64,000 nt of DNA, taken from NCBI RefSeq assembly GCF_000284375.1, contig NC_017249.1:372001-436000 (forward strand). Direction: 5' to 3'. Below, one piece after another: positions 1 through 64,000 of this stretch. The notes beneath the pieces were generated by a model. It searched no databases. It saw nothing but the letters and a program-made list of their open reading frames with translations, and was not told the DNA's origin. The first letter of the stretch is position 1. Each line of letters starts with the position of its first letter. Made by a program: the position numbers and the translations under genes. Source of the DNA: Bradyrhizobium japonicum USDA 6. Lineage in GTDB: Bacteria; Pseudomonadota; Alphaproteobacteria; Rhizobiales; Xanthobacteraceae.

Positions 1-856
1 GTTTCGCAAATTGATCGGGCAAACCTGATATTGCGGCGCGGCTACTCCGCCCGCGGCAGGCACAGGAAGCGATCGGTAAATCGCCCTGACAGAACGAATC
101 TGAACCACCAATACATCAATCGCCGCGTCGTCATTGCTGTAATCCTCGACAGCCCACCACCGGCTGCGCACAGCAATAGCGCAGGTGCAGCAAGACACAT
201 GTGATGTGCTTCACATTTGCGCCGCCGCAGCCGGCCGCGTTGTCGCAGAATTGTCACGCGTAAACCATGGAACATGCGCGCATCGCGTGAAAATGAACCC
301 TCCCATCCCTCCCATCCCTGCCATCGCGTCGATCCTGCGATGCACCGCAAGAGCGACGGGAAGGAGGTTGCGATGAGAGCGAGCCGGCGGACATCGACGA
401 TGGCGGCATTGCACGCGCGCCGGCGCCGCGCGAAGCGCGAGCGGTTCGTAGCGCGTTGAACGAGCTGAATGCGCAGCTCGACAAGCACGTATTCTACAAG
501 GCGTTTCCCGTCCTGAGTCGCGGTCGCGAGCTGGTGCTGCATGACCCAGCACGCCACGGCCACAGACAATTGAGGCGTCCATTATTCAATTGGGCGAAGT
601 GCGCGCGACCTCGTCCGATTACAGGACAGCGCGCGTGTCCGCAGCCAAGCCGTGTCTTGCAAGAATTGCGCGGGATTGCCGCACGCCCGCGCGCGACGCG
701 CGGGCAGACGTAAAAACTTCCGGAAGAAGATCCAGACAATTTTAGACGTGATGCGGGCTTTAACGTTACCCAGATAATTCAACAATCGACTGAAGCTCTC
801 CATATTTGAAACTGCTCCCATCGCTAACACCTGTCGCGGAACGGGAGTGGTTTGCG
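1..856. other. Long stretch without a recognisable gene
   Basis: No reading frame in this stretch gives a protein I recognise, and the overlapping open frames on both strands are arginine- and alanine-rich in the way GC-rich noncoding DNA usually is. There is a short run of CCCATCC-like repeats near 300-320. The far left may contain the decayed end of a gene outside the window. The last 80 bases presumably carry the promoter of the EAL gene, but no convincing -35/-10 pair was found. Confidence 0.5.
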
Positions 857-2071
857 ATGAACGATGAACTTGTTGAACTCGCCGGACGGAGGCCCAAAAC
901 CTTCGGACGGCGAAAGGTAACGCCGCGCGCATGCGTCGCCGACGGCAAGCGCCATCTGCGCGCATTCCTCGCCGAGGTGCTGGAGGATCTTGGTTTCGTC
1001 ACCAGCGAATGCGCCAGCGCGGACGAGCTGCAGACCGTGCTGACTCGCGAGTTGCCGGACCTGATCCTGCTCGGCATCGCCGCCGACGGCATCGAGCCCG
1101 GCACGTTTCTGGAGACGCTGGTGCGCGAGGCCTTCGACGGCAAGGTTCTCGCCGTCGGCGCCCGCGAGTCCATCATCGTCAGGGCTGTGCAGCAGGTCGG
1201 CGAGGAATATGGCCTCGCGATGCTGCCGCCACTGACCACGCCGTTTGCCGCGGAGACGCTGCGCGAGCGCGTCGCGATGCTGCTGCCGGACGAGCCGGCG
1301 CCGAGCCCGGCCGTGTATGTCGGCGAGGCGCTTCATGCCGGCTGGCTCGAGCTCTGGTACCAGCCCAAGATCGACGCGCGCACCTTGGTCCGCAGCGGCG
1401 CCGAGGCGCTGGTACGGATGCGGCATCCGACCTGGGGCGTGGTGCCGCCCGCCTACTTCATCCCCGAAGAGCACGATCCGCATTTGCGCGAGCTCTCGGA
1501 GTTCGTGATCGAGCGCGCCTTGCAGGACTGGCACTATCTCCTGGAGCAGCAGAGCCCGGTCGATCTCTCGATCAACCTGCCGACGTCATATCTGAAGGAG
1601 CCGCTGGCCGTGCGCGATCTCTGCCGCCGCATGCCGACGCATCCGGCCTTCGGCGGGCTGACGATCGAGATCGACAGCGAGGAGGCGATCCGCGATCTCG
1701 AATTCCTCGTCGAGGTTGCCCGTGAGGTGCGCCTGCACAATATCGGCCTGTCGATCGACAATCTCGGCGCCAACTGGCCGTCACTGATGGATCTGGACAA
1801 GATTCCCTTCATCAAGCTGAAGGCCGACCGGCACTTCGTCACCGGCAGCGGCAGCGATCGGCTGAAGCGCACGGTCTGTCGTCACATCGTCGAGCTCGCC
1901 CACGCCTACGGCGCGCGCACAGTGGCCGAAGGCGTCGAGAGCCGCGCCGACCTCGTCGCCGCCAACGAGCTCGGCTTCGACCTCGTGCAGGGTTTCCTGT
2001 TCGGCAAGCCGATGCCGCTGAAGAAGTTTGCCCGGAGCGCGCTGACGCGGACGGTGATGGGGCAGGCGTGA
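857..2071 (+). CDS. Pseudo-receiver plus EAL domain protein (c-di-GMP related)
   Basis: About 404 residues. The ATG at 857 is chosen because GGGAG lies about 8 bases upstream; an upstream in-frame ATG at 806 lacks such a site. Residues about 25-145 resemble a response-regulator receiver, but the phosphoacceptor position of the PDLILLD-type motif is glycine (G73), so phosphorylation is unlikely. Residues 153-395 are an EAL phosphodiesterase domain: YQP at 168-170, E183-A184-L185, N240, E271, K320, AEGVE with E358, and Q378. The canonical DDFG motif reads DNLG (D301, N302), so one of the two adjacent acidic residues used in metal binding is missing. The family hydrolyses cyclic di-GMP; here activity may be weak or the protein may only bind the nucleotide. 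It stands alone, tail to tail with the exporter gene downstream. Confidence 0.85.
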   Translation: MNDELVELAGRRPKTFGRRKVTPRACVADGKRHLRAFLAEVLEDLGFVTSECASADELQTVLTRELPDLILLGIAADGIEPGTFLETLVREAFDGKVLAVGARESIIVRAVQQVGEEYGLAMLPPLTTPFAAETLRERVAMLLPDEPAPSPAVYVGEALHAGWLELWYQPKIDARTLVRSGAEALVRMRHPTWGVVPPAYFIPEEHDPHLRELSEFVIERALQDWHYLLEQQSPVDLSINLPTSYLKEPLAVRDLCRRMPTHPAFGGLTIEIDSEEAIRDLEFLVEVAREVRLHNIGLSIDNLGANWPSLMDLDKIPFIKLKADRHFVTGSGSDRLKRTVCRHIVELAHAYGARTVAEGVESRADLVAANELGFDLVQGFLFGKPMPLKKFARSALTRTVMGQA

Positions 2072-2081
2072 GGCGCCAGCC

Positions 2082-2942
2082 TCACGCAAATCGCCGCGCG
2101 AAGAACACGCAGACGACCACGAGCGCGGTCGCGGCGACCATGCTCCATGCGACCGGCTCGTGCAGCAGGAAGCCGGCGAGCGCGAGGCCGAAGAATGGCT
2201 GGAGCTGCTGCAACTGACCGACGCGGGCAATGCCGCCGACCGCAAGGCCCCGGTACCAGAAGATGAAGCCGACGAACATGCTGAAGACGGAGACGTAGGC
2301 GAGCCCGATCCAGGCGGGCACGCCGACGCCGCTCCACGTCGACGGCCATGTCAGAATCGCGACCGGCACCATCAGCGGCAGGGCGAGCAGCAGCGCCCAG
2401 GAGATCACCTGCCAGCCGCCGAGGCGGCGCGACAGCGCGGCGCCTTCGGCATAACCGAGCCCGCACAGCACGATGGCCGCGACCATCAGGAGATCGCCGG
2501 TAAGCGAGGCCGAGCCGCCGTTCGACAGGGCAAAGCCTGCGACCGTGGCGCTGCCGAGGACAGCGAACAGCCAGAACAGCGGCTGCGGCCGCTCGCCGCC
2601 GCGCAGCACCGCGAAGATCGCCGTCGACAGCGGCAAGAGGCCGATGAAGACGATCGAATGCGCGGAGGTGATGTGCTGGAGTGCGAGCGCCGTCAGCAGC
2701 GGGAAGCCGACCACGACGCCGATGGAGACGATGGTGAGCGAGACGAGATCCTTCCGCTGCGGCCGCGCCTGGCGGAGCAGGAAGAGCACGGCCACACCGA
2801 TCAGTGCCGCGATGACCGCGCGGGCGGACGTTAGAAACAGCGCGGAGAAGCCGCCGACCGCCACGCGGGTCGCCGGCAAGGAGCCGCTGAAGATGATGAC
2901 GCCGAGAAGCCCGTTGCCCCAGCCGCTGCCTGCAGATTGCAT
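2082..2942 (-). CDS. EamA/DMT-superfamily membrane transporter
   Basis: About 286 residues, starting at the ATG on the complement of 2940-2942 (MQSAGSGWGN). An open frame continues upstream, but that part is the divergent intergenic region. The protein is almost entirely hydrophobic with about ten predicted membrane segments in two EamA repeats, as in RhtA/YdcZ-type metabolite exporters. The substrate is unknown. The gene is divergent from a MocR-type regulator, a common arrangement in which the PLP-binding regulator controls the exporter. This suggests, but does not prove, an amino acid or vitamin-B6-related substrate. Confidence 0.85.
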   Translation of the reverse strand: MQSAGSGWGNGLLGVIIFSGSLPATRVAVGGFSALFLTSARAVIAALIGVAVLFLLRQARPQRKDLVSLTIVSIGVVVGFPLLTALALQHITSAHSIVFIGLLPLSTAIFAVLRGGERPQPLFWLFAVLGSATVAGFALSNGGSASLTGDLLMVAAIVLCGLGYAEGAALSRRLGGWQVISWALLLALPLMVPVAILTWPSTWSGVGVPAWIGLAYVSVFSMFVGFIFWYRGLAVGGIARVGQLQQLQPFFGLALAGFLLHEPVAWSMVAATALVVVCVFFARRFA

Positions 2943-3003
2943 GTCCGTCCCGCTTGTTGGGTCACGATCATCGGCCGTCGCCGGTGGCGAGACCAGCGAC
3001 AAT

Positions 3004-3017
3004 CCAGTACAATCTGG
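3004..3017. promoter_or_regulatory. Candidate operator between exporter and MocR regulator
   Basis: CCAG-N6-CTGG forms a short inverted repeat in the 107-bp divergent region, followed at 3022-3035 by a related CTGTATGGATATGG stretch. MocR regulators usually bind short direct or inverted repeats in such gaps. The arms are only 4 bp, so this is a weak call. Confidence 0.3.
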
Positions 3018-3049
3018 CAGAACTGTATGGATATGGAAGGTAATACACT

Positions 3050-4462
3050 TTGGATGGCGAGGCACAAACGAAGGGACGGGGCGGGACGCGGACCAGCGAC
3101 GTGATGGGCGCGATCCGCGCCAAGGTCGCGGCCCGCGCACTCGGTGCCGGCGACCGCCTGCCGTCGATCCGCAGCCTTGCCGCGTCGATGGGTGTTTCGC
3201 CGTCCACCGTCGTCGAAGCCTATGATCGGCTGGCCGCCGACGGCCTGATCCGCGCCCGTCGCGGCTCGGGCTTCTATGTCTCATCGGCCGTCACCTCACC
3301 TCTGGCGTTGGCCGAAGTCGAGCCCCGCCGCGACCGGGCCGTGGACCCGTTCTGGGTGTCGCGGCAATCGCTCGACACGGACGATGCCGTGCCGAAACCC
3401 GGCTGCGGTTGGCTGCCGCCGGAATGGATGCCGGGGGCGGCGTTGCGCCGCGCCACCCGTGCGCTTGCCCGCACCGATGCGAGCGTTTTGACCAATTACG
3501 GCAGCACGAGCGGCTCCCCTGCCCTGCGCCGGCTACTGCTCACGCGCCTCGCCGAAGACGCGATCGAGGCCTCGATCAACCAGTTGATGTTGACCGGTTC
3601 GGGAACGCAGGCAACCGACCTGATCTGCCGCTTCCTGCTCCGTCCCGGCGACACCGTGCTGGTCGACGATCCCTGCTATTTCAATTTTCGCGCGCTGCTG
3701 CGGGCGCATCAGGCGAAGATCGTCAGCGTGCCCTTTACGCCGTCGGGCCCCGATGTCGCGCGCTTCGAGCAGATCCTCGCAGCTGAGCGGCCGCGGCTCT
3801 ACATCACCAATTCAGCGCTGCACAATCCGACGGGCGCGACGATCTCGCTCCAGACCGCACACCGGCTTCTGACTGCAGCCGCGACGCACGACCTCACCAT
3901 CATCGAGGACGACATCTTCGGCGACTTCGAACCGGAGCGCTCGCCGCGCCTTGCCGCGCTCGACGGATTGAACCGCGTGATCCGCATCGGCAGCTTCTCC
4001 AAGACGCTGTCGGCCTCGGTGCGCTGCGGCTACATCGCAGGGCGAGCCGACTGGATCGAGCACCTCGTCGACCTCCAGGTCGCGACCAGTTTTGGCGGCC
4101 CGAGCCCGGTGGCGACCGAGATCATCGCAAAAGTCCTGGCCGGCGGCAGCTATCGCAAGCACATGGACGAACTCCGGCAAAGGCTCACGCGCACGCGCCG
4201 CGACGTCGCGCGAAAACTTCAGGCGCTGGGCATCGAGCCCTGGCTGATGCCGCGCGGCGGCTTCTTCCTCTGGTGCCGGCTCGCGGGCGGACAGGATGCC
4301 ACCGCCGTCGCGCGCGCCGCGCTCGAGGAGGATGTGGTGCTCGCGCCGGGCAACGTCTTCAGCGTGTCGCAAACGGCATCGGACTTCCTGCGCTTCAACG
4401 TGGCGCATATGAGCGATCCCCGGATGTGGGACGTGCTGCGGCGGGCGCTGAAAGCCAAATGA
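3050..4462 (+). CDS. MocR/PdxR-type GntR regulator with aminotransferase domain
   Basis: About 470 residues, starting with TTG at 3050; GGAAGG lies 8 bases upstream. Residues 15-80 form a GntR winged helix (DRLPSIRSLAASMGVS, then the wing GSGFYV). Residues 115-468 are a fold-type I aminotransferase domain: N259-P-T-G, D287/D288 in IIEDDIFGDF, the PLP lysine K318 in SFSK, and R325. Such proteins use PLP or an amino acid external aldimine as effector and regulate a neighbouring gene, here probably the divergent DMT exporter. The domain is not expected to act as a real transaminase. The fold and family call is firm; the effector is unknown. Confidence 0.92.
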   Translation: MDGEAQTKGRGGTRTSDVMGAIRAKVAARALGAGDRLPSIRSLAASMGVSPSTVVEAYDRLAADGLIRARRGSGFYVSSAVTSPLALAEVEPRRDRAVDPFWVSRQSLDTDDAVPKPGCGWLPPEWMPGAALRRATRALARTDASVLTNYGSTSGSPALRRLLLTRLAEDAIEASINQLMLTGSGTQATDLICRFLLRPGDTVLVDDPCYFNFRALLRAHQAKIVSVPFTPSGPDVARFEQILAAERPRLYITNSALHNPTGATISLQTAHRLLTAAATHDLTIIEDDIFGDFEPERSPRLAALDGLNRVIRIGSFSKTLSASVRCGYIAGRADWIEHLVDLQVATSFGGPSPVATEIIAKVLAGGSYRKHMDELRQRLTRTRRDVARKLQALGIEPWLMPRGGFFLWCRLAGGQDATAVARAALEEDVVLAPGNVFSVSQTASDFLRFNVAHMSDPRMWDVLRRALKAK

Positions 4463-4469
4463 TCAGTCC

Positions 4470-5084
4470 CTAGTACAACGGCTCCTCATAAACCGGCTCG
4501 CCGTCGAGCAGCAGGCGCTTGATGGCGGCGCGGCCTGAGGGGAGCACGGCGGCGACGACCCGGAGTTTCTGCTGGTTGCGGGCTTGCTCGAGCTTCTTGC
4601 CCTCGCCTTCGGGCACGAAATAGCTTTCGAGACCGTATTTGATCGCCAGTTTCTCGCAGAAGACGCGCGGGCCCGAGCCGCAGGTTCCGCCGTAATAGGA
4701 GACGCGGCCGCGGATCAGCACTTCGGGCGCCGTGACCGTGACGTGCTCGCTATGCACCGAGACGGCCTCGTAGAGCCCATTGGCATTCGGCGCGAGCTTG
4801 ACGAACACGACGGGCTTGCGCTCGGCCGCCGGCTGGCCGGCAAGCGTGCCCGCCGGCAGTTGCGAGATGTCGTAGCGGAGCACGACATAGTCGCCGCGCA
4901 GGAGATCGCGGGGATCGACCGGCTGCGTCTGCAACGTCACCTCACGGCCTTCGCGCAGGATCTGCATGCGATCGGCGACCATCAGCACCAGCAGCGTGCA
5001 TTGAACCAGGACGGCGACACCGAACAGCACGGCTTTCGGGATGCGCTGCCAGAGTTTTGTCACGGAAGCGGTCAGCTCCATCAT
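4470..5084 (-). CDS. GDYXXLXY domain membrane-anchored protein
   Basis: About 204 residues. One N-terminal membrane segment (about 17-37) is followed by a periplasmic domain with the family-defining GDYVVLRY at 64-71. Such proteins are usually encoded with a DUF2157 polytopic membrane protein, as here: its start overlaps the stop of the upstream gene by 4 bases (ATGA), so the two are probably translated together. The biochemical function is not known. Convergent with the MocR gene, with only 7 bases between the stops. Confidence 0.88.
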   Translation of the reverse strand: MMELTASVTKLWQRIPKAVLFGVAVLVQCTLLVLMVADRMQILREGREVTLQTQPVDPRDLLRGDYVVLRYDISQLPAGTLAGQPAAERKPVVFVKLAPNANGLYEAVSVHSEHVTVTAPEVLIRGRVSYYGGTCGSGPRVFCEKLAIKYGLESYFVPEGEGKKLEQARNQQKLRVVAAVLPSGRAAIKRLLLDGEPVYEEPLY

Positions 5085-6352
5085 CGCTGGGCCCTCGGCA
5101 GCGCGCGATTGAGCGCGGTGGCAAATACGACGGCAACAATACCGGCCGCGGCAAGGAAGGCCGAGCGGCGCAGCAGCGAGCCCTTCACCGCCCAGGTGAT
5201 GCCCGCGATGACGCCGGCGATCCCGAGCCAGCCAGCGACGATCCGCGGACGCACATCATCGAGCACACCGGAGACGACGAGGCACAGCATGGCGGAGAGC
5301 AGCGCGGCATAGGCGAACCAGGGCTCGCCGGCCGTGGATGCCGGCCAGATCGGCGCCGCGACCAGGACGAGCCCGATCGAACATGCCGCAAGGATTTCAC
5401 CTGCACGCCTGGTGATGCCGGCGGACGCAAGCGCGAGGATCACGCCAGCGGCCCCGCACAGGATCGCCCAAAGCGGCTGGGCCGGCACCGTACTGTTCCG
5501 GAAGCGGATGATGTCGTCGACCGTTGTCACCTCCAGGCAAGCAACGGCCGCGAGCGAAAACGCTCCGTAGATCGATAAAACGGTCCCGAGACGCCGCGCC
5601 CGCGGCAACGGCGCAGCGGCGATGGCGAGTCCGGTGCCGAACAGCAAGGCGGCGCCGTTCGCGAGCACGAACGACGGCTGGGCACCATCGAGCTCGAAGC
5701 GGAGCGATGTCGCGATCCACCACGGAAGCAGCGCGACCGCGACGAGATGGGCCGCGACGCGGGAATTCCATGCCAACGCTAGCGCGGCGGCGATCAGCCA
5801 GACCGCCACGAACGGAAGATGCAGGACATCAGGGGCATCATGGCTGCGCATGCAGGTCCAGATGCAGGCCGCGACGAGGGCGACCGCAAGCGCGCCGCGC
5901 GATCCGGTCAGCAATGCGGCGGCAAATGCTCCGATCGACCACAGCAGCATGCCGCCGGCGAAGTCCTCGCCGAGATGATACATCTGGCCGACCAGCGCGA
6001 TGCCCGCGCCGAAGATGATCGCCCCGATGCTCGCGCAGAGATCGGCGAGAACCGTGCGGCCCGTCGCGGCGAACCACGCCCCGAGGCCGCCGGCGACGAC
6101 CATGCCGGCGACCAGAATCGCGAACCGCAGCAGCCGCGCGATCTCCGTCCAGTGCGCCGCGACGAAGGCGAGGAAGGCGGCTGCGATCAAGAGGCCGCCG
6201 ACGATGGCAACGACGACTGCGATGTTGATGCCGGGCGAGAGCGGCGGCAGCGCGCTGCGGATGGAGGTGGCCGCCGCCGGCGCGATCACGCCGTCGGCTT
6301 CCCATTGCGCAAGATCAGCCTCGAGGCGCTGCCGGTAGGTTTTGTCGAACAT
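5081..6352 (-). CDS. DUF2157 polytopic membrane protein
   Basis: About 423 residues. The start is taken as the ATG on the complement of 6350-6352 (MFDKTYRQRLEADLAQWEAD) with an AGGTG upstream; the open frame extends 24 codons further without a family match. A cytosolic N-terminal helix region (1-45) precedes about a dozen hydrophobic segments. The N-terminal pattern of a charged helix followed by a variable loop fits DUF2157. It forms a two-gene unit with the GDYXXLXY gene; no catalytic motif is visible and the role is unknown. Confidence 0.85.
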   Translation of the reverse strand: MFDKTYRQRLEADLAQWEADGVIAPAAATSIRSALPPLSPGINIAVVVAIVGGLLIAAAFLAFVAAHWTEIARLLRFAILVAGMVVAGGLGAWFAATGRTVLADLCASIGAIIFGAGIALVGQMYHLGEDFAGGMLLWSIGAFAAALLTGSRGALAVALVAACIWTCMRSHDAPDVLHLPFVAVWLIAAALALAWNSRVAAHLVAVALLPWWIATSLRFELDGAQPSFVLANGAALLFGTGLAIAAAPLPRARRLGTVLSIYGAFSLAAVACLEVTTVDDIIRFRNSTVPAQPLWAILCGAAGVILALASAGITRRAGEILAACSIGLVLVAAPIWPASTAGEPWFAYAALLSAMLCLVVSGVLDDVRPRIVAGWLGIAGVIAGITWAVKGSLLRRSAFLAAAGIVAVVFATALNRALPRAQR

Positions 6353-6487
6353 CGTCGTGAAACACCTCGCTCCCTGCCGGCTGGCGGGATGCTGTTGGTC
6401 GGGCCGCGACGGCAGCAGGTTCAACCTGTCACCGCTCTGGTCGCGGGGGCACCGGGCGCGTGCCCCCGCGCGACAGTGGCTTCGCGT

Positions 6488-6755
6488 TCACGGTCGAACC
6501 GAGTAAGTAACCGGCCGTCGTGATGATGACCCGCCATGCAGAAACTGACGAACTCGAGGCAGGACGAGATCGACCGCACTCAGTTCGGCTTCATGGGTCA
6601 GGCCGTCCAGAATCACGAGCGGTACTTTGGTCGACTGTAACGCAGTCCCGATGGTCTGCGCGTTCCCGAGCGCGGCCGGGTTTTCCCGGCCAACGATCAA
6701 AAGTGTCGTAGGCAATGCGGCTGCCGTCGCTGGACGTTGCGAAGAGACTTGTCAT
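6488..6755 (-). pseudogene. Alpha/beta hydrolase remnant with large internal deletion
   Basis: Reading the minus strand from 6755, the first residues (MTSLFATSSDGSRIAYD) look like the N-terminus of an alpha/beta hydrolase. A frame change at about 6703-6708 then leads directly into a C-terminal hydrolase segment (TTLLIVGRENPAA, then LVILDGLTHEAEL with the His-containing motif) ending near 6488. The central part of the protein, including the nucleophile elbow, is missing. The junction suggests one deletion event that also broke the frame. It cannot make a functional hydrolase. Confidence 0.75.
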
Positions 6756-7451
6756 ATGTCGATGGCTTTCTGAAAGAATTGACGCGAAAGCGGCGCGCGG
6801 GCGCCGCCGGCCTGCGACCGATTGGAAGGCGACCACGGGTCGCTGTCAGCCGCAGATGGCAGAGGGCGCGCCAGGCGGGCGTGCCATAGCTTGCGAGGAG
6901 ATCGCGCCGGGTTTCCTCCCACAGCGGTGTTTCGGGGTCGAGCCCCAGCATGCGCACGAAATTCTCGTCGCCCACGACGACCTGCCTGGCGTAAGGAAAC
7001 AGAAAGCGGGTCGCCCCATGCTTGCAGAAAACACGAGCTTCGGTGTAGCTCGCAAACCAGTTGTTCAGCAGAAGCTGGCAACGGAAATCGTACCACAGCC
7101 CGCCCATGTCATCCGTTGGCTTGGCCTGCCCGCCAAGCACATGACGTGCATGTTCCCAATCCTGGAAACCGAGCTCCGTGCAGACTATATTGAGAGCGTG
7201 GTTCAACTTCCATTTCGCGGCCACGCCCAGCGCCGCCGCCTCGATATCCAGCGTGCATAGAAGATGACGTCCGGCGATTCATTGGTCAGATCGTTCAAGC
7301 GCAGCCGCGCGCGAATTTTGATTTCACGCAGCAATTCATCGCACGTGCTTGGGAATTCGAGCGTTGCAACACCCGACGAGAATACGGTGTTCATGACAAC
7401 CCCAATGAGGCGTCCGACACTCCCGCTATTGCCGAACAAAGGGCTCGTCAT
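6697..7451 (-). pseudogene. Frameshifted conserved hypothetical gene
   Basis: The first part (start at 7451, GGAAGG 7 bases upstream) encodes a segment with CDELLREIKIRARLRLNDL and stays open to 7203. The continuation lies in another frame from about 7263: TLDIEAAALGVAAKWKLNHA, then FQDWEHARHVLGG, then LLLNNWFASYTEAR. Together they read like one soluble protein of the kind found in Burkholderia and rhizobia (DWEHARxVLGG motif), function unknown. One missing base, or two extra, near 7255-7263 explains the break. Homology-like sequence fades at about 6845 and the frame then runs into the neighbouring hydrolase remnant, so the 3' end may also be damaged. Confidence 0.65.
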
Positions 7452-7500
7452 CGTTAGCCTTCCCGGATGCCGATCGAAGGATCGTATCGCCGGAAAAAAA

Positions 7501-7536
7501 CGGACATCCTCTCGAAGGGTGAGAGCCTCTTGTCCG
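7501..7536. other. Nested stem-loop upstream of the VOC gene
   Basis: CGGACA (7501-7506) pairs with TGTCCG (7531-7536), and inside it CTCTC (7509-7513) with GAGAG (7521-7525). It lies in the 220-bp gap between the frameshifted gene and the VOC gene. It could be a terminator stem or a leader structure; no U-run follows on either strand. Confidence 0.3.
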
Positions 7537-7672
7537 GGAAGGCGCCCCTTCGGCACCTGCGCGGGGTTACAAGGTCGTCTTCAAAAGGACGCAAGCCGGT
7601 CGGGACGGCAGGCCGAGACGACTTTGAACCTTCCGTCCCCACGTATCGGCGAACTAACGCAAAGGGATTCGC

Positions 7673-8068
7673 ATGCCTCCAACTCACGCACTGACGTCCA
7701 TCCTTCCCTGCAACGACCTCGCCGCCTCGGAGAAATTCTACGCCCGGCTCGGTTTTACGCGCGCGGACGGCGACAAGCCGGCGGACGGTGAGGACAGCTA
7801 TCGCATCCTCTCCGATGGAAAGGGTGGCCATCTCCATCTCACCGATGCCGTCGAAGGCTGGCTGATCAGAGGCCGCAACCCGTTCGGCCTCTATCTCTAC
7901 ACCGAGGCCGTCGACGAACTCGCGCGAGAGTTTTCGGGCGAGTTGGCCAACGGACAGGGGCCGGAGGACACGCCGTGGGGAATGTACGAGTTTGCGCTGT
8001 CGGACCCGGACGAGACCCTGGTCAGGATCGGCTGGCCGTCACGGCTCCGTCAGAACAAGCAAGCTTGA
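7673..8068 (+). CDS. VOC (glyoxalase/bleomycin resistance-like) family protein
   Basis: 131 residues; AAGGGA sits 5-6 bases before the ATG. The fold signature is clear: an N-terminal PCNDLAASEKFYARLGF segment (helix after the first strand), and a C-terminal WGMYEFALSDPDETLVRIG segment, which corresponds to the usual W-G-x-x-x-F-x-x-x-D-P-x-G-x-x-x-x-F/W ending. The single beta-alpha-beta-beta-beta pair implies a homodimer. Members include bleomycin-binding proteins and small dioxygenase-like enzymes; the substrate cannot be told from sequence. It stands alone beside a decayed region. Confidence 0.85.
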   Translation: MPPTHALTSILPCNDLAASEKFYARLGFTRADGDKPADGEDSYRILSDGKGGHLHLTDAVEGWLIRGRNPFGLYLYTEAVDELAREFSGELANGQGPEDTPWGMYEFALSDPDETLVRIGWPSRLRQNKQA

Positions 8069-8085
8069 GCGGCGGAGAGGAAGGC

Positions 8086-8338
8086 CTAGGACGTGGACTC
8101 GTTAGCGCCGAGCCATAGCCTGATTGAAGCGAGATGGACGAAGGCGAGATAGTTGGCGGCAAGCTTGTCATAACGCGTCGCCACATGACGGCATTGCCTG
8201 ATCCTGTTGAAGAAGCGCTCAGTGCTGATGCACGCGGACAATCGACGTGTCGCAGACGCTCTTCTTACGTGGAGTAGCAAGCACCCAGCGTGCCGATGAT
8301 GCGGCCCCAGAGACCAGCCCGCCACCAACGGATGATTC
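8086..8338 (-). mobile_element. IS5-family transposase remnant
   Basis: On the minus strand the last codons (ERFFNRIRQCRHVATRYDKL, then ANYLAFVHLASIRLWL) match the C-terminus of IS5-group transposases. Upstream, in other frames, are RWWRAGLWGRII (8290-8325) and TSIVRVHQH (about 8225-8250), which belong to the N-terminal half of the same transposase. The central part carrying most of the DDE site is deleted and the pieces are out of frame. No intact terminal inverted repeats were found. An old, dead insertion. Confidence 0.8.
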
Positions 8339-8383
8339 TCCTCTTCTGCGCCCGGATTTATTCCGACTTCGTCGTTGCCCTCA

Positions 8384-9370
<987 letters not shown>

Positions 9371-9462
9371 TTAGCACGCCGCGATCATGGTGGTTTTGCT
9401 TATAGGAGCAAAGCGGACGACGCCACTAGTCACATGTCGCACCGGGTTTATAGGCACGCGGC

Positions 9463-10458
9463 CTAGTTCGCCTTGATGCCGGCCTCGCTGATGAGCTTGC
9501 CCCATTTCGTGCTCTCGCTCTGAATGAAGCGGCCGAACTGCTCCGGTGAGGTCGGCGCGGGCTCTGCGCCGAGGGTCCGGATCTTCTCGGCCACCGCCGG
9601 GTCTTTCAGCGCTTTTGTGAAAGCCTCGTTCAACCTGCTGATGACGTCCGCAGGCGTACCCGAGGGAGCAACGAGCCCGAACCAGCCCACGGATTCAAAG
9701 CCCGCAATACCGCTCTCGGCCAGGGTCGGCACATCGGGCAAGGATGGGAGGCGGCGCGCTGAGGAGACGCCGACGGCGTTGAGCTTGCCTTCGAGAATCA
9801 GTTGCCTCGATGCGGGGATATCCAGCACCGCGAAAGGGACATGTCCCGCAAGGACATCAACCGCCGCCGGCGCCGTCCCGCGATACGGAACGAGCTCCAT
9901 GCTGATCCCCGCCTTCTGCGTGAACAGCGCAGCCGTCAGATGCATCGCGGTCGAATTGCCGCCATGTCCGATCGACAGCGCGCCGGGCTTTGCCTTGGCG
10001 AGCGCGATCGTCTCCGTCGCGTTGTGCGCTGGCACGCTCGCGGACGCGACCAGCACGAAGGGAATTTCGGCCAGCAGCGTGATCGGCGCGAGATCCTTTG
10101 GGTCGAACGGCATCGACGAATTGAGGTGCGGGTTCACCGTCAGCGCGCCCGCCGGCGCAACGCCAAGCGTGTAGCCGTCGGGCTTGGCCTGGGCGACAGC
10201 GGCCATGCCGATATTGCCCCCAGCGCCTGCGCGGTTCTCGATCACCAGGCTCTGCTTGAGCTCGGCAGTGACCAAGGGCTCGAGCGCACGGATGACGGTG
10301 TCGGCGCTGCCGCCGGGCGGGAAGGTCACGATGATCTTGATCAATTGCTCCGGATAGGCCGCCTCGACCGCCTCCAGCGGCAACACAACGAAAGTCGCGG
10401 CCGTCAGCGCGGCCAGGATGCGGCGCCTTGCAACGTAAAACAATTTCTCCTCCCCCAT
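9463..10458 (-). CDS. Bug/TctC-type periplasmic substrate-binding protein
   Basis: About 331 residues if it starts at the ATG at 10458; the GGGGGAGGAG just inside that start suggests a TTG at 10443 may be the real start. An N-terminal signal (RRRILAALTAATFVVL..EAVEA) precedes a tripartite-tricarboxylate-transporter receptor domain with typical PPGGSADT, ENRAGAGGNIG and VPYRG segments. These proteins bind carboxylated or aromatic acids in the periplasm. No TctA or TctB membrane gene is nearby, so it is an orphan receptor. It lies 64 bp downstream of the FAD monooxygenase on the same strand, probably co-transcribed, which hints at the same substrate. Confidence 0.9.
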   Translation of the reverse strand: MGEEKLFYVARRRILAALTAATFVVLPLEAVEAAYPEQLIKIIVTFPPGGSADTVIRALEPLVTAELKQSLVIENRAGAGGNIGMAAVAQAKPDGYTLGVAPAGALTVNPHLNSSMPFDPKDLAPITLLAEIPFVLVASASVPAHNATETIALAKAKPGALSIGHGGNSTAMHLTAALFTQKAGISMELVPYRGTAPAAVDVLAGHVPFAVLDIPASRQLILEGKLNAVGVSSARRLPSLPDVPTLAESGIAGFESVGWFGLVAPSGTPADVISRLNEAFTKALKDPAVAEKIRTLGAEPAPTSPEQFGRFIQSESTKWGKLISEAGIKAN

Positions 10459-10522
10459 TACGTATTCTTGTTTGTAGGCACGACCAGGCTGCCGTGCAGT
10501 CGGCAGGCAGCCTGCTATTCGA

Positions 10523-12163
10523 TCACGCCGCAGCACCAGTGATGCGCGCAAGCAGGCCTTGCGGATCTTCGGGCGCGGCGTGCCCGCGCCAGGCGATGTG
10601 CTGGTCGGGCCGCGCCAGCACGAGCTTCTCGGCATAGGCCCCGTTCGCCTCATCCGGCGCGATGTCGACCAGCGCGAGCGGCATGCCGCGCTGTTCTGCG
10701 GCAGCGAGCAGCCGCGCCACATCGATCGCCGGGTCGAGCCGAAGCAGCGTGTAGCCCGCTCCGAAAGCATCGTAGAGTGATCGTCCGTCGCGGAGAAACA
10801 CATGCGGCGCGCGGGCGCCCGGCACGGTGGAGGGCGTAAAGCTTCCCATCGCGTAGGCCGGCGGGGTTTCGCCGTCATAGGCAATGATAGGCGAGGCATC
10901 GTAGTAGTAGCCGAAGTTGAGGCCCGCGCAGCAATATTGTTGCACGTTGAGATCGTAGGCCGCTCTCGCAAGCGAAGCGCGCGCCGCATGGCCGCGCGGC
11001 GTGTCGTCCTCGATCTCCGCGGACACGCCGCCGCGCTGCGCCATCATCTTCATCGCATGATCCATGGCAAAGCGCGACACCTGGTCGGTGATGGGCTGAC
11101 GCTCCGCCTCATAAGCATCGAGGATCGAAGCCGGTGCCCAGCCGTTCAGATGCGCCGCCAATTGCCAGCAGAGATCGACGGCATCGGCAATGCCCGCATT
11201 CATGCCGTAGCCCGCATAGGGCATCCACAGATGCGCGGCGTCGCCACAGATGAAGACCCTACGGTCGCGGAAGCGATCGGCCACCAGCCGGCGCCCGACC
11301 CAGTCCTCCTTGCTGAGGATCTTGTACTCGAACCGCGCGTCGACGCCGAGGATGGCGCGGATCGACCAGTCGCGATCGACCGAGTCGAACTCGGGCTCGT
11401 CGGGCCTCAGATGATTATGGATCAGCCAGCGGTCGTGGCCGTCGATGGCAACGGTGGTGCCGGAACGGCGCGGGTTGAGCGAGAGCACCATCCAGGCCGG
11501 CTTGTGCGCGCCCATCAACTCCCTCAGTTGCGGCGCTTCGATGAAGGTCGATTGCACACGCTGAATCACCGGCGTGCCGGACAGGCTTGCGCCCATCGAT
11601 TTGCGGACGAGCGAACGACTGCCATCGCAGCCGACCACGAAGTCGGCTTCGATGCGGAGCGCGTTCCCACTGTCGAGATCGCGACCGAGCGCGACCACAC
11701 GATCGTCGTCCTGCTCGATATCGGTGATTTCCGTGCGCGCCAAAATGATGATGCGCGGCTGAGCGGCAGCGTGGCCGAACAGGATCGGCTCGAGATAGAC
11801 CTGGTTGATTCGGTGCGGCGGCTCGGGCGTCGGCCACCAGGTGTCGGGGCCGCCGGTGGCGCTGTAGCGGCGCGCGCGTGAGGGAATGTCGATACGACAC
11901 AGTTCGATGCCGGTCGCCGTGGTCCGGTAGGAGCAATCGTTCGGGAAGTCGGCGGGCAGGCCCGCGTCGCGCAGCTTTGCGGCGACGCCGAGCCTGCGGA
12001 AGATCTCCATCGAGCGCGCCGAGACGTGATTGCATTTGACGCTGGGCGGATCGCCGGCGTGGCGGATCTCCGCGACAACGACGTCGATCCCGCGCGAGGC
12101 CAGATCCATGGCCGCGGTCAGTCCCACGGGCCCGGCGCCCACGACCAGCACCTGTGTCCTCAT
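10523..12163 (-). CDS. FAD-dependent aromatic monooxygenase (PheA/TfdB/MhpA type)
   Basis: About 546 residues from ATG 12163 (MRTQVLVVGAGPVGLTAAMD), with AAGGGG upstream; longer starts are possible. The GxGxxG dinucleotide fold is at 7-14, the DG motif is in VGCDGSRSLVRKSMG, and the GD motif is in FICGDAAHLWMPYAGYGMN. A C-terminal thioredoxin-like domain completes the class A flavoprotein layout. Such enzymes hydroxylate phenols or similar aromatics using NAD(P)H and O2. It is divergent from a LysR regulator and upstream of the orphan receptor gene, suggesting an inducible catabolic unit; the substrate is not identifiable. Confidence 0.92.
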   Translation of the reverse strand: MRTQVLVVGAGPVGLTAAMDLASRGIDVVVAEIRHAGDPPSVKCNHVSARSMEIFRRLGVAAKLRDAGLPADFPNDCSYRTTATGIELCRIDIPSRARRYSATGGPDTWWPTPEPPHRINQVYLEPILFGHAAAQPRIIILARTEITDIEQDDDRVVALGRDLDSGNALRIEADFVVGCDGSRSLVRKSMGASLSGTPVIQRVQSTFIEAPQLRELMGAHKPAWMVLSLNPRRSGTTVAIDGHDRWLIHNHLRPDEPEFDSVDRDWSIRAILGVDARFEYKILSKEDWVGRRLVADRFRDRRVFICGDAAHLWMPYAGYGMNAGIADAVDLCWQLAAHLNGWAPASILDAYEAERQPITDQVSRFAMDHAMKMMAQRGGVSAEIEDDTPRGHAARASLARAAYDLNVQQYCCAGLNFGYYYDASPIIAYDGETPPAYAMGSFTPSTVPGARAPHVFLRDGRSLYDAFGAGYTLLRLDPAIDVARLLAAAEQRGMPLALVDIAPDEANGAYAEKLVLARPDQHIAWRGHAAPEDPQGLLARITGAAA

Positions 12164-12231
12164 GCTCGTTTCCATCCCCTTGCACCACCGCGGATTCGTT
12201 GCCCGCGCAGCATGCATTTTATTGCAGGCTC

Positions 12232-12271
12232 TCTTATGCGATAAGTCGGAAAGATCTCATCAATTCATGAG
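12232..12271. promoter_or_regulatory. Candidate LysR operator in divergent region
   Basis: Two inverted repeats lie side by side between the monooxygenase and lysR genes. CTTAT-GCG-ATAAG at 12233-12245 fits within a T-N11-A frame (T12232, A12244). CTCAT-N6-ATGAG is at 12256-12271. Spacing of two such sites before a LysR gene is typical of a recognition site plus an activation site. Binding is inferred only. Confidence 0.5.
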
Positions 12272-12279
12272 CTTTTCCG

Positions 12280-13173
12280 ATGAATGTCACCTTGCGACAA
12301 TTGCGGGCCTTCACTGGCGTGTATCGCACGCGCAGCATCACGCGGGCCGCCCGCGAGCTGGGCATCACGCAATCGGCCGCGAGCCTCCTGATCCAGCAGC
12401 TCGAAGTGCAGCTCGGCGTCAAACTGTTCGACCGCTCCACGCGTTCGGTGCAGCCGACGCTGGCCGCCGACGAGGCGTTTCACGCCGCCGAACGCATGTT
12501 GAGCGATGCGCTGGGCCTGTCACGGCGCATGCATGACCTCGCGCAGGCGCGCGTCGGCCGCGTCGCGTTCGTCGCGTCGGCGGGCGCCGCTTCGGCACTG
12601 TTGCCGCAGGTTCTCGCGAAATTCCGCGCAGGCCACCCCGAGATCGACATCGACATGCGCGACGTCGCCGCCGACGACCTCGTTCCGCGCCTGATCGCAA
12701 CCGATGCCGAGTTCGCGATCGGCAGCGTCGAGGGTGAGTTCGCGGAGATGACGATCGAGACGCTGACCCGCGGACGGCTGAGCGCGATCGGCCGTCGCAC
12801 CGCCGACTTCGCCGCGCGGCGCGCGCTGACATGGGACGAGCTGGCGCAGCTTCCGACCATCGCGATGCGCCGCGAGACGCGAATCCGCATGCAGATCGAC
12901 CAGGCCCTCGGTGCGCAGGGCAAGCGCCTTTCTCCGACCTATGAGGTCACGCTGATCAACACCGCGCTCGCCATGACCGCACAGGGCCTCGGCCTCGCCA
13001 TCCTCCCCGCGACGATGCTGCCAGCCGACCAATTCCCGACACTGATCGCAAGACCGCTGATACGCCCGGCGATCACCCGCCCGGTGTCGCTGCTGCAGCG
13101 TCAGGGACGGACGCTGTCGCCGGCGGCGCAGGCGTTTGTGGCGACGGCGCGGATGGTGCTGGCGGGGCCGTGA
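12280..13173 (+). CDS. LysR-family transcriptional regulator
   Basis: About 297 residues. Residues 1-60 are the LysR winged helix (LRQLRAFTGVYRTRSITRAA, then LGITQSAASLLIQQLE), followed by the periplasmic-binding-like effector domain. It is transcribed away from the FAD monooxygenase and receptor genes and most likely activates them in response to the aromatic substrate or a product. No clear ribosome site precedes the ATG at 12280. Convergent with the ABC permease gene, 39 bp away. Confidence 0.92.
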   Translation: MNVTLRQLRAFTGVYRTRSITRAARELGITQSAASLLIQQLEVQLGVKLFDRSTRSVQPTLAADEAFHAAERMLSDALGLSRRMHDLAQARVGRVAFVASAGAASALLPQVLAKFRAGHPEIDIDMRDVAADDLVPRLIATDAEFAIGSVEGEFAEMTIETLTRGRLSAIGRRTADFAARRALTWDELAQLPTIAMRRETRIRMQIDQALGAQGKRLSPTYEVTLINTALAMTAQGLGLAILPATMLPADQFPTLIARPLIRPAITRPVSLLQRQGRTLSPAAQAFVATARMVLAGP

Positions 13174-13212
13174 TCGAGGCAGCGTCTGGAGAGACCGCCC
13201 TGCGGTTCACAG

Positions 13213-14088
13213 CTACTCCGCGAGATTATGCTGCTGCCAGCGCAACAGATAGGCCTGCAATCGCCAGATCAACGCGGACAGCGCGACGCCCACCAGCATC
13301 AGCACGACGACGGCGACCATCATTCCCGATGCCTCCGCGCGCGCCTCGGATTCGATGATCAGGCGGCCGATCCCACGTTCCGCGCCGATGAACTCGCCGA
13401 CGATCACGCCGATCAGGGCGAAGGAGATCGCAGGCGTCAGCGAGGCGAAGACCCAGGCCATGGTCGAGGGAATGACCACCGTGCGGGTGATCTGCCACTC
13501 GCTGGCGCCGAGCAGCCGCGCTGCGTTGACAAAGCCCTCGTCGATCGAGCGCGCCCCTTCGAACGTGTTGAAGAACACCAGGAAGACCACCACGATCCAC
13601 GACGTCACGATCTTCGAGGTATCGCCGATGCCGAAGGCCAGCACGATGATCGGCGCCAGCGCGATGCGGGGGATCGAATTCACCGCCGTGATGAACGGCT
13701 GGAAGATCGCGCTGAGCCGGTCCGAGCGGCCGAGCAGGAGGCCCGCGGCGAAGCCGCTGCTGACACCGGTGACGAACCCGAAGAAGGTGTTCTTCAGGGT
13801 GACGGCGGTCGCGATCCAGAGATTGTTCTCGGATCGCGCCATGCAGCGGGCGAATTCGCCATTGAACCAGCCGTTGAACACGCCGAGCTTCGACTTGAGG
13901 CAGCTCAGGATCAGGAAGTGCTCGAAGATGTCGGACGGCTTGGACACGAAATAGGGGTCGAGCAGATCCGGCACCAGCCAGGGAAGACGGCCGTGCAGAT
14001 CGTATCCCCACTGCCAGATCGACAGGAAGCCGACGCAGATCAACATCTGCCATGCCAGGGTTCTACCGGGGCGGCGCGCTCGTCTCAT
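13213..14088 (-). CDS. ABC importer permease (SsuC/TauC type)
   Basis: About 291 residues with six to seven membrane segments. The EAA-like loop (ARLLGASEWQITRTVVIPST) couples to the ATPase, typical of the sulfonate/nitrate/taurine permease group. A longer than usual loop, residues about 45-90, sits between the first and second membrane segments. The start overlaps the ATPase gene by 4 bases. Last gene of a seven-gene cluster that begins with a LysR gene and leuCDB-like genes, so it probably imports the compound those enzymes process. Confidence 0.92.
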   Translation of the reverse strand: MRRARRPGRTLAWQMLICVGFLSIWQWGYDLHGRLPWLVPDLLDPYFVSKPSDIFEHFLILSCLKSKLGVFNGWFNGEFARCMARSENNLWIATAVTLKNTFFGFVTGVSSGFAAGLLLGRSDRLSAIFQPFITAVNSIPRIALAPIIVLAFGIGDTSKIVTSWIVVVFLVFFNTFEGARSIDEGFVNAARLLGASEWQITRTVVIPSTMAWVFASLTPAISFALIGVIVGEFIGAERGIGRLIIESEARAEASGMMVAVVVLMLVGVALSALIWRLQAYLLRWQQHNLAE

Positions 14089-14918
14089 GGCTTGCGGCCC
14101 TTGATGAACTCCTCGCCAAGCGAGTGCCAGATCAGCTGAAACAGCTCGGCATAGCGCGGCGTCTCCCGGATCTTCACGGCGTTGCGCGGGCGGGCGAAAT
14201 CCACCTCGAAACTCTCCTTGATCCGGCCGGGCCGCGCGGAAAACAGAATGATGCGGTCGGCCAGCGTCAGGGCCTCGCCGAGATCATGGGTCACGAACAG
14301 CACGGTCTGCTTTTCCCGTTCCCAGATGCGCAGCAGCACGTCGTGCATGTCGATCTTGGTGTGGGTGTCGAGCGCGCCGAACGGCTCGTCCATCAGCAGA
14401 ACCTGCGGCTCGACGACCAGCGTTCGCATCAAGGCGGCGCGCTGGCGCATGCCGCCCGACAAGGCCGACGGATAGGCGTTGCCAAAATCCTGCAGCCCGG
14501 CCTGCCTCAGGCATGCATCGATGCGCTCCTTGCGCTCCGCCATCGGAACGCCGGCCAATTGCAGGCCGTAACCGATGTTGTCGGCGACGGTGCGCCAGGG
14601 AAACAGGGTGTCGCGCTGGAACACATAGCCGACATTGGGCGTCGCCTGTCCGGGGACGACGGGCGTACCATCAATCAGGATCTGACCGCTGGTCGGCTTG
14701 ACCAGGGTTGCGATCATGTTGAGGACGGTGCTCTTGCCCGAGCCGGATGGCCCCAGCAGGGCGACGAATTCGCCACGCCGGACATTGAAGGAGACGTCGC
14801 GCACGGCCTCGATGGCCGCACCCGCCAGCTGGAACGTCTTGCACAGACCGCGCACGTCGATGCGGCGCGTGTCAGGCGGCGCATCGACGTGTGGTGCGTG
14901 TAAAGCCTGGATCGTCAA
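14085..14918 (-). CDS. ABC importer ATP-binding protein (SsuB/TauB type)
   Basis: About 277 residues. Walker A GPSGSGKST, Q-loop in VGYVFQRDTLFPW, signature LSGGMRQR, Walker B VLLMDEPFGALD, and the switch His in TVLFVTHD are all intact. It energises the importer formed with the permease and the binding protein on either side; starts and stops overlap by 4 bases at both ends, indicating translational coupling. The substrate cannot be read from this subunit. Confidence 0.95.
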   Translation of the reverse strand: MTIQALHAPHVDAPPDTRRIDVRGLCKTFQLAGAAIEAVRDVSFNVRRGEFVALLGPSGSGKSTVLNMIATLVKPTSGQILIDGTPVVPGQATPNVGYVFQRDTLFPWRTVADNIGYGLQLAGVPMAERKERIDACLRQAGLQDFGNAYPSALSGGMRQRAALMRTLVVEPQVLLMDEPFGALDTHTKIDMHDVLLRIWEREKQTVLFVTHDLGEALTLADRIILFSARPGRIKESFEVDFARPRNAVKIRETPRYAELFQLIWHSLGEEFIKGRKP

Positions 14919-15967
14919 GCCGGATAGGCCTTGCGTGCCGCTTCGATGAAGCTGGTGTTGACGACGTCGGCCATCGCGAGCGGCTTGATGCCGGTCATTT
15001 CACGGAACCAGACCTTCTGGCCGCGCGCGAAGCTGGCGGCATCGATGATGCCTTCGTAATCGGTGACCTTCTTCATGACGCCGCTGTCGAAAATATTCGC
15101 ATCGCGCGACGTGCTTCCGACGTAAGGCTCGATCATATCGTAGATCTCTTCGGGAGAGTGCCCCTTGATCCACAGGGTGGCGCGCCACAGCGCCGTGACG
15201 AACGCCTGCATCTTCGCCGGGTCCTTGTCGATGGTCGCCTGCAGCGTGAAATGAGACGTCACCGGGACCTTGCCGCCGATGTACTTGGTCCAGACCGCTT
15301 CGTCCGTTCCATCGAACAACAGTGCGCCCCAGCCCTGCTCGACCGAATCCTTCAGGATCGATGGCGAGTTGATGAGAACATCGACCTGCTTCGTCTTCAA
15401 CGTGCCCATCATGGTGTCGACATTGCCGGTGCCGATCCAGGTTACCTTGTCGTCCAGCCCCATGGTTTCCATGTAGTAGGACGCCCAGACGTGGTTGGTG
15501 CCGCCCAGCGACGACACCGAAACGATCGGCTTGCGTCCGTCGGGCCGTTTCCACTTCGCCAGCGCCTCCAGGGTGGTGATACCCTGGTCGAACAGATCCT
15601 TGCGGATGATGAATATCGCGGCGTTGCTTCTTGTATCGACCGGCATCAGGACCCGCGCGCTGCGGCCGTGATTGCTGAGCTGCATCGGGTGGGTGATGTC
15701 GCCGATACCGATATCGCCCTGGGATGAAGCGATGATCTCGCGCGTCTTCACGCCGCTGCCGCCCTGGATCAGCTTGCAGTCGAGGCCGGCCTCCTTGAAG
15801 AACCCGGCCCGGTCGGCGACGAATTGAGACTGATAGACCGGAATGGCCACCGGATAGATCACGCGGCCCGACGGGGTATCCGCCCACGCCCGTCCTGCCG
15901 CCATGGACGCACCGGCGCCGGCGACGATCGTCAACGCGGCCCGTCTGGTGACCCGAGTCCTCATCAC
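14915..15967 (-). CDS. ABC importer substrate-binding protein (NMT1/SsuA-like)
   Basis: About 350 residues. The N-terminus TRRAALTIVAGAGASMAAG with a twin arginine and a following AWA-D cleavage site looks like a Tat or Sec signal. The mature part is of the NMT1/SsuA type, used for nitrate, taurine, sulfonates, thiamine precursors and many aromatic or carboxylic acids. It overlaps the leuB-like gene by 4 bases. The pairing of this transporter type with leuCDB-like genes is unusual and argues that the ligand is a precursor of the dehydratase substrate rather than taurine or nitrate. Confidence 0.9.
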   Translation of the reverse strand: MMRTRVTRRAALTIVAGAGASMAAGRAWADTPSGRVIYPVAIPVYQSQFVADRAGFFKEAGLDCKLIQGGSGVKTREIIASSQGDIGIGDITHPMQLSNHGRSARVLMPVDTRSNAAIFIIRKDLFDQGITTLEALAKWKRPDGRKPIVSVSSLGGTNHVWASYYMETMGLDDKVTWIGTGNVDTMMGTLKTKQVDVLINSPSILKDSVEQGWGALLFDGTDEAVWTKYIGGKVPVTSHFTLQATIDKDPAKMQAFVTALWRATLWIKGHSPEEIYDMIEPYVGSTSRDANIFDSGVMKKVTDYEGIIDAASFARGQKVWFREMTGIKPLAMADVVNTSFIEAARKAYPA

Positions 15968-17103
15968 GCGTGCTCCCTCTCCTTGCCGACCACCTTGTCG
16001 AGCGCGTTCAGAACCGCATCGCCCATCTCCTGGGTCGAAAGTCTTTTTGCGCCGGGCTCGGCGATATCGGCCGTTCTTGCGCCGGCAGCCAACGCCGTAT
16101 CCACGGCCTTCTCCAGCAGCACGGCATCATCGGGCCGATTGAGGGTGATGCGCAACATCATCGCGACGCTGAGGATCGAGCCGAGCGGATTGGCGATGCC
16201 CTTGCCCGCAATGTCCGGCGCACTGCCGTGGACCGGTTCATAGAGCGCCTTGCGGCGGCCCAGCCGGTCCGGCGGCCCGAGCGAGACCGACGGCAGCATG
16301 CCGAGCGAGCCCGACGCCATCGCGGCGCAATCGGAGAGAATGTCGCCGAAGATGTTGCAGGTCACCATGACGTCGAACTGCGAGGGCGCACGCACGATCT
16401 GCATGGCGGCGTTGTCGACATAGAGATGCGTCAGCTCCACATCGGAAAATTCCGCTTCATGCAGCGCGGTGACCTCCTCGCGCCACAGCACGCTGGTTTC
16501 CAGCACATTGGCCTTGTCGACCGAGCAGACCCGGCCCTTGCGCGTCCGCGCCAGTTCGAACGCGGTTCGCGCCACCCGGCGGATCTGGCTGGTGGTGTAT
16601 TGCTGGGTGTTGAAACCGCGGCGCTGGCCGTCGGGCAGCGTTTCGATGCCGCGCGGCTCGCCGAAATAGATGCCGCTGGTGAGCTCGCGGATGATGATGA
16701 AGTCGACATCCTTCAGCACTGCGGCCTTGAGCGATGCCGAGTCCGCCAGCGCCGGATTGGCGACGATGGGCCGGAGATTCGCATAGAGGTCGTATTTGCT
16801 GCGCAGCGACAGCAAGCTTCCCGCCTTGCGCGCCGCCGGAGGGACCTCGGTGGTTTCGGGGCCGCCGGTCGCGCCCCAGAGAATAGCGTCGGCCTCCTCC
16901 ATCGCCTCGACGGTGTCATCGGGCAGCACCTTGCCCGTCGCCAGATACGGGATGAGACCGTATTGCGCTTCGCGCAAAGCCACGGGAATGCCGCGCCTCG
17001 CCGAAAACCATTTGAGAATGCGATGGGACTGGTCGGTCACTTCAGGACCGATGCCTTCACCGCCGACCACGGCGACCTTGATCATGTTCGAGAGCGTGTT
17101 CAT
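15964..17103 (-). CDS. Isopropylmalate-dehydrogenase-like beta-decarboxylating dehydrogenase
   Basis: About 379 residues from the ATG at 17103, overlapping the leuD-like stop by 4 bases. All general catalytic residues of the family are present: R101, R111, R139, Y146, K197, D230, D254 and D258 (in NIFGDILSD). The substrate-specificity position that is glutamate in true LeuB (the E of ExGLLxLR) is alanine here (A94, KAGSLLSLR), and the conserved E after ILSD is cysteine. The enzyme should oxidise and decarboxylate a 2-hydroxy-3-substituted succinate-type acid with NAD, but probably not 3-isopropylmalate. Tartrate-, homoisocitrate- or methylmalate-type substrates are alternatives. Confidence 0.88.
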
Positions 17104-17747
17104 GCCAATTGTCCTGCCTGATGTCCTGCAAAGTGAATCCACGGCCGCGCGTCGCGGTCGGATGCCTGGAAGGCGCGGATCTCGTGGTCGCGCCGCAACG
17201 TCAGCGAAATCTCGTCTAAGCCTTCGAGCAGACCCGCACGCCGGCGCGGATCGATCTCGAAGACGTGCCGCACCCCCGATGGCGAGGTGACCGTCTGTTC
17301 CTGCAGGTCGACACTGACACGTCCCGCGCCCTGGCTCGCTTCGATCTCCGCGGCGAGGCCGTCGATGACGGCTTTATCCAGCACCACAGGCAGGATGCCG
17401 TTCTGGAAGCAGTTGGCGAAGAAGATGTCGCCGAAGCCGGATCCGATGATGGCGCGGATGCCCATTTCCTGCAGCGACCACACCGCCGCCTCCCGCGACG
17501 AGCCGCAGCCGAAATTCGGCCCCGTGACCAGGATCTCCGCGGCGCGATAAGGCTCGCGATTGAGGATGAACTCCGGATTGTCCGAGCCATCGGGCAAATA
17601 GCGGAGCGAACCGAACGCCCATTTTCCGAGACTGCCGCGGACGGAATTTCCGATCATGCGGTTGATGCTGATGATGACGTCGGTATCGACATTGGTGCGC
17701 ATGATCGGCGCAGCCGTCGCGGTCAGTTTGGTGAAGGCTTGGGGCAT
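17100..17747 (-). CDS. LeuD-like dehydratase small subunit
   Basis: About 215 residues; the swivel domain of an aconitase-type dehydratase. VDTDVIISINRM and GPNFGCGSSREAAVWSLQ are clear. The usual SSREHAPWAL motif reads SSREAAVWSL, so the conserved His is replaced by Ala, and the loop that reads the substrate side chain differs from LeuD of leucine synthesis. It pairs with the adjacent large subunit, whose stop codon directly abuts this ATG. Together they should move a hydroxyl between adjacent carbons of a malate-type acid. Confidence 0.9.
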   Translation of the reverse strand: MPQAFTKLTATAAPIMRTNVDTDVIISINRMIGNSVRGSLGKWAFGSLRYLPDGSDNPEFILNREPYRAAEILVTGPNFGCGSSREAAVWSLQEMGIRAIIGSGFGDIFFANCFQNGILPVVLDKAVIDGLAAEIEASQGAGRVSVDLQEQTVTSPSGVRHVFEIDPRRRAGLLEGLDEISLTLRRDHEIRAFQASDRDARPWIHFAGHQAGQLA

Positions 17748-19157
17748 CTAGCGCTCCATCGTTCGGACGTCGGCGATGGCGCCGGACACCGCCGCCGCGA
17801 CGGCCATGGCCGGGCTCGCCAGATGGGTGCGGGCACGCGGCCCTTGCCGGCCGATGAAATTCCGGTTCGACGTCGACACCGAACGCTGGCCGGGCGGCAC
17901 GGTTTCACCGTTGGCGGCAAGGCACATCGAGCATCCGGGCTCGCGCCATTCAAAGCCCGCGTCGATGAAGATCCTGTCGAGCCCCTCGGCCATCGCATCG
18001 CGCCTGACGGTCTCGGATCCCGGCACGACCCAGGCCCGCACGCCCGGCGCCACCTTGCGTCCGCGCGCGACTTCGGCCGCGGCGCGCAGATCGCTGAGGC
18101 GGCTGTTGGTGCAGGAGCCGATGAAGACCCAATCCACCGGCGTGCCGGCGATCGGCGCACCGGGCTTCAGGCCCATATAGTCGAGCGCGATCTCGATCGC
18201 GCCGCGGCGTGCCGGATCGGCAATGTCCGCGGGATCCGGGATGCGGCCATCGACACCGAGGACATGTTCCGGACTGGTGCCCCAGGTGATCTGGGGGATG
18301 ATGGTTCCGACGTCGATCGACACCTCGCGATCGAACACGGCATCGCTGTCGCTCCGAAGCGTCCGCCACGCCGCGACAGCCTGCTCCCACATCTCGCCTT
18401 GCGGCGCATAGCGACGGCCGCGGATGTACGAAAACGTCGTCTCATCCGGCGCGATCAGCCCCATCTTGGCGCCGAGCTCGACCGACAGATTGCAGATGGT
18501 GAGCCGCCCTTCGATCGGCATGTCCCTGATCGCACTGCCGGCATATTCGACGGCATAGCCGGTGCCGCCAGCGGCGCCGACATGGCCGATCAGAGCGAGG
18601 ATGAGATCCTTCGCCGTCACGCCGAACGGCAGCCGGCCGTCGAACGTCACGCGCATGGTCTTGGGCCGGCGCTGGATGATGGTCTGGGTCGCCAGCACAT
18701 GCGTGAGCTCGCTGGAGCCGATGCCGAAGGCGAGCGCGCCGAGCCCGCCGTGGGTGCAGGTGTGGCTGTCGCCGCAGACGATCAGGCAGCCGGGCAGGCT
18801 GAGACCGAGCTCGGGGCCGATGACGTGGACGATGCCCTGCCCGGGCTGGTCGATGTCGAACAGACGGATGTTGCTTGCCGATGTCTCGGTCCGCAGTGCC
18901 GCCAGCAGCTCCCACCCGGTCTTGATCGTGCCGGCACGCCCGGACGCCGTCGAAATCGCATGATCGGGCGTCGCGAAGGTCAGTTCGGGATTGTGGACCG
19001 GAATGTTGCGGCTTTTGAGGTCGATCAGGCCGCGGGAGCCGCCGAGGTCATGCAGCAGATGGCGATCCACGTGAAGCAGATCGGTATCATCGCTGACATG
19101 GGCGATGACATGCTGGTCCCAGATTTTGGCCAGCAGCGTGCGACCTCGCGTGTCCAC
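17748..19157 (-). CDS. LeuC-like dehydratase large subunit ([4Fe-4S])
   Basis: About 469 residues from the GTG at 19157, preceded by GGGGAGG at a good distance and giving the family-typical beginning DTRGRTLLAKIWDQHVI. Longer upstream frames are noncoding. The cluster cysteines are in IGSCTNSR and GCSMCLAANGE; CGDSHTCTHGGLGALAFGIG binds substrate and metal. This is the large subunit of isopropylmalate isomerase/homoaconitase-type enzymes. Location beside an ABC importer and LysR gene, and divergent specificity residues in its partners, suggest a catabolic rather than leucine-biosynthetic enzyme. Confidence 0.9.
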   Translation of the reverse strand: MDTRGRTLLAKIWDQHVIAHVSDDTDLLHVDRHLLHDLGGSRGLIDLKSRNIPVHNPELTFATPDHAISTASGRAGTIKTGWELLAALRTETSASNIRLFDIDQPGQGIVHVIGPELGLSLPGCLIVCGDSHTCTHGGLGALAFGIGSSELTHVLATQTIIQRRPKTMRVTFDGRLPFGVTAKDLILALIGHVGAAGGTGYAVEYAGSAIRDMPIEGRLTICNLSVELGAKMGLIAPDETTFSYIRGRRYAPQGEMWEQAVAAWRTLRSDSDAVFDREVSIDVGTIIPQITWGTSPEHVLGVDGRIPDPADIADPARRGAIEIALDYMGLKPGAPIAGTPVDWVFIGSCTNSRLSDLRAAAEVARGRKVAPGVRAWVVPGSETVRRDAMAEGLDRIFIDAGFEWREPGCSMCLAANGETVPPGQRSVSTSNRNFIGRQGPRARTHLASPAMAVAAAVSGAIADVRTMER

Positions 19158-19323
19158 GATCCGTCCTCCCCTGTTCGGCATCTGATGTGCCGTGTTGCCG
19201 CCGATCATGCCGACCGACAGCGACTTCGGGAAGCAGGATAGAAGTCCGTCGCGGAAATGTGCAGTGACGGTTGAGCAGGGAGCCATCGCGGCCGGCGATG
19301 GCTGGCCGTCCGCAGGCGCGAGG

Positions 19324-20277
19324 CTAGCTTCTGCCGCGCACGACCGTCAGCCGGTCGGAGAAGCCGCTCGTGGTGAGAAGCGCATCATCATGGGTCCGCA
19401 GATGCTCCACCAGCAGCTTCGTCACCGAAGGCAACGACTTGTAATCGCGCACGCCGATGACCAGGTCGCGTCGCGCCCAGGACTCGTCGAGCGGGACCGT
19501 GACGAGACTGTCGACGCCGTAGCGATCGCGAACGATCTCCAGCGGCACGATCCCGACCCCCATCCTGGCATCGACGACGCGGAACAGCGCATCGAAACTG
19601 CTGACGCGGATGCGCACCTTGAGGTGCTGCCCGAGCGCCGCGGCGGCCCTGACGCACAGCGTCTCGATCGAGCTGCCCTTCTCCAGGCTGACGAAGTCGA
19701 AATCGACCAGCTCGCGGAAGCGAACGCTGTCGCGGCCCGCCAGCGGATGGTCGCGCGTGACCAGCGCGACCAGGCTGTCGCTGCGATAGGACAGCAGCTC
19801 CAGATCCTGTCCGTCGATGTTGCCGCCGAAAATGCCGATGTCGGCCCGGTTCTCCACCACCGCGCGCACGATCGCGGGGCTGAGATCCTCCTCGATGTCG
19901 ATGTGGACCAGCGGATGCCGTTCCAGGAACAGGCTGAGCTCGTCGGCGAGCGCTTCGAGGATCGCGGACTTGTTGGCGCAGATCCGGATCAGCCCGCGCT
20001 TACCCTGCCGGTATCCCGTCAGCTCGCTCTCGAGCTTGCTCAAATTGCCCAGGATGATGCGGGCGTGCTCGAGCAGGGCAAACCCGGCAGGAGTCGGCTC
20101 GATCCCCTTGGAATGACGATGCAGCAGCTCGACCTGGAACAGCTCCTCGATATCCGAGACGCGGCGGCTGACCGCGGACGCCGCGATGTTCTTCTTCTCC
20201 GCCGCCTTCGCGATACTCTGCTCCTCGACGATCGCCACGAAGAGCTGCAGCGTCAGGAGATCGATTTTGGCCGTCAT
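19324..20277 (-). CDS. LysR-family regulator of the leuCDB-like/ABC cluster
   Basis: About 317 residues from the ATG at 20277 (MTAKIDLLTLQLF), with GAGGAT upstream; two further ATGs lie upstream in frame. Residues 4-62 form the winged helix (IAASAVSRRVSDIEELF), followed by an effector domain. Unlike most LysR genes it is transcribed in the same direction as its presumed targets, 166 bp upstream of the leuC-like gene, so it may be part of the operon or drive it from that gap. The effector is presumably the imported acid. Confidence 0.9.
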   Translation of the reverse strand: MTAKIDLLTLQLFVAIVEEQSIAKAAEKKNIAASAVSRRVSDIEELFQVELLHRHSKGIEPTPAGFALLEHARIILGNLSKLESELTGYRQGKRGLIRICANKSAILEALADELSLFLERHPLVHIDIEEDLSPAIVRAVVENRADIGIFGGNIDGQDLELLSYRSDSLVALVTRDHPLAGRDSVRFRELVDFDFVSLEKGSSIETLCVRAAAALGQHLKVRIRVSSFDALFRVVDARMGVGIVPLEIVRDRYGVDSLVTVPLDESWARRDLVIGVRDYKSLPSVTKLLVEHLRTHDDALLTTSGFSDRLTVVRGRS

Positions 20278-20403
20278 CGGGAGGATCCTCGGGCGGGGTG
20301 TCATGAGGGCCACTATAGCCCTTTTTAGATGGCAGCCAGCGACTGACGGCCCTGCCGGGCTTCCTCTCGGAGAATGCACGGAGCCTCACCTGAGCGATAG
20401 TCG

Positions 20404-21531
20404 TTATGGCGACGTTGCATCCGGTCCTTTGTCTTCAGTTAACGGCCAAACGAGGATCATCAAACACAGCATGGCGGACCCGATGGCGATTCCAAGCAGG
20501 CGCTCCAGCCCGGGGGTAATATCGGTGATCGGAGCTGGTCCCTGAACAAGAGTAATCAGGAGCCCAAGCGTGAATTGCACTCCGAGATAGCTGATCTGCT
20601 GTCCTGTCTGGATATGGTGGCCAACCCAGACGCCGGCGGCGAGGGTGAGGATGGTGACCGGCAATCCCGTGCCGAAGAAGCCTATGGAGACAAGTGCGGC
20701 CCCGCTACCAAGCAGGCATCCGAGCGTCCTGTGAGCGATCCTCTCGTAGATCGTAGCATATCGATGTTCCCCAACCGCCGCCCCCGGGACGATCATAACG
20801 ACGTACGATGTGATTGCGGTTTGCGAGAAATCCTCAATGCTGAACCATCGCCAGACAATGGGAAGCAAGGCGACGGCCAGTGCCGCGCGCGTACTATGCT
20901 CGAACAGCGGCCAATGCTCTCGCAGCCAGTCTTGATCCAACGCATCGCGCGGGCGCCCGCACCAGAGCATGCCGTAAGCGGGTTGTTGCGTGCGACCCGG
21001 CGTCTCCGAGAACAAGCTTGCAACAACAAGGCCCGCGCACGTGCCGACTGTAATTTCCGCCACTCGCGTGGCTGCGAAATGCACGACAAGGTCCGGCGAG
21101 GCCAGCGCCTCGGTGATGACCATGCCGGACGTAAGGCCAAAGAACAGCCATGCGTAACTGTAACTGGTCGTCAGCGACTGAAAGGTGCCGATCCAAGACA
21201 CGAAGAAGAGGAAGATCATCAACAGCAATGGGTCGCCCGCCGCGTTGGGCGCGAGCACGAGGCCCAGCAGCGCCCCTCCGGCAGTGCCGGCGATGCGCAT
21301 GAGTCCCCGCAGGAATGTCTCGGCGGCGCTGCCGCGCATTACCATGTAGCCGCTGAACGCCGCCCAGGAGAGATCATCAAGATCGAGAAAGGTTGCCGCT
21401 GCGACAGCGACCAACACCGAGAGCACGCGTTTTGCTGCCTCTCTGGAGCGCACACCACGTAGCTCGAGCGATTTGAGCTCACGCAGCAACGCTCTCGGTA
21501 TGGGTCGCAGGGCCGAGATCAGAAGCGGCAT
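20404..21531 (-). CDS. FUSC-family (AaeB-like) efflux membrane protein
   Basis: About 375 residues with AAGGAG 9 bases upstream. Two halves of hydrophobic helices (35-180 and 215-360) match the fusaric acid resistance/aromatic acid exporter family, though this is a short version lacking the large cytosolic domain of AaeB. It follows the membrane fusion protein gene by 20 bp. The pair should extrude aromatic or other weak acids across the envelope. A LysR gene divergent to the pair is the likely regulator. Confidence 0.85.
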   Translation of the reverse strand: MPLLISALRPIPRALLRELKSLELRGVRSREAAKRVLSVLVAVAAATFLDLDDLSWAAFSGYMVMRGSAAETFLRGLMRIAGTAGGALLGLVLAPNAAGDPLLLMIFLFFVSWIGTFQSLTTSYSYAWLFFGLTSGMVITEALASPDLVVHFAATRVAEITVGTCAGLVVASLFSETPGRTQQPAYGMLWCGRPRDALDQDWLREHWPLFEHSTRAALAVALLPIVWRWFSIEDFSQTAITSYVVMIVPGAAVGEHRYATIYERIAHRTLGCLLGSGAALVSIGFFGTGLPVTILTLAAGVWVGHHIQTGQQISYLGVQFTLGLLITLVQGPAPITDITPGLERLLGIAIGSAMLCLMILVWPLTEDKGPDATSP

Positions 21532-21551
21532 CGCAATTGCTCCTTCCCCAG

Positions 21552-22652
21552 TCAGTAAATGACAAGGACGCGGGCGTCGGCACCCATGAAGAGCTGGTCG
21601 GCACCGGGAGAGTCGAGAAGCGCAAATCGAACTGGAATCCGTCGCTGCAGGCGAATCCAGTTCACGGTTGGAGACACATAAGGCACCAGTGTCTCGTTTC
21701 CCGGCTGACGACTGATGCCGTGGGCGAGACCCTGGATGCGCGCCCGGTAGAGATGCCAGGGATGGCTATCGAGCCAGATCCAGGCGAGGCCGCCGGGACG
21801 AAGATGTCGCAGATAGTATTCCTTGTAGTTGGCAACGACGCGCCACGAATTTCCATCGACGATCGCGACCGCTGGCTCTCTCGAGGAGACCATGTCGCCG
21901 GCTTGAACGGAAAGATGCGTCACGTAACCATCGACGGGCGCCACCACGTTGGTTCGGCTCAAGCGCCATTCGGCGAGAAGACGTGCGGCATGGGCCGAGG
22001 AGACGGCAGCCTTATCCAGGCCGAGAGTCTCGGTCGCCTTCTGCAGAGCGGCTTCGGCGGCATGTTGCTGGGCTGTGCTTTGCTCCGCGGCGGTCCGGGT
22101 GTTGTCGAGGGCCTGGGCGGAGATCGTACCGGACTGACCAAGCGGCGTGTCACGGCGCAGATCTGCCGCGGCGAGCCTCGCGGCAGCATCCGCCGCGTCC
22201 TTCTGCGCCCGCAGAACCTCGAGCTGGGCCTGGTCGACGGGCAGCTGCGCCTCGGCGCGCGCCTCCTCGGCGCGCGCTTGCTCTACGGCCAAGCCGAAGG
22301 GAACCGGATCGATGGTAAAGAGAAGCGTTCCCCGCCCCACCCACTCGTTGTCCTTGACGTGAACAGCTTCGATCGGACCGGTCACTTCCGGCGTGATCGA
22401 TACGACATCGGACGTGAGGTATGCGTCGTCCGTGTAGGCCAACAGATAGCCGGATATCCACCACGCGAAGACGGCCCCCGCAAGGACGAGCAGGAACAGC
22501 AAGGCGCGCTGGCGATGCGAAGGGAGGCGTGACCGATCGAGTTCGGGTTTCGTGGACAACGAAGGCACATCAACCAGGGGGCAGGTTTTTTTATCCCCGG
22601 TCGTCTGCCCGAGAACTTGCCTTTCAAGCTGAACTCTCAGCTGCTGGTTCAT
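21552..22652 (-). CDS. HlyD/EmrA-type membrane fusion protein (AaeA-like)
   Basis: About 366 residues. A single membrane segment (about 50-70) follows a cytosolic tail. Next come the first biotinyl-lipoyl strand (VSITPEVTGPIEAVHVKDNE), an alanine-rich coiled coil (120-210) and the second lipoyl half (VVAPVDGYVTHLSVQAGDMV), then beta-barrel sequence. It is the periplasmic adaptor for the FUSC protein encoded directly downstream. The N-terminal tail before the membrane segment is longer than in AaeA. Confidence 0.88.
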   Translation of the reverse strand: MNQQLRVQLERQVLGQTTGDKKTCPLVDVPSLSTKPELDRSRLPSHRQRALLFLLVLAGAVFAWWISGYLLAYTDDAYLTSDVVSITPEVTGPIEAVHVKDNEWVGRGTLLFTIDPVPFGLAVEQARAEEARAEAQLPVDQAQLEVLRAQKDAADAAARLAAADLRRDTPLGQSGTISAQALDNTRTAAEQSTAQQHAAEAALQKATETLGLDKAAVSSAHAARLLAEWRLSRTNVVAPVDGYVTHLSVQAGDMVSSREPAVAIVDGNSWRVVANYKEYYLRHLRPGGLAWIWLDSHPWHLYRARIQGLAHGISRQPGNETLVPYVSPTVNWIRLQRRIPVRFALLDSPGADQLFMGADARVLVIY

Positions 22653-22690
22653 TGCGATTGTTCCAGGTCCAGACTGACTCCCGATAAGCG

Positions 22691-22723
22691 ATATTTGATT
22701 TCAGCAACCCTGCAGTCAAATAT
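22691..22723. promoter_or_regulatory. 8-bp inverted repeat operator between efflux pair and lysR
   Basis: ATATTTGA (22691-22698) and TCAAATAT (22716-22723) are perfect inverted arms separated by 17 bp, in an AT-rich stretch of the 107-bp divergent region. Arm length, spacing and position suit a dimer or tetramer of the divergent LysR protein. An overlapping promoter for either gene is likely. Confidence 0.55.
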
Positions 22724-22759
22724 ATATAAGATACATCCTCGATAGCTTTTGGCACTGGC

Positions 22760-23635
22760 ATGGAACTGCGCCACATCCGCTATTTCCTCGCGGTCGCCGA
22801 GGAGCGAAACTTCACGCGCGCCGCTGCGCGCGTCGGCATTGGGCAGCCACCGCTGAGTCAGCAGATCAAAGATCTTGAGGCCGAAGTCGGAGCTCCGCTA
22901 TTCCATCGCATTCCTCAAGGTGCTGAACTGACCGAGGCCGGACGCGCCTTCCTAGAGAGTGTTCAGGTCATTCCCCGGCAGGCGGAGCGCGCAATCCGGG
23001 CCGCGCAAAGAGCTGCGCGGGGCGAAATCGGTTCGCTGCGTGTAGGCTTTACTAACTCGGCACCGTTTAATCCGGTTGTCACCTCGACAATCCGATCGTT
23101 TCGGCGAGCTTACCCCGAAGTCGACCTGACACTTGAGGAAGCATACACATCGCGCCTTGTTGTGGGCCTTCGGGAAGGGGAGCTGGACGCGGTGTTCCTG
23201 CGCCCCGACGACGGAGGAAGCGATCTGCAGTTCCGACGTCTCGCCAAAGAGTCGATGCTCGTAGTACTGCCCGCAAACCATCCCGCCGCGAAGTTAGACA
23301 GGATCGATCTTATCCGGCTGAAAGACGACGCACTCATTCTAACGCCGCGAAGATCGATCTGGTTTGACACGGCGATCCGGGCCTGCCGACAGGCAGGCTT
23401 CGAGCCGACTCTCGGGCAGTCCGCGCCGCAGATCAGCTCTGTTGTCAGCTTGGTGGCCGCTGAGCTTGGCTTTTCGCTCGTGCCGGCGTCGCTGCGCCAG
23501 CTACATGTAACCGGCGTTGTCTATCGCGAGGTCAAAGGAGGCGCTCCAACCGTGCACTTGGCCCTGGCTTTTCGGCGTGGCGAAACTTCGAAGATCGTCC
23601 TCAACTTCATTGCCATCGCCCAAGCGGCGGCTTGA
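22760..23635 (+). CDS. LysR-family regulator (BenM/CatR-like)
   Basis: About 291 residues. The N-terminus MELRHIRYFLAVAEERNFTR, with IGQPPLSQQIKDLEAEVG as recognition helix, is typical of the BenM/CatR/ClcR branch that responds to aromatic-derived acids. The effector domain follows from about residue 90. It is divergent from the efflux pair and likely induces it when a weak acid accumulates. Codon use and base composition are slightly less GC-rich than the core genes, in keeping with an accessory unit. Confidence 0.92.
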   Translation: MELRHIRYFLAVAEERNFTRAAARVGIGQPPLSQQIKDLEAEVGAPLFHRIPQGAELTEAGRAFLESVQVIPRQAERAIRAAQRAARGEIGSLRVGFTNSAPFNPVVTSTIRSFRRAYPEVDLTLEEAYTSRLVVGLREGELDAVFLRPDDGGSDLQFRRLAKESMLVVLPANHPAAKLDRIDLIRLKDDALILTPRRSIWFDTAIRACRQAGFEPTLGQSAPQISSVVSLVAAELGFSLVPASLRQLHVTGVVYREVKGGAPTVHLALAFRRGETSKIVLNFIAIAQAAA

Positions 23636-23694
23636 GGCACTTGTGCATCGCGCCTCCGCGCGGCGATCGATCTCTGGGCTGGACAGGCGAATTA

Positions 23695-23784
23695 TGGCGG
23701 AGAGGGAGGGATTCGAACCCCCGATAGGCTTGCACCTATGCCGCATTTCGAGTGCGGTGCATTCAACCACTCTGCCACCTCTCC
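23695..23784 (-). tRNA. tRNA-Ser(CGA)
   Basis: On the minus strand the 7-bp acceptor stem GGAGAGG/CCTCTCC closes a class II tRNA with a long variable arm. The anticodon loop has CTCGAAA, giving anticodon CGA (serine, reads UCG). The T-loop GGTTCGAATCC is canonical and a CCA end is encoded, separated from the acceptor stem by the discriminator G. Confidence 0.96.
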
Positions 23785-24018
23785 TGAAGGCGCCATGGTA
23801 GGAGCAGGGCCCCTGTGGTTGGGGGCGTTAATAGGCGAGGATGGCGGGCCAGACAAGGCGCGAAAGGGGAAAATCCGCTGCCTCTTTCGCCGCCCCCAGA
23901 GCCGTTTCCGTTCCGATGAATCGGAACGGGGCTCAAGATTCTTGTTTTGACGCGTTTTCTCGAGGCGAACCGGCGTCCGCTTCGCTCGAAAACGCTCTCA
24001 CCGCCGGGAGGAACTGCC

Positions 24019-24882
24019 GTGGAGCACCTGACCATCAAGGCCAATGGCGCCGATTTTCACCTGGTTCGCGCCGGACGGGGCAAACCGCTGCTTTTGCTGC
24101 ATGGCTGGCCGGAATTCTGGCTGACCTGGGAGCCGGTGATATCAAGGCTTTCGGACCGTTTCATGCTGATCGCGCCAGATCTGCGCGGCTTCGGCGACAG
24201 CGACAAGCCGGACGGTCCTTACGGGCCGGACGGCCATGCGGCCGACATGCTGACGCTGATGGACGGGCTCGGCATCGACCGATTCGCCGTGGTCGGCCAC
24301 GATGTCGGCGGCGCCGTGATGCAGCCGCTGGCCCGGCAGGCGCCCGAGCGGCTCAGCGGGCTGTTTTTCTTCGACTTCGTCTATCCCGGCATCGGGCCGC
24401 GCATGGCGGCGCCTGATAGGCTCAACCACATCTGGTATCAATCCTTCCACCAGATGGAGATGGCGCCCACGCTCGTCGGCGCCAGCCGCGAGAGCTGCCG
24501 GCTCTATATCGGCCACTTCCTCAAAGGCTGGGCGCATCGGAAGAACGCCTTCGACGATGTTCTCGACGCCTTCGTCGACAACTTCTTCAAAGACGGCAAT
24601 CTCGCCGGCGGCTTTGCGCATTATCGCGCCTCGCATGCCCTGCGGGTCGCGATGATGAAGGGCGAGGCCCCGCGGCTAGCACCGATCAACGTGCCGACCT
24701 GCGTGCGCTGGGCCGAGCACGACCCGCTGTTTCCCTATGCCTGGACCGACCGGCTGGGCGAGACGTTTGGTGATCTCGATCTCGCGATGTTTCCTGATGT
24801 CGGACATTTCCCGCATCGGGAAGATCCGGATCGCGCAGCCGCGGAGATCGCGGCGTTCTTTCAGCGGATCGGCTGGCGCTGA
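24019..24882 (+). CDS. Alpha/beta hydrolase, epoxide hydrolase/haloacetate dehalogenase type
   Basis: About 287 residues. GTG at 24019 is the likely start because GGGAGGA precedes it by 7 bases; an upstream ATG at 23947 would add 24 residues with no family character. HGWPE (28-32) is the oxyanion motif, D95 in VGHDVGG is the nucleophile, and H263 in DVGHFPH the base. An aspartate nucleophile points to epoxide hydrolases, haloacetate or haloalkane dehalogenases rather than esterases. The exact substrate is open. Single gene, convergent with the ROK-like gene. Confidence 0.88.
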   Translation: MEHLTIKANGADFHLVRAGRGKPLLLLHGWPEFWLTWEPVISRLSDRFMLIAPDLRGFGDSDKPDGPYGPDGHAADMLTLMDGLGIDRFAVVGHDVGGAVMQPLARQAPERLSGLFFFDFVYPGIGPRMAAPDRLNHIWYQSFHQMEMAPTLVGASRESCRLYIGHFLKGWAHRKNAFDDVLDAFVDNFFKDGNLAGGFAHYRASHALRVAMMKGEAPRLAPINVPTCVRWAEHDPLFPYAWTDRLGETFGDLDLAMFPDVGHFPHREDPDRAAAEIAAFFQRIGWR

Positions 24883-25051
24883 AGACAGGGGTGGGACCGC
24901 CAGACGCGGTAAACACTGGCGGTCCCGTGCCGCTCATTGAAATGCTGGCTGGGAAGGGCGGCTTCGCCGGCCAGGGTGAGGCGACGATTCGACCGTAGCG
25001 AGTGTCCTGTGCGCCGCAACGCAATCCGGTCCTTAACCTAACCAGTCAAGG

Positions 25052-26197
25052 TTACTCCTTGTCGTTCTTGCCCTTTTTCTTCCCGTTCTCGGTAGATTCA
25101 CGGTCCTTTCCGTTACCTTCTTTGCCGTTACCTTCCTTGCGGCGGTTGGTGAAGCGGGCGTTGCCGAGCCCGGTGCCGATGGTCAGCACGCCCCAGCGAT
25201 CGACATCCTGCATGAACGGCACCTCGGAGAGGCCCTGAACCACGCCGTCATTGTGCATCAGGATCGCGGTGTCGTGCTCGCCGATCTCGGGGATGCCCTC
25301 GATCAGGCTCGCCGGCAGGTTGAACTTGCTGCTTTCCCAATTGCCCGGCAGGTTCTGCGCACCCTTCTCGATCGAGCCGTCCGCGTTGATCACGCCAGGA
25401 CAGGCGATGCCGATGAAGGGCGCGAGCTTGAAGCCGTCCTTCCCGGCCTCGGTGATCAGCCCCTTCAGCATCTTGGTGAGCCGCTTCACCGCGCCTTCGC
25501 GTGTCGGCTCGTCGTCGGCGTGACGCCACAGCTCCGACTTCACGACCTTGGCCTTCGAGAGGTCTTTTGCCTTCTTCCAGCTGGTTTCGACCAAGCCACA
25601 GCGGATGTTGGTGCCGCCGATATCGACCGCGAGAATGCTGTCATGGGCCTCGAAAATCCAGGATGGCGCCAGATGCAGCGTGCCGATCAGTCCGGCTTCA
25701 TCGGGATGGGCGCGGATCGGCACCAGGTCGATCTTGAAGTCCTCGGCCTTGAGGATGATCCCGGTGCGCGCGATCGCGAGCTCGCCTAGCCTTGAATCGC
25801 GGAAGCCGCCGCCAACGACGATGCGCTCGGTCTTGGCCCAGGCCTTGGTCTTGAGGAAGCGGCGGGTGACGTAAGCGAGCTTCTGGGCAAAGTCCTCGAT
25901 CGCGCTATGCACCACGGCCGACGCCTCGGTGTCGTCGCCGACCAGCATTTCGTCGAGGACTTTCTTGCTGATGTTTTCGGACGGCTCCTTGCCGAACGGG
26001 TCCTCGCCGCTCTTGCGCAGCGGCTTGCGCCAGCGGTCGAGGATCTCGCGGAACGCGCCCTTGCTGGCGCGATCGCCGAGAAAACCGTCCTCGTCCTTCA
26101 TCTCGATGTTGAAGCTGTCGATTTCGACCGACGGCAGCCGCGCCGCGCCGTGGGCGGCGATGCCCGTCGTCGTCTTGACCAGTTCGTCCGTTGCCAT
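25052..26197 (-). CDS. ROK-like sugar kinase with circularly permuted motif order
   Basis: 381 residues. The ROK/hexokinase-fold motifs are all recognisable but in rotated order. The adenosine motif IVVGGGFRDSRLGELAI is at 126-142 and the C-terminal DEAGLIGTLHL at 166-176. Only then come phosphate-1 VDIGGTNIR (191-199), ACPGVI (265-270), catalytic-type HND with D317, and phosphate-2 GTGLGNARF (341-349). In ordinary ROK kinases VDIGGT is at the N-terminus and IxGGG lies after GTG. The zinc motif HxxxxxxCxCGxxGC is absent. A low-complexity charged tail with EGNGK repeats ends the protein (354-381). It may phosphorylate a sugar or be an inactive relative; partners are unknown. Confidence 0.8.
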   Translation of the reverse strand: MATDELVKTTTGIAAHGAARLPSVEIDSFNIEMKDEDGFLGDRASKGAFREILDRWRKPLRKSGEDPFGKEPSENISKKVLDEMLVGDDTEASAVVHSAIEDFAQKLAYVTRRFLKTKAWAKTERIVVGGGFRDSRLGELAIARTGIILKAEDFKIDLVPIRAHPDEAGLIGTLHLAPSWIFEAHDSILAVDIGGTNIRCGLVETSWKKAKDLSKAKVVKSELWRHADDEPTREGAVKRLTKMLKGLITEAGKDGFKLAPFIGIACPGVINADGSIEKGAQNLPGNWESSKFNLPASLIEGIPEIGEHDTAILMHNDGVVQGLSEVPFMQDVDRWGVLTIGTGLGNARFTNRRKEGNGKEGNGKDRESTENGKKKGKNDKE

Positions 26198-26334
26198 GAA
26201 AGCCCTGCCCGGTTACCTGTTCCGGCGGGGACAACGGCGCGGGAACCCGTTGGTTGCAAACCGGGTGCAGATTCGCCGAAGGGCCGGGACGGATGCCAAA
26301 TCCTTCAAATCCGGGCTGTTTCCGGTGGTTTTCC

Positions 26335-26362
26335 TTGACTTGCGGCGTCCGGCGGCTATAAG
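26335..26362 (+). promoter_or_regulatory. Promoter of rplU-rpmA
   Basis: TTGACT (26335-26340) and TATAAG (26357-26362) are separated by 16 bp, a good housekeeping sigma-70 promoter. Transcription would start near 26370, leaving an untranslated leader of about 160 bases before rplU, which is long enough to hold an autoregulatory L21-binding structure. Confidence 0.7.
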
Positions 26363-26528
26363 TCCCGCAGCCGGCGCGGGGCGTTTCTCGCGCTGTTTGT
26401 TTTTGCGTGGGTTTTCAAAGGGATAACTCCCGCCCGCACAAAACGCGCATAAACCCATAGCGACTGACAAAAAGCCGGCCCGGACGATTCTCGTCGCGAG
26501 GCCGGGATTTGAACACGGAGAAAAAACG

Positions 26529-26918
26529 ATGTTCGCAGTCATCAAAACCGGCGGCAAGCAATACCGCGTCGTGCCGGATGATGTTCTCGAAGTAGGCAAG
26601 ATCGAAGGCGAAGTCGGCTCGATCATACAGCTCAATGAAGTCCTGGTGGTCGGCGGCGACACGCCGGTCCTGGGCGTTCCGACGGTGGCCGGCGCCTCCG
26701 TTGCGGTCGAGGTGCTCGACCACAAGCGCGGACCGAAGGTCATCGCGTTCAAGAAGCGCCGCCGCAAGAATTCGCGCCGCAAGCGCGGCTATCGCGACGA
26801 GATCACGGTGCTGCGCATCTCCGAGATCCTGACGGACGGCGCCAAGCCCACCAAGGGCCCGCGTCCGAAGAAGGAAAAGGTCGCCAAGGAAGCGACCACC
26901 GACGAGGCCGCCGCATAA
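26529..26918 (+). CDS. rplU: 50S ribosomal protein L21
   Basis: 129 residues. The core (1-100) matches L21: [35 protein letters not shown] lysine/alanine-rich tail of about 28 residues extends beyond the usual end, as is common in rhizobia. It binds 23S rRNA in the large subunit. First gene of the rplU-rpmA operon, with a strong promoter upstream. Confidence 0.98.
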
Positions 26919-27015
26919 TTTGATCACGCGCAATCACGAATTGATGCGTGAGAAATTGTGAAATGATTCCGTCAAGGAATTGATCTAGAAATACGCAGGA
27001 TTTTGGAGACGAGCC

Positions 27016-27285
27016 ATGGCTCATAAAAAAGCAGGCGGTTCATCGCGCAACGGTCGCGATTCGAAGGGCAAGCGCCTCGGCATCAAGGCGTTCGGCGGCG
27101 AAGTCGTGATTCCCGGCAACATCATTGCGCGTCAGCGCGGCACCACCTGGCATCCCGGCCTTAATGTCGGCATGGGCACGGACCACACTCTGTTCGCCAA
27201 GATCGAGGGTCGCGTCACGTTCCAAGCCAAAGCCAACGGCCGCACATTCGTATCGGTACTCCCGATCGCCGAGGCGGCTGAATAG
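27016..27285 (+). CDS. rpmA: 50S ribosomal protein L27
   Basis: 89 residues, beginning [16 protein letters not shown] with the flexible N-terminal tail that reaches the peptidyl-transferase centre, followed by [17 protein letters not shown]. Length and sequence match the family. It is 97 bp after rplU and followed by an intrinsic terminator. Confidence 0.98.
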
Positions 27286-27352
27286 ACGGTGGACCAAATT
27301 TGGAGTCCGCCGGGTCCTTGACCGAACCGGCGGAGTCCACAAGACGGCTCCA

Positions 27353-27385
27353 GGGGAGGCAGGGAAACCGGCCTCCCCTTTCGTT
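27353..27385 (+). terminator. Intrinsic terminator after rpmA
   Basis: GGGGAGGC (27353-27360) pairs with GCCTCCCC (27371-27378) around a 10-base loop, followed by TTTCGTTT. It lies 68 bp after the rpmA stop and just before the GNAT gene. Confidence 0.75.
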
Positions 27386-27428
27386 TGACTTGCTCACTTT
27401 TCACTTAGTGACTTTGACGGAGCCGGAC

Positions 27429-28022
27429 ATGTTGCAGGATTTCTCGAGCGTGACCTTGCGGGAGGCGAGACCTAGCGTCGTCGCCACCGAGCGGCTGACG
27501 TTGCGGCGCCCGACCCTCGCCGACGTCAGGACCATCGCCCACCTCGCCAACGACCGCCGTGTCGCGGAAAATACCCGCCGCCTTCCCCACCCCTATTCGC
27601 AGGACGACGCCGTCGAATTCGTCCGCGCCACCGCCGCGCTCGGCAGCGAGACCGTGTTCCTGATCGAGCACGACACCGGGCCGGTCGGCATGGTCGGCAT
27701 CGACCGCTCCGCGCCCGACAATGCCGAGCTCGGCTACTGGCTCGGCGTCGAGCATTGGGGCCGGGGCTTTGCCACCGAGGCCGCGCGCGGCGCGATCGAC
27801 TTCTTCTTCGAGGAGTTCGAGGACGATCATCTCTATGCGGGTGCGCGCGTCACCAATCCGGCCTCGCGCAACGTGCTGGAGAAGTGCGGCTTCCAGTGGA
27901 GCGGCGTCCAGCTGCATCGCTTCCTCGCGCTGGGCTCGTCCACGCCGGTCGATTGCTTCCGCCTGTCACGCGGCGTGTGGTCGTCGCTGAAGAGCTGGAG
28001 CAGTGCGAGACGGATGAGGTAG
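27429..28022 (+). CDS. GNAT-family N-acetyltransferase (RimJ/RimL-like)
   Basis: About 197 residues from the ATG at 27429, with GGAG about 9 bases upstream. TERLTLRRPTLADVRTI is the usual RimJ/RimL-type opening. AELGYWLGVEHWGRGFATEA carries the acetyl-CoA pyrophosphate loop, and NPASRNVLEKCGFQWSG the C-terminal helix. Such enzymes acetylate protein N-termini or small amines. It lies after the rpmA terminator, a position kept in many rhizobia between rpmA and obgE, although here an export operon intervenes before obgE. Confidence 0.88.
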   Translation: MLQDFSSVTLREARPSVVATERLTLRRPTLADVRTIAHLANDRRVAENTRRLPHPYSQDDAVEFVRATAALGSETVFLIEHDTGPVGMVGIDRSAPDNAELGYWLGVEHWGRGFATEAARGAIDFFFEEFEDDHLYAGARVTNPASRNVLEKCGFQWSGVQLHRFLALGSSTPVDCFRLSRGVWSSLKSWSSARRMR

Positions 28023-28049
28023 GCAGGAGTGTCTGCCACAGTCTCCAAT

Positions 28050-28077
28050 GTCGTCCCGGCCCGCCTGTCGGGACGAC
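28050..28077. terminator. Stem-loop between convergent genes
   Basis: GTCGTCCCG (28050-28058) and CGGGACGAC (28069-28077) form a perfect 9-bp stem with a 10-base loop between the GNAT gene and the ABC permease gene. There is no clear U-run, but the position fits a bidirectional transcription end. Confidence 0.5.
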
Positions 28078-28081
28078 ACGG

Positions 28082-29194
28082 CTATCGGACAAATTTTCTG
28101 AACCGCCAAAGCGAGAAGCCGAACAGGATCATTCCTATCGCAATCAACGCCGCCAGCTGAGGCCAGATCACTCCGAGGCCTGCGCCGCGAAACAATATCG
28201 CCTGCGCAAGAATGACGAAGTGGGTATTCGGTGCGGCCAGCATGATGTTCTGGATGATTTCCGGCATGCTCTCGCGAGGGGTTGAGGCCCCCGACAGCAT
28301 TTGAAGTGGCAACAATATAAGCATCATCAGCAGACCGAACTGGGGCATCGAGCCGCCGACCGTGGCGAGAAAAACACCAAGGCTCGTCATCGCAAACAGA
28401 TAGAGCGCCGCTCCAAACAGAAACAGCGGAATCGAGCCCGCGATCCTGACCGCCAGCAGGCCCTGCACGACGAGGATGAGGGCAACAGCCGAGGCGACCA
28501 GAACGACCAGTCCCATCGACCAGATCTTGCTCGCCATGATCTCGACCGGCGTGACCGGCATGACCAGCAGATGCTCGATCGTGCCGTGTTCGCGTTCGCG
28601 GATGAGGGCCGCTCCGGTCAGGATGATCGACAGCATCGTGACGGAGGAGATGATGTTGTTGATGGAGCTGAACCAGCTCTTGTTGAGCTCCGGATTGAAC
28701 CGCGCCCGCAGGGCAAGATCGATCGGCGCCGCTGCGCCCGAGCGGTAACGAGACAGAAATTCGCTCACCTCGCCGGTGGTGATGGATTGAACGTAGCCAC
28801 TCCCGGTGAAGGCCTGGGACATGCGCGTCGCATCCACGTTGAGCTGGATTGTCGGCGACCTTCCAGCCAGCAGATCGCGCTGGAAGTTGGGCGGAATGTT
28901 CAGCGCGAAGATGTCGAGGCCGGCATCCAGCCGCGCCATCACATCTGCCTGGGAAACCATCTTGGGGATCGAGAAATAAGGCGGATTGAACGCCGTGATG
29001 ATCCGCGTGGAGACCGGCGAGTTGTCCTCATCGACGATTGCAAGCGCGGCCCGATTCAGCGTCTCCGGTTGCGCCCGGGACGACGTATAGATCGAAACCG
29101 TGAAGGCATAGACGATCAGGATCAGCATCGCGGGATCGCGCGACAGGCCTCGCAATTCCTTCACGCCGAGTTGGACGATATTGGAGACACGCAT
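28082..29194 (-). CDS. ABC-2 type export permease (YhhJ-like)
   Basis: About 370 residues. One N-terminal membrane segment is followed by a large periplasmic domain (about 45-175) and five clustered C-terminal membrane segments, the YhhJ/YbhR layout. The stop TAG of the upstream fused ATPase-permease gene is 2 bases before this ATG. It should form, with the second permease fused to the ATPases, the membrane channel of an HlyD-assisted exporter. Confidence 0.9.
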   Translation of the reverse strand: MRVSNIVQLGVKELRGLSRDPAMLILIVYAFTVSIYTSSRAQPETLNRAALAIVDEDNSPVSTRIITAFNPPYFSIPKMVSQADVMARLDAGLDIFALNIPPNFQRDLLAGRSPTIQLNVDATRMSQAFTGSGYVQSITTGEVSEFLSRYRSGAAAPIDLALRARFNPELNKSWFSSINNIISSVTMLSIILTGAALIREREHGTIEHLLVMPVTPVEIMASKIWSMGLVVLVASAVALILVVQGLLAVRIAGSIPLFLFGAALYLFAMTSLGVFLATVGGSMPQFGLLMMLILLPLQMLSGASTPRESMPEIIQNIMLAAPNTHFVILAQAILFRGAGLGVIWPQLAALIAIGMILFGFSLWRFRKFVR

Positions 29195-29196
29195 GG

Positions 29197-31983
29197 CTAG
29201 TTTGCCTGTTTGCGCAACAAAAGTGTTCCAAGGCCCAGCAGTACGGGAACCGTCACGATCAAGGCGAGGAACGGCGCCGAAAGATCGTCGAACCCAAGTC
29301 CCTTCGAGAACGTCCCGCGCGTAATGGTGATGAAGTGGGCGGTCGGATAGATACGGCCGACAACGGCTCCCGCACCTTGCAACGACGATACGGAATCCAC
29401 CAGCCCGGAATATTGCGTCGCAGGAATCATCGTGAGCAACGCGGTCGCGAAGATCGCGGCGATCTGGCTGTTCAGGAACGAAGAGATCAATAGCCCCATC
29501 GCCGTCGAGATGATCACGTAAAGGCAGGCGCCGACCGTAAAGGCGGGGAAACTCCCGGTGAATGGAACACGGAAGACGAACACGGCGAAGGCCGTCAGCA
29601 AGAAGAAATTCAGCATGGCGAGCGCAACGTACGGGATCTGCTTGCCGAGCAGGAATTCGAGCCGCGTGACCGGGGTAACATAGAAATTGATGATCGATCC
29701 GAGCTCCTTTTCGCGCACGACACTCAAGGCTGCCAGGATCGCCGGAATCATCAGAAGCAGGATCGGGATCACGGCCGGGGCCATCGCAACGATGCTCTTG
29801 ACGTCGGGATTGTAGAGAAACCGGACCTCGATCTGAAACGCCCCGGTTGCCTCGCCGGCACCGGAGAGTTCGCGCGCCCGCTGGACCAGCCAGGTCGTGT
29901 GCATGGCCTGGACGTAGCCGCGGACGGTCTCGGCGCGAGAAGGATTGGACCCGTCGATCCATGCGCCAATCTGAACATTGGAACCGCGCGCGACATCGCG
30001 CCCGAAGCCCGGCGGAAGCTCGATCGCGAGGCTGAGCTCGCCGCTGCGCATGCGACGGTCGAGGTCATCATAGCTCGTGATGGGGGCGTGTTCGGTGAAG
30101 TAGCGCGAACCGGAAATCTGCAGCGCGTAGTCCCGGCTGATCGTGGTTTCGTCGTGATCGAGGACTGCAAAGGCCAGATTCTCGACGTCGGTATTGATGC
30201 CATAGCCCATCACGAACATCAGGATCAGGCTGCCGACGATGGCAAGCGTCGCGCGGATCGGATCGCGTTGGAGCTCCAGCGCCTCGCGCTGCGTATAGGC
30301 GAACATCCGCCGCGGGTCGAAGAACCCGAGCAGGCGGTGCGATGAATGACGCTCTTCGACCGTCGGCGGGGCCGCCGCGGAGACGGCTGCCTGCGCGGAC
30401 GGCACGGTGGGGGTGGCCACCCGGTCGATCGCCTCCTGCAGATGGGCGACGAAGGCCTGCTCCAGGTTTCCATTACCCCGCTCCGCGGCGATCCGCGCAG
30501 GGGTATCGCTGATCAGAACCTTGCCGGCGTGCATCAGTGAGATTCGGTCGCAACGTTCGGCTTCATTCATGAAGTGGGTGGAGACAAAGATCGTGACGCC
30601 GTCCTTGCGCGAGAGATCCGAGAGGATTTGCCACAGCCGGTCACGCGCGATCGGATCGACGCCGGAGGTCGGCTCGTCAAGAATGAGGACGTCCGGCGCG
30701 TGGATCATCGCGACCGCCAGCGACAATCGCTGGCGCACGCCGAGTGGCAACGCGTCCGGCAAGGCGTCGATGAACGCGACGAGATCGAATCGGGTGACCA
30801 TATCCCGCACGCGGCCTTCGATTGTGTCTGCAGGAAGCAGGAACAGCCGCGCATGCAGCTCGAGGTTCTGCCGCACCGTCAGCTCGGAATAGAGCGAAAA
30901 GGCCTGCGACATGTAACCGACGCGCGCCCGGACGGTCATGTCCCTCGGGTCGACCTCGTGGCCGAACAGCCTCGCCTCACCCGCGCTCGCCGGCAGCAGG
31001 CCAGTCAGCACCTTCATGGTCGTGGTCTTGCCGCAGCCGTTGGAGCCCAGAAAGCCGAAAATCTCGCCGCGCGGAATCCGAAAACTGACATCGTCGACGG
31101 CCGTGAAGTCGCCGAACTTGACCGTCAAATGATTGGCCTCGATCGCGATGTCTTCGTCCTGTCCCATCCCGCGAGGCGGTATCACCACCTCCTTGTGGCC
31201 GCGCCGCTGCTCTTCCGGAAGCAGCGCGATGAAGGCGGCGTCGAGATTATCGGTACCGGTCCTCCGCAACAGGTCTGAAGTCGTGCCGGAGGCCAGTAGG
31301 TGTCCATTGTCCATCGCCATCAGCCAGGCGAAACGCGCCGCTTCCTCCATGTAGGCGGTCGCGACGATGACGCTCATCTGGGGCCGGGCTTCCCGGATGT
31401 TCTCGATCAACTCCCAGAACTGCCGTCGCGAAAGTGGATCGACACCCGTCGTTGGTTCATCGAGGATCAGCAGATCGGGATCGTGGATCAGCGCACAGCA
31501 GAGGCCGAGCTTCTGCTTCATGCCACCTGAGAGCTTTCCCGCCGGCCGATCGACAAAGGGAGAGAGGCCAGTATCCCTCAGAAGCACTGCGATCCTCTGC
31601 TCGCGCTCATGTCGGTCATGGCCGAACAGGCGGCCGAAAAAGTCGACGTTCTCGAACACGGACAGCGTCGGATAGAGATTCTTGCCGAGACCCTGCGGCA
31701 TGTAGGCGATCCGGGGGCAGGTCCGTCTGCGATGCGCCGCATCGGCCATGTCGCCGCCGAGCACATGAACCTGTCCGGTCTGAATCTCGCGCGCTCCGGC
31801 AACCAGCGAAAGCAGGCTCGATTTGCCGACCCCGTCAGGTCCAATCAACCCGATCACGCACGCCGACGGAATATCGAGCGTGATGCCGTCGAGTGCACGC
31901 GTCGAACCGTAGGACAGACTGACCGCGTCCAGATGGACCACAGGTTCTGATCGATCCTGCGCTCCCTGCGACAGCTCGTTCAT
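29197..31983 (-). CDS. RbbA/YhiH-like double ABC ATPase fused to ABC-2 permease
   Basis: About 928 residues, ATG overlapping the HlyD gene by 4 bases. NBD1 (about 15-230): [35 protein letters not shown]2 (about 285-500): GSNGCGKTT, signature degenerate as [23 protein letters not shown]. The permease half (about 560-925) has one membrane segment, a periplasmic loop and five C-terminal segments. RbbA of E. coli is described as a ribosome-associated ATPase, but the operon with hlyD and a second ABC-2 permease points to export; the two roles are not exclusive. The degenerate NBD2 signature is usual for this subfamily. Confidence 0.93.
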
Positions 31984-33050
31984 TTGACCAGCTTGTCGGT
32001 CAGGCTCGCAGGCCATTGGGCGTTCTGATCGAGCCGCACATACGCCTGGCCCGGCAGGCCCGTCTTCACCTGGTCGATGTATCGGCGCAGCAGGTCGGGT
32101 GAAATATGCGCCCTGACGCGGAACATGAGCTTCTCCCGCTCCTCCTGTGTCTCGACCGTCTTGGGCGTGAACTGCGCGACATTGGCGACGAAGGTCGCCT
32201 TGGCCGGAATGACCCATTGGGGAGCGGCGTCGAGGATAAGACGGACCTCCGAGCCGATGGCAACGCGTCCCGCCTCCGCCGTCGGCAGGAAGAAGGTCAT
32301 GAAGACGTCGGAGAGATCGACCATGTTCAGCACGCGCCCGCCAGCGGCCAGGACTTCGCCCGGCTGGGCGACGCGGAACTGCACGCGCCCTTCCCGCGGT
32401 GCGCGCAGCGTACTGTCATTGATATCGGCCTTGATGCTCTCGATGGCAGCCTTCGCCGCCTCGACGGAGGCCTCTGCATCGACTACCGCAGCCTTGGCGG
32501 CGTTGATCGCGGCGTCGGAGGCGGCAAGCTGGGCCTCCGACGCAGCTACGGCCGCGGTGGCGCCGTTGGCGGCCGCCCGATCGTCATCAAGCGTCTGCTG
32601 AGGCACGGCATTGGTCTTGATCAAGGTCTCCGAGCGCTGGAGTTTTCGTTCCGCGGCATCGAGTTCGGCGTTACGTTGCGCGATCACCGCGCTTGCGGAC
32701 TTCTTCTCGGACTCGCGCTGGGTAACGAGGCTCTTTGCGGTATCGATGCTGATGGTGGCGCGGCGCAGTTGGGCTTCTGCTTGCCGAAGCTGGGCTTCGA
32801 GCTGCAGTGTGTCCATCTGCGCCAGAACCTGTCCGACCGAGACGAAATCGCCTTCCCTCACCAATATGTCTTTGACGCGCCCGGGTGTCTTGGTCGCGAC
32901 GTCGATTTCGGTGCCCTCGATGCGGCCGTTGCCGCTGGCAAATCCCTCCGGGAGACTGCTTCTTCCAAGTTTCTGCCAGAAGAAATAGCCGCCCGCCGCG
33001 AGCGCGACAACAATGAGAGCCGCCACCCAGCGCTTTCGATTGGTCGCCAT
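31980..33050 (-). CDS. HlyD-family membrane fusion protein (YhiI-like)
   Basis: About 356 residues from the ATG at 33050, with AAGGGTCGG upstream. One N-terminal membrane anchor (8-30) is followed by [20 protein letters not shown], the first lipoyl half, a long alanine-rich coiled coil (about 95-205) and a second lipoyl half ([20 protein letters not shown]). It is the periplasmic adaptor of the ABC exporter encoded next. First gene of the three-gene operon. Confidence 0.9.
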
Positions 33051-33112
33051 GCCAAACCGACCCTTGAGAGTTACAATCAGTCGTTGCTGGACGCTTGATA
33101 TACAAGAGTAGC

Positions 33113-33131
33113 TCACTTGTGCGAAAAGTGA
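33113..33131. promoter_or_regulatory. Inverted repeat upstream of the HlyD-ABC operon
   Basis: TCACTT-N7-AAGTGA is a perfect 6-bp inverted repeat 63 bp upstream of the hlyD-like start. The spacing suits a TetR-type dimer, a regulator class often found with this exporter type, but no such gene is in the window. Confidence 0.4.
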
Positions 33132-33248
33132 AACATCACATCTCTGCGTCCGGCCCGCTACTCCGGGTGGATAGTTCCTATGACCATGCGCGCTGGCTCG
33201 TTCGCTCAACCTTGATTCAATGAACGGCGGCGGACTATTTCGCCGCAT

Positions 33249-34163
33249 TCACGCCGGCGGATTCACCTCGTTGCTCGGGTGGCCGAGATCGCGTTCGCGC
33301 AAGTAAATGTAGAACCCGGCGCCGATGATGATGGCGGCGCCGATGATGGTGGCAATCGACGGCACGTCGCCGAACACGACGAAGCCGAAGATCACGGCCC
33401 AGACGATCATCGAATATTGATAGGGCACGACGACGCTGGCCGGCGCGAGCTTGAGCGAGCGGTTGACGCAGAACAGCGCCGTCACCGAGACGCAACCCGC
33501 CAACGCGAAAATCCCGAGGCTGCCCGGCGTCGGCGGCACCCAGTGAAACGCAGACAGCACAGCGCCCAGCGAAAACGTGCCGACGAATTGCGACGACGCC
33601 ATCACGATGTCGGGCGTCTTGCGCAGGCTGCGCGTGATCAGCATCAAAGTCGCAAACGACAGGCTGCCGCCGAGCGCGATCAGCGCCGGCAGGCTGACCG
33701 TCTGCGCCGACGGCCGCAACGCGATCAGCACGCCGCAGAAGCCGATCAGGATTGCGGTCCAGCGCCGCCAGCCGACCTTCTCGCCCAGGAAGATCGCCGA
33801 CATCGCGGTGACGAAGATGGGGCCGGCGAGATAATAGGTGATGACGTCGGCGAGCGGCAGATAGACCGTCGCGAGGAAGAAGGCGGCCACTTCCAGCGTC
33901 GACAGCACGACGCGAAACAGCTGCAGGCCCGGCCGCTCCAGATGCAGGAACTGGTGACGCTGCCGCCAGACCAGCGGTGACAGCAGCAGCAGCGCCGCGC
34001 AGGCGCGCAGGAACAAGAGCTGCCCCACCGAATAGGTCCCGACCAGGAACTTGCCCATGGCGTCGCCGAAAGAGAACATGAAGATCGACAGCACCATCAG
34101 CCCAATGCCGGCAAGGCGTGCGGAGCGGTCGTCATAGGCGGAGAGATTCTTGAAGTAGGACAT
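33249..34163 (-). CDS. EamA/DMT-superfamily transporter
   Basis: About 304 residues from the ATG at 34163 (MSYFKNLSAYDDRSARLAGI). Ten hydrophobic segments in two EamA repeats, the second ending in an AGFYIYLRERDL tail. Possible roles include riboflavin, S-adenosylmethionine or amino acid transport; no feature decides. It is divergent from the MaoC-like gene, 118 bp apart, and separate from the HlyD operon. Confidence 0.88.
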   Translation of the reverse strand: MSYFKNLSAYDDRSARLAGIGLMVLSIFMFSFGDAMGKFLVGTYSVGQLLFLRACAALLLLSPLVWRQRHQFLHLERPGLQLFRVVLSTLEVAAFFLATVYLPLADVITYYLAGPIFVTAMSAIFLGEKVGWRRWTAILIGFCGVLIALRPSAQTVSLPALIALGGSLSFATLMLITRSLRKTPDIVMASSQFVGTFSLGAVLSAFHWVPPTPGSLGIFALAGCVSVTALFCVNRSLKLAPASVVVPYQYSMIVWAVIFGFVVFGDVPSIATIIGAAIIIGAGFYIYLRERDLGHPSNEVNPPA

Positions 34164-34281
34164 TGGCGCCGTTTTAATCACGTGGGCGCGCCGGACAAGC
34201 CCGCATCTGTCGATTGAACGGATTGTCGCACGCGTCTCGGCGCGATAGCGATAGCCGCCTCCCCAACGAAAGGGCACGGAC

Positions 34282-34764
34282 ATGACCGACTTCGACCCCA
34301 CCCGGCATCGCATGATCCCCGCGCAACGCTGGTTTGAGGATTTCGTGGTCGGCGAGCGCTTCGTGCTGCCGAGCCGGACCCAGACCTCGGCGGTGTTCGC
34401 CGCCTTCCAGACCGCAAGCGGCGACACCCATCCCGTGCATTACGACGTGGAATATTGCCGCAGCCGCGGTATGCCGCATCTGCTCGCCCACGGCTTCCAG
34501 ACCTTGATCCACACGGCGCCCGGCGCAGGGCTGTTTCCGTTCATGGTCGAGGACTCCCTGGTCGGCTTCCTCGAGCAATCGAGCCGGTTCCTGAAACCGG
34601 TGTTCGCCGACGACACCATCTATCCCGCGCTCGAGGTCACGGAGCTGGTGCCGGGTCGCACGACCGGCGCGGTGACACTCAAAAGCACCGTATTCAACCA
34701 GCGCAAGGAGCTGGTGCTGGAGGGGATGCAGAAATTCCTGATCCGGAGACGGCCTGCAGGTTAA
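34282..34764 (+). CDS. MaoC-like hot-dog fold dehydratase
   Basis: 160 residues. The hydratase-2 type motif is visible as FQTASGDTHPVHYDVEYCRS, followed by GMPHLLAHGFQT, with the D and H of the catalytic pair. Members hydrate enoyl-CoA or related acyl thioesters; this short single-domain form may act as a dimer. It stands directly before obgE but the gap of 86 bp and different function suggest separate units. Confidence 0.85.
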   Translation: MTDFDPTRHRMIPAQRWFEDFVVGERFVLPSRTQTSAVFAAFQTASGDTHPVHYDVEYCRSRGMPHLLAHGFQTLIHTAPGAGLFPFMVEDSLVGFLEQSSRFLKPVFADDTIYPALEVTELVPGRTTGAVTLKSTVFNQRKELVLEGMQKFLIRRRPAG

Positions 34765-34807
34765 TCACGGGGCCAAATTCATGGAAATTCGGCCGATTCA
34801 GGGATAA

Positions 34808-35890
<1,083 letters not shown>

Positions 35891-35972
35891 TCCGACCCGC
35901 TCAAGCGGCCCGCTTGTCATCGCGACCGCGATAGCGCAGCATTAAAAGATCGAGAAACGGCAGGGGCGAAGC

Positions 35973-37607
35973 ATGGCGCGCGCGAAGAACGTTCTCTGGA
36001 TCATGTGCGACCAGCTTCGCTACGACTATCTCGGCTGCACCGGCCATCCCACGCTGAAGACGCCCAACATCGACGCCATGGCCAAGCGTGGCGTGCTCTT
36101 CAGCAAGGCGTATGTGCAATCGCCGATCTGCGGCCCGTCGCGGATGTCGTTCTACACCGGACGCTACATGCGCTCGCACGGCTCGCACTGGAACGGCTGG
36201 CCGCTGCGCGTCGGCGAGCCCACGCTCGGCGACCACCTCAGGAAGATCGGCGTGCGCAACGTGCTGGTCGGCAAGACCCACATGGCGCCCGATCTCGAGG
36301 GCATGAAGGCGCTCGGCATCCCGCCCGAATCGATGATCGGCGTGCACGTCGCCGAATGCGGGTTCGAGCCTTATGAGCGTGACGACGGCCTGCATCCGAC
36401 GGGACGGCCGCGCCCGAAATACGATGAGTACCTGCGCAGCCAGGGATTCGAGGCCACTAATCCCTGGGAGCATTGGGCGAATTCCGGCGCAGCGGACGAC
36501 GGCTCCCTGCAGAACGGCTGGCTCCTGGTGCATGCCGACAAGGCTGCGCGCGTGCCGGACGAGCATTCCGAAACACCCTACATGACGCGGCGCGCGATGG
36601 ACTTCATCAGCGAGGCTGAGACCGACGGCAGGCCGTGGTGCCTGCATCTGTCCTACATCAAGCCGCACTGGCCTTATATCGCGCCCGAGCCCTATGCGAG
36701 CATGTATTCGACCGATGACATGATCCCGGCGATCCGCTCCGAGCGCGAACGCCAGAATCCGCATCCGGTGTTCGGCGCCTACATGGACATGCGCTACTCC
36801 CGCAACATGGCGCGCGACGAGGCCCGCGAGAAGGTGATTCCGACCTATATGGGCCTGATCACCCAGATCGACGACCAGATGGGCGTGCTGATGAAGTTTT
36901 TGGAGGCGCGCGGCCTGCTGGACAGCACCATGATCGTGTTCACCTCCGATCACGGCGACTATCTCGGCGATCACTGGATGGGCGAGAAGGATCTGTTCCA
37001 CAAACAGTCGGCGAAGATTCCGTTGATCATCATCGATCCGTCGAAGGAAGCCGACGCCACGCGTGGCACGCGCAACGACGCGCTGGTGGAAGGCATCGAT
37101 CTCGCGCCGACCTTCGTCGATTATTTCGGCGGCAAGGTGCCGGGCCACATTCTCGAAGGACGCTCGCTGCTGCCGTTGCTGCGCGGCGAGAGGCCGTCCG
37201 ACTGGCGCAAGGTCGCGTTCTCCGAATACGACTACGCCATGCAGGACGTGCGGCTGAAGCTGAACCAGCCGATCGAGCGCTGCCGCCTGTTCATGGTGTT
37301 CGACGGTCGCTGGAAATACATCCACGCCTCCGGCTTCCGCCCGATGCTGTATGATCTCGAAACCGATCCGGAAGAGTTTCTGGATCGCGGCGACGATCCT
37401 GATTGTGCCGGCATCATCGCCCGCCTTCAGGCCGAGCTGTTCGACTGGGCCCTGCATCCCAACGACCACATTACCACGCCCCGCGAGAAGATCGCGAACT
37501 ATGCCGACAACCAGCTCCAGGTGAAGGGCGGCATTTTGATCGGCGTCTGGGATGAAACCGAGCTTGCGGCGATCAAGGACGGCATCGTGCAGCGCGCGAA
37601 GATGTGA
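35973..37607 (+). CDS. Sulfatase-family hydrolase with formylglycine motif
   Basis: 544 residues of the alkaline phosphatase superfamily. VLWIMCDQLRYDYLG gives the metal-binding Asp; C53 in ICGPSRMSFYTGR is the C-x-P-S-R site converted to formylglycine by a maturase; TSDHGDYLGDH and KIPLIII supply further metal and substrate contacts. No signal peptide, so it is cytoplasmic, as are phosphonate monoester hydrolases and choline sulfatases of rhizobia. The precise ester cleaved is uncertain. It stands 82 bp after obgE and ends before a composite palindromic element. Confidence 0.9.
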   Translation: MARAKNVLWIMCDQLRYDYLGCTGHPTLKTPNIDAMAKRGVLFSKAYVQSPICGPSRMSFYTGRYMRSHGSHWNGWPLRVGEPTLGDHLRKIGVRNVLVGKTHMAPDLEGMKALGIPPESMIGVHVAECGFEPYERDDGLHPTGRPRPKYDEYLRSQGFEATNPWEHWANSGAADDGSLQNGWLLVHADKAARVPDEHSETPYMTRRAMDFISEAETDGRPWCLHLSYIKPHWPYIAPEPYASMYSTDDMIPAIRSERERQNPHPVFGAYMDMRYSRNMARDEAREKVIPTYMGLITQIDDQMGVLMKFLEARGLLDSTMIVFTSDHGDYLGDHWMGEKDLFHKQSAKIPLIIIDPSKEADATRGTRNDALVEGIDLAPTFVDYFGGKVPGHILEGRSLLPLLRGERPSDWRKVAFSEYDYAMQDVRLKLNQPIERCRLFMVFDGRWKYIHASGFRPMLYDLETDPEEFLDRGDDPDCAGIIARLQAELFDWALHPNDHITTPREKIANYADNQLQVKGGILIGVWDETELAAIKDGIVQRAKM

Positions 37608-37618
37608 GCCGCTCTTCG

Positions 37619-37762
37619 CCTCTCCCGTTTGCGGGGAGAGGCCGGAATTCGCGCTTTCAGCGCGCATTCCGGGTGAGGGGGCTCTCCGCGAATCCGACTG
37701 TCACCACCTTTGCGGAAGCAGCCCCTCACCCCAGCCCTCTCCCCGTAAGAACGGGGAGAGGG
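37619..37762. repeat. Composite palindromic intergenic element
   Basis: Several inverted repeats are nested between the convergent sulfatase and Bug-protein genes. They are CCTCTCCC/GGGAGAGG (37619-37641), CCGGAAT/ATTCCGG (37642-37672), GGTGAGGGG/CCCCTCACC (37672-37730), and CCCTCTCCCCGT/ACGGGGAGAGGG (37735-37762). Such CTCTCCCCG palindromes are widespread in Bradyrhizobium genomes. It may terminate transcription from both sides. Confidence 0.75.
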
Positions 37763-37770
37763 AGAAGGCC

Positions 37771-38737
37771 TCAATTCTCGATCTTGTACCCCGTCGCCTT
37801 CACGATCGGCTGCCAGAACGCCGTGTTCGCGGCGAGCTCCGTGGTCAGGCCATCGGCATTGCTGCCGACCGGGATCAGCCCGATCGCGGTAAGCTTTTCC
37901 TTCACCTCGGGCCTGGCGAGCGCGGCACTCGCCGCGGCGCCGAGCTTGCTGGCGAAGTCCGGCGAACTGCCGGCGGGAAGCCACATGCCGTACCAGGCGT
38001 CGGCCACGAGATCGATGCCGCTCTCCTTCAGCGTCGGGACCTCGGGCGCGAACGGCGAACGTTCCGCGCTCGCGACCGCGATGATCTTCACGCCCTTGGC
38101 GCGGTGCTGCGGCAGCGCATCGGCCAGTGTGGTGATTCCGAACGGCAGATGGCCGCCGACGAGGTCGTTGAGGATCGGCGCGCTGCCGCGATAGGGTACG
38201 CGGCTCAGGGGAATGCCGAGATCCTTCTCCAGTTTCGAGCCGGCGAAATGCGGAATGGTGCCGTTGCTCGGCACGCCGAACGACGTCTTGTCCGGGTGCG
38301 CCTTCAGCCACGCCACGAATGACTTGAAATCCGCAGCGTCGATCCCCGGACCGATCACGAGCCGCGAATTCGAACCGCGCCAGCAGCGACACCGGCATAA
38401 AATCCTTGGCCGTGTCGAAGCTCGGCGTCGTCTCCACCATCGGCAGCAGGTACATGGTCGGCCCGGTCGTCACCAGCACCATGCTGCCGTCGGCACTCGC
38501 GCCCTTCACCGCCTTGATGCCGATCAGGCCGTCGCCGCCGGTACGGTTCTCGACCACGATGGTCCGCTGCAGCGCCGGCGCCATCTCCTGCGCGATCAGC
38601 CGGCACAGCGTGTCGCCGCCCGCTCCCGCCGCGAACGGGAAGATCATTTTTGTCAGCCCGGCCTGCGCTTGCGATCCGCCCGCCTGCGCCAACAGCGGCA
38701 AGCCGAGACATCCGGCGATGAAGTTGCGGCGATCCAT
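37771..38737 (-). pseudogene. Bug/TctC-type substrate-binding protein, frameshifted
   Basis: The N-terminal part (start 38737, AGAGGAAA upstream; MDRRNFIAGCLGLPLLAQAG signal, then FPFAAGAGGDT and ENRTGGDGLIG) and the C-terminal part (VIGPGIDAADFKSF, VPYRG, to 37771) are both good family sequence but in different frames. A single extra base at about 38366-38373 would explain the join FEFA-LVIGPG. Either this is a recent pseudogene or a sequencing error; nothing else is damaged. No TctAB genes nearby. Confidence 0.8.
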
Positions 38738-38931
38738 CGGTTTCCTCTTTGAGCCCATTATGGTTGGCGACAATTAGAGCCAAGCGAGCGTCCCGGACAA
38801 GCGCCGTTTACCGGCCTACCGCCTTGCGCCGGCCATCGTCCTGCTGCAAAAGCAGGCCTTAACCGGCGCCGCCTGTCGCTCCGCCGTTTTCGATGCAGAG
38901 CAATCCGTCACACGCGCCAACACATACACAC

Positions 38932-40053
38932 ATGGCCAGCCCCGAACTCAGTCAATTCCGCCGCATCGTCGTCAAGGTCGGCTCCGCCCTGCTGGTCGAT
39001 TCCGACAAGGGCGAGGTGCGCGCCTCCTGGCTCGCCGCGCTCGCCGACGACATGGCCAAGCTGCATCGCGAGGGACGCGATGTGCTCGTCGTCTCCTCCG
39101 GGTCGATCGCGCTCGGCCGCAGCCGCCTCAAGCTGCCGCGCGGCCCGCTGAAGCTGGAGGAGAGCCAGGCCGCCGCCGCCGTCGGCCAGATCGCGCTGGC
39201 GCGGATCTGGTCGGAGGTGCTCGGCGCCCACGGCATCGGCGCGGGGCAGATCCTGGTCACGCTCCAGGACACCGAGGAGCGCCGCCGCTATCTCAACGCG
39301 CGCTCCACCATCGGCAAGCTGCTGGAATGGCGCGCGATCCCCGTCATCAACGAGAACGACACGGTCGCCACCAACGAGATCCGCTACGGCGACAATGACC
39401 GCCTCGCCGCGCGCGTCGCCACCATGGCGAGCGCCGATTTGCTGGTGCTGCTGTCCGATATCGACGGGCTCTACGACGCCCCGCCGAAGAACAACCCGAA
39501 CGCAAAACTCATTCCCGTGGTCGACAGCATCTCCTCGGAAATCGAGGCCGTGGCAGGCGACGCCGAGTCCGAGCTGTCGCGCGGCGGTATGCGCACCAAG
39601 GTCGAGGCCGCCAAGATCGCGACCACAGGCGGCACACATATGCTGATCGCCTCCGGCAAGATCGAGCATCCCCTGCAGGCTATCGCCGACGGCGGCCGCT
39701 GCACCTGGTTCCTGACGCCGGCCAACCCCATCACCTCGCGCAAGCGGTGGATCGCAGGCACGCTCGAGCCGAAAGGCACGCTGACCATCGATGCCGGCGC
39801 CGTGACGGCGCTGCGTGCCGGGGCCAGCCTGCTGCCGGCCGGCGTGATCAAGGTGGAAGGCCAGTTCGCCCGCGGCGATGCCGTGGTCGTGCGCGGTCCT
39901 GATACCAGCGAGGTCGGCCGCGGCCTGATCGCCTACGATGCCGAGGTCGCCGAGCGGATCAAGGGCCGCTCGTCCCCGGACGTGATGGCGATCCTCGGCA
40001 TCAGCGGGCGGTCCGAGATGATCCACCGCGACGATCTGGTGGTGGGCGGGTAA
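38932..40053 (+). CDS. proB: Glutamate 5-kinase
   Basis: About 373 residues from the ATG at 38932 ([20 protein letters not shown]). The amino-acid-kinase domain carries [15 protein letters not shown], and [17 protein letters not shown]; the C-terminal PUA domain begins at about residue 285. It phosphorylates glutamate, the first step of proline synthesis, and is feedback-inhibited by proline in this family. An upstream ATG at 38893 would add 13 residues without family character. Followed by proA after 147 bp. Confidence 0.96.
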
Positions 40054-40200
40054 GAGCCGCGCCGACCCTTTTCACTGAATTTGCTGGGCCAATGACCTAG
40101 GCGGCGCCTCGCCGGAGAGACCAGCCATACCCTTCCCGCCCTTCGCAAAAGCGGGATTTCCGTGCTAGGACACTGCCTTAGCAGAAGGTTGAACTCCCCC

Positions 40201-41496
40201 ATGGCCGCCCCCCTCAAAGCCGTCGACGGCAATGCCGATCTCCAGGCGCTGATGTCCGATCTCGCCGCCCGTGCCCGCGCTGCCGCGCGCGTGCTGGCGC
40301 TGGCGCCGCCGGAGCAGAAGAACCGGGCGCTGCAAGCGATGGAGCGGGCGATCCGCAGCAATGCTGCGGCCATTCTCGCTGCCAATGCCGAGGACGTCGC
40401 GGATGCCAAGGCCTCAGGCACCATGATCGCCTCCTTCATCGACCGCCTGACGCTGACGCCTGCTCGCATTGAGTCGATGGCAGAAGGCATCGGCATCGTG
40501 CGCGGCATCGCCGATCCCATCGGCATCGTCACCGAGAGCTGGCAGCGGCCGAACGGCATGACCATCGAGCGTGTGCGCGTGCCGCTCGGTGTCGTCGGCG
40601 TGATCTTCGAGAGCCGGCCGAACGTTGCGGCCGATGCCGGCGTGCTGTGCCTGAAATCCGGCAACGCCGTGATCCTGCGCGGCGGCTCCGACAGTTTTCG
40701 TTCGTGCCGCGCGATCCATGAATGTCTGGTGCAGGGCCTGCGTGAAGCCGGGCTCCCCGAGGCGGCGATCACGCTGGTGCCGACGCGCGACCGCGCGGCG
40801 GTCGGCATGATGCTGTCAGGATTGAACGGCGCCATCGACGTGATCGTTCCGCGCGGAGGCAAGAGCCTCGTCGCGCGCGTCGAGCAGGAAGCCCGCGTGC
40901 CCGTGTTCGCGCATCTCGAAGGCGTCAACCACGTCTACATCGATGCCAGCGCCGACCTCGCTATGGCGAAGTCGATCGTGCTCAACGCCAAGATGCGCCG
41001 CACCGGCGTCTGCGGCGCGGCCGAGACGCTGCTGGTCGATCGCGCCGTTGCCGCCAAAAACCTGAAGCCGCTGGTCGAGATGCTGATCGAGGCCGGCTGC
41101 GAAGTGCGCGGCGACGACGCCGTGCAGAAGACCGATGTGCGCGTCAAGCCTGCCAGCGAGGATGATTGGGACACCGAATATCTCGACGCGATCATCGCTG
41201 CGAAAGTGGTGGACGGTGTCGACGGCGCGATCGCGCATATCCAGAACCACGGCTCGCATCACACCGACGCGATCGTGAGCGCGGATGAGGCTGCCGCGAA
41301 GAAATTCCTGAGCGAGGTCGATTCCGCGATCGTGCTGCACAATGCCTCGACGCAGTTCGCCGATGGCGGCGAGTTCGGTTTCGGCGCCGAGATCGGCATC
41401 GCCACCGGCCGATTCCACGCCCGTGGTCCTGTCGGCGCCGAGCAGCTCACGAGCTTCAAATATCGCGTCCACGGCACAGGTCAGACGCGGCCGTAA
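40201..41496 (+). CDS. proA: Gamma-glutamyl phosphate reductase
   Basis: About 431 residues from the ATG at 40201, with AGAAGG upstream. An aldehyde-dehydrogenase-type NADP-dependent enzyme; the [15 protein letters not shown] segment and the catalytic Cys region [14 protein letters not shown] are clear. It reduces glutamyl phosphate to the semialdehyde, the second step of proline synthesis, and directly follows proB. Confidence 0.97.
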
Positions 41497-41519
41497 GTCA
41501 TGTCGCGAGGCGTGGGGCA

Positions 41520-42164
41520 TTGAGTAACAATTTCGTCGCGCCACGTTTCTTCGCGCAGGCCATTCCGCCCTACACCGAAGGCATGCGCGTCGGCCTGCTC
41601 GGCGGCTCGTTCAATCCGCCGCACGAGGCCCATCGCGCCATCAGCCGGTTCGCGCTGAAACGCCTCCAACTCGACCGCGTGTGGTGGCTGGTGACGCCGG
41701 GCAATCCGCTGAAGGAGAACGGCACGCTGCATGAGCTCGGCGCGCGCATGCAGGCCGCGCGCGACGTCGCCGGCGATCCCAGGATCGAGGTGAGCTGTCT
41801 CGAATCCGTCATTCGTACCCGCTATACTATCGACACGATCAACACCTTGCGCCGCCGCCTCAGCGGCCTGCGCTTTGTCTGGATCATGGGCGCCGACAAT
41901 CTCGCTCAATTCCATCGTTGGCAGCACTGGCGGCGCATCGCCGACCAGGTGCCGATTGCGGTCATCGACCGCCCGCCGCAGAGTTTTCGCGCCCTCGCCT
42001 CGCCCGCTGCCCAGGCCCTTGCACGCTACCGCATGCCCGAGACGGACGCGGCATTGCTTGCGGATCGGCCGGCGCCGGCCTGGGTCTTTCTGACGGGATT
42101 GAAACTGAACCTGTCCTCGACCGGCTTGCGGAACCCGGACGGGAGCTGGAAAGGTCCGAAGTGA
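41520..42164 (+). CDS. nadD: Nicotinate-nucleotide adenylyltransferase
   Basis: 214 residues from a TTG at 41520; an ATG at 41583 is a possible shorter start that still includes the first motif. [11 protein letters not shown] carries the HxGH-type nucleotidyl site (PPHEAH), and LSSTGLR is the ISSTxIR-like signature. It makes deamido-NAD from nicotinate mononucleotide and ATP. It follows proA after 23 bp and precedes rsfS, the normal order in rhizobia. Confidence 0.94.
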
Positions 42165-42306
42165 GACGGAGTGTATGAATGTTGTGGGGATTTCGGACTC
42201 TCTGGCATATTGAAACCCTTAACCCCACATGATGTAGTGTAACCAGTGAGCGTCGGATTCGGCGTTCGCGATACAGTGAAAGGAATGGTCCCTGACCACA
42301 TCTGTA

Positions 42307-42729
42307 TTGTCCAAGTCTGTTTTACCCAAGGTAGCGAAACCGGCGCGTAAAACATCGACCAAAGCTGCGGCCTTGAAGGCGCAACCCGACGCCGACAAGA
42401 CGCTGAGCCTGATCCTCTCCCGCCTCGACGACATGAAGGCGGAAGAGACGGTCACCATCGACCTTCGCGGCAAATCGGCGTACTCCGACTACATGATCGT
42501 CACCACCGGCCGGGTGAACCGGCATGTCGGCGCGATCGCGGACAACGTCGCCAAGGGCCTCAAGGAAAACGGCATCAGGAACATCCACGTCGAGGGCTTG
42601 CCCAATTGCGACTGGGTGCTGATCGATTCCGGCGATGTGATCGTGCACGTGTTCAGACCCGAGGTCCGCGAGTTCTACAATCTCGAGAGATTGTACACGC
42701 AGGGCCCTGGGGCGGCGAAGGCGATCTAG
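42307..42729 (+). CDS. rsfS: Ribosome silencing factor RsfS
   Basis: 140 residues, TTG start at 42307; a stop codon lies in frame 60 bases upstream, so it cannot extend much. The iojap core (about 30-130) has SDYMIVTTGR, HVEGLPNCDWVLIDSGDVIVH and FYNLERLY. It binds L14 on the large subunit and blocks subunit joining in poor conditions. Gene order nadD-rsfS-rlmH is conserved. The N-terminal 25 residues are basic and variable. Confidence 0.94.
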   Translation: MSKSVLPKVAKPARKTSTKAAALKAQPDADKTLSLILSRLDDMKAEETVTIDLRGKSAYSDYMIVTTGRVNRHVGAIADNVAKGLKENGIRNIHVEGLPNCDWVLIDSGDVIVHVFRPEVREFYNLERLYTQGPGAAKAI

Positions 42730-42823
42730 GCTCATCGAGCCGATTTCGAATCCGGCTGACGCGCATGCTAGCGTCGTGCGCGCGCATATTGCGCGCGGTC
42801 TTGAAACACGACCTGAAGATATC

Positions 42824-43306
42824 ATGCGCGTTGCTGTCATTGCGGTGGGCCGGCTGAAGCAGGGCCCCGAACGGGAGCTTGCCGACCGCTATTTCGAGCG
42901 GTTCGACGAAGCCGGCCGCAAGCTCGGATTCCGCGAGCTCACCATCCACGAAATCCCCGAAAGCCGCGCGCGCGACACCGCGACTCGGATGGCCGAAGAG
43001 GCCGCGGCGATCGGTGCGCACATCCCGGAAAAATCGATCCTGGTGGCGCTGGACGAGCGGGGCCAGAATCTCGACTCCACCGTATTCGCACGGCACCTCG
43101 GGCGCTGGCGCGACGAGGGTGCCGGACATACTATCTTCGTGATCGGAGGGGCGGACGGACTTTCGCCCGAATTGCGCCGTAAGGCCAAGCTCGCGATCGC
43201 GTTCGGCTCTGCGACCTGGCCGCACCAAATGGTCCGCGTCATGCTTCTGGAACAGCTTTATCGGGCCGCCACCATTCTGGCCGGCCACCCCTATCACCGC
43301 GCGTGA
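42824..43306 (+). CDS. rlmH: 23S rRNA pseudouridine-1915 N3-methyltransferase RlmH
   Basis: 160 residues from the ATG at 42824. A SPOUT enzyme: VALDERGQNLDS, FVIGGADGLSPEL (the trefoil knot glycines binding S-adenosylmethionine) and the C-terminal QLYRAATILAGHPYHR end. It methylates m3-Psi1915 in helix 69 of 23S rRNA. Its stop overlaps the EnvC-like gene start by one to four bases. Confidence 0.97.
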   Translation: MRVAVIAVGRLKQGPERELADRYFERFDEAGRKLGFRELTIHEIPESRARDTATRMAEEAAAIGAHIPEKSILVALDERGQNLDSTVFARHLGRWRDEGAGHTIFVIGGADGLSPELRRKAKLAIAFGSATWPHQMVRVMLLEQLYRAATILAGHPYHRA

Positions 43307-44766
43307 TGCGCGTACAACGAGCACCTTTGCGTAAAGCGATGCGAGCGCCGATCCTCAACCTGCCGCTGATCGCCGGCGTCTTCGGCCCAAGTGTCTTGGG
43401 CCTAAGTGTCTTGGGCCCAACTGTCTTGGGCCTAAGTGTCTTGGGCCCAACTGTCTTGGGCTTAAGTGTGTTGGGCGCAAGCCTCGCGCAAGCTCAGACG
43501 CAAGGTCAGACAATTGCGCCCGCGCCACAGACGGCGGCCGTCTCGCCGGATGCGATCAAGCAGCGCGAGCAGGAGCTCGAGGCCGCCCGCGCGAGGCAGA
43601 AGAGCGCCGAGGAAGCGCAGGCCAAGCTCAAGGCCGAGATCACCTCGCTCGGCCAGGACCGCACCCAGCTCAATCAGCAGCTGATCGATACCGCAGCCAA
43701 TGTGCGGGCCGTCGAGACCAAGATCGACGAAGCCGAAGCGCGGCTGCGCTCGCTCAACAGCCGCGAGCAGCAGATGCGCACCTCGCTGGAGTCGCGCCGC
43801 GCCGACATCGTCGAGGTGCTGGCGGCCCTGCAGCGCGCCGGCCGGCGCACGCCGCCGGCGCTGTTGGTGCGGCCCGAGGATGCGCTGCAATCACTGCGCA
43901 CCGCCATGCTACTCGGTGCCGTGGTGCCGGAATTGCGCGGCCGCGCCGAGAAGCTCGCGGGCGACCTCGGCGAGCTCGTGGCCCTGCGCAAGAGCATCGC
44001 CGCCGAACGCGACCAGCTCGCCACCGACCGCGACAAGGTCCGCAACGACCAGACCCGGCTCACCGCCCTGGTCGACGAGCGGCAACGCCAGCAGGCGTCG
44101 CGTGAAAAGGATCTCGACGCCGAGAACTCGCGCGCCATCGCGCTCTCCAGGCAGGTCGGCGATCTCCAGGGGCTGATCACCAAGATGGAGCAGGATCTGC
44201 AGAGCGCCGCCAAGGCCGCCGAGAAGGCGGCTGAGGCCGCCAAGCAGGCCGAGGCCAAGGCGGCGGCCAGCGCCAAGCCCGGTCCGGGCACTTTCAAGGA
44301 CCGGTCCCGAACCACCCCGGCGATCGCATTCGCGGCGGCCAAGGGGCTCCTGCCTCTGCCGGTTAACGGTAACAAGATCAGGGATTTTGGCGGTTCCGAC
44401 GGGGTCGGCGGTGTCCAGAAGGGCATTTCGCTGGCAACCAGGCCCGGCTCCCAGGTCACGACGCCGTGTGATGGCTGGGTTGTCTATTCCGGCCCGTTCC
44501 GCAGCTATGGACAACTCTTGATCCTCAACGCCGGGGGCGGGTATCATGTCCTGATCGCCGGGATGGAGCGCATTTCGGTTAACATCGGTCAGTTTGTGCT
44601 CACGGGGGAACCGGTCGCGACCATGGGGTCGACCTCTCAAGTCGCCTCCATTCTCGCCACGAACGCGAGTCAACCTGTGCTGTATGTCGAGTTCCGTAAG
44701 GACGGCACTCCAATCGATCCAGGCCCATGGTGGGCCGCAAATGAAGGCGAGAAGGTTCGCGGATGA
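43306..44766 (+). CDS. EnvC-like murein hydrolase activator
   Basis: About 486 residues; ATG 43306 overlaps the rlmH stop (a GTG at 43303 is also possible). The N-terminal signal region contains six copies of an S/T-V-L-G-L/P pentapeptide (29-58) encoded by a 15-bp tandem repeat, making an unusually long hydrophobic stretch before ASLAQAQ. Residues 75-320 form a long coiled coil rich in Q, E, R and A. The C-terminal LytM domain (340-480) lacks the zinc ligands of active M23 peptidases (YVEFR in place of LHFEVR), as in EnvC, which activates amidases at division. Coupled to ctpA by a 4-base overlap. Confidence 0.9.
   Translation: MRVQRAPLRKAMRAPILNLPLIAGVFGPSVLGLSVLGPTVLGLSVLGPTVLGLSVLGASLAQAQTQGQTIAPAPQTAAVSPDAIKQREQELEAARARQKSAEEAQAKLKAEITSLGQDRTQLNQQLIDTAANVRAVETKIDEAEARLRSLNSREQQMRTSLESRRADIVEVLAALQRAGRRTPPALLVRPEDALQSLRTAMLLGAVVPELRGRAEKLAGDLGELVALRKSIAAERDQLATDRDKVRNDQTRLTALVDERQRQQASREKDLDAENSRAIALSRQVGDLQGLITKMEQDLQSAAKAAEKAAEAAKQAEAKAAASAKPGPGTFKDRSRTTPAIAFAAAKGLLPLPVNGNKIRDFGGSDGVGGVQKGISLATRPGSQVTTPCDGWVVYSGPFRSYGQLLILNAGGGYHVLIAGMERISVNIGQFVLTGEPVATMGSTSQVASILATNASQPVLYVEFRKDGTPIDPGPWWAANEGEKVRG
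43391..43480 (+). repeat. 15-bp tandem repeat in a signal peptide
   Basis: Six units of GTGTCTTGGGCCTAA-like sequence (43391, 43406, 43421, 43436, 43451, 43466), alternating CCTAA and CCCAA ends so that a 30-bp period is nearly perfect. A partial unit precedes it at 43378-43390. Each unit is five codons, so copy changes keep the frame. Confidence 0.93.
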
Positions 44767-46118
44767 TGCGCAAGACTTCAGTTATCCTCCTCAGCGCGGC
44801 CACCGGTGCTGCGCTGACGCTGTTCGTGACCCAGCCGCGCGCGGTCTTCATGGGCTCCAGCGCGCGAGCCGCCACCGCAGACACCTATCGCCAGCTCAAT
44901 CTGTTCGGCGACGTGTTCGAGCGCGTGCGTTCGGACTATGTCGAGAAGCCCGATGACACCAAGCTGATCGAATCCGCGATCAGCGGCATGCTCACCGGCC
45001 TCGATCCGCATTCGAGCTACATGGACGCCAAGAGCTTCCGCGACATGCAGGTGCAGACCCGCGGTGAGTTCGGCGGCCTCGGCATCGAAGTCACGATGGA
45101 GGACGGCCTGATCAAGGTGGTCTCGCCGATCGACGACACCCCCGCTTCGCGCGCCGGTGTCATGGCCAACGACATCATCACCAATCTCGACGACGAAGCC
45201 GTGCAGGGCCTGACCCTGAACCAGGCGGTCGAGAAGATGCGCGGTCCGGTCAACACCAAGATCAAGCTCAAGATCATCCGCAAGGGCCAAGACAATCCGA
45301 TCGACGTCACGCTGGTGCGCGACAACATTCGCGTCCGCTCGGTGCGCGCGCGCATCGAAGCCGACGACATCGCCTATATCCGCATCACCACCTTCAACGA
45401 GCAGACCACCGAAGGCCTGAAGCGCGAGGTCGCCAACCTCTCGAATCAGATCGGCGACAAGCTGAAGGGCTACATCATCGACCTCCGCAACAACCCGGGC
45501 GGCCTGCTCGAGGAAGCGGTCACCGTCTCCGACTCGTTCCTGGAGAAGGGCGAGATCGTCTCGACCCGCGGCCGCAATGCCGAGGAGACCCAGCGCCGCA
45601 CCGCGCATGCGGGCGACCTCACCAAGGGCAAGCCTGTCATCGTGCTGGTCAATGGCGGTTCGGCTTCGGCGTCGGAAATCGTCGCCGGCGCGCTGCAGGA
45701 CCACAAGCGCGCGACCATCGTCGGCACGCGCTCGTTCGGCAAGGGCTCGGTGCAGACCATCATTCCGCTCGGCTCGGGCAACGGCGCACTGCGTCTGACC
45801 ACGGCGCGCTACTACACGCCGTCGGGCAAGTCGATCCAGGCCAAGGGCATCGTGCCGGACATCGAAGTGCTCCAGGACGTGCCGGACGAGCTGAAGTCGC
45901 GCACCGACACCAAGGGCGAGGCTTCGCTGCGCGGCCATCTCAAGAACGACGGCGACGAGAAGACCGGCTCGCAGTCCTACGTCCCGCCGGACGCCAAGGA
46001 CGACAAGGCGCTCAAGCTCGCGGACGACCTGCTCCACGGCATCAAGAACAGCGCCTCCGCGGCGCCGACGCCGGGCGACAACAAGGCCACGACCGACAAG
46101 CCCAAAGCGGCGAACTAG
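44763..46118 (+). CDS. ctpA: C-terminal processing protease (S41)
   Basis: 451 residues. N-terminal signal/anchor (6-25), a helical region, a PDZ domain (about 90-180, with GEFGGLGIEV), then the S41 catalytic domain: S in VNGGSASASEIVAGAL and K in RSFGKGSVQ form the Ser-Lys dyad. It cuts periplasmic proteins from their C-termini and is often encoded right after the EnvC-like activator, as here. A basic, lysine-rich tail follows the catalytic domain. A strong terminator follows. Confidence 0.97.
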   Translation: MMRKTSVILLSAATGAALTLFVTQPRAVFMGSSARAATADTYRQLNLFGDVFERVRSDYVEKPDDTKLIESAISGMLTGLDPHSSYMDAKSFRDMQVQTRGEFGGLGIEVTMEDGLIKVVSPIDDTPASRAGVMANDIITNLDDEAVQGLTLNQAVEKMRGPVNTKIKLKIIRKGQDNPIDVTLVRDNIRVRSVRARIEADDIAYIRITTFNEQTTEGLKREVANLSNQIGDKLKGYIIDLRNNPGGLLEEAVTVSDSFLEKGEIVSTRGRNAEETQRRTAHAGDLTKGKPVIVLVNGGSASASEIVAGALQDHKRATIVGTRSFGKGSVQTIIPLGSGNGALRLTTARYYTPSGKSIQAKGIVPDIEVLQDVPDELKSRTDTKGEASLRGHLKNDGDEKTGSQSYVPPDAKDDKALKLADDLLHGIKNSASAAPTPGDNKATTDKPKAAN

Positions 46119-46142
46119 GTCGGCGCGTCATCTCATCTCTCG

Positions 46143-46172
46143 AAAAGGGCGGCTCCGGGAGCCGCCCTTTTT
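46143..46172 (+). terminator. Intrinsic terminator after ctpA
   Basis: AAAAGGGCGGCTC (46143-46155), a 3-base loop CGG, and GAGCCGCCCTTTT with one more T to 46172. A 13-bp stem with U-run, 24 bp after the ctpA stop. It probably ends the long obgE-distal operon that includes rlmH-envC-ctpA. Confidence 0.88.
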
Positions 46173-46263
46173 GCTTGGGGCTCCTGCTACCCCCGGCCTA
46201 TCCCGGCCTGACGCCGCTTGACCTCGGCGTGGTATCGTCGGCGGGAGTGATTCGGGATCTCGC

Positions 46264-47487
46264 ATGACTGAAACGGCCGATGATCTGAGCGCCCCGCTCG
46301 GACAGGACAAGCCGCGCCGGAAACGGCGGCTGCGGCTGCCGTTCACAGCCATGCAGGGCCTCGCGGTCATGCTCGGCCTGTTCCTGGTCGCCTTCGCCAG
46401 CTTCGCCATCTTCAACAAGGATCCGCTCGGCGGCGAGCCGATGACGCGGATTGCGATCCGTGAACCCAAGGCCACCGACGAGAAGCCGGCCGCCGCGGGC
46501 CTTGGCCAGGAGAGCAAGCCAGAGAGCAGGCACGAGGCCAAGGAAGCACCGAAGCAGGCGGGCGAGCAGAAGACCGTCACCATGATCGACGGTTCCACCG
46601 GCACGCGCCACGACGTGGTGATCGGTGGCGGCGATGCCGCCGACAAAGGCGACGCCGCGGCCGCCTCCGCCCCACCGCCCGTCATGGCCGGGATCGACCC
46701 AAAGCTGCTGGAAAAATCGCGCTACGGCATGATCCCCGTGACGGCCGAGGGCGCGAAGCCGTTCAATGTCTACGCGGCGGATGCCGACCGCGCCAAGGCG
46801 GCGAAGATGCCTGTGGTCGCGATCCTGATCGGCGGCCTCGGCGTCGGCGCGGCCAAGACCACCGACGCGATCATGCGGCTGCCGCCGGCGGTGACGCTGG
46901 CCTTCACGCCCTATGGCGCCGACCCCGGCAAGCTCGCCGAGCGGGCCCGCGCGCAGCGCCACGAGATCTTCCTCCAGATCCCGATGGAGCCCTACGACTT
47001 CCCGGACAACGACCCGGGTCCGCAGACGCTGCTGACATCGCTCACCATCGACCAGAACATGGACCGCCTGTACTGGCACCTGAGCCGGATGCAGGGCTAT
47101 GCCGGCCTCACCAATTTCATGGGCGCCCGCTTCGTGGCGACCGACGCCGCGATGCAGCCGATCATCCGCGAGGCAGCCAAGCGCGGCCTCGGCTTCTTCG
47201 ACGACGGCTCCTCGCCGCGCAGCATCGCGCCGCAGGCCGCGGCCAGCCAGGCGATGCCGTTCGGCAAGGGCGACATCGCGATCGACGTGGTGCCGACACC
47301 CGCGGAGATCGACCGCGCCCTGAACAAGCTCGAATCGATGGCGCGCGAGCGCGGCGTCGCAATCGGCACCGCGTCCGCCCTGCCGGTCTCGATCGAGCGC
47401 ATCGGCAGCTGGACCAAGACATTGAGCGACCGGGGTATCCTTTTGGTGCCATTGACAACAGCGATGCTGAAATCAAAATCCAGCTAA
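46264..47487 (+). CDS. Divergent polysaccharide deacetylase (YibQ family)
   Basis: 407 residues. An N-terminal basic tail and one membrane segment (about 33-50) are followed by a low-complexity linker (60-140) and a divergent polysaccharide deacetylase domain (about 180-405) with KMPVVAILIGGLGVGAAKT, FLQIPMEPYDFPDNDPGP, and GARFVATDAAMQ. The family sits beside ctpA and the envC-like gene in many Gram-negatives and is presumably periplasmic; true deacetylase activity has not been shown for most members. Confidence 0.9.
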   Translation: MTETADDLSAPLGQDKPRRKRRLRLPFTAMQGLAVMLGLFLVAFASFAIFNKDPLGGEPMTRIAIREPKATDEKPAAAGLGQESKPESRHEAKEAPKQAGEQKTVTMIDGSTGTRHDVVIGGGDAADKGDAAAASAPPPVMAGIDPKLLEKSRYGMIPVTAEGAKPFNVYAADADRAKAAKMPVVAILIGGLGVGAAKTTDAIMRLPPAVTLAFTPYGADPGKLAERARAQRHEIFLQIPMEPYDFPDNDPGPQTLLTSLTIDQNMDRLYWHLSRMQGYAGLTNFMGARFVATDAAMQPIIREAAKRGLGFFDDGSSPRSIAPQAAASQAMPFGKGDIAIDVVPTPAEIDRALNKLESMARERGVAIGTASALPVSIERIGSWTKTLSDRGILLVPLTTAMLKSKSS

Positions 47488-47559
47488 ATCAACGGATTGG
47501 TACGGCACGGGCCCTCGGGACCGGCATACCCACCAAGAACACGCGAGAGGTCTGGCGGA

Positions 47560-48066
47560 ATGGCGCGTTACGAGGATCTGCCCTACCGTACTTGCGTCGG
47601 TGTGATGCTGATCAACAAGAAGGGTCTGGTGTTCATCGGCCGCCGCGCCGGCGGCATCGAGCATGTCGACGACGCCCATGTCTGGCAGATGCCGCAGGGC
47701 GGCGTCGATCCCGGTGAGGACACCTGGGAGGCCGCCAAGCGCGAGCTCTATGAGGAGACCAGCGTGCGCTCGGTCGAGCGGCTCGGCGAGGTCGCGGACT
47801 GGCTCGTTTACGACATCCCGCGCACGGTTGCGGGACGCGCCTGGAAGGGCCGCTATCGCGGCCAGCGCCAGAAATGGTTCGCGGTCCGGTTCACCGGCAA
47901 GGACAGCGAGATCAATGTCGAAAAGCCCGGCGGCGGCGGCCACAAGGCCGAGTTCATGAGCTGGCGCTGGGAGCCGATGAAGAACCTGACCGGGCTGATC
48001 ATCCCGTTCAAGCGCCCGGTCTATGAGCGCGTCGTGAAGGAATTTTCCGCGCTGGGGACTGAATAA
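47560..48066 (+). CDS. rppH: RNA pyrophosphohydrolase RppH (copy 1)
   Basis: 168 residues from the ATG at 47560, with GAGAGG upstream. Nudix box: [24 protein letters not shown]-type [14 protein letters not shown] follows as in RppH. It removes pyrophosphate from 5'-triphosphate RNA to start decay. Fits the conserved place after yibQ. Confidence 0.95.
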
Positions 48067-48072
48067 ATCAAA

Positions 48073-48115
48073 TCGTCATCCCGGGTTCGGTGCTAATGCA
48101 TCGCCGGAATGACGA
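48073..48115. repeat. Palindromic element between the two Nudix genes
   Basis: TCGTCATCCCGG (48073-48084) and CCGGAATGACGA (48104-48115) are inverted arms with one G-T type mismatch. It belongs to the GTCATTCCGG palindrome family also seen at 56990. It fills the whole gap and supplies the ATG at 48109 of the next gene. Confidence 0.8.
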
Positions 48116-48630
48116 TGAAAGACGCGCGCGTGACCAATCAAAAACCCTACCGTCCCAACGTGGGGATCGCCCTCTTCAATGCCGATGGCCGCGTGCTGAT
48201 CGGTCACCGCTTCAAGGGCGACGGCCCCGAGATCATCCTGCCGGGCCTCGATTGGCAGATGCCGCAAGGCGGTGTCGATGAGGGCGAGAACCTGCGCGAT
48301 GCGGCGCTGCGCGAGCTTTGGGAAGAGACCAGCGTCAAGAGTGCGGACTATCTCGGCGAGACAGACTGGCTGACTTACGAATTCCCGCCCTACGACGGGC
48401 CGCGGACGCACCGGCTGGCGAAATTCCGCGGGCAGCGCCAGAAATGGTTCGCGTTGCGCTTCACCGGCCGCGATGACGAGATCGATCCGCTGACGCCGCG
48501 CAACGAACAGCCCGCGGAGTTCGACGCCTGGCGTTGGGAGCGGCTCGACCGCGTCGCCGATCTCGTGGTGCCGTTCCGCCGCGAGGTCTACCGCGCGGTC
48601 GCGCAGCAGTTTGCGCCCTTCGCAAACTGA
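48109..48630 (+). CDS. RppH-like Nudix hydrolase (copy 2)
   Basis: 173 residues. Nudix box GGVDEGENLRDAALRELWEE and [20 protein letters not shown] are RppH-like; the N-terminal segment differs from copy 1 (KPYRPNVGIALFNADGRVLI). The start is uncertain: ATG 48109 arises within the palindromic repeat, ATG 48115 and GTG 48130 are in-frame alternatives. The tandem pair may result from an old duplication. One copy may act on RNA and the other on a dinucleoside polyphosphate or both on RNA. Confidence 0.9.
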   Translation: MTMKDARVTNQKPYRPNVGIALFNADGRVLIGHRFKGDGPEIILPGLDWQMPQGGVDEGENLRDAALRELWEETSVKSADYLGETDWLTYEFPPYDGPRTHRLAKFRGQRQKWFALRFTGRDDEIDPLTPRNEQPAEFDAWRWERLDRVADLVVPFRREVYRAVAQQFAPFAN

Positions 48631-48724
48631 AACTGCGAAACAACCCCATGCACAGTAGCTGGGGATTGAATTCATGAGAGATTTTTCGTCGGAAATTTGC
48701 GTGTGAGAAGGTATCGCTCTCTCC

Positions 48725-48753
48725 GTTCCCTCCCCCCTTGCGGGGGAGGGAAC
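48725..48753. terminator. Stem-loop between convergent Nudix and cyclase genes
   Basis: GTTCCCTCCCCC (48725-48736) and GGGGGAGGGAAC (48742-48753) form a perfect 12-bp stem with a 5-base loop. It lies in the 159-bp gap between the convergent genes; no U-run follows. It could stop transcription in both directions. Confidence 0.55.
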
Positions 48754-48789
48754 CGACCTCCGTCGGGGCGCTGGTGAAGTCTCATTGCA

Positions 48790-50469
48790 TCAGTTCGTCG
48801 GCCCCACCGTGAACGGGCCGATCGCGATGACGTGGCAATCGCTGTCGCGCTTGGCGCAGTCGGCGAGCGCGGAATTGACGGCGGTCTGCTCGTCCGCGGC
48901 CTTCAGGCCGAGCCCCGGCCGGCCGGCGGTTCCGACCGCGACTGCGTTCCAGCCCATGCCATCGGCGAGCTTGCGCACGACCTCGGCGCGCGCGTCGGCG
49001 GCGATCGAGGCGTTCGACGCGGCATGGAAGAAGCCGGTGATCCTGAGCAGGGTCGGGATCGGCACGACGAAATTGTCATCGACCGCGACGATCAGGCAGG
49101 CCACGCCGGCGATGGCGCCGCACGCTTCCAGTGAACGCCGCGCCGAATCGTCGACGGATGACGCGCCCAGCACCATGAAATATTGACCGCCCGGGCCGAG
49201 CGCGATCGCGCGGGATTTCGCCGCCGGCACGAACATGTTCTCGAGCCGGACTTTTGCCGGATCGCGCACCATCGGAAAATCCTTCGGCACGAAGGCCCGC
49301 TCGGTCATGGCGTCGTGGCGCACCCAGGGCTGCGGCGGCATCGGCGGCTTGCCGTGCGTGTAGACGACGTCGTTGCCGACCGCATAGAGCTCGCAACGCC
49401 GCGGCGATTGCGCGGCATCGGCGCGCTTCTGGCACTGCTCGAGCGCCATGTTGCGGGCGGCTTCCTCGGTCGGCTGGTTCAACGCCGCGCCTGTGAAGCC
49501 GCCGATATTGAGCGCGAAGGCCTTGTAGTCGCCGGAGGTGGAATAGTCGCCGGCCAGATAGTTGCGGATGCGCTCGTTGATGAAGGGCACGCTGTCGACG
49601 GCAAGCTTGCCTGATAGCGGCGCGGCGGCTGGTGAGGGCGCGGGCATCGGTGCCATCGCGGCGCCGGCATTCGCCGGGCTCATCGGAGCCATCGGCGGCA
49701 TCGGACTCGGCGCCACGGCATTTGCCGCTGGCGCTGCGCTTGGCATCGCAGCACGTGGCATTGCTGCGCTCGGCGTCGCGGCCGGGGCGGGCGCGGCGGT
49801 GACCGTCTGCTTGAGCTTGGTGTTGTAGAGGAAGCCGGTGACAAGGATGGCGACGACCGAGACGACGGCGACCACCAGCGGCCACATCCACACCGGTGCC
49901 GCGGCCAGCTTGGAGGCGGGCTTCTTCACCTTCGGCGTGGCGTAGCTGCCGTCCTCGCGCCGCATCGCCACCATGTAGGCGTGCACCGGCGTCGGGATGT
50001 TCTTGACCTCCTGCGCGCCGATGTCGGCGAACTGCACCGACAGCTTGTTGGCGACCTGCTCGTGCACGGCGCGGGAGACGCAGATGCCGCCGACCTCGGC
50101 GAGGCCTTCGAGCCGGGCGGCGATATTGACGCCGTCACCGAGCAGATCGCCGTTGCGCTCGACCACGTCACCGATGGTGATGCCGATGCGGAACGACATC
50201 TGCCGGCTCGGCGGATAAGCCATGTTGCGGGTTCGCAGGGATTCCTGGATGTCGATCGCGCAGCGCACCGCATCGACCGCGCTCGGAAATTCCGCCAGCA
50301 CGGCGTCGCCCGCCGTGTTGAAGATGCGTCCGTTGGCCTTCGCGATGAAGTCGTCGATGACCTCGCGATAAGAGGCGAGACGCCGCAACGTCTCCTCTTC
50401 GTCTTCCGCGACCAGTCTTGAGTAACCGGCAATATCGGCCGCGAAAATCGCTGCGATCTTGCGTTTCAT
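48790..50469 (-). CDS. Membrane adenylate/guanylate cyclase with three cysteine-pair repeats
   Basis: About 559 residues from the ATG at 50469. A class III cyclase domain (1-165): D12 and D55 metal ligands (FAADIAGYS, NTAGDAVLAEF), N115 and R119 in VNIAARLE. One membrane segment at 191-213, then a Pro/Ala/Met-rich linker (225-290), then three DUF4189-like units, each with a hydrophobic strand and a cysteine pair: 316-366 (C346, C359), 418-464 (C450, C458) and 507-552 (C538, C545). The outside units may sense or bind something and control the inner cyclase. No obvious operon partner. Confidence 0.88.
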   Translation of the reverse strand: MKRKIAAIFAADIAGYSRLVAEDEEETLRRLASYREVIDDFIAKANGRIFNTAGDAVLAEFPSAVDAVRCAIDIQESLRTRNMAYPPSRQMSFRIGITIGDVVERNGDLLGDGVNIAARLEGLAEVGGICVSRAVHEQVANKLSVQFADIGAQEVKNIPTPVHAYMVAMRREDGSYATPKVKKPASKLAAAPVWMWPLVVAVVSVVAILVTGFLYNTKLKQTVTAAPAPAATPSAAMPRAAMPSAAPAANAVAPSPMPPMAPMSPANAGAAMAPMPAPSPAAAPLSGKLAVDSVPFINERIRNYLAGDYSTSGDYKAFALNIGGFTGAALNQPTEEAARNMALEQCQKRADAAQSPRRCELYAVGNDVVYTHGKPPMPPQPWVRHDAMTERAFVPKDFPMVRDPAKVRLENMFVPAAKSRAIALGPGGQYFMVLGASSVDDSARRSLEACGAIAGVACLIVAVDDNFVVPIPTLLRITGFFHAASNASIAADARAEVVRKLADGMGWNAVAVGTAGRPGLGLKAADEQTAVNSALADCAKRDSDCHVIAIGPFTVGPTN

Positions 50470-50594
50470 CTGCCGCCAGCCCCGAAACAAATTCGCGGGC
50501 GCAGAATGCCGCTATCGGCGGCGCGGTGCAACAAAGTTTCAGCGCCCGCCACTTCCGTGACGAGCGCTGAACCTGTTCAGGAATTTTTAGCTTG

Positions 50595-50618
50595 AGCCCC
50601 GGAGCGGTGCGCCGGGGC

Positions 50619-50619
<1 letters not shown>
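50595..50619 (-). terminator. Stem-loop at the end of the atp genes
   Basis: AGCCCCGG (50595-50602) and CCGGGGCT (50612-50619) form an 8-bp stem at the atpC stop codon. There is no U-run in the direction of transcription, so termination may be Rho-dependent or the stem may protect the RNA end. Confidence 0.4.
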
Positions 50620-51119
<500 letters not shown>

Positions 51120-51122
51120 GGC

Positions 51123-52586
<1,464 letters not shown>

Positions 52587-52617
52587 TTACTTGAACGACC
52601 GTCGTTTGGTTCGTGCG

Positions 52618-53493
52618 TCAGACCGCCTCGGCGCCGGAGATGATCTCGATCAGCTCCTTGGTGATCTGGGCTTGACGGGTTCGGTTGTAGATCTGGGTTT
52701 GCTTGCGGATCATTTCGCCGGCATTGCGGGTGGCGTTGTCCATCGAGCTCATCTGCGCGCCGTAGAACGAAGCGTTGTTTTCCAGCAGCGCGCGGAAGAT
52801 CTGCACCGCGATATTGCGCGGCAGCAGGCCGGACAGCAGTTCGTCCTCCTCCGGCTCGTATTCGTAGGACGTCGTCGGCGCATTCGCCGCCTTTTCCTCG
52901 ACGACCAGCGGGATGATCTGCTGCGCGGTCGGGATCTGGGCGATCACCGACTTGAACTGCGCATAGAACAGCGTGCAGACGTCGAACTCACCGTTGTCGA
53001 AACGGGCCAGCACCTTCTTGGCGATGTCCTCGGCGTTGACGAAGCCGAGCTGGCGAACGCTGCGCAGGTCGAGATGCTCGACGATCTGCTTGTCGAACAG
53101 GCGGCGGAGCTGCTCGTAGCCCTTGCGGCCGACGCAGAAGAATTTGACTTCCTTGCCCTGTGCGATCAGCGCCTGGGCGCGCTCGCGCGCGAGGCGCACG
53201 ATCGAGGAGTTGAAGGCGCCGGACAGACCGCGCTCGCCGGTGCAGACCAGCAGCAGGTGGACCTGGTCCCTGCCGGTGCCGGCCAGCAGCGCCGGCGCGC
53301 CGGGCGAACCTGCAGCAGCGCTGGCGATGTTGGAGATCACCGCGCCCATCTTGTCGGCGTAGGGCCGCGCCGCCTCGGCCGCCTGCTGGGCACGGCGCAA
53401 TCTGGACGCCGCGACCATCTGCATCGCCTTGGTGATCTTCTGCGTCGCCTTGGTGGAGGCGATGCGGACGCGCATGTCTTTAAGTGACGCCAT
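52618..53493 (-). CDS. atpG: ATP synthase gamma subunit
   Basis: 291 residues. Long N- and C-terminal helices that form the rotating shaft ([20 protein letters not shown], and the end [14 protein letters not shown]). A short alphaproteobacterial insertion is seen around 195-215. It lies 141 bp after atpA; that gap holds a palindromic element. Confidence 0.97.
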
Positions 53494-53545
53494 TCTTCGT
53501 CCCCGACGATCCGACCCTTTGGCCTGATCGCAAACCTATCCAGTC

Positions 53546-53629
53546 GTCATGCCCGGGCTCGTCCCGGGCATCCACGTGGTACCTCACACGCCGTTAGACG
53601 TGGATGGCCGGGACGCGCCCGGCCATGAC
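53546..53629. repeat. Palindromic element between atpA and atpG
   Basis: GTCATGCCCGGGC near 53546 and GGCCATGAC ending at 53629 are outer arms; ATCCACGT and ACGTGGAT are inner arms. The whole 84-bp unit can fold into a long hairpin. It is a variant of the GTCATTCCGG palindrome family seen elsewhere in the window. Confidence 0.8.
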
Positions 53630-53634
53630 GGCAC

Positions 53635-55724
<2,090 letters not shown>

Positions 55725-56358
55725 AGACGCGCTCTTTTTGCTGTCAAACTCGCAAGGGAAAAACCGTCGCCACGAAGCGGCGCCAAGCGATCCAAGCCCT
55801 TGGAATTCAAGCGGGACTTCGATTTTCGGCCGACACGGGAGGTGCCGGGTCCGTTAAAATCGCGGCTTTGCTAACATAGCAGGCGCGCACGTGCAACATG
55901 ACGCCAAATTAAAGGCACGACCTTATGTCGCCAGTTCGTCGCAGCCGACGACGCCGCGCTAGCCGCCTGCCACGTCGCGGAATGACGCGCCCCCTCGGCG
56001 GCATCTCGACCTTTGGTTCCTGCCCTCAACGCATACCGGCCATGAACACGGATCGCTGAGGCGTGATTCGGACCGCGCTGCCAACTCTTCCCGAATACTT
56101 ACCCAATTCTAAATCCAAAGTATAATTGTTTCGCTTTACAGTATTCATAAGTAATCGATTAGTTAAAGAATCGTTAAAGCGAATGACTGCAGAACATCGG
56201 CTGCAATATCGATGCCAGTCACAAGATATTTCATGACGACATAGAATGGATTTACTGCCCAATTCACGCCTCATTGGGAATCGAAACGCGATCCCGCTCA
56301 CAAACTGATGGGGGCTCCTCTTGCCACACATGTGGCAATACTAGCTTAGGGACCAGAA
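55725..56358. other. Long divergent intergenic region of atp and rlpA
   Basis: 634 bases between atpH (minus) and rlpA (plus), including an AT-rich island at about 56095-56250 in otherwise GC-rich DNA. It must hold the atp operon promoter (minus strand, near 55860-55910; no clear -35/-10 pair was fixed) and the rlpA promoter. A CtrA-type box is described separately. Short open frames in it do not look coding. Confidence 0.6.
56163..56177. promoter_or_regulatory. CtrA-type box upstream of rlpA
   Basis: TTAA-N7-TTAA (TTAAAGAATCGTTAA) matches the full CtrA recognition pattern, in the AT-rich island 182-196 bp upstream of the rlpA start. Binding is inferred from the consensus only. Confidence 0.6.
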
Positions 56359-56865
56359 ATGCTGTCTTTGATGACGCTGGGCACCGTGACCCGGCCACGC
56401 ACGGCGATTGCTTTCGTTGCCGCAACTCTTCTCGTCGGTGGAACTGCCACCGAAGCCGCTGCCAAATCCCGGCATCACCGGCACTCTCACCATCATCACC
56501 GCCATCACGTCCAGAACGATGCCAACACGACCTCCGATTGGCGCAACGCCAACGCGTCGATGACGCCGTCGTCGGGCACGGGTCGCAGCTTCTCCGGCAT
56601 GGCCTCCTATTATGGCAACGAGTCCGGCAGCCGGACTGCATCGGGCCAGCGCTTCAACCAGAACGCCATGACCGCAGCACACCGCTCGCTGCCGTTCGGC
56701 ACCAAGCTGCGTGTCACCCATGGCGGCCAGAGCGTGATCGTCACCATCAATGACCGTGGCCCGTTCATTCGCGGCCGCGTCCTCGACCTCTCCACTGGCG
56801 CTGCCCGCGCCATCGGCCTCACCGGTGCCGGCGTCGGCCGCGTCACCGCGGAAGTGGTCTCCTAA
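56359..56865 (+). CDS. rlpA: RlpA-like septal lytic transglycosylase
   Basis: 168 residues, AGGGA upstream of the ATG. A Sec signal (10-35) ends near EAAA-KS, then a histidine-rich tract (HHRHSHHHHRHH at 39-50). A double-psi beta-barrel RlpA domain (about 78-168) follows: FSGMASYYG, TASGQRF, LPFGTKLRV, and VTINDRGPFIRGRVLDLS with the catalytic-type Asp. No C-terminal SPOR domain, so septal targeting must come from elsewhere. RlpA cleaves denuded glycan strands during division. The upstream CtrA box fits a cell-cycle role. Confidence 0.92.
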   Translation: MLSLMTLGTVTRPRTAIAFVAATLLVGGTATEAAAKSRHHRHSHHHHRHHVQNDANTTSDWRNANASMTPSSGTGRSFSGMASYYGNESGSRTASGQRFNQNAMTAAHRSLPFGTKLRVTHGGQSVIVTINDRGPFIRGRVLDLSTGAARAIGLTGAGVGRVTAEVVS

Positions 56866-56951
56866 GGCGCCACCAGCGCCTCACCGACAAAGCGCAGCTC
56901 CAGTCAGCGTCCGCATGGACCTGTGAGCGGCGGGATCAGCGCAGGTGAAGC

Positions 56952-56986
56952 AAGCCCGCTGTCTTGGGGGACAGCGGGCTTTTTGT
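56952..56986 (+). terminator. Intrinsic terminator after rlpA
   Basis: AAGCCCGCTGTC (56952-56963), a 6-base loop and GACAGCGGGCTT with a run of T to 56984. A perfect 12-bp stem with U-run, 87 bp after the rlpA stop. Confidence 0.88.
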
Positions 56987-56989
56987 TGT

Positions 56990-57094
56990 CGTCATTCCGG
57001 GGCGACGCGTGGCATCGAGCCCGGAATCCATCAGGCCGCAGAGTTGGTGGATGAATGGATTCCGGGTTCACGCTTCGCGTGCCCCGGAATGACG
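56990..57094. repeat. Palindromic element between rlpA and priA
   Basis: CGTCATTCCGGGGC (56990-57003) and GCCCCGGAATGACG (57081-57094) are perfect 14-bp inverted arms; GGAATCCAT and ATGGATTCC form inner arms. A mobile-looking intergenic palindrome of the kind abundant in Bradyrhizobium, right behind the terminator and 7 bp before the priA stop. Confidence 0.88.
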
Positions 57095-57100
57095 GGGGAA

Positions 57101-59311
57101 CTACAAAAAGCTCTGCGGATCGACGTCCACTTCGAGCTTTTGATTGCCCTTCGGCTTCGGACACACCGCCAGCCAGTTGCGCAGATAGTCCGACAGATCG
57201 AAACCGCGCGCCGATTTCACCAGGATGCGGAAACGGTAGCGGCCCTTGATCACGGCGAGCGGGGCCTCCGCCGGTCCCAGCACCACGACGCGCTCGTCGC
57301 GCGGTGCGAGCGCAACGAGGCGGCGGCCCAAACCTTCGGCGCTCGGACGGTCGCCGGCCGAAATGATCAGGCTCGCGAGCCGTCCGAACGGCGGATAGAG
57401 CGTGCGCTCGCGCAGATCGATCTCGCTGTCGTAGAAGGCCTCGCGGTCGCAGGCGATCAGCGCCTTCATCACGGGATGATCGGGCTGGTGGGTCTGGAGA
57501 TAGCCGACGCCGCGGCCCTGCTCGCGCCCGGCGCGGCCGATCACCTGGTTGAGTAACTGCCAGGTGCGTTCCGACGCGCGCGGATCGCCGTTGGACAGGC
57601 CCAGATCCGCATCGACCACGCCGACGAGATTGAGCCGCGGAAAGTTGTGGCCCTTGGCGACGAGCTGCGTGCCGATGATGATGTCGACGCGGCCCTCCGC
57701 GATCTCGGCAAGCTCGGAGCGCATCGTCTCGATCGAGGTGATGAGATCGCTCGACAGCACCATGGTGCGCGCCTCGGGGAACAGCGCGGCCGCCTCCTCC
57801 TGCAAGCGCTCGACGCCCGGCCCGACCGCGACCAGCGATTCCTCCGCCGCGCAATGCGGGCAGGTCTGCGGCCGCGGCATCGAGAAGCCGCAATGGTGGC
57901 AAACCAGCCGCTGGCGGAAGCGGTGATCGACCAGCCAGGCATCGCAGATGGTGCAGGCGAAGCGATGGCCGCAGGCACGGCACAGCGTCAGCGGCGCATA
58001 GCCGCGGCGATTGAGGAACAGCAGCGCCTGCTCGCGCTTCTCGATCGCTTTTCTGATCTCGGAAGCGAGCCGCGGCGAGATGAAGCGGCCGCGCGCCGGC
58101 GGCTCGCGGCGCATGTCGATGGCCTCGATATGCGGCATGTGCTGGCCGCCGAAGCGCGAGGGCAGCGCGATGCGCTGATAGCGGCTCTTGCGCGCATTGA
58201 CCTCGGATTCGACCGACGGCGTGGCGGAGGCCAGCACGATCGGGATCTTTGCGACATGCGCGCGGACCACCGCCATGTCGCGGGCGTGATAATGCACGCC
58301 CTCGTCCTGCTTGTAGGCCTGGTCGTGCTCTTCATCGACCACGATGAGACCGAGATTGGCGTAAGGCAGAAACAGCGCCGAGCGCGCGCCGACCACGACC
58401 GGCGCACTGCCTTCGGAGATCGCGGCCCAATTGCGCGCGCGGGTGCGCGGCGTCAGCTCGGAGTGCCATTCGATCGGACGCACGCCAAAGCGCTGCGCGA
58501 AGCGGTCGAGGAACTGGCCGGTCAGCGCGATCTCCGGCATCAGGATCAGCGATTGCTTGCCGCGACGGATCGCTTCCGCGACCGCCTCGAAATAGACCTC
58601 GGTCTTGCCCGAACCGGTGACGCCGTCGAGCAGCGCGACGTGGAACGTACCGTTGGCCGCGAGCGCGCGCATCGTATCGACCGCGACGCGCTGGAGCTGT
58701 GTGAAATCCGGCCGGCCGAAATCCGGATCAGGGGCCGGCGGCGGCGGAGGCGGCGGCATCGGCTCGATCGTGAGCGTGCCTTCGTCGACGAGGCCGTCGA
58801 TCACGCCGGCCGAGACCCCTGCTTCCTTCGCCGCTTCGGACTTGCCGTGCAGCAGCCGGTCCGACAGCACCTCGATCACGCGCTGCCGCGCCGGCGTCAG
58901 CCGCCGCGGCGGATCGCCGACCAGGCGCACGCCGGCGCGCACCCGCTCCGGGCCGAGATGCTCGCCCATGCGCAGGCACATCCGCAGCACCATGCCGCGC
59001 GGGCTCAGCGTGTAATTGGCGACCCAGTCGACGACCGAGCGCAGCTCAGGCTTCAGCGGAGGAAGATCGAGCTTTTCGCTGACCTCCTTGAGCCGGTTGT
59101 GCAGGCGCGGATCGGGATTGGCGTTTTCCGCCCAGACCACGGCCAGCACCTCGCGGGGCCCGAGCGGCACGCCGACGAGATCGCCCGCCTTCAGCTCCAT
59201 CCCGCGCGGCACCTTGTAGGAATAGGTCTGGTCGAGCGCGACCGGCACCAGCACGTCGACCATGCGGGTCGCGTTGGCGGGGGTGGTCGTGCTGCGCGAC
59301 GAATGATCCAT
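57101..59311 (-). CDS. priA: Primosomal helicase PriA
   Basis: About 736 residues from the ATG at 59311 (a TTG precedes it). N-terminal DNA-binding domain (1-110), winged helix, then helicase motifs: LLDGVTGSGKTEVYFE, VVDEEHDQAYKQ, LFLNRRGYAP. The zinc region has paired cysteines (CRACGHRFACTICDAWLVDH, VCHHCGFSMPRPQTCPHCAA). It restarts collapsed forks. Convergent with rlpA. Confidence 0.97.
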   Translation of the reverse strand: MDHSSRSTTTPANATRMVDVLVPVALDQTYSYKVPRGMELKAGDLVGVPLGPREVLAVVWAENANPDPRLHNRLKEVSEKLDLPPLKPELRSVVDWVANYTLSPRGMVLRMCLRMGEHLGPERVRAGVRLVGDPPRRLTPARQRVIEVLSDRLLHGKSEAAKEAGVSAGVIDGLVDEGTLTIEPMPPPPPPPAPDPDFGRPDFTQLQRVAVDTMRALAANGTFHVALLDGVTGSGKTEVYFEAVAEAIRRGKQSLILMPEIALTGQFLDRFAQRFGVRPIEWHSELTPRTRARNWAAISEGSAPVVVGARSALFLPYANLGLIVVDEEHDQAYKQDEGVHYHARDMAVVRAHVAKIPIVLASATPSVESEVNARKSRYQRIALPSRFGGQHMPHIEAIDMRREPPARGRFISPRLASEIRKAIEKREQALLFLNRRGYAPLTLCRACGHRFACTICDAWLVDHRFRQRLVCHHCGFSMPRPQTCPHCAAEESLVAVGPGVERLQEEAAALFPEARTMVLSSDLITSIETMRSELAEIAEGRVDIIIGTQLVAKGHNFPRLNLVGVVDADLGLSNGDPRASERTWQLLNQVIGRAGREQGRGVGYLQTHQPDHPVMKALIACDREAFYDSEIDLRERTLYPPFGRLASLIISAGDRPSAEGLGRRLVALAPRDERVVVLGPAEAPLAVIKGRYRFRILVKSARGFDLSDYLRNWLAVCPKPKGNQKLEVDVDPQSFL

Positions 59312-59434
59312 CAATGGTCTTTGGAGGGAGAATCGGAACCTTGGGGCCCTGAAGCTAACGCCCCCGGGCGGCCTTAGCGATCAGTAAACGGGTGTGATGC
59401 GATATACTGGGTGGAATCAATACGTCCAGAGCGC

Positions 59435-60400
59435 ATGAGCAAAGCCGCGGCCCCCCCAATCGAGCTCGCCAGCGCCGATCCCTCGATCGCGCAGGAGATG
59501 ACGCGCTGGCTGTCGCATCTCGGCGCCGAGCGGCGGCTGTCGCCGAAGACGCTGGAGGCCTATGGCCGCGATCTGCGGCAATGCCTGGATTTCCTCAGCA
59601 ATCATTGGGGCGAGCGCGTGACGCTGTCGCGCTTTGCCGCGCTGGAAGCCACCGACATCCGCGCCTTCATGGCGATGCGCCGCGCCGACGACATCGCCGG
59701 CCGCTCGCTGATGCGCGCGCTGGCGGGCCTGCGCTCATTCGGCCGCTTCCTCGAGCGCGAAGGCAAGGGCAAGGTCGGCGCCTTGTCGGCGATCCGCGCG
59801 CCCAAGGTGGCCAAGACTTTGCCGAAGCCGCTGCCGATGGCTTCCGCAAAACGTCTCGCCGATGCCGACGAGCGCGCCGGCGAGGAACGCGAGACGTGGG
59901 TTCTGGCCCGCGACGCCGCGGTGATGGCGCTCTTGTATGGCTCGGGCCTGCGCATCTCCGAAGCGCTGGGGTTGAAGCGCCGCGAGGTGCCACGGCCCGG
60001 CGAGGGCGACGTGCTGATCGTGACCGGCAAAGGCAACAAGACCCGCATGGTGCCGGTGCTGCAGAACGTGCTCGCGCTCGTGCAGGAATACGTTGCGATG
60101 TGCCCCTATCCGCTGCCGGCGGAAGGCCCGATCTTCCTCGGCGCGCGCGGCGGTGCGTTGAGCCCGCGCATCATCCAGCTCGCGATGGAGCGGCTGCGCG
60201 GCGCGCTCGGCCTGCCCGACAGCGCCACGCCGCATGCGCTACGACACTCCTTCGCCACGCATCTGCTGTCGCGCGGCGGCGACCTGCGCGCGATCCAGGA
60301 GCTGTTGGGTCACTCCTCACTCTCGACGACGCAGATCTACACCGGCATCGATTCGGAGCGGCTGCTCGAAGTCTATGCGAGCGCGCATCCGCGGCGTTGA
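59435..60400 (+). CDS. xerC: Tyrosine recombinase XerC
   Basis: About 321 residues from the ATG at 59435; a GTG at 59411 is possible. SAM-like N-terminal domain (20-115), catalytic domain with R in GSGLRISEAL, K in TGKGNKTRMV, H-x-x-R in PHALRHSFATH, and LGHSSLSTTQIYT with H and nucleophile Y. It resolves chromosome dimers at dif. It is divergent from priA, the usual rhizobial neighbourhood, which supports XerC rather than XerD. Confidence 0.93.
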   Translation: MSKAAAPPIELASADPSIAQEMTRWLSHLGAERRLSPKTLEAYGRDLRQCLDFLSNHWGERVTLSRFAALEATDIRAFMAMRRADDIAGRSLMRALAGLRSFGRFLEREGKGKVGALSAIRAPKVAKTLPKPLPMASAKRLADADERAGEERETWVLARDAAVMALLYGSGLRISEALGLKRREVPRPGEGDVLIVTGKGNKTRMVPVLQNVLALVQEYVAMCPYPLPAEGPIFLGARGGALSPRIIQLAMERLRGALGLPDSATPHALRHSFATHLLSRGGDLRAIQELLGHSSLSTTQIYTGIDSERLLEVYASAHPRR

Positions 60401-60409
60401 AGCTGCGGT

Positions 60410-60982
60410 TCAGTTCGAGAGATATTCGATCTCATAGACGTAGTTCGATCCGCGTCCAAGCTCGACGCGGACCCTTGGCCTGAACTTGTCGAGGCGCTCA
60501 TAGAGCGGCTCCGTGACCTTCACGGATTGGCCCGCGATGCGGACGAGATAGTCCGCCCTGCTGCGGCCAGTTGACCTCCACGCACGATCGACGCGACCTT
60601 CGATCACGAGGCGGGAGGTCAGATGATCGAGAAGCAGCATCCGTCCAGCATACCACGCAAGGCCGCTGCCAAGCAGCACGATCAGGATCATCCAGCCGAG
60701 CGCCTTCGCCTTGTCGAGAAATGAGCCGTACAGCGGAGGCTGTCGCAGTTGCGAGCCGGCCATGGCCAGGCCCATTACGACGAAAACGACATGGATATCA
60801 TTGACCGCGATAATTGAGCTCTTGTCGTAGACTGCCCCCAGAACAACGTATGCAGCGGCGGCGACGATGACGATATTGACGGCGAGCGGAAACGCCGCGG
60901 TGTTGCGGATCTTCCGCAGCACAAAGGCGGCGATGACGATGAAGGGCCAGAAGCAGGCTGCGATGAATTCCGCGGCGGTCAT
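60410..60982 (-). CDS. Hypothetical four-helix membrane protein
   Basis: 190 residues, not recognised. Four hydrophobic segments (about 5-22, 35-55, 60-76, 93-115) are followed by a cytosolic or periplasmic beta-rich domain (120-190) with VIEGRVDRAWRSTGRSRADY and VRVELGRGSNYVYEIEYLS. No close family comes to mind; the tail resembles a small DUF of plasma-membrane anchored proteins. Convergent with xerC, 9 bp apart. Confidence 0.75.
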   Translation of the reverse strand: MTAAEFIAACFWPFIVIAAFVLRKIRNTAAFPLAVNIVIVAAAAYVVLGAVYDKSSIIAVNDIHVVFVVMGLAMAGSQLRQPPLYGSFLDKAKALGWMILIVLLGSGLAWYAGRMLLLDHLTSRLVIEGRVDRAWRSTGRSRADYLVRIAGQSVKVTEPLYERLDKFRPRVRVELGRGSNYVYEIEYLSN

Positions 60983-61313
60983 GAGGCAGGACTAGAGCAG
61001 CCCAGACGCGAAACCATTAATGGCAGCGGCTATGACGCTTGCCTCCGCTGCAGTTTGTGTCCTTCGGTCAACCAAAGGTGAACAGGGAGCCGACAATTCA
61101 ACCGCGTGCACCGGGCGCTGAAAAAATGATGTCTGAGTATGTCCCGCCTGCCTTATTCGCGGAATCCGGCTGTGCAGCGGTGGCGAAATTTGGGCGACGT
61201 CCGCCTTGATGGACAAGATTTAAGGTTGCGCGCGCAGGTGGAATGCTACGCTCTGTCACAGACAGCGCGTCCGGCCCGTTATGGCCGGCCGCCATCGTCG
61301 TGACGGGGCTTCA
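60983..61313. other. Intergenic region with no recognised gene
   Basis: 331 bases between the divergent membrane protein and the YLDPGTG gene. No gene, RNA or clear palindrome is recognisable; probable promoters of both flanking genes are not identifiable by eye. Confidence 0.5.
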
Positions 61314-61544
61314 ATGAAGAAGAAATCTCCTGTGGTCTTCATGACCATGCTGGCGTGTCTGGCCGCGTTGATGCCGACCAGCGCCTACGCCTATCTCGAT
61401 CCGGGTACGGGCGCATTCGCGGTGCAGAGCCTGATCGCGGCCATTGCCGGCGGCCTGATTGCGGTTCGCGCCTATGGACGGCGGATCCTGGGATTGTTCT
61501 GGCGTTCGAAGGCTCCCTCGGAGCGCTGGCCCAAGGACTCCTAG
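61314..61544 (+). CDS. Small secreted/membrane YLDPGTG protein
   Basis: 76 residues from the ATG at 61314. An N-terminal signal (MKKKSPVVFMTMLACLAALM) with an AYA cleavage site, then YLDPGTGAFAVQSLIAAIAG with a membrane helix, then a short basic tail. The YLDPGTG motif marks a small family of membrane proteins in rhizobia, of unknown function, often beside glycan or sulfatase-like genes. The methyltransferase starts 4 bases after its stop, so the two are one operon. Confidence 0.85.
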   Translation: MKKKSPVVFMTMLACLAALMPTSAYAYLDPGTGAFAVQSLIAAIAGGLIAVRAYGRRILGLFWRSKAPSERWPKDS

Positions 61545-61548
61545 GGCA

Positions 61549-62952
61549 ATGGCCATTCGTGATCCCGGCTCATTCCGCGATCCCAACGGCACCATCTTCT
61601 CGTCCGGCGACACGATCCTGCGCTCCGTCAACGGCGAGGCCGCGCGGAATTTCGCGCGGCTGAAATCATCCGGCGCCTATGACGATTTGACCGGGCGTGG
61701 ATGGATCATCGGGGCGGACGAGGCCGATGCGGCACTGCTGGCGGAGGTGCCGGAGCCGGCGCGGGGCGGACGCGTCCTCGTCCACCCGAGACTGCCGTTC
61801 ATCTCCTATCCCTATGAATGGCCCTTCGCGCTGCTCAAGCGCGCTGCTCTGTTGCACCTCGACGTGCAGCTGCGCGCACTCGATTTCGGTTTCGCGCTGT
61901 CCGATGCGAGCGCCTACAATGTTCAGTTCGCAGGCCACCGTCCGGTCTTCATCGACATCCCCTCCTTCGTCCCGTACCAGGACGGCGACTACTGGACCGG
62001 CCACCGCCAGTTCATCGAGCAGTTCGTCAATCCGCTGCTGCTGCGTGCGCTGTTCGGGATTGCGCACAATGCCTGGTATCGCGGCGCGCTCGAGGGCATC
62101 GCGAGCAGCGACATCGTTGCGCTGCTCGGCCGGTTCAGGCGCTGGCTCGCGCCTGATATCCTGACCAACATCACACTGCCGGACCTGATGCAGCGACGCG
62201 CGCGGCACGCGCCTGATACGGCCGTCCGCCCGGCGAGGCCGCTGCCCAGGGCTGCGCTGGAACTGGTGCTGCAGCGGCTGCATGGCTGGATTTCGAAGCT
62301 GACGCCGAAGGCGATCGCGCCGACGGAATGGCAGCGCTACGAGATCGGCAATGTGTCCTATGCCGGCGACGAGGAGCGCAGGAAGCAGGATTTCGTCGCG
62401 GACTTCGCCCGCCGCCGTCTGCCCGCCTGCGCCTGGGACATCGGCTGCAACACCGGTCGTTACGCCGAGGCGTTGCTGGCGAACGGGGCGGGATCGGTGG
62501 TCGGCTTCGACAGCGACCTCGACGCACTGGAGGCGGCGGCATCGCGCGCGTCCGCCGGAAACCTCAACTTCCTGCCGCTGTTCTCTGACGCGGCAAACCC
62601 GAGCCCCGCGCAGGGCTGGGCCGAGGCAGAGCGGTCCGGCCTGACCTCGCGCCGTAATGCCGACGCCGTCATAGCGCTGGCGCTGGTACATCACCTCGCG
62701 ATCGGCCGCAACGTGCCGCTGCCGTTTGTCGTGGAATGGCTGGTCGGCCTCGCGCCGCGCGGCGTGATCGAATTCGTGCCGAAGCCGGATCCGATGGTCC
62801 AGCGCATGCTGCGGCTGCGGCGCGACATCTTCGAGGATTACGACAGTGCGCAATTCGAGCAGGCGCTCGGTCGTCACGCCCGGATCGTGCAGCGGCTCGA
62901 ACTCGCGGCCGGCGGCCGCACGCTGTACGAATTCGAACGCGTTGCGGGCTAG
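61549..62952 (+). CDS. SAM-dependent methyltransferase with kinase-like N-terminal domain
   Basis: 467 residues. A class I methyltransferase domain (about 290-420): motif I DIGCNTGRYAEA (297-308), acidic D321. The N-terminal part (1-270) has D119...N124...D136 in DASAYNVQFAGHRPVFID, which resembles a protein-kinase-like D-x4-N...D arrangement; this is suggestive only. The substrate is unknown. It lies between the YLDPGTG gene and a membrane alkaline-phosphatase-superfamily gene and may modify the same envelope glycan or lipid. Confidence 0.85.
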   Translation: MAIRDPGSFRDPNGTIFSSGDTILRSVNGEAARNFARLKSSGAYDDLTGRGWIIGADEADAALLAEVPEPARGGRVLVHPRLPFISYPYEWPFALLKRAALLHLDVQLRALDFGFALSDASAYNVQFAGHRPVFIDIPSFVPYQDGDYWTGHRQFIEQFVNPLLLRALFGIAHNAWYRGALEGIASSDIVALLGRFRRWLAPDILTNITLPDLMQRRARHAPDTAVRPARPLPRAALELVLQRLHGWISKLTPKAIAPTEWQRYEIGNVSYAGDEERRKQDFVADFARRRLPACAWDIGCNTGRYAEALLANGAGSVVGFDSDLDALEAAASRASAGNLNFLPLFSDAANPSPAQGWAEAERSGLTSRRNADAVIALALVHHLAIGRNVPLPFVVEWLVGLAPRGVIEFVPKPDPMVQRMLRLRRDIFEDYDSAQFEQALGRHARIVQRLELAAGGRTLYEFERVAG

Positions 62953-62957
62953 CGACG

Positions 62958-64000
62958 ATGCGCCCTCAGGACGATCACTGGCTTCTCCTGCGATCGCTGC
63001 TCGCGGCTGCGATCCTGTCGACGTTGGCCTTGCTCGATTTCTACGCCGGGAACATCACGGCGCTCGCCGGCCCCTCGCGGGTGCTGCACTATGCCGCCGG
63101 CACATTGGCGATCACGGCCATGCTGGCCGCCGGCCTCAAGATCCTGCTGCGGAGGCTGCCGCTCTGGCGCATCCTGCTTGCATCGGGATTGATGATGTTC
63201 GTCTTCTTCGCCTACGACATCGATCTGATCCAGCGCGAACTGAAAGCGCATCTCGGCCAACTGGCGCCACTGGCCTGGGTGCTGGTGACATTGGGCAGCC
63301 TCATCCTGACACTCGGCACGATCCGCAATCGCGCCGCCGTGTCGATCGCGCTGGTTCTGTCGGCCGCATTTGCGGTGCCGTCGATCGCGCGAATTGCGAC
63401 ATTCGCGATGCGCGGCTCCCCCGCGCACGCCACTGCCTCCGATACGAGCGGGACGCGCGAGCGATTTGCGCTCTCGCCAAACATCTACTGGATCGTGCTC
63501 GACGGGTATCCGCGGCAGGACGTGCTCGCCGAGGATTTCAACTTCGACAACGGCGACTTCATCCAGTCGCTGCGCGGGCTCGACTTCGCCGTGCTGGGCA
63601 AGAGCCGCTCCAATTTCCCGGCCACCGTCAATTCGATTTCCAGCACGGCCGGCCTCGACTACTCTGTTGAGGGCGAAGGCGAGGCGCTTCGACCGCTGCC
63701 GTTGCAGGAGATGCAGGCGCGCGTCAGGGGCAAGAACGGCACCGTGGCTCGCCTGAAGGCGGCAGGCTACACCTATGTGCATTTCGAGAACGGCTACGAC
63801 TATCTGACCGAATGCGCGCCGGACGAGCCGCGATGCGTGCGCGGCCATCTGGGGCTCGATGAGCTTGACATCGCGATCCTCTCCAACACCCCGATCATCG
63901 ACCTGATCGTGCAGCACCGCCAGTCGACGCCGTTCGCATGGGGCGGCGTCGACGATCTCAATGCGAAGCTGGGCACCATCCGCGCGATGCCCGCGCCGTT
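62958..64000 (+). CDS. Membrane alkaline-phosphatase-superfamily enzyme, partial
   Basis: Open from the ATG at 62958 to the end of the window (347 codons, no stop), so the C-terminus lies outside. Five N-terminal hydrophobic segments (about 11-141) precede a catalytic domain beginning NIYWIVLDGYPRQDVL (about 174-190), whose Asp is the first metal ligand of the alkaline phosphatase/sulfatase superfamily. It may be a phosphoethanolamine- or sulfatase-like transferase acting in the periplasm. Starts 5 bp after the methyltransferase stop, so it belongs to the same operon. Confidence 0.85.
   Translation, partial: MRPQDDHWLLLRSLLAAAILSTLALLDFYAGNITALAGPSRVLHYAAGTLAITAMLAAGLKILLRRLPLWRILLASGLMMFVFFAYDIDLIQRELKAHLGQLAPLAWVLVTLGSLILTLGTIRNRAAVSIALVLSAAFAVPSIARIATFAMRGSPAHATASDTSGTRERFALSPNIYWIVLDGYPRQDVLAEDFNFDNGDFIQSLRGLDFAVLGKSRSNFPATVNSISSTAGLDYSVEGEGEALRPLPLQEMQARVRGKNGTVARLKAAGYTYVHFENGYDYLTECAPDEPRCVRGHLGLDELDIAILSNTPIIDLIVQHRQSTPFAWGGVDDLNAKLGTIRAMPAP

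Follow-up and report, generated by a model that had tools for sequence, protein, structure and literature searches.

Is the ROK-like protein encoded at positions 25052..26197 of the window (the whole stretch of 64,000 nucleotides of Bradyrhizobium japonicum USDA 6 DNA that was analysed) a circularly permuted kinase, and if so, what would it phosphorylate? An earlier note on this DNA had recognised the motifs of ROK kinases in rotated order and had read them as a circular permutation. We found the motifs as described, with GGG and DEAGLIG preceding DIGGTN, PG, HND and GTGLGN in one ORF of 381 aa (Table 1). The Pfam ROK model matched the USDA 6 protein above its cut-off (25.3 bits, cut-off 22.9), with an alignment that covered residues 189-352 only and profile positions 2-142 of 294; the N-terminal half of ROK is placed at the C-terminal end of this protein. 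Pfam ROK was also matched at E≤0.001 by 47/50 members of a family alignment (47-82% identity to the USDA 6 protein), and four further members for which the matched range is known hit the same half of the profile. Long antisense ORFs overlap the kinase gene (e.g. window 25253-25789, plus strand); such ORFs are common in DNA of ~63% GC.

Table 1. Window coordinates of the predicted kinase, its landmarks and its upstream motif; fractions refer to the 50-member family alignment.
Feature	Window position	Strand	Basis or remark
Predicted circularly permuted ROK-type kinase, whole gene	25052..26197	-	single uninterrupted ORF, 381 aa
N-terminal part, residues 1-183, counterpart of the canonical ROK C-terminal part	25649..26197	-	profile-profile match to ROK 201-299 of 331; model
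Adenosine motif GGG, residues 129-131	25805..25813	-	invariant 50/50
DEAGLIG segment, residues 166-172, resembling canonical ROK C-terminus	25682..25702	-	D166, L170, G172 invariant
C-terminal part, residues 184-356, counterpart of the canonical ROK N-terminal part	25130..25648	-	
Phosphate-1 motif DIGGTN, residues 192-197 (VDIGGTN 191-197)	25607..25624	-	D192, G194, G195, N197 invariant 50/50
Sugar-site loop PG, residues 267-268	25394..25399	-	invariant 50/50; role by analogy with ROK
HND, residues 315-317, D317 the expected catalytic base	25247..25255	-	invariant 50/50; role inferred from ROK kinases
Phosphate-2 motif GTGLGN, residues 341-346	25160..25177	-	invariant 50/50
K/N/G/E-rich low-complexity C-terminal tail, residues 353-381, variable	25055..25141	-	low model confidence
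EcfG-like promoter match GCAAC-N16-CGTT	26233..26257	-	one mismatch to consensus, 60 nt before start codon

In an hhalign comparison with a profile built from 39 canonical ROKs, the family profile in its native order aligned over 97 columns, in one half only (score 55.1), whereas after a cut at residue 184 and rotation it aligned over 281 columns, with a score of 93.5 and E = 1.9e-12 (hhalign E-values apply to one single comparison). Taken alone, the N-half profile matched the canonical range given in Table 1 with a score of 53.8, against 24.4 for the best decoy among 36 clusters of unrelated neighbouring ORFs, and the C-half profile matched ROK 4-148. In an earlier comparison with 19 ROKs, the score was 68.1 for the true rotation and did not exceed 58.2 at any of six other cut points; the N-half scored 45.4 and 60 column shuffles at most 22.1. 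The structure prediction that the earlier note had suggested as a check yielded a confident alignment-based model (pLDDT 90.8, pTM 0.86), whose structure matches include tandem-hexokinase ranges crossing the repeat junction; single-sequence folding of the same protein was useless (pLDDT 37.5). Together, the rotated profile and the model bear out the permutation that had been proposed, and we regard it as near certain that the protein is a circular permutation of a ROK-type kinase.

Other comparisons gave less. Rotated single sequences gained only 0.4 to 1.7 bits against Pfam ROK in 5/5 cases, with full-length coverage of the profile in 1/5, and HMMER found no ROK when PDB sequences were searched with the N-half profile. 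The last result, from HMMER alone, is what one would expect if an unrelated N-terminal domain had been fused to a truncated ROK N-lobe, a reading that we nevertheless consider extremely improbable, given that the profile-profile score of the N-half lies far above decoys and shuffles and in the complementary ROK range, that the ROK landmarks GGG and DxAGLIG occur in order within it, and that one confident model covers the protein. Against polyphosphate-glucokinase-like (PPGK-like) profiles the N-half had no match (score 24.9), and with these shorter proteins the true rotation (123.3) had no advantage over cut points 100 and 140 (123.5).

The cut falls between GTGLGN and the canonical segment that holds ExGH, the sugar-contact motif of ROK kinases, and CxCGxxGC, the zinc motif of the ROK family; both motifs are absent. 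ExGH is lacking in 50/50 family members and present in 18/19 canonical ROKs, and an ExGH-like motif occurs in 11/11 PPGK-like proteins. The zinc motif, whose absence had been noticed at the outset, was found in 0/50 family members, 16/19 canonical ROKs and 0/11 PPGK-like proteins. The break had been placed in a loop right after GTGLGN: it does lie near that motif, but about ten residues further on. Likewise, the extra low-complexity sequence described for both new ends holds for part of the family, a long K/N/G/E-rich C-terminal tail being typical of Bradyrhizobium copies, whereas most ORFs of the other families shown stop ~5-25 residues past GTGLGN..F. The N-terminus of the USDA 6 protein resembles that of the Bradyrhizobium copies shown. 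Several hexokinase alignments (VIA-align) begin at model residue 17 and at chain residues about 55-90, close to the LPTYV strand of the eukaryotic enzymes. In the new N-terminus the sequence is HGAxxLPSV (window 26123-26152, residues 16-25), and its likeness to LPTYV may be real or due to chance.

The rotated arrangement is a fixed property of the family. In 147/147 distinct ORFs containing DIGGTN-x-R and GTGLGN, a filter made of the family's own motifs that counts the permuted family only and not all ROKs, GGG preceded DIGGTN and GTGLGN came last. The complete order GGG, DIGGTN, HND, GTGLGN was found in 145/147; one exception (L092) fails the HND[GA]V pattern because its sequence there is HNDGL, and the other (L114) has an additional GGG match. 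A motif search of the 147 ORFs for tandem-duplicated intermediates found none with two copies. Nucleotide and catalytic residues are invariant in the 50 aligned members (Table 1), and T196 of DIGGTN is replaced by S in 16/50 and by R in 1/50. Between the USDA 6 gene and the best 80 of 232 relatives, dN/dS had a median of 0.15 and a maximum of 0.24, and nine more distant pairs gave 0.14 to 0.31. When a tree was built from the P1-P2 segment, the 17 family members included formed one clade (100/99) that joined 9 of the 11 PPGK-like proteins (98/100), a grouping that carries a long-branch warning; on this sequence comparison, the catalytic half of the permuted kinase appears closest to polyphosphate-glucokinase-like proteins. 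The permutation probably had a single origin, and selection maintains it.

The distribution of the family was assessed by a genome-contig scan, which reached close relatives only, by whole-genome searches within the phylum, and in PLSDB. The contig scan returned 232 relatives, and the best 80 of these, which were kept, are nearly all titled Bradyrhizobium. At E≤1e-5, whole-genome searches matched 61/397 genomes at order level, 16/385 at class level and 22/398 at phylum level, or 79 distinct genomes when these overlapping draws are pooled; they represent 21 family-level groups, of which one (f28) has fragments only and two lie outside the class. In PLSDB, 207/72,556 plasmid records carry the gene (Rhizobium 111, Sinorhizobium 79, Shinella 9, plus others). 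Among 60 of these records sampled evenly down the ranking, 33 call the product 'ROK family protein', 22 list no gene, 3 have 'hypothetical protein' and 2 are without annotation; one PLSDB record names it 'glucokinase'. The annotation, mostly 'ROK family protein', conceals the altered topology and the changed active site. No permuted ROK or hexokinase was described in the open-licence literature, as judged from titles and abstract openings among the matches listed, and viral contigs and phage records held no relative at the thresholds used. A published locus tag considered as a candidate family member, pRL100444, proved to be gmcA.

At least six genomes have partial or interrupted copies only, so that the gene is probably dispensable in some lineages; these copies are partial, internally deleted or stop-interrupted (L143 in G230, L144 in G387, L145 in G368, L146 in G227, L119 in G517 and L120 in G744). 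Two genomes of the genus Bradyrhizobium (G171 and G194) have two full copies each (L220-L223), L221 and L222 sharing neighbours with the USDA 6 gene and L220 and L223 sharing another neighbourhood. A record titled 'Frankia sp. RB7' (L021, JAUEPE010000043.1) contains a Bradyrhizobium-type copy, 89% identical, and is probably a misnamed or contaminated assembly.

What the permuted kinase would phosphorylate can be read from its residues and its surroundings. The residues PG, QN, W287 and ND of the sugar loops, shared with glucokinases, are retained in the family, and more members match the NCBIfam models for ROK glucokinase (36/50) and polyphosphate glucokinase (33/50) than that for beta-glucoside kinase BglK (29/50). 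The USDA 6 protein itself is far below the cut-off of all three (for NF045942, the polyphosphate glucokinase model, 22.7 bits, cut-off 250). From motifs and neighbours only, we infer a glucokinase activity (ATP + glucose to G6P).

A substrate other than glucose, be it a different hexose, a disaccharide (trehalose, for instance) or an amino sugar, is the less likely choice for a permuted kinase of the same fold, although several observations speak for it. ExGH is missing throughout, which leaves room for such a sugar, and the lowest single NCBIfam E-value in the family (8e-11) belongs to BglK. The new N-terminus contains a conserved block (H16, L21, P22, N30, E32, F39, G41, D42), with H16 in 49/50, N30 in 46/50 and E32 in 45/50 members, and W224 and R233 are invariant (50/50). 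These are candidate sugar-site residues, and a sugar site for another substrate could have been rebuilt by H16, N30, E32, F39 and GD 41-42 together with W224/H226/R233. Canonical glucokinase (PF02685) occurs alongside in 26/32 genomes with the permuted gene and in 15/22 without it; because of this coexistence, the permuted kinase as a replacement of Glk is not supported. Against a non-glucose substrate stand the retained glucokinase residues and the larger numbers of members matching the two glucokinase models, the USDA 6 protein remaining far below the cut-offs.

The upstream regions suggest when the gene would be expressed. GGAAC-N16/17-CGTT was taken as the consensus of the general stress sigma factor EcfG/RpoE2. 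In the loci outside Bradyrhizobium, the exact motif lies within 150 nt upstream in 15/50, versus 20/1500 random stretches from the same loci, and with at most one mismatch in 35/50, versus 74/1500; related loci count as separate rows in all these motif counts, which are therefore not independent events. The matches allowing one mismatch begin 40-80 nt before the start codon in 28/35 cases. For the Bradyrhizobium upstream regions the exact motif was found in 0/94 (random, 1/2820) and the motif with at most one mismatch in 72/94 (random, 101/2820), the matches shown reading GCAAC-N16-CGTT near -60, as in USDA 6. Named plasmid copies have the consensus exactly in 9/10 and within one mismatch in 10/10, at -61 to -78, and the three loci from outside the class (L151-L153) showed no motif within one mismatch in the 150 nt upstream. 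The conditions to which RpoE2 responds are starvation and heat, osmotic and oxidative stress (PMC3616915). The plasmid copy of Bradyrhizobium sp. 195 (L299; p195_2, 5098-6168) has an exact motif and lies among ferritin-like, SDR, PRC-barrel, DUF2934 and Hsp20 genes, surroundings that look like a stress island.

Such a promoter motif and such neighbours would also suit a non-catalytic or regulatory ROK-fold protein, a sugar sensor or stress regulator, all the more since many ROK proteins are regulators. We consider this improbable: the first conserved block begins after ~15 residues, which leaves no space for an N-terminal HTH, and the nucleotide and catalytic motifs do not vary in any of the 50 members.

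Gene neighbourhoods connect the permuted kinase with trehalose in part of the family. No neighbour cluster recurred in more than 10/41 loci, apart from the gene itself and overlapping ORFs. Exactly one trehalose-phosphatase (PF02358) match was present in 37/39 genomes examined, and in 5/37 (G152, G090, G281, G019 and G065, from three families) this sole otsB match lies <1 kb from the permuted gene; a rough estimate puts chance at ~0.02. GH15 trehalase-like and OtsA-type genes are clustered with the kinase in four loci (L186, L187, L192 and L200), and Pfam confirmed both in the two loci scanned, L186 and L187. Among ten selected named plasmid records, otsB is annotated as divergently adjacent in four (R. 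johnstonii 3841, R. etli IE4771, R. leguminosarum RCAM0610 and Shinella), CB782 has a haloacid dehalogenase in its place, and the other five have different neighbours. One of these five is S. meliloti pSymB, where the neighbour is an NAGGN-osmoprotectant peptidase. In the USDA 6 genome otsB lies ~106 kb away.

Taken together, the most probable reading is a ROK-type kinase that was permuted in nature, is linked to stress and would most likely phosphorylate glucose, or a closely related hexose that trehalose turnover yields or requires. Its chain would start in the loop that joins the second and third strands of the second RNase H-like subdomain, between GTGLGN and the lost ExGH/zinc segment, and would run through the nucleotide-binding GGG half before the phosphate-1, sugar and catalytic half. 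Folded in this way, it would rebuild the usual two-lobed active site, in which D192, G194, G195 and GTGLGN would hold the phosphates, GGG the base, and D317 would activate the sugar hydroxyl. In many alphaproteobacterial lineages the gene has an EcfG/RpoE2-type promoter motif, and its product would feed G6P to OtsA or recycle glucose from trehalose. Kinase activity, ATP or polyphosphate as donor, the sugar and sigma-factor control are the predicted properties of the enzyme. The linkage to otsB would also suit a trehalose kinase opposed by OtsB. A more far-reaching scenario, which we think unlikely, starts from a single ancient permutation by which a ROK/PPGK-like kinase lost its ExGH/zinc segment and had its sugar pocket rebuilt by a new N-terminal strand, yielding a stress-sigma-controlled kinase of new specificity, for instance a trehalose kinase opposing OtsB in a trehalose/trehalose-6-phosphate cycle.

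To the permutation originally proposed for this one ORF, the present analysis adds the family, the cut point, the probable relatives of the catalytic half and a regulatory setting. Catalytic folds that occur naturally in circularly permuted form put to the test which of their chain connections are required. That selection maintains a permuted family across many bacterial families indicates that the ROK/hexokinase lobe can be cut within the second RNase H-like unit and can do without ExGH. The family also suggests that an uncharacterised kinase step lies close to the rhizobial general stress and trehalose response.

Among known systems, bacterial Glk (PF02685) belongs to the same fold superfamily and perhaps catalyses the same reaction; it differs in its canonical order, and the USDA 6 protein matches it marginally (12.3 bits, cut-off 22.1). 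Eukaryotic hexokinases (PF00349), whose LGGTNFR the DIGGTN-x-R of the family resembles, align with the permuted model across the repeat junction in their tandem forms, but are not themselves permuted, and Hexokinase_1 is matched at E≤0.001 by only 3/50 family members. Closer are the polyphosphate/ATP glucokinase-like ROKs (the NF045942 neighbourhood; L261-L264, L291; Arthrobacter glucomannokinase 1woq), which differ in having canonical order, a length of 220-252 aa as cut out, a retained ExGH-like motif and a C-terminal part unmatched by the N-half profile of the permuted kinase. The class also contains a small PPGK-like group of canonical order (L231-L233, L261-L264), whose scores are far below the cut-off of NF045942. 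Finally, compared with the ROK hexokinases, fructokinases and NanK of PF00480 (human MNK 2yhw, Streptomyces griseus glucokinase 3vgk), also a close system, the permuted family has rotated order and neither ExGH nor CxCGxxGC, but shares with them the phosphate-1, catalytic ND, phosphate-2 and GGG motifs.
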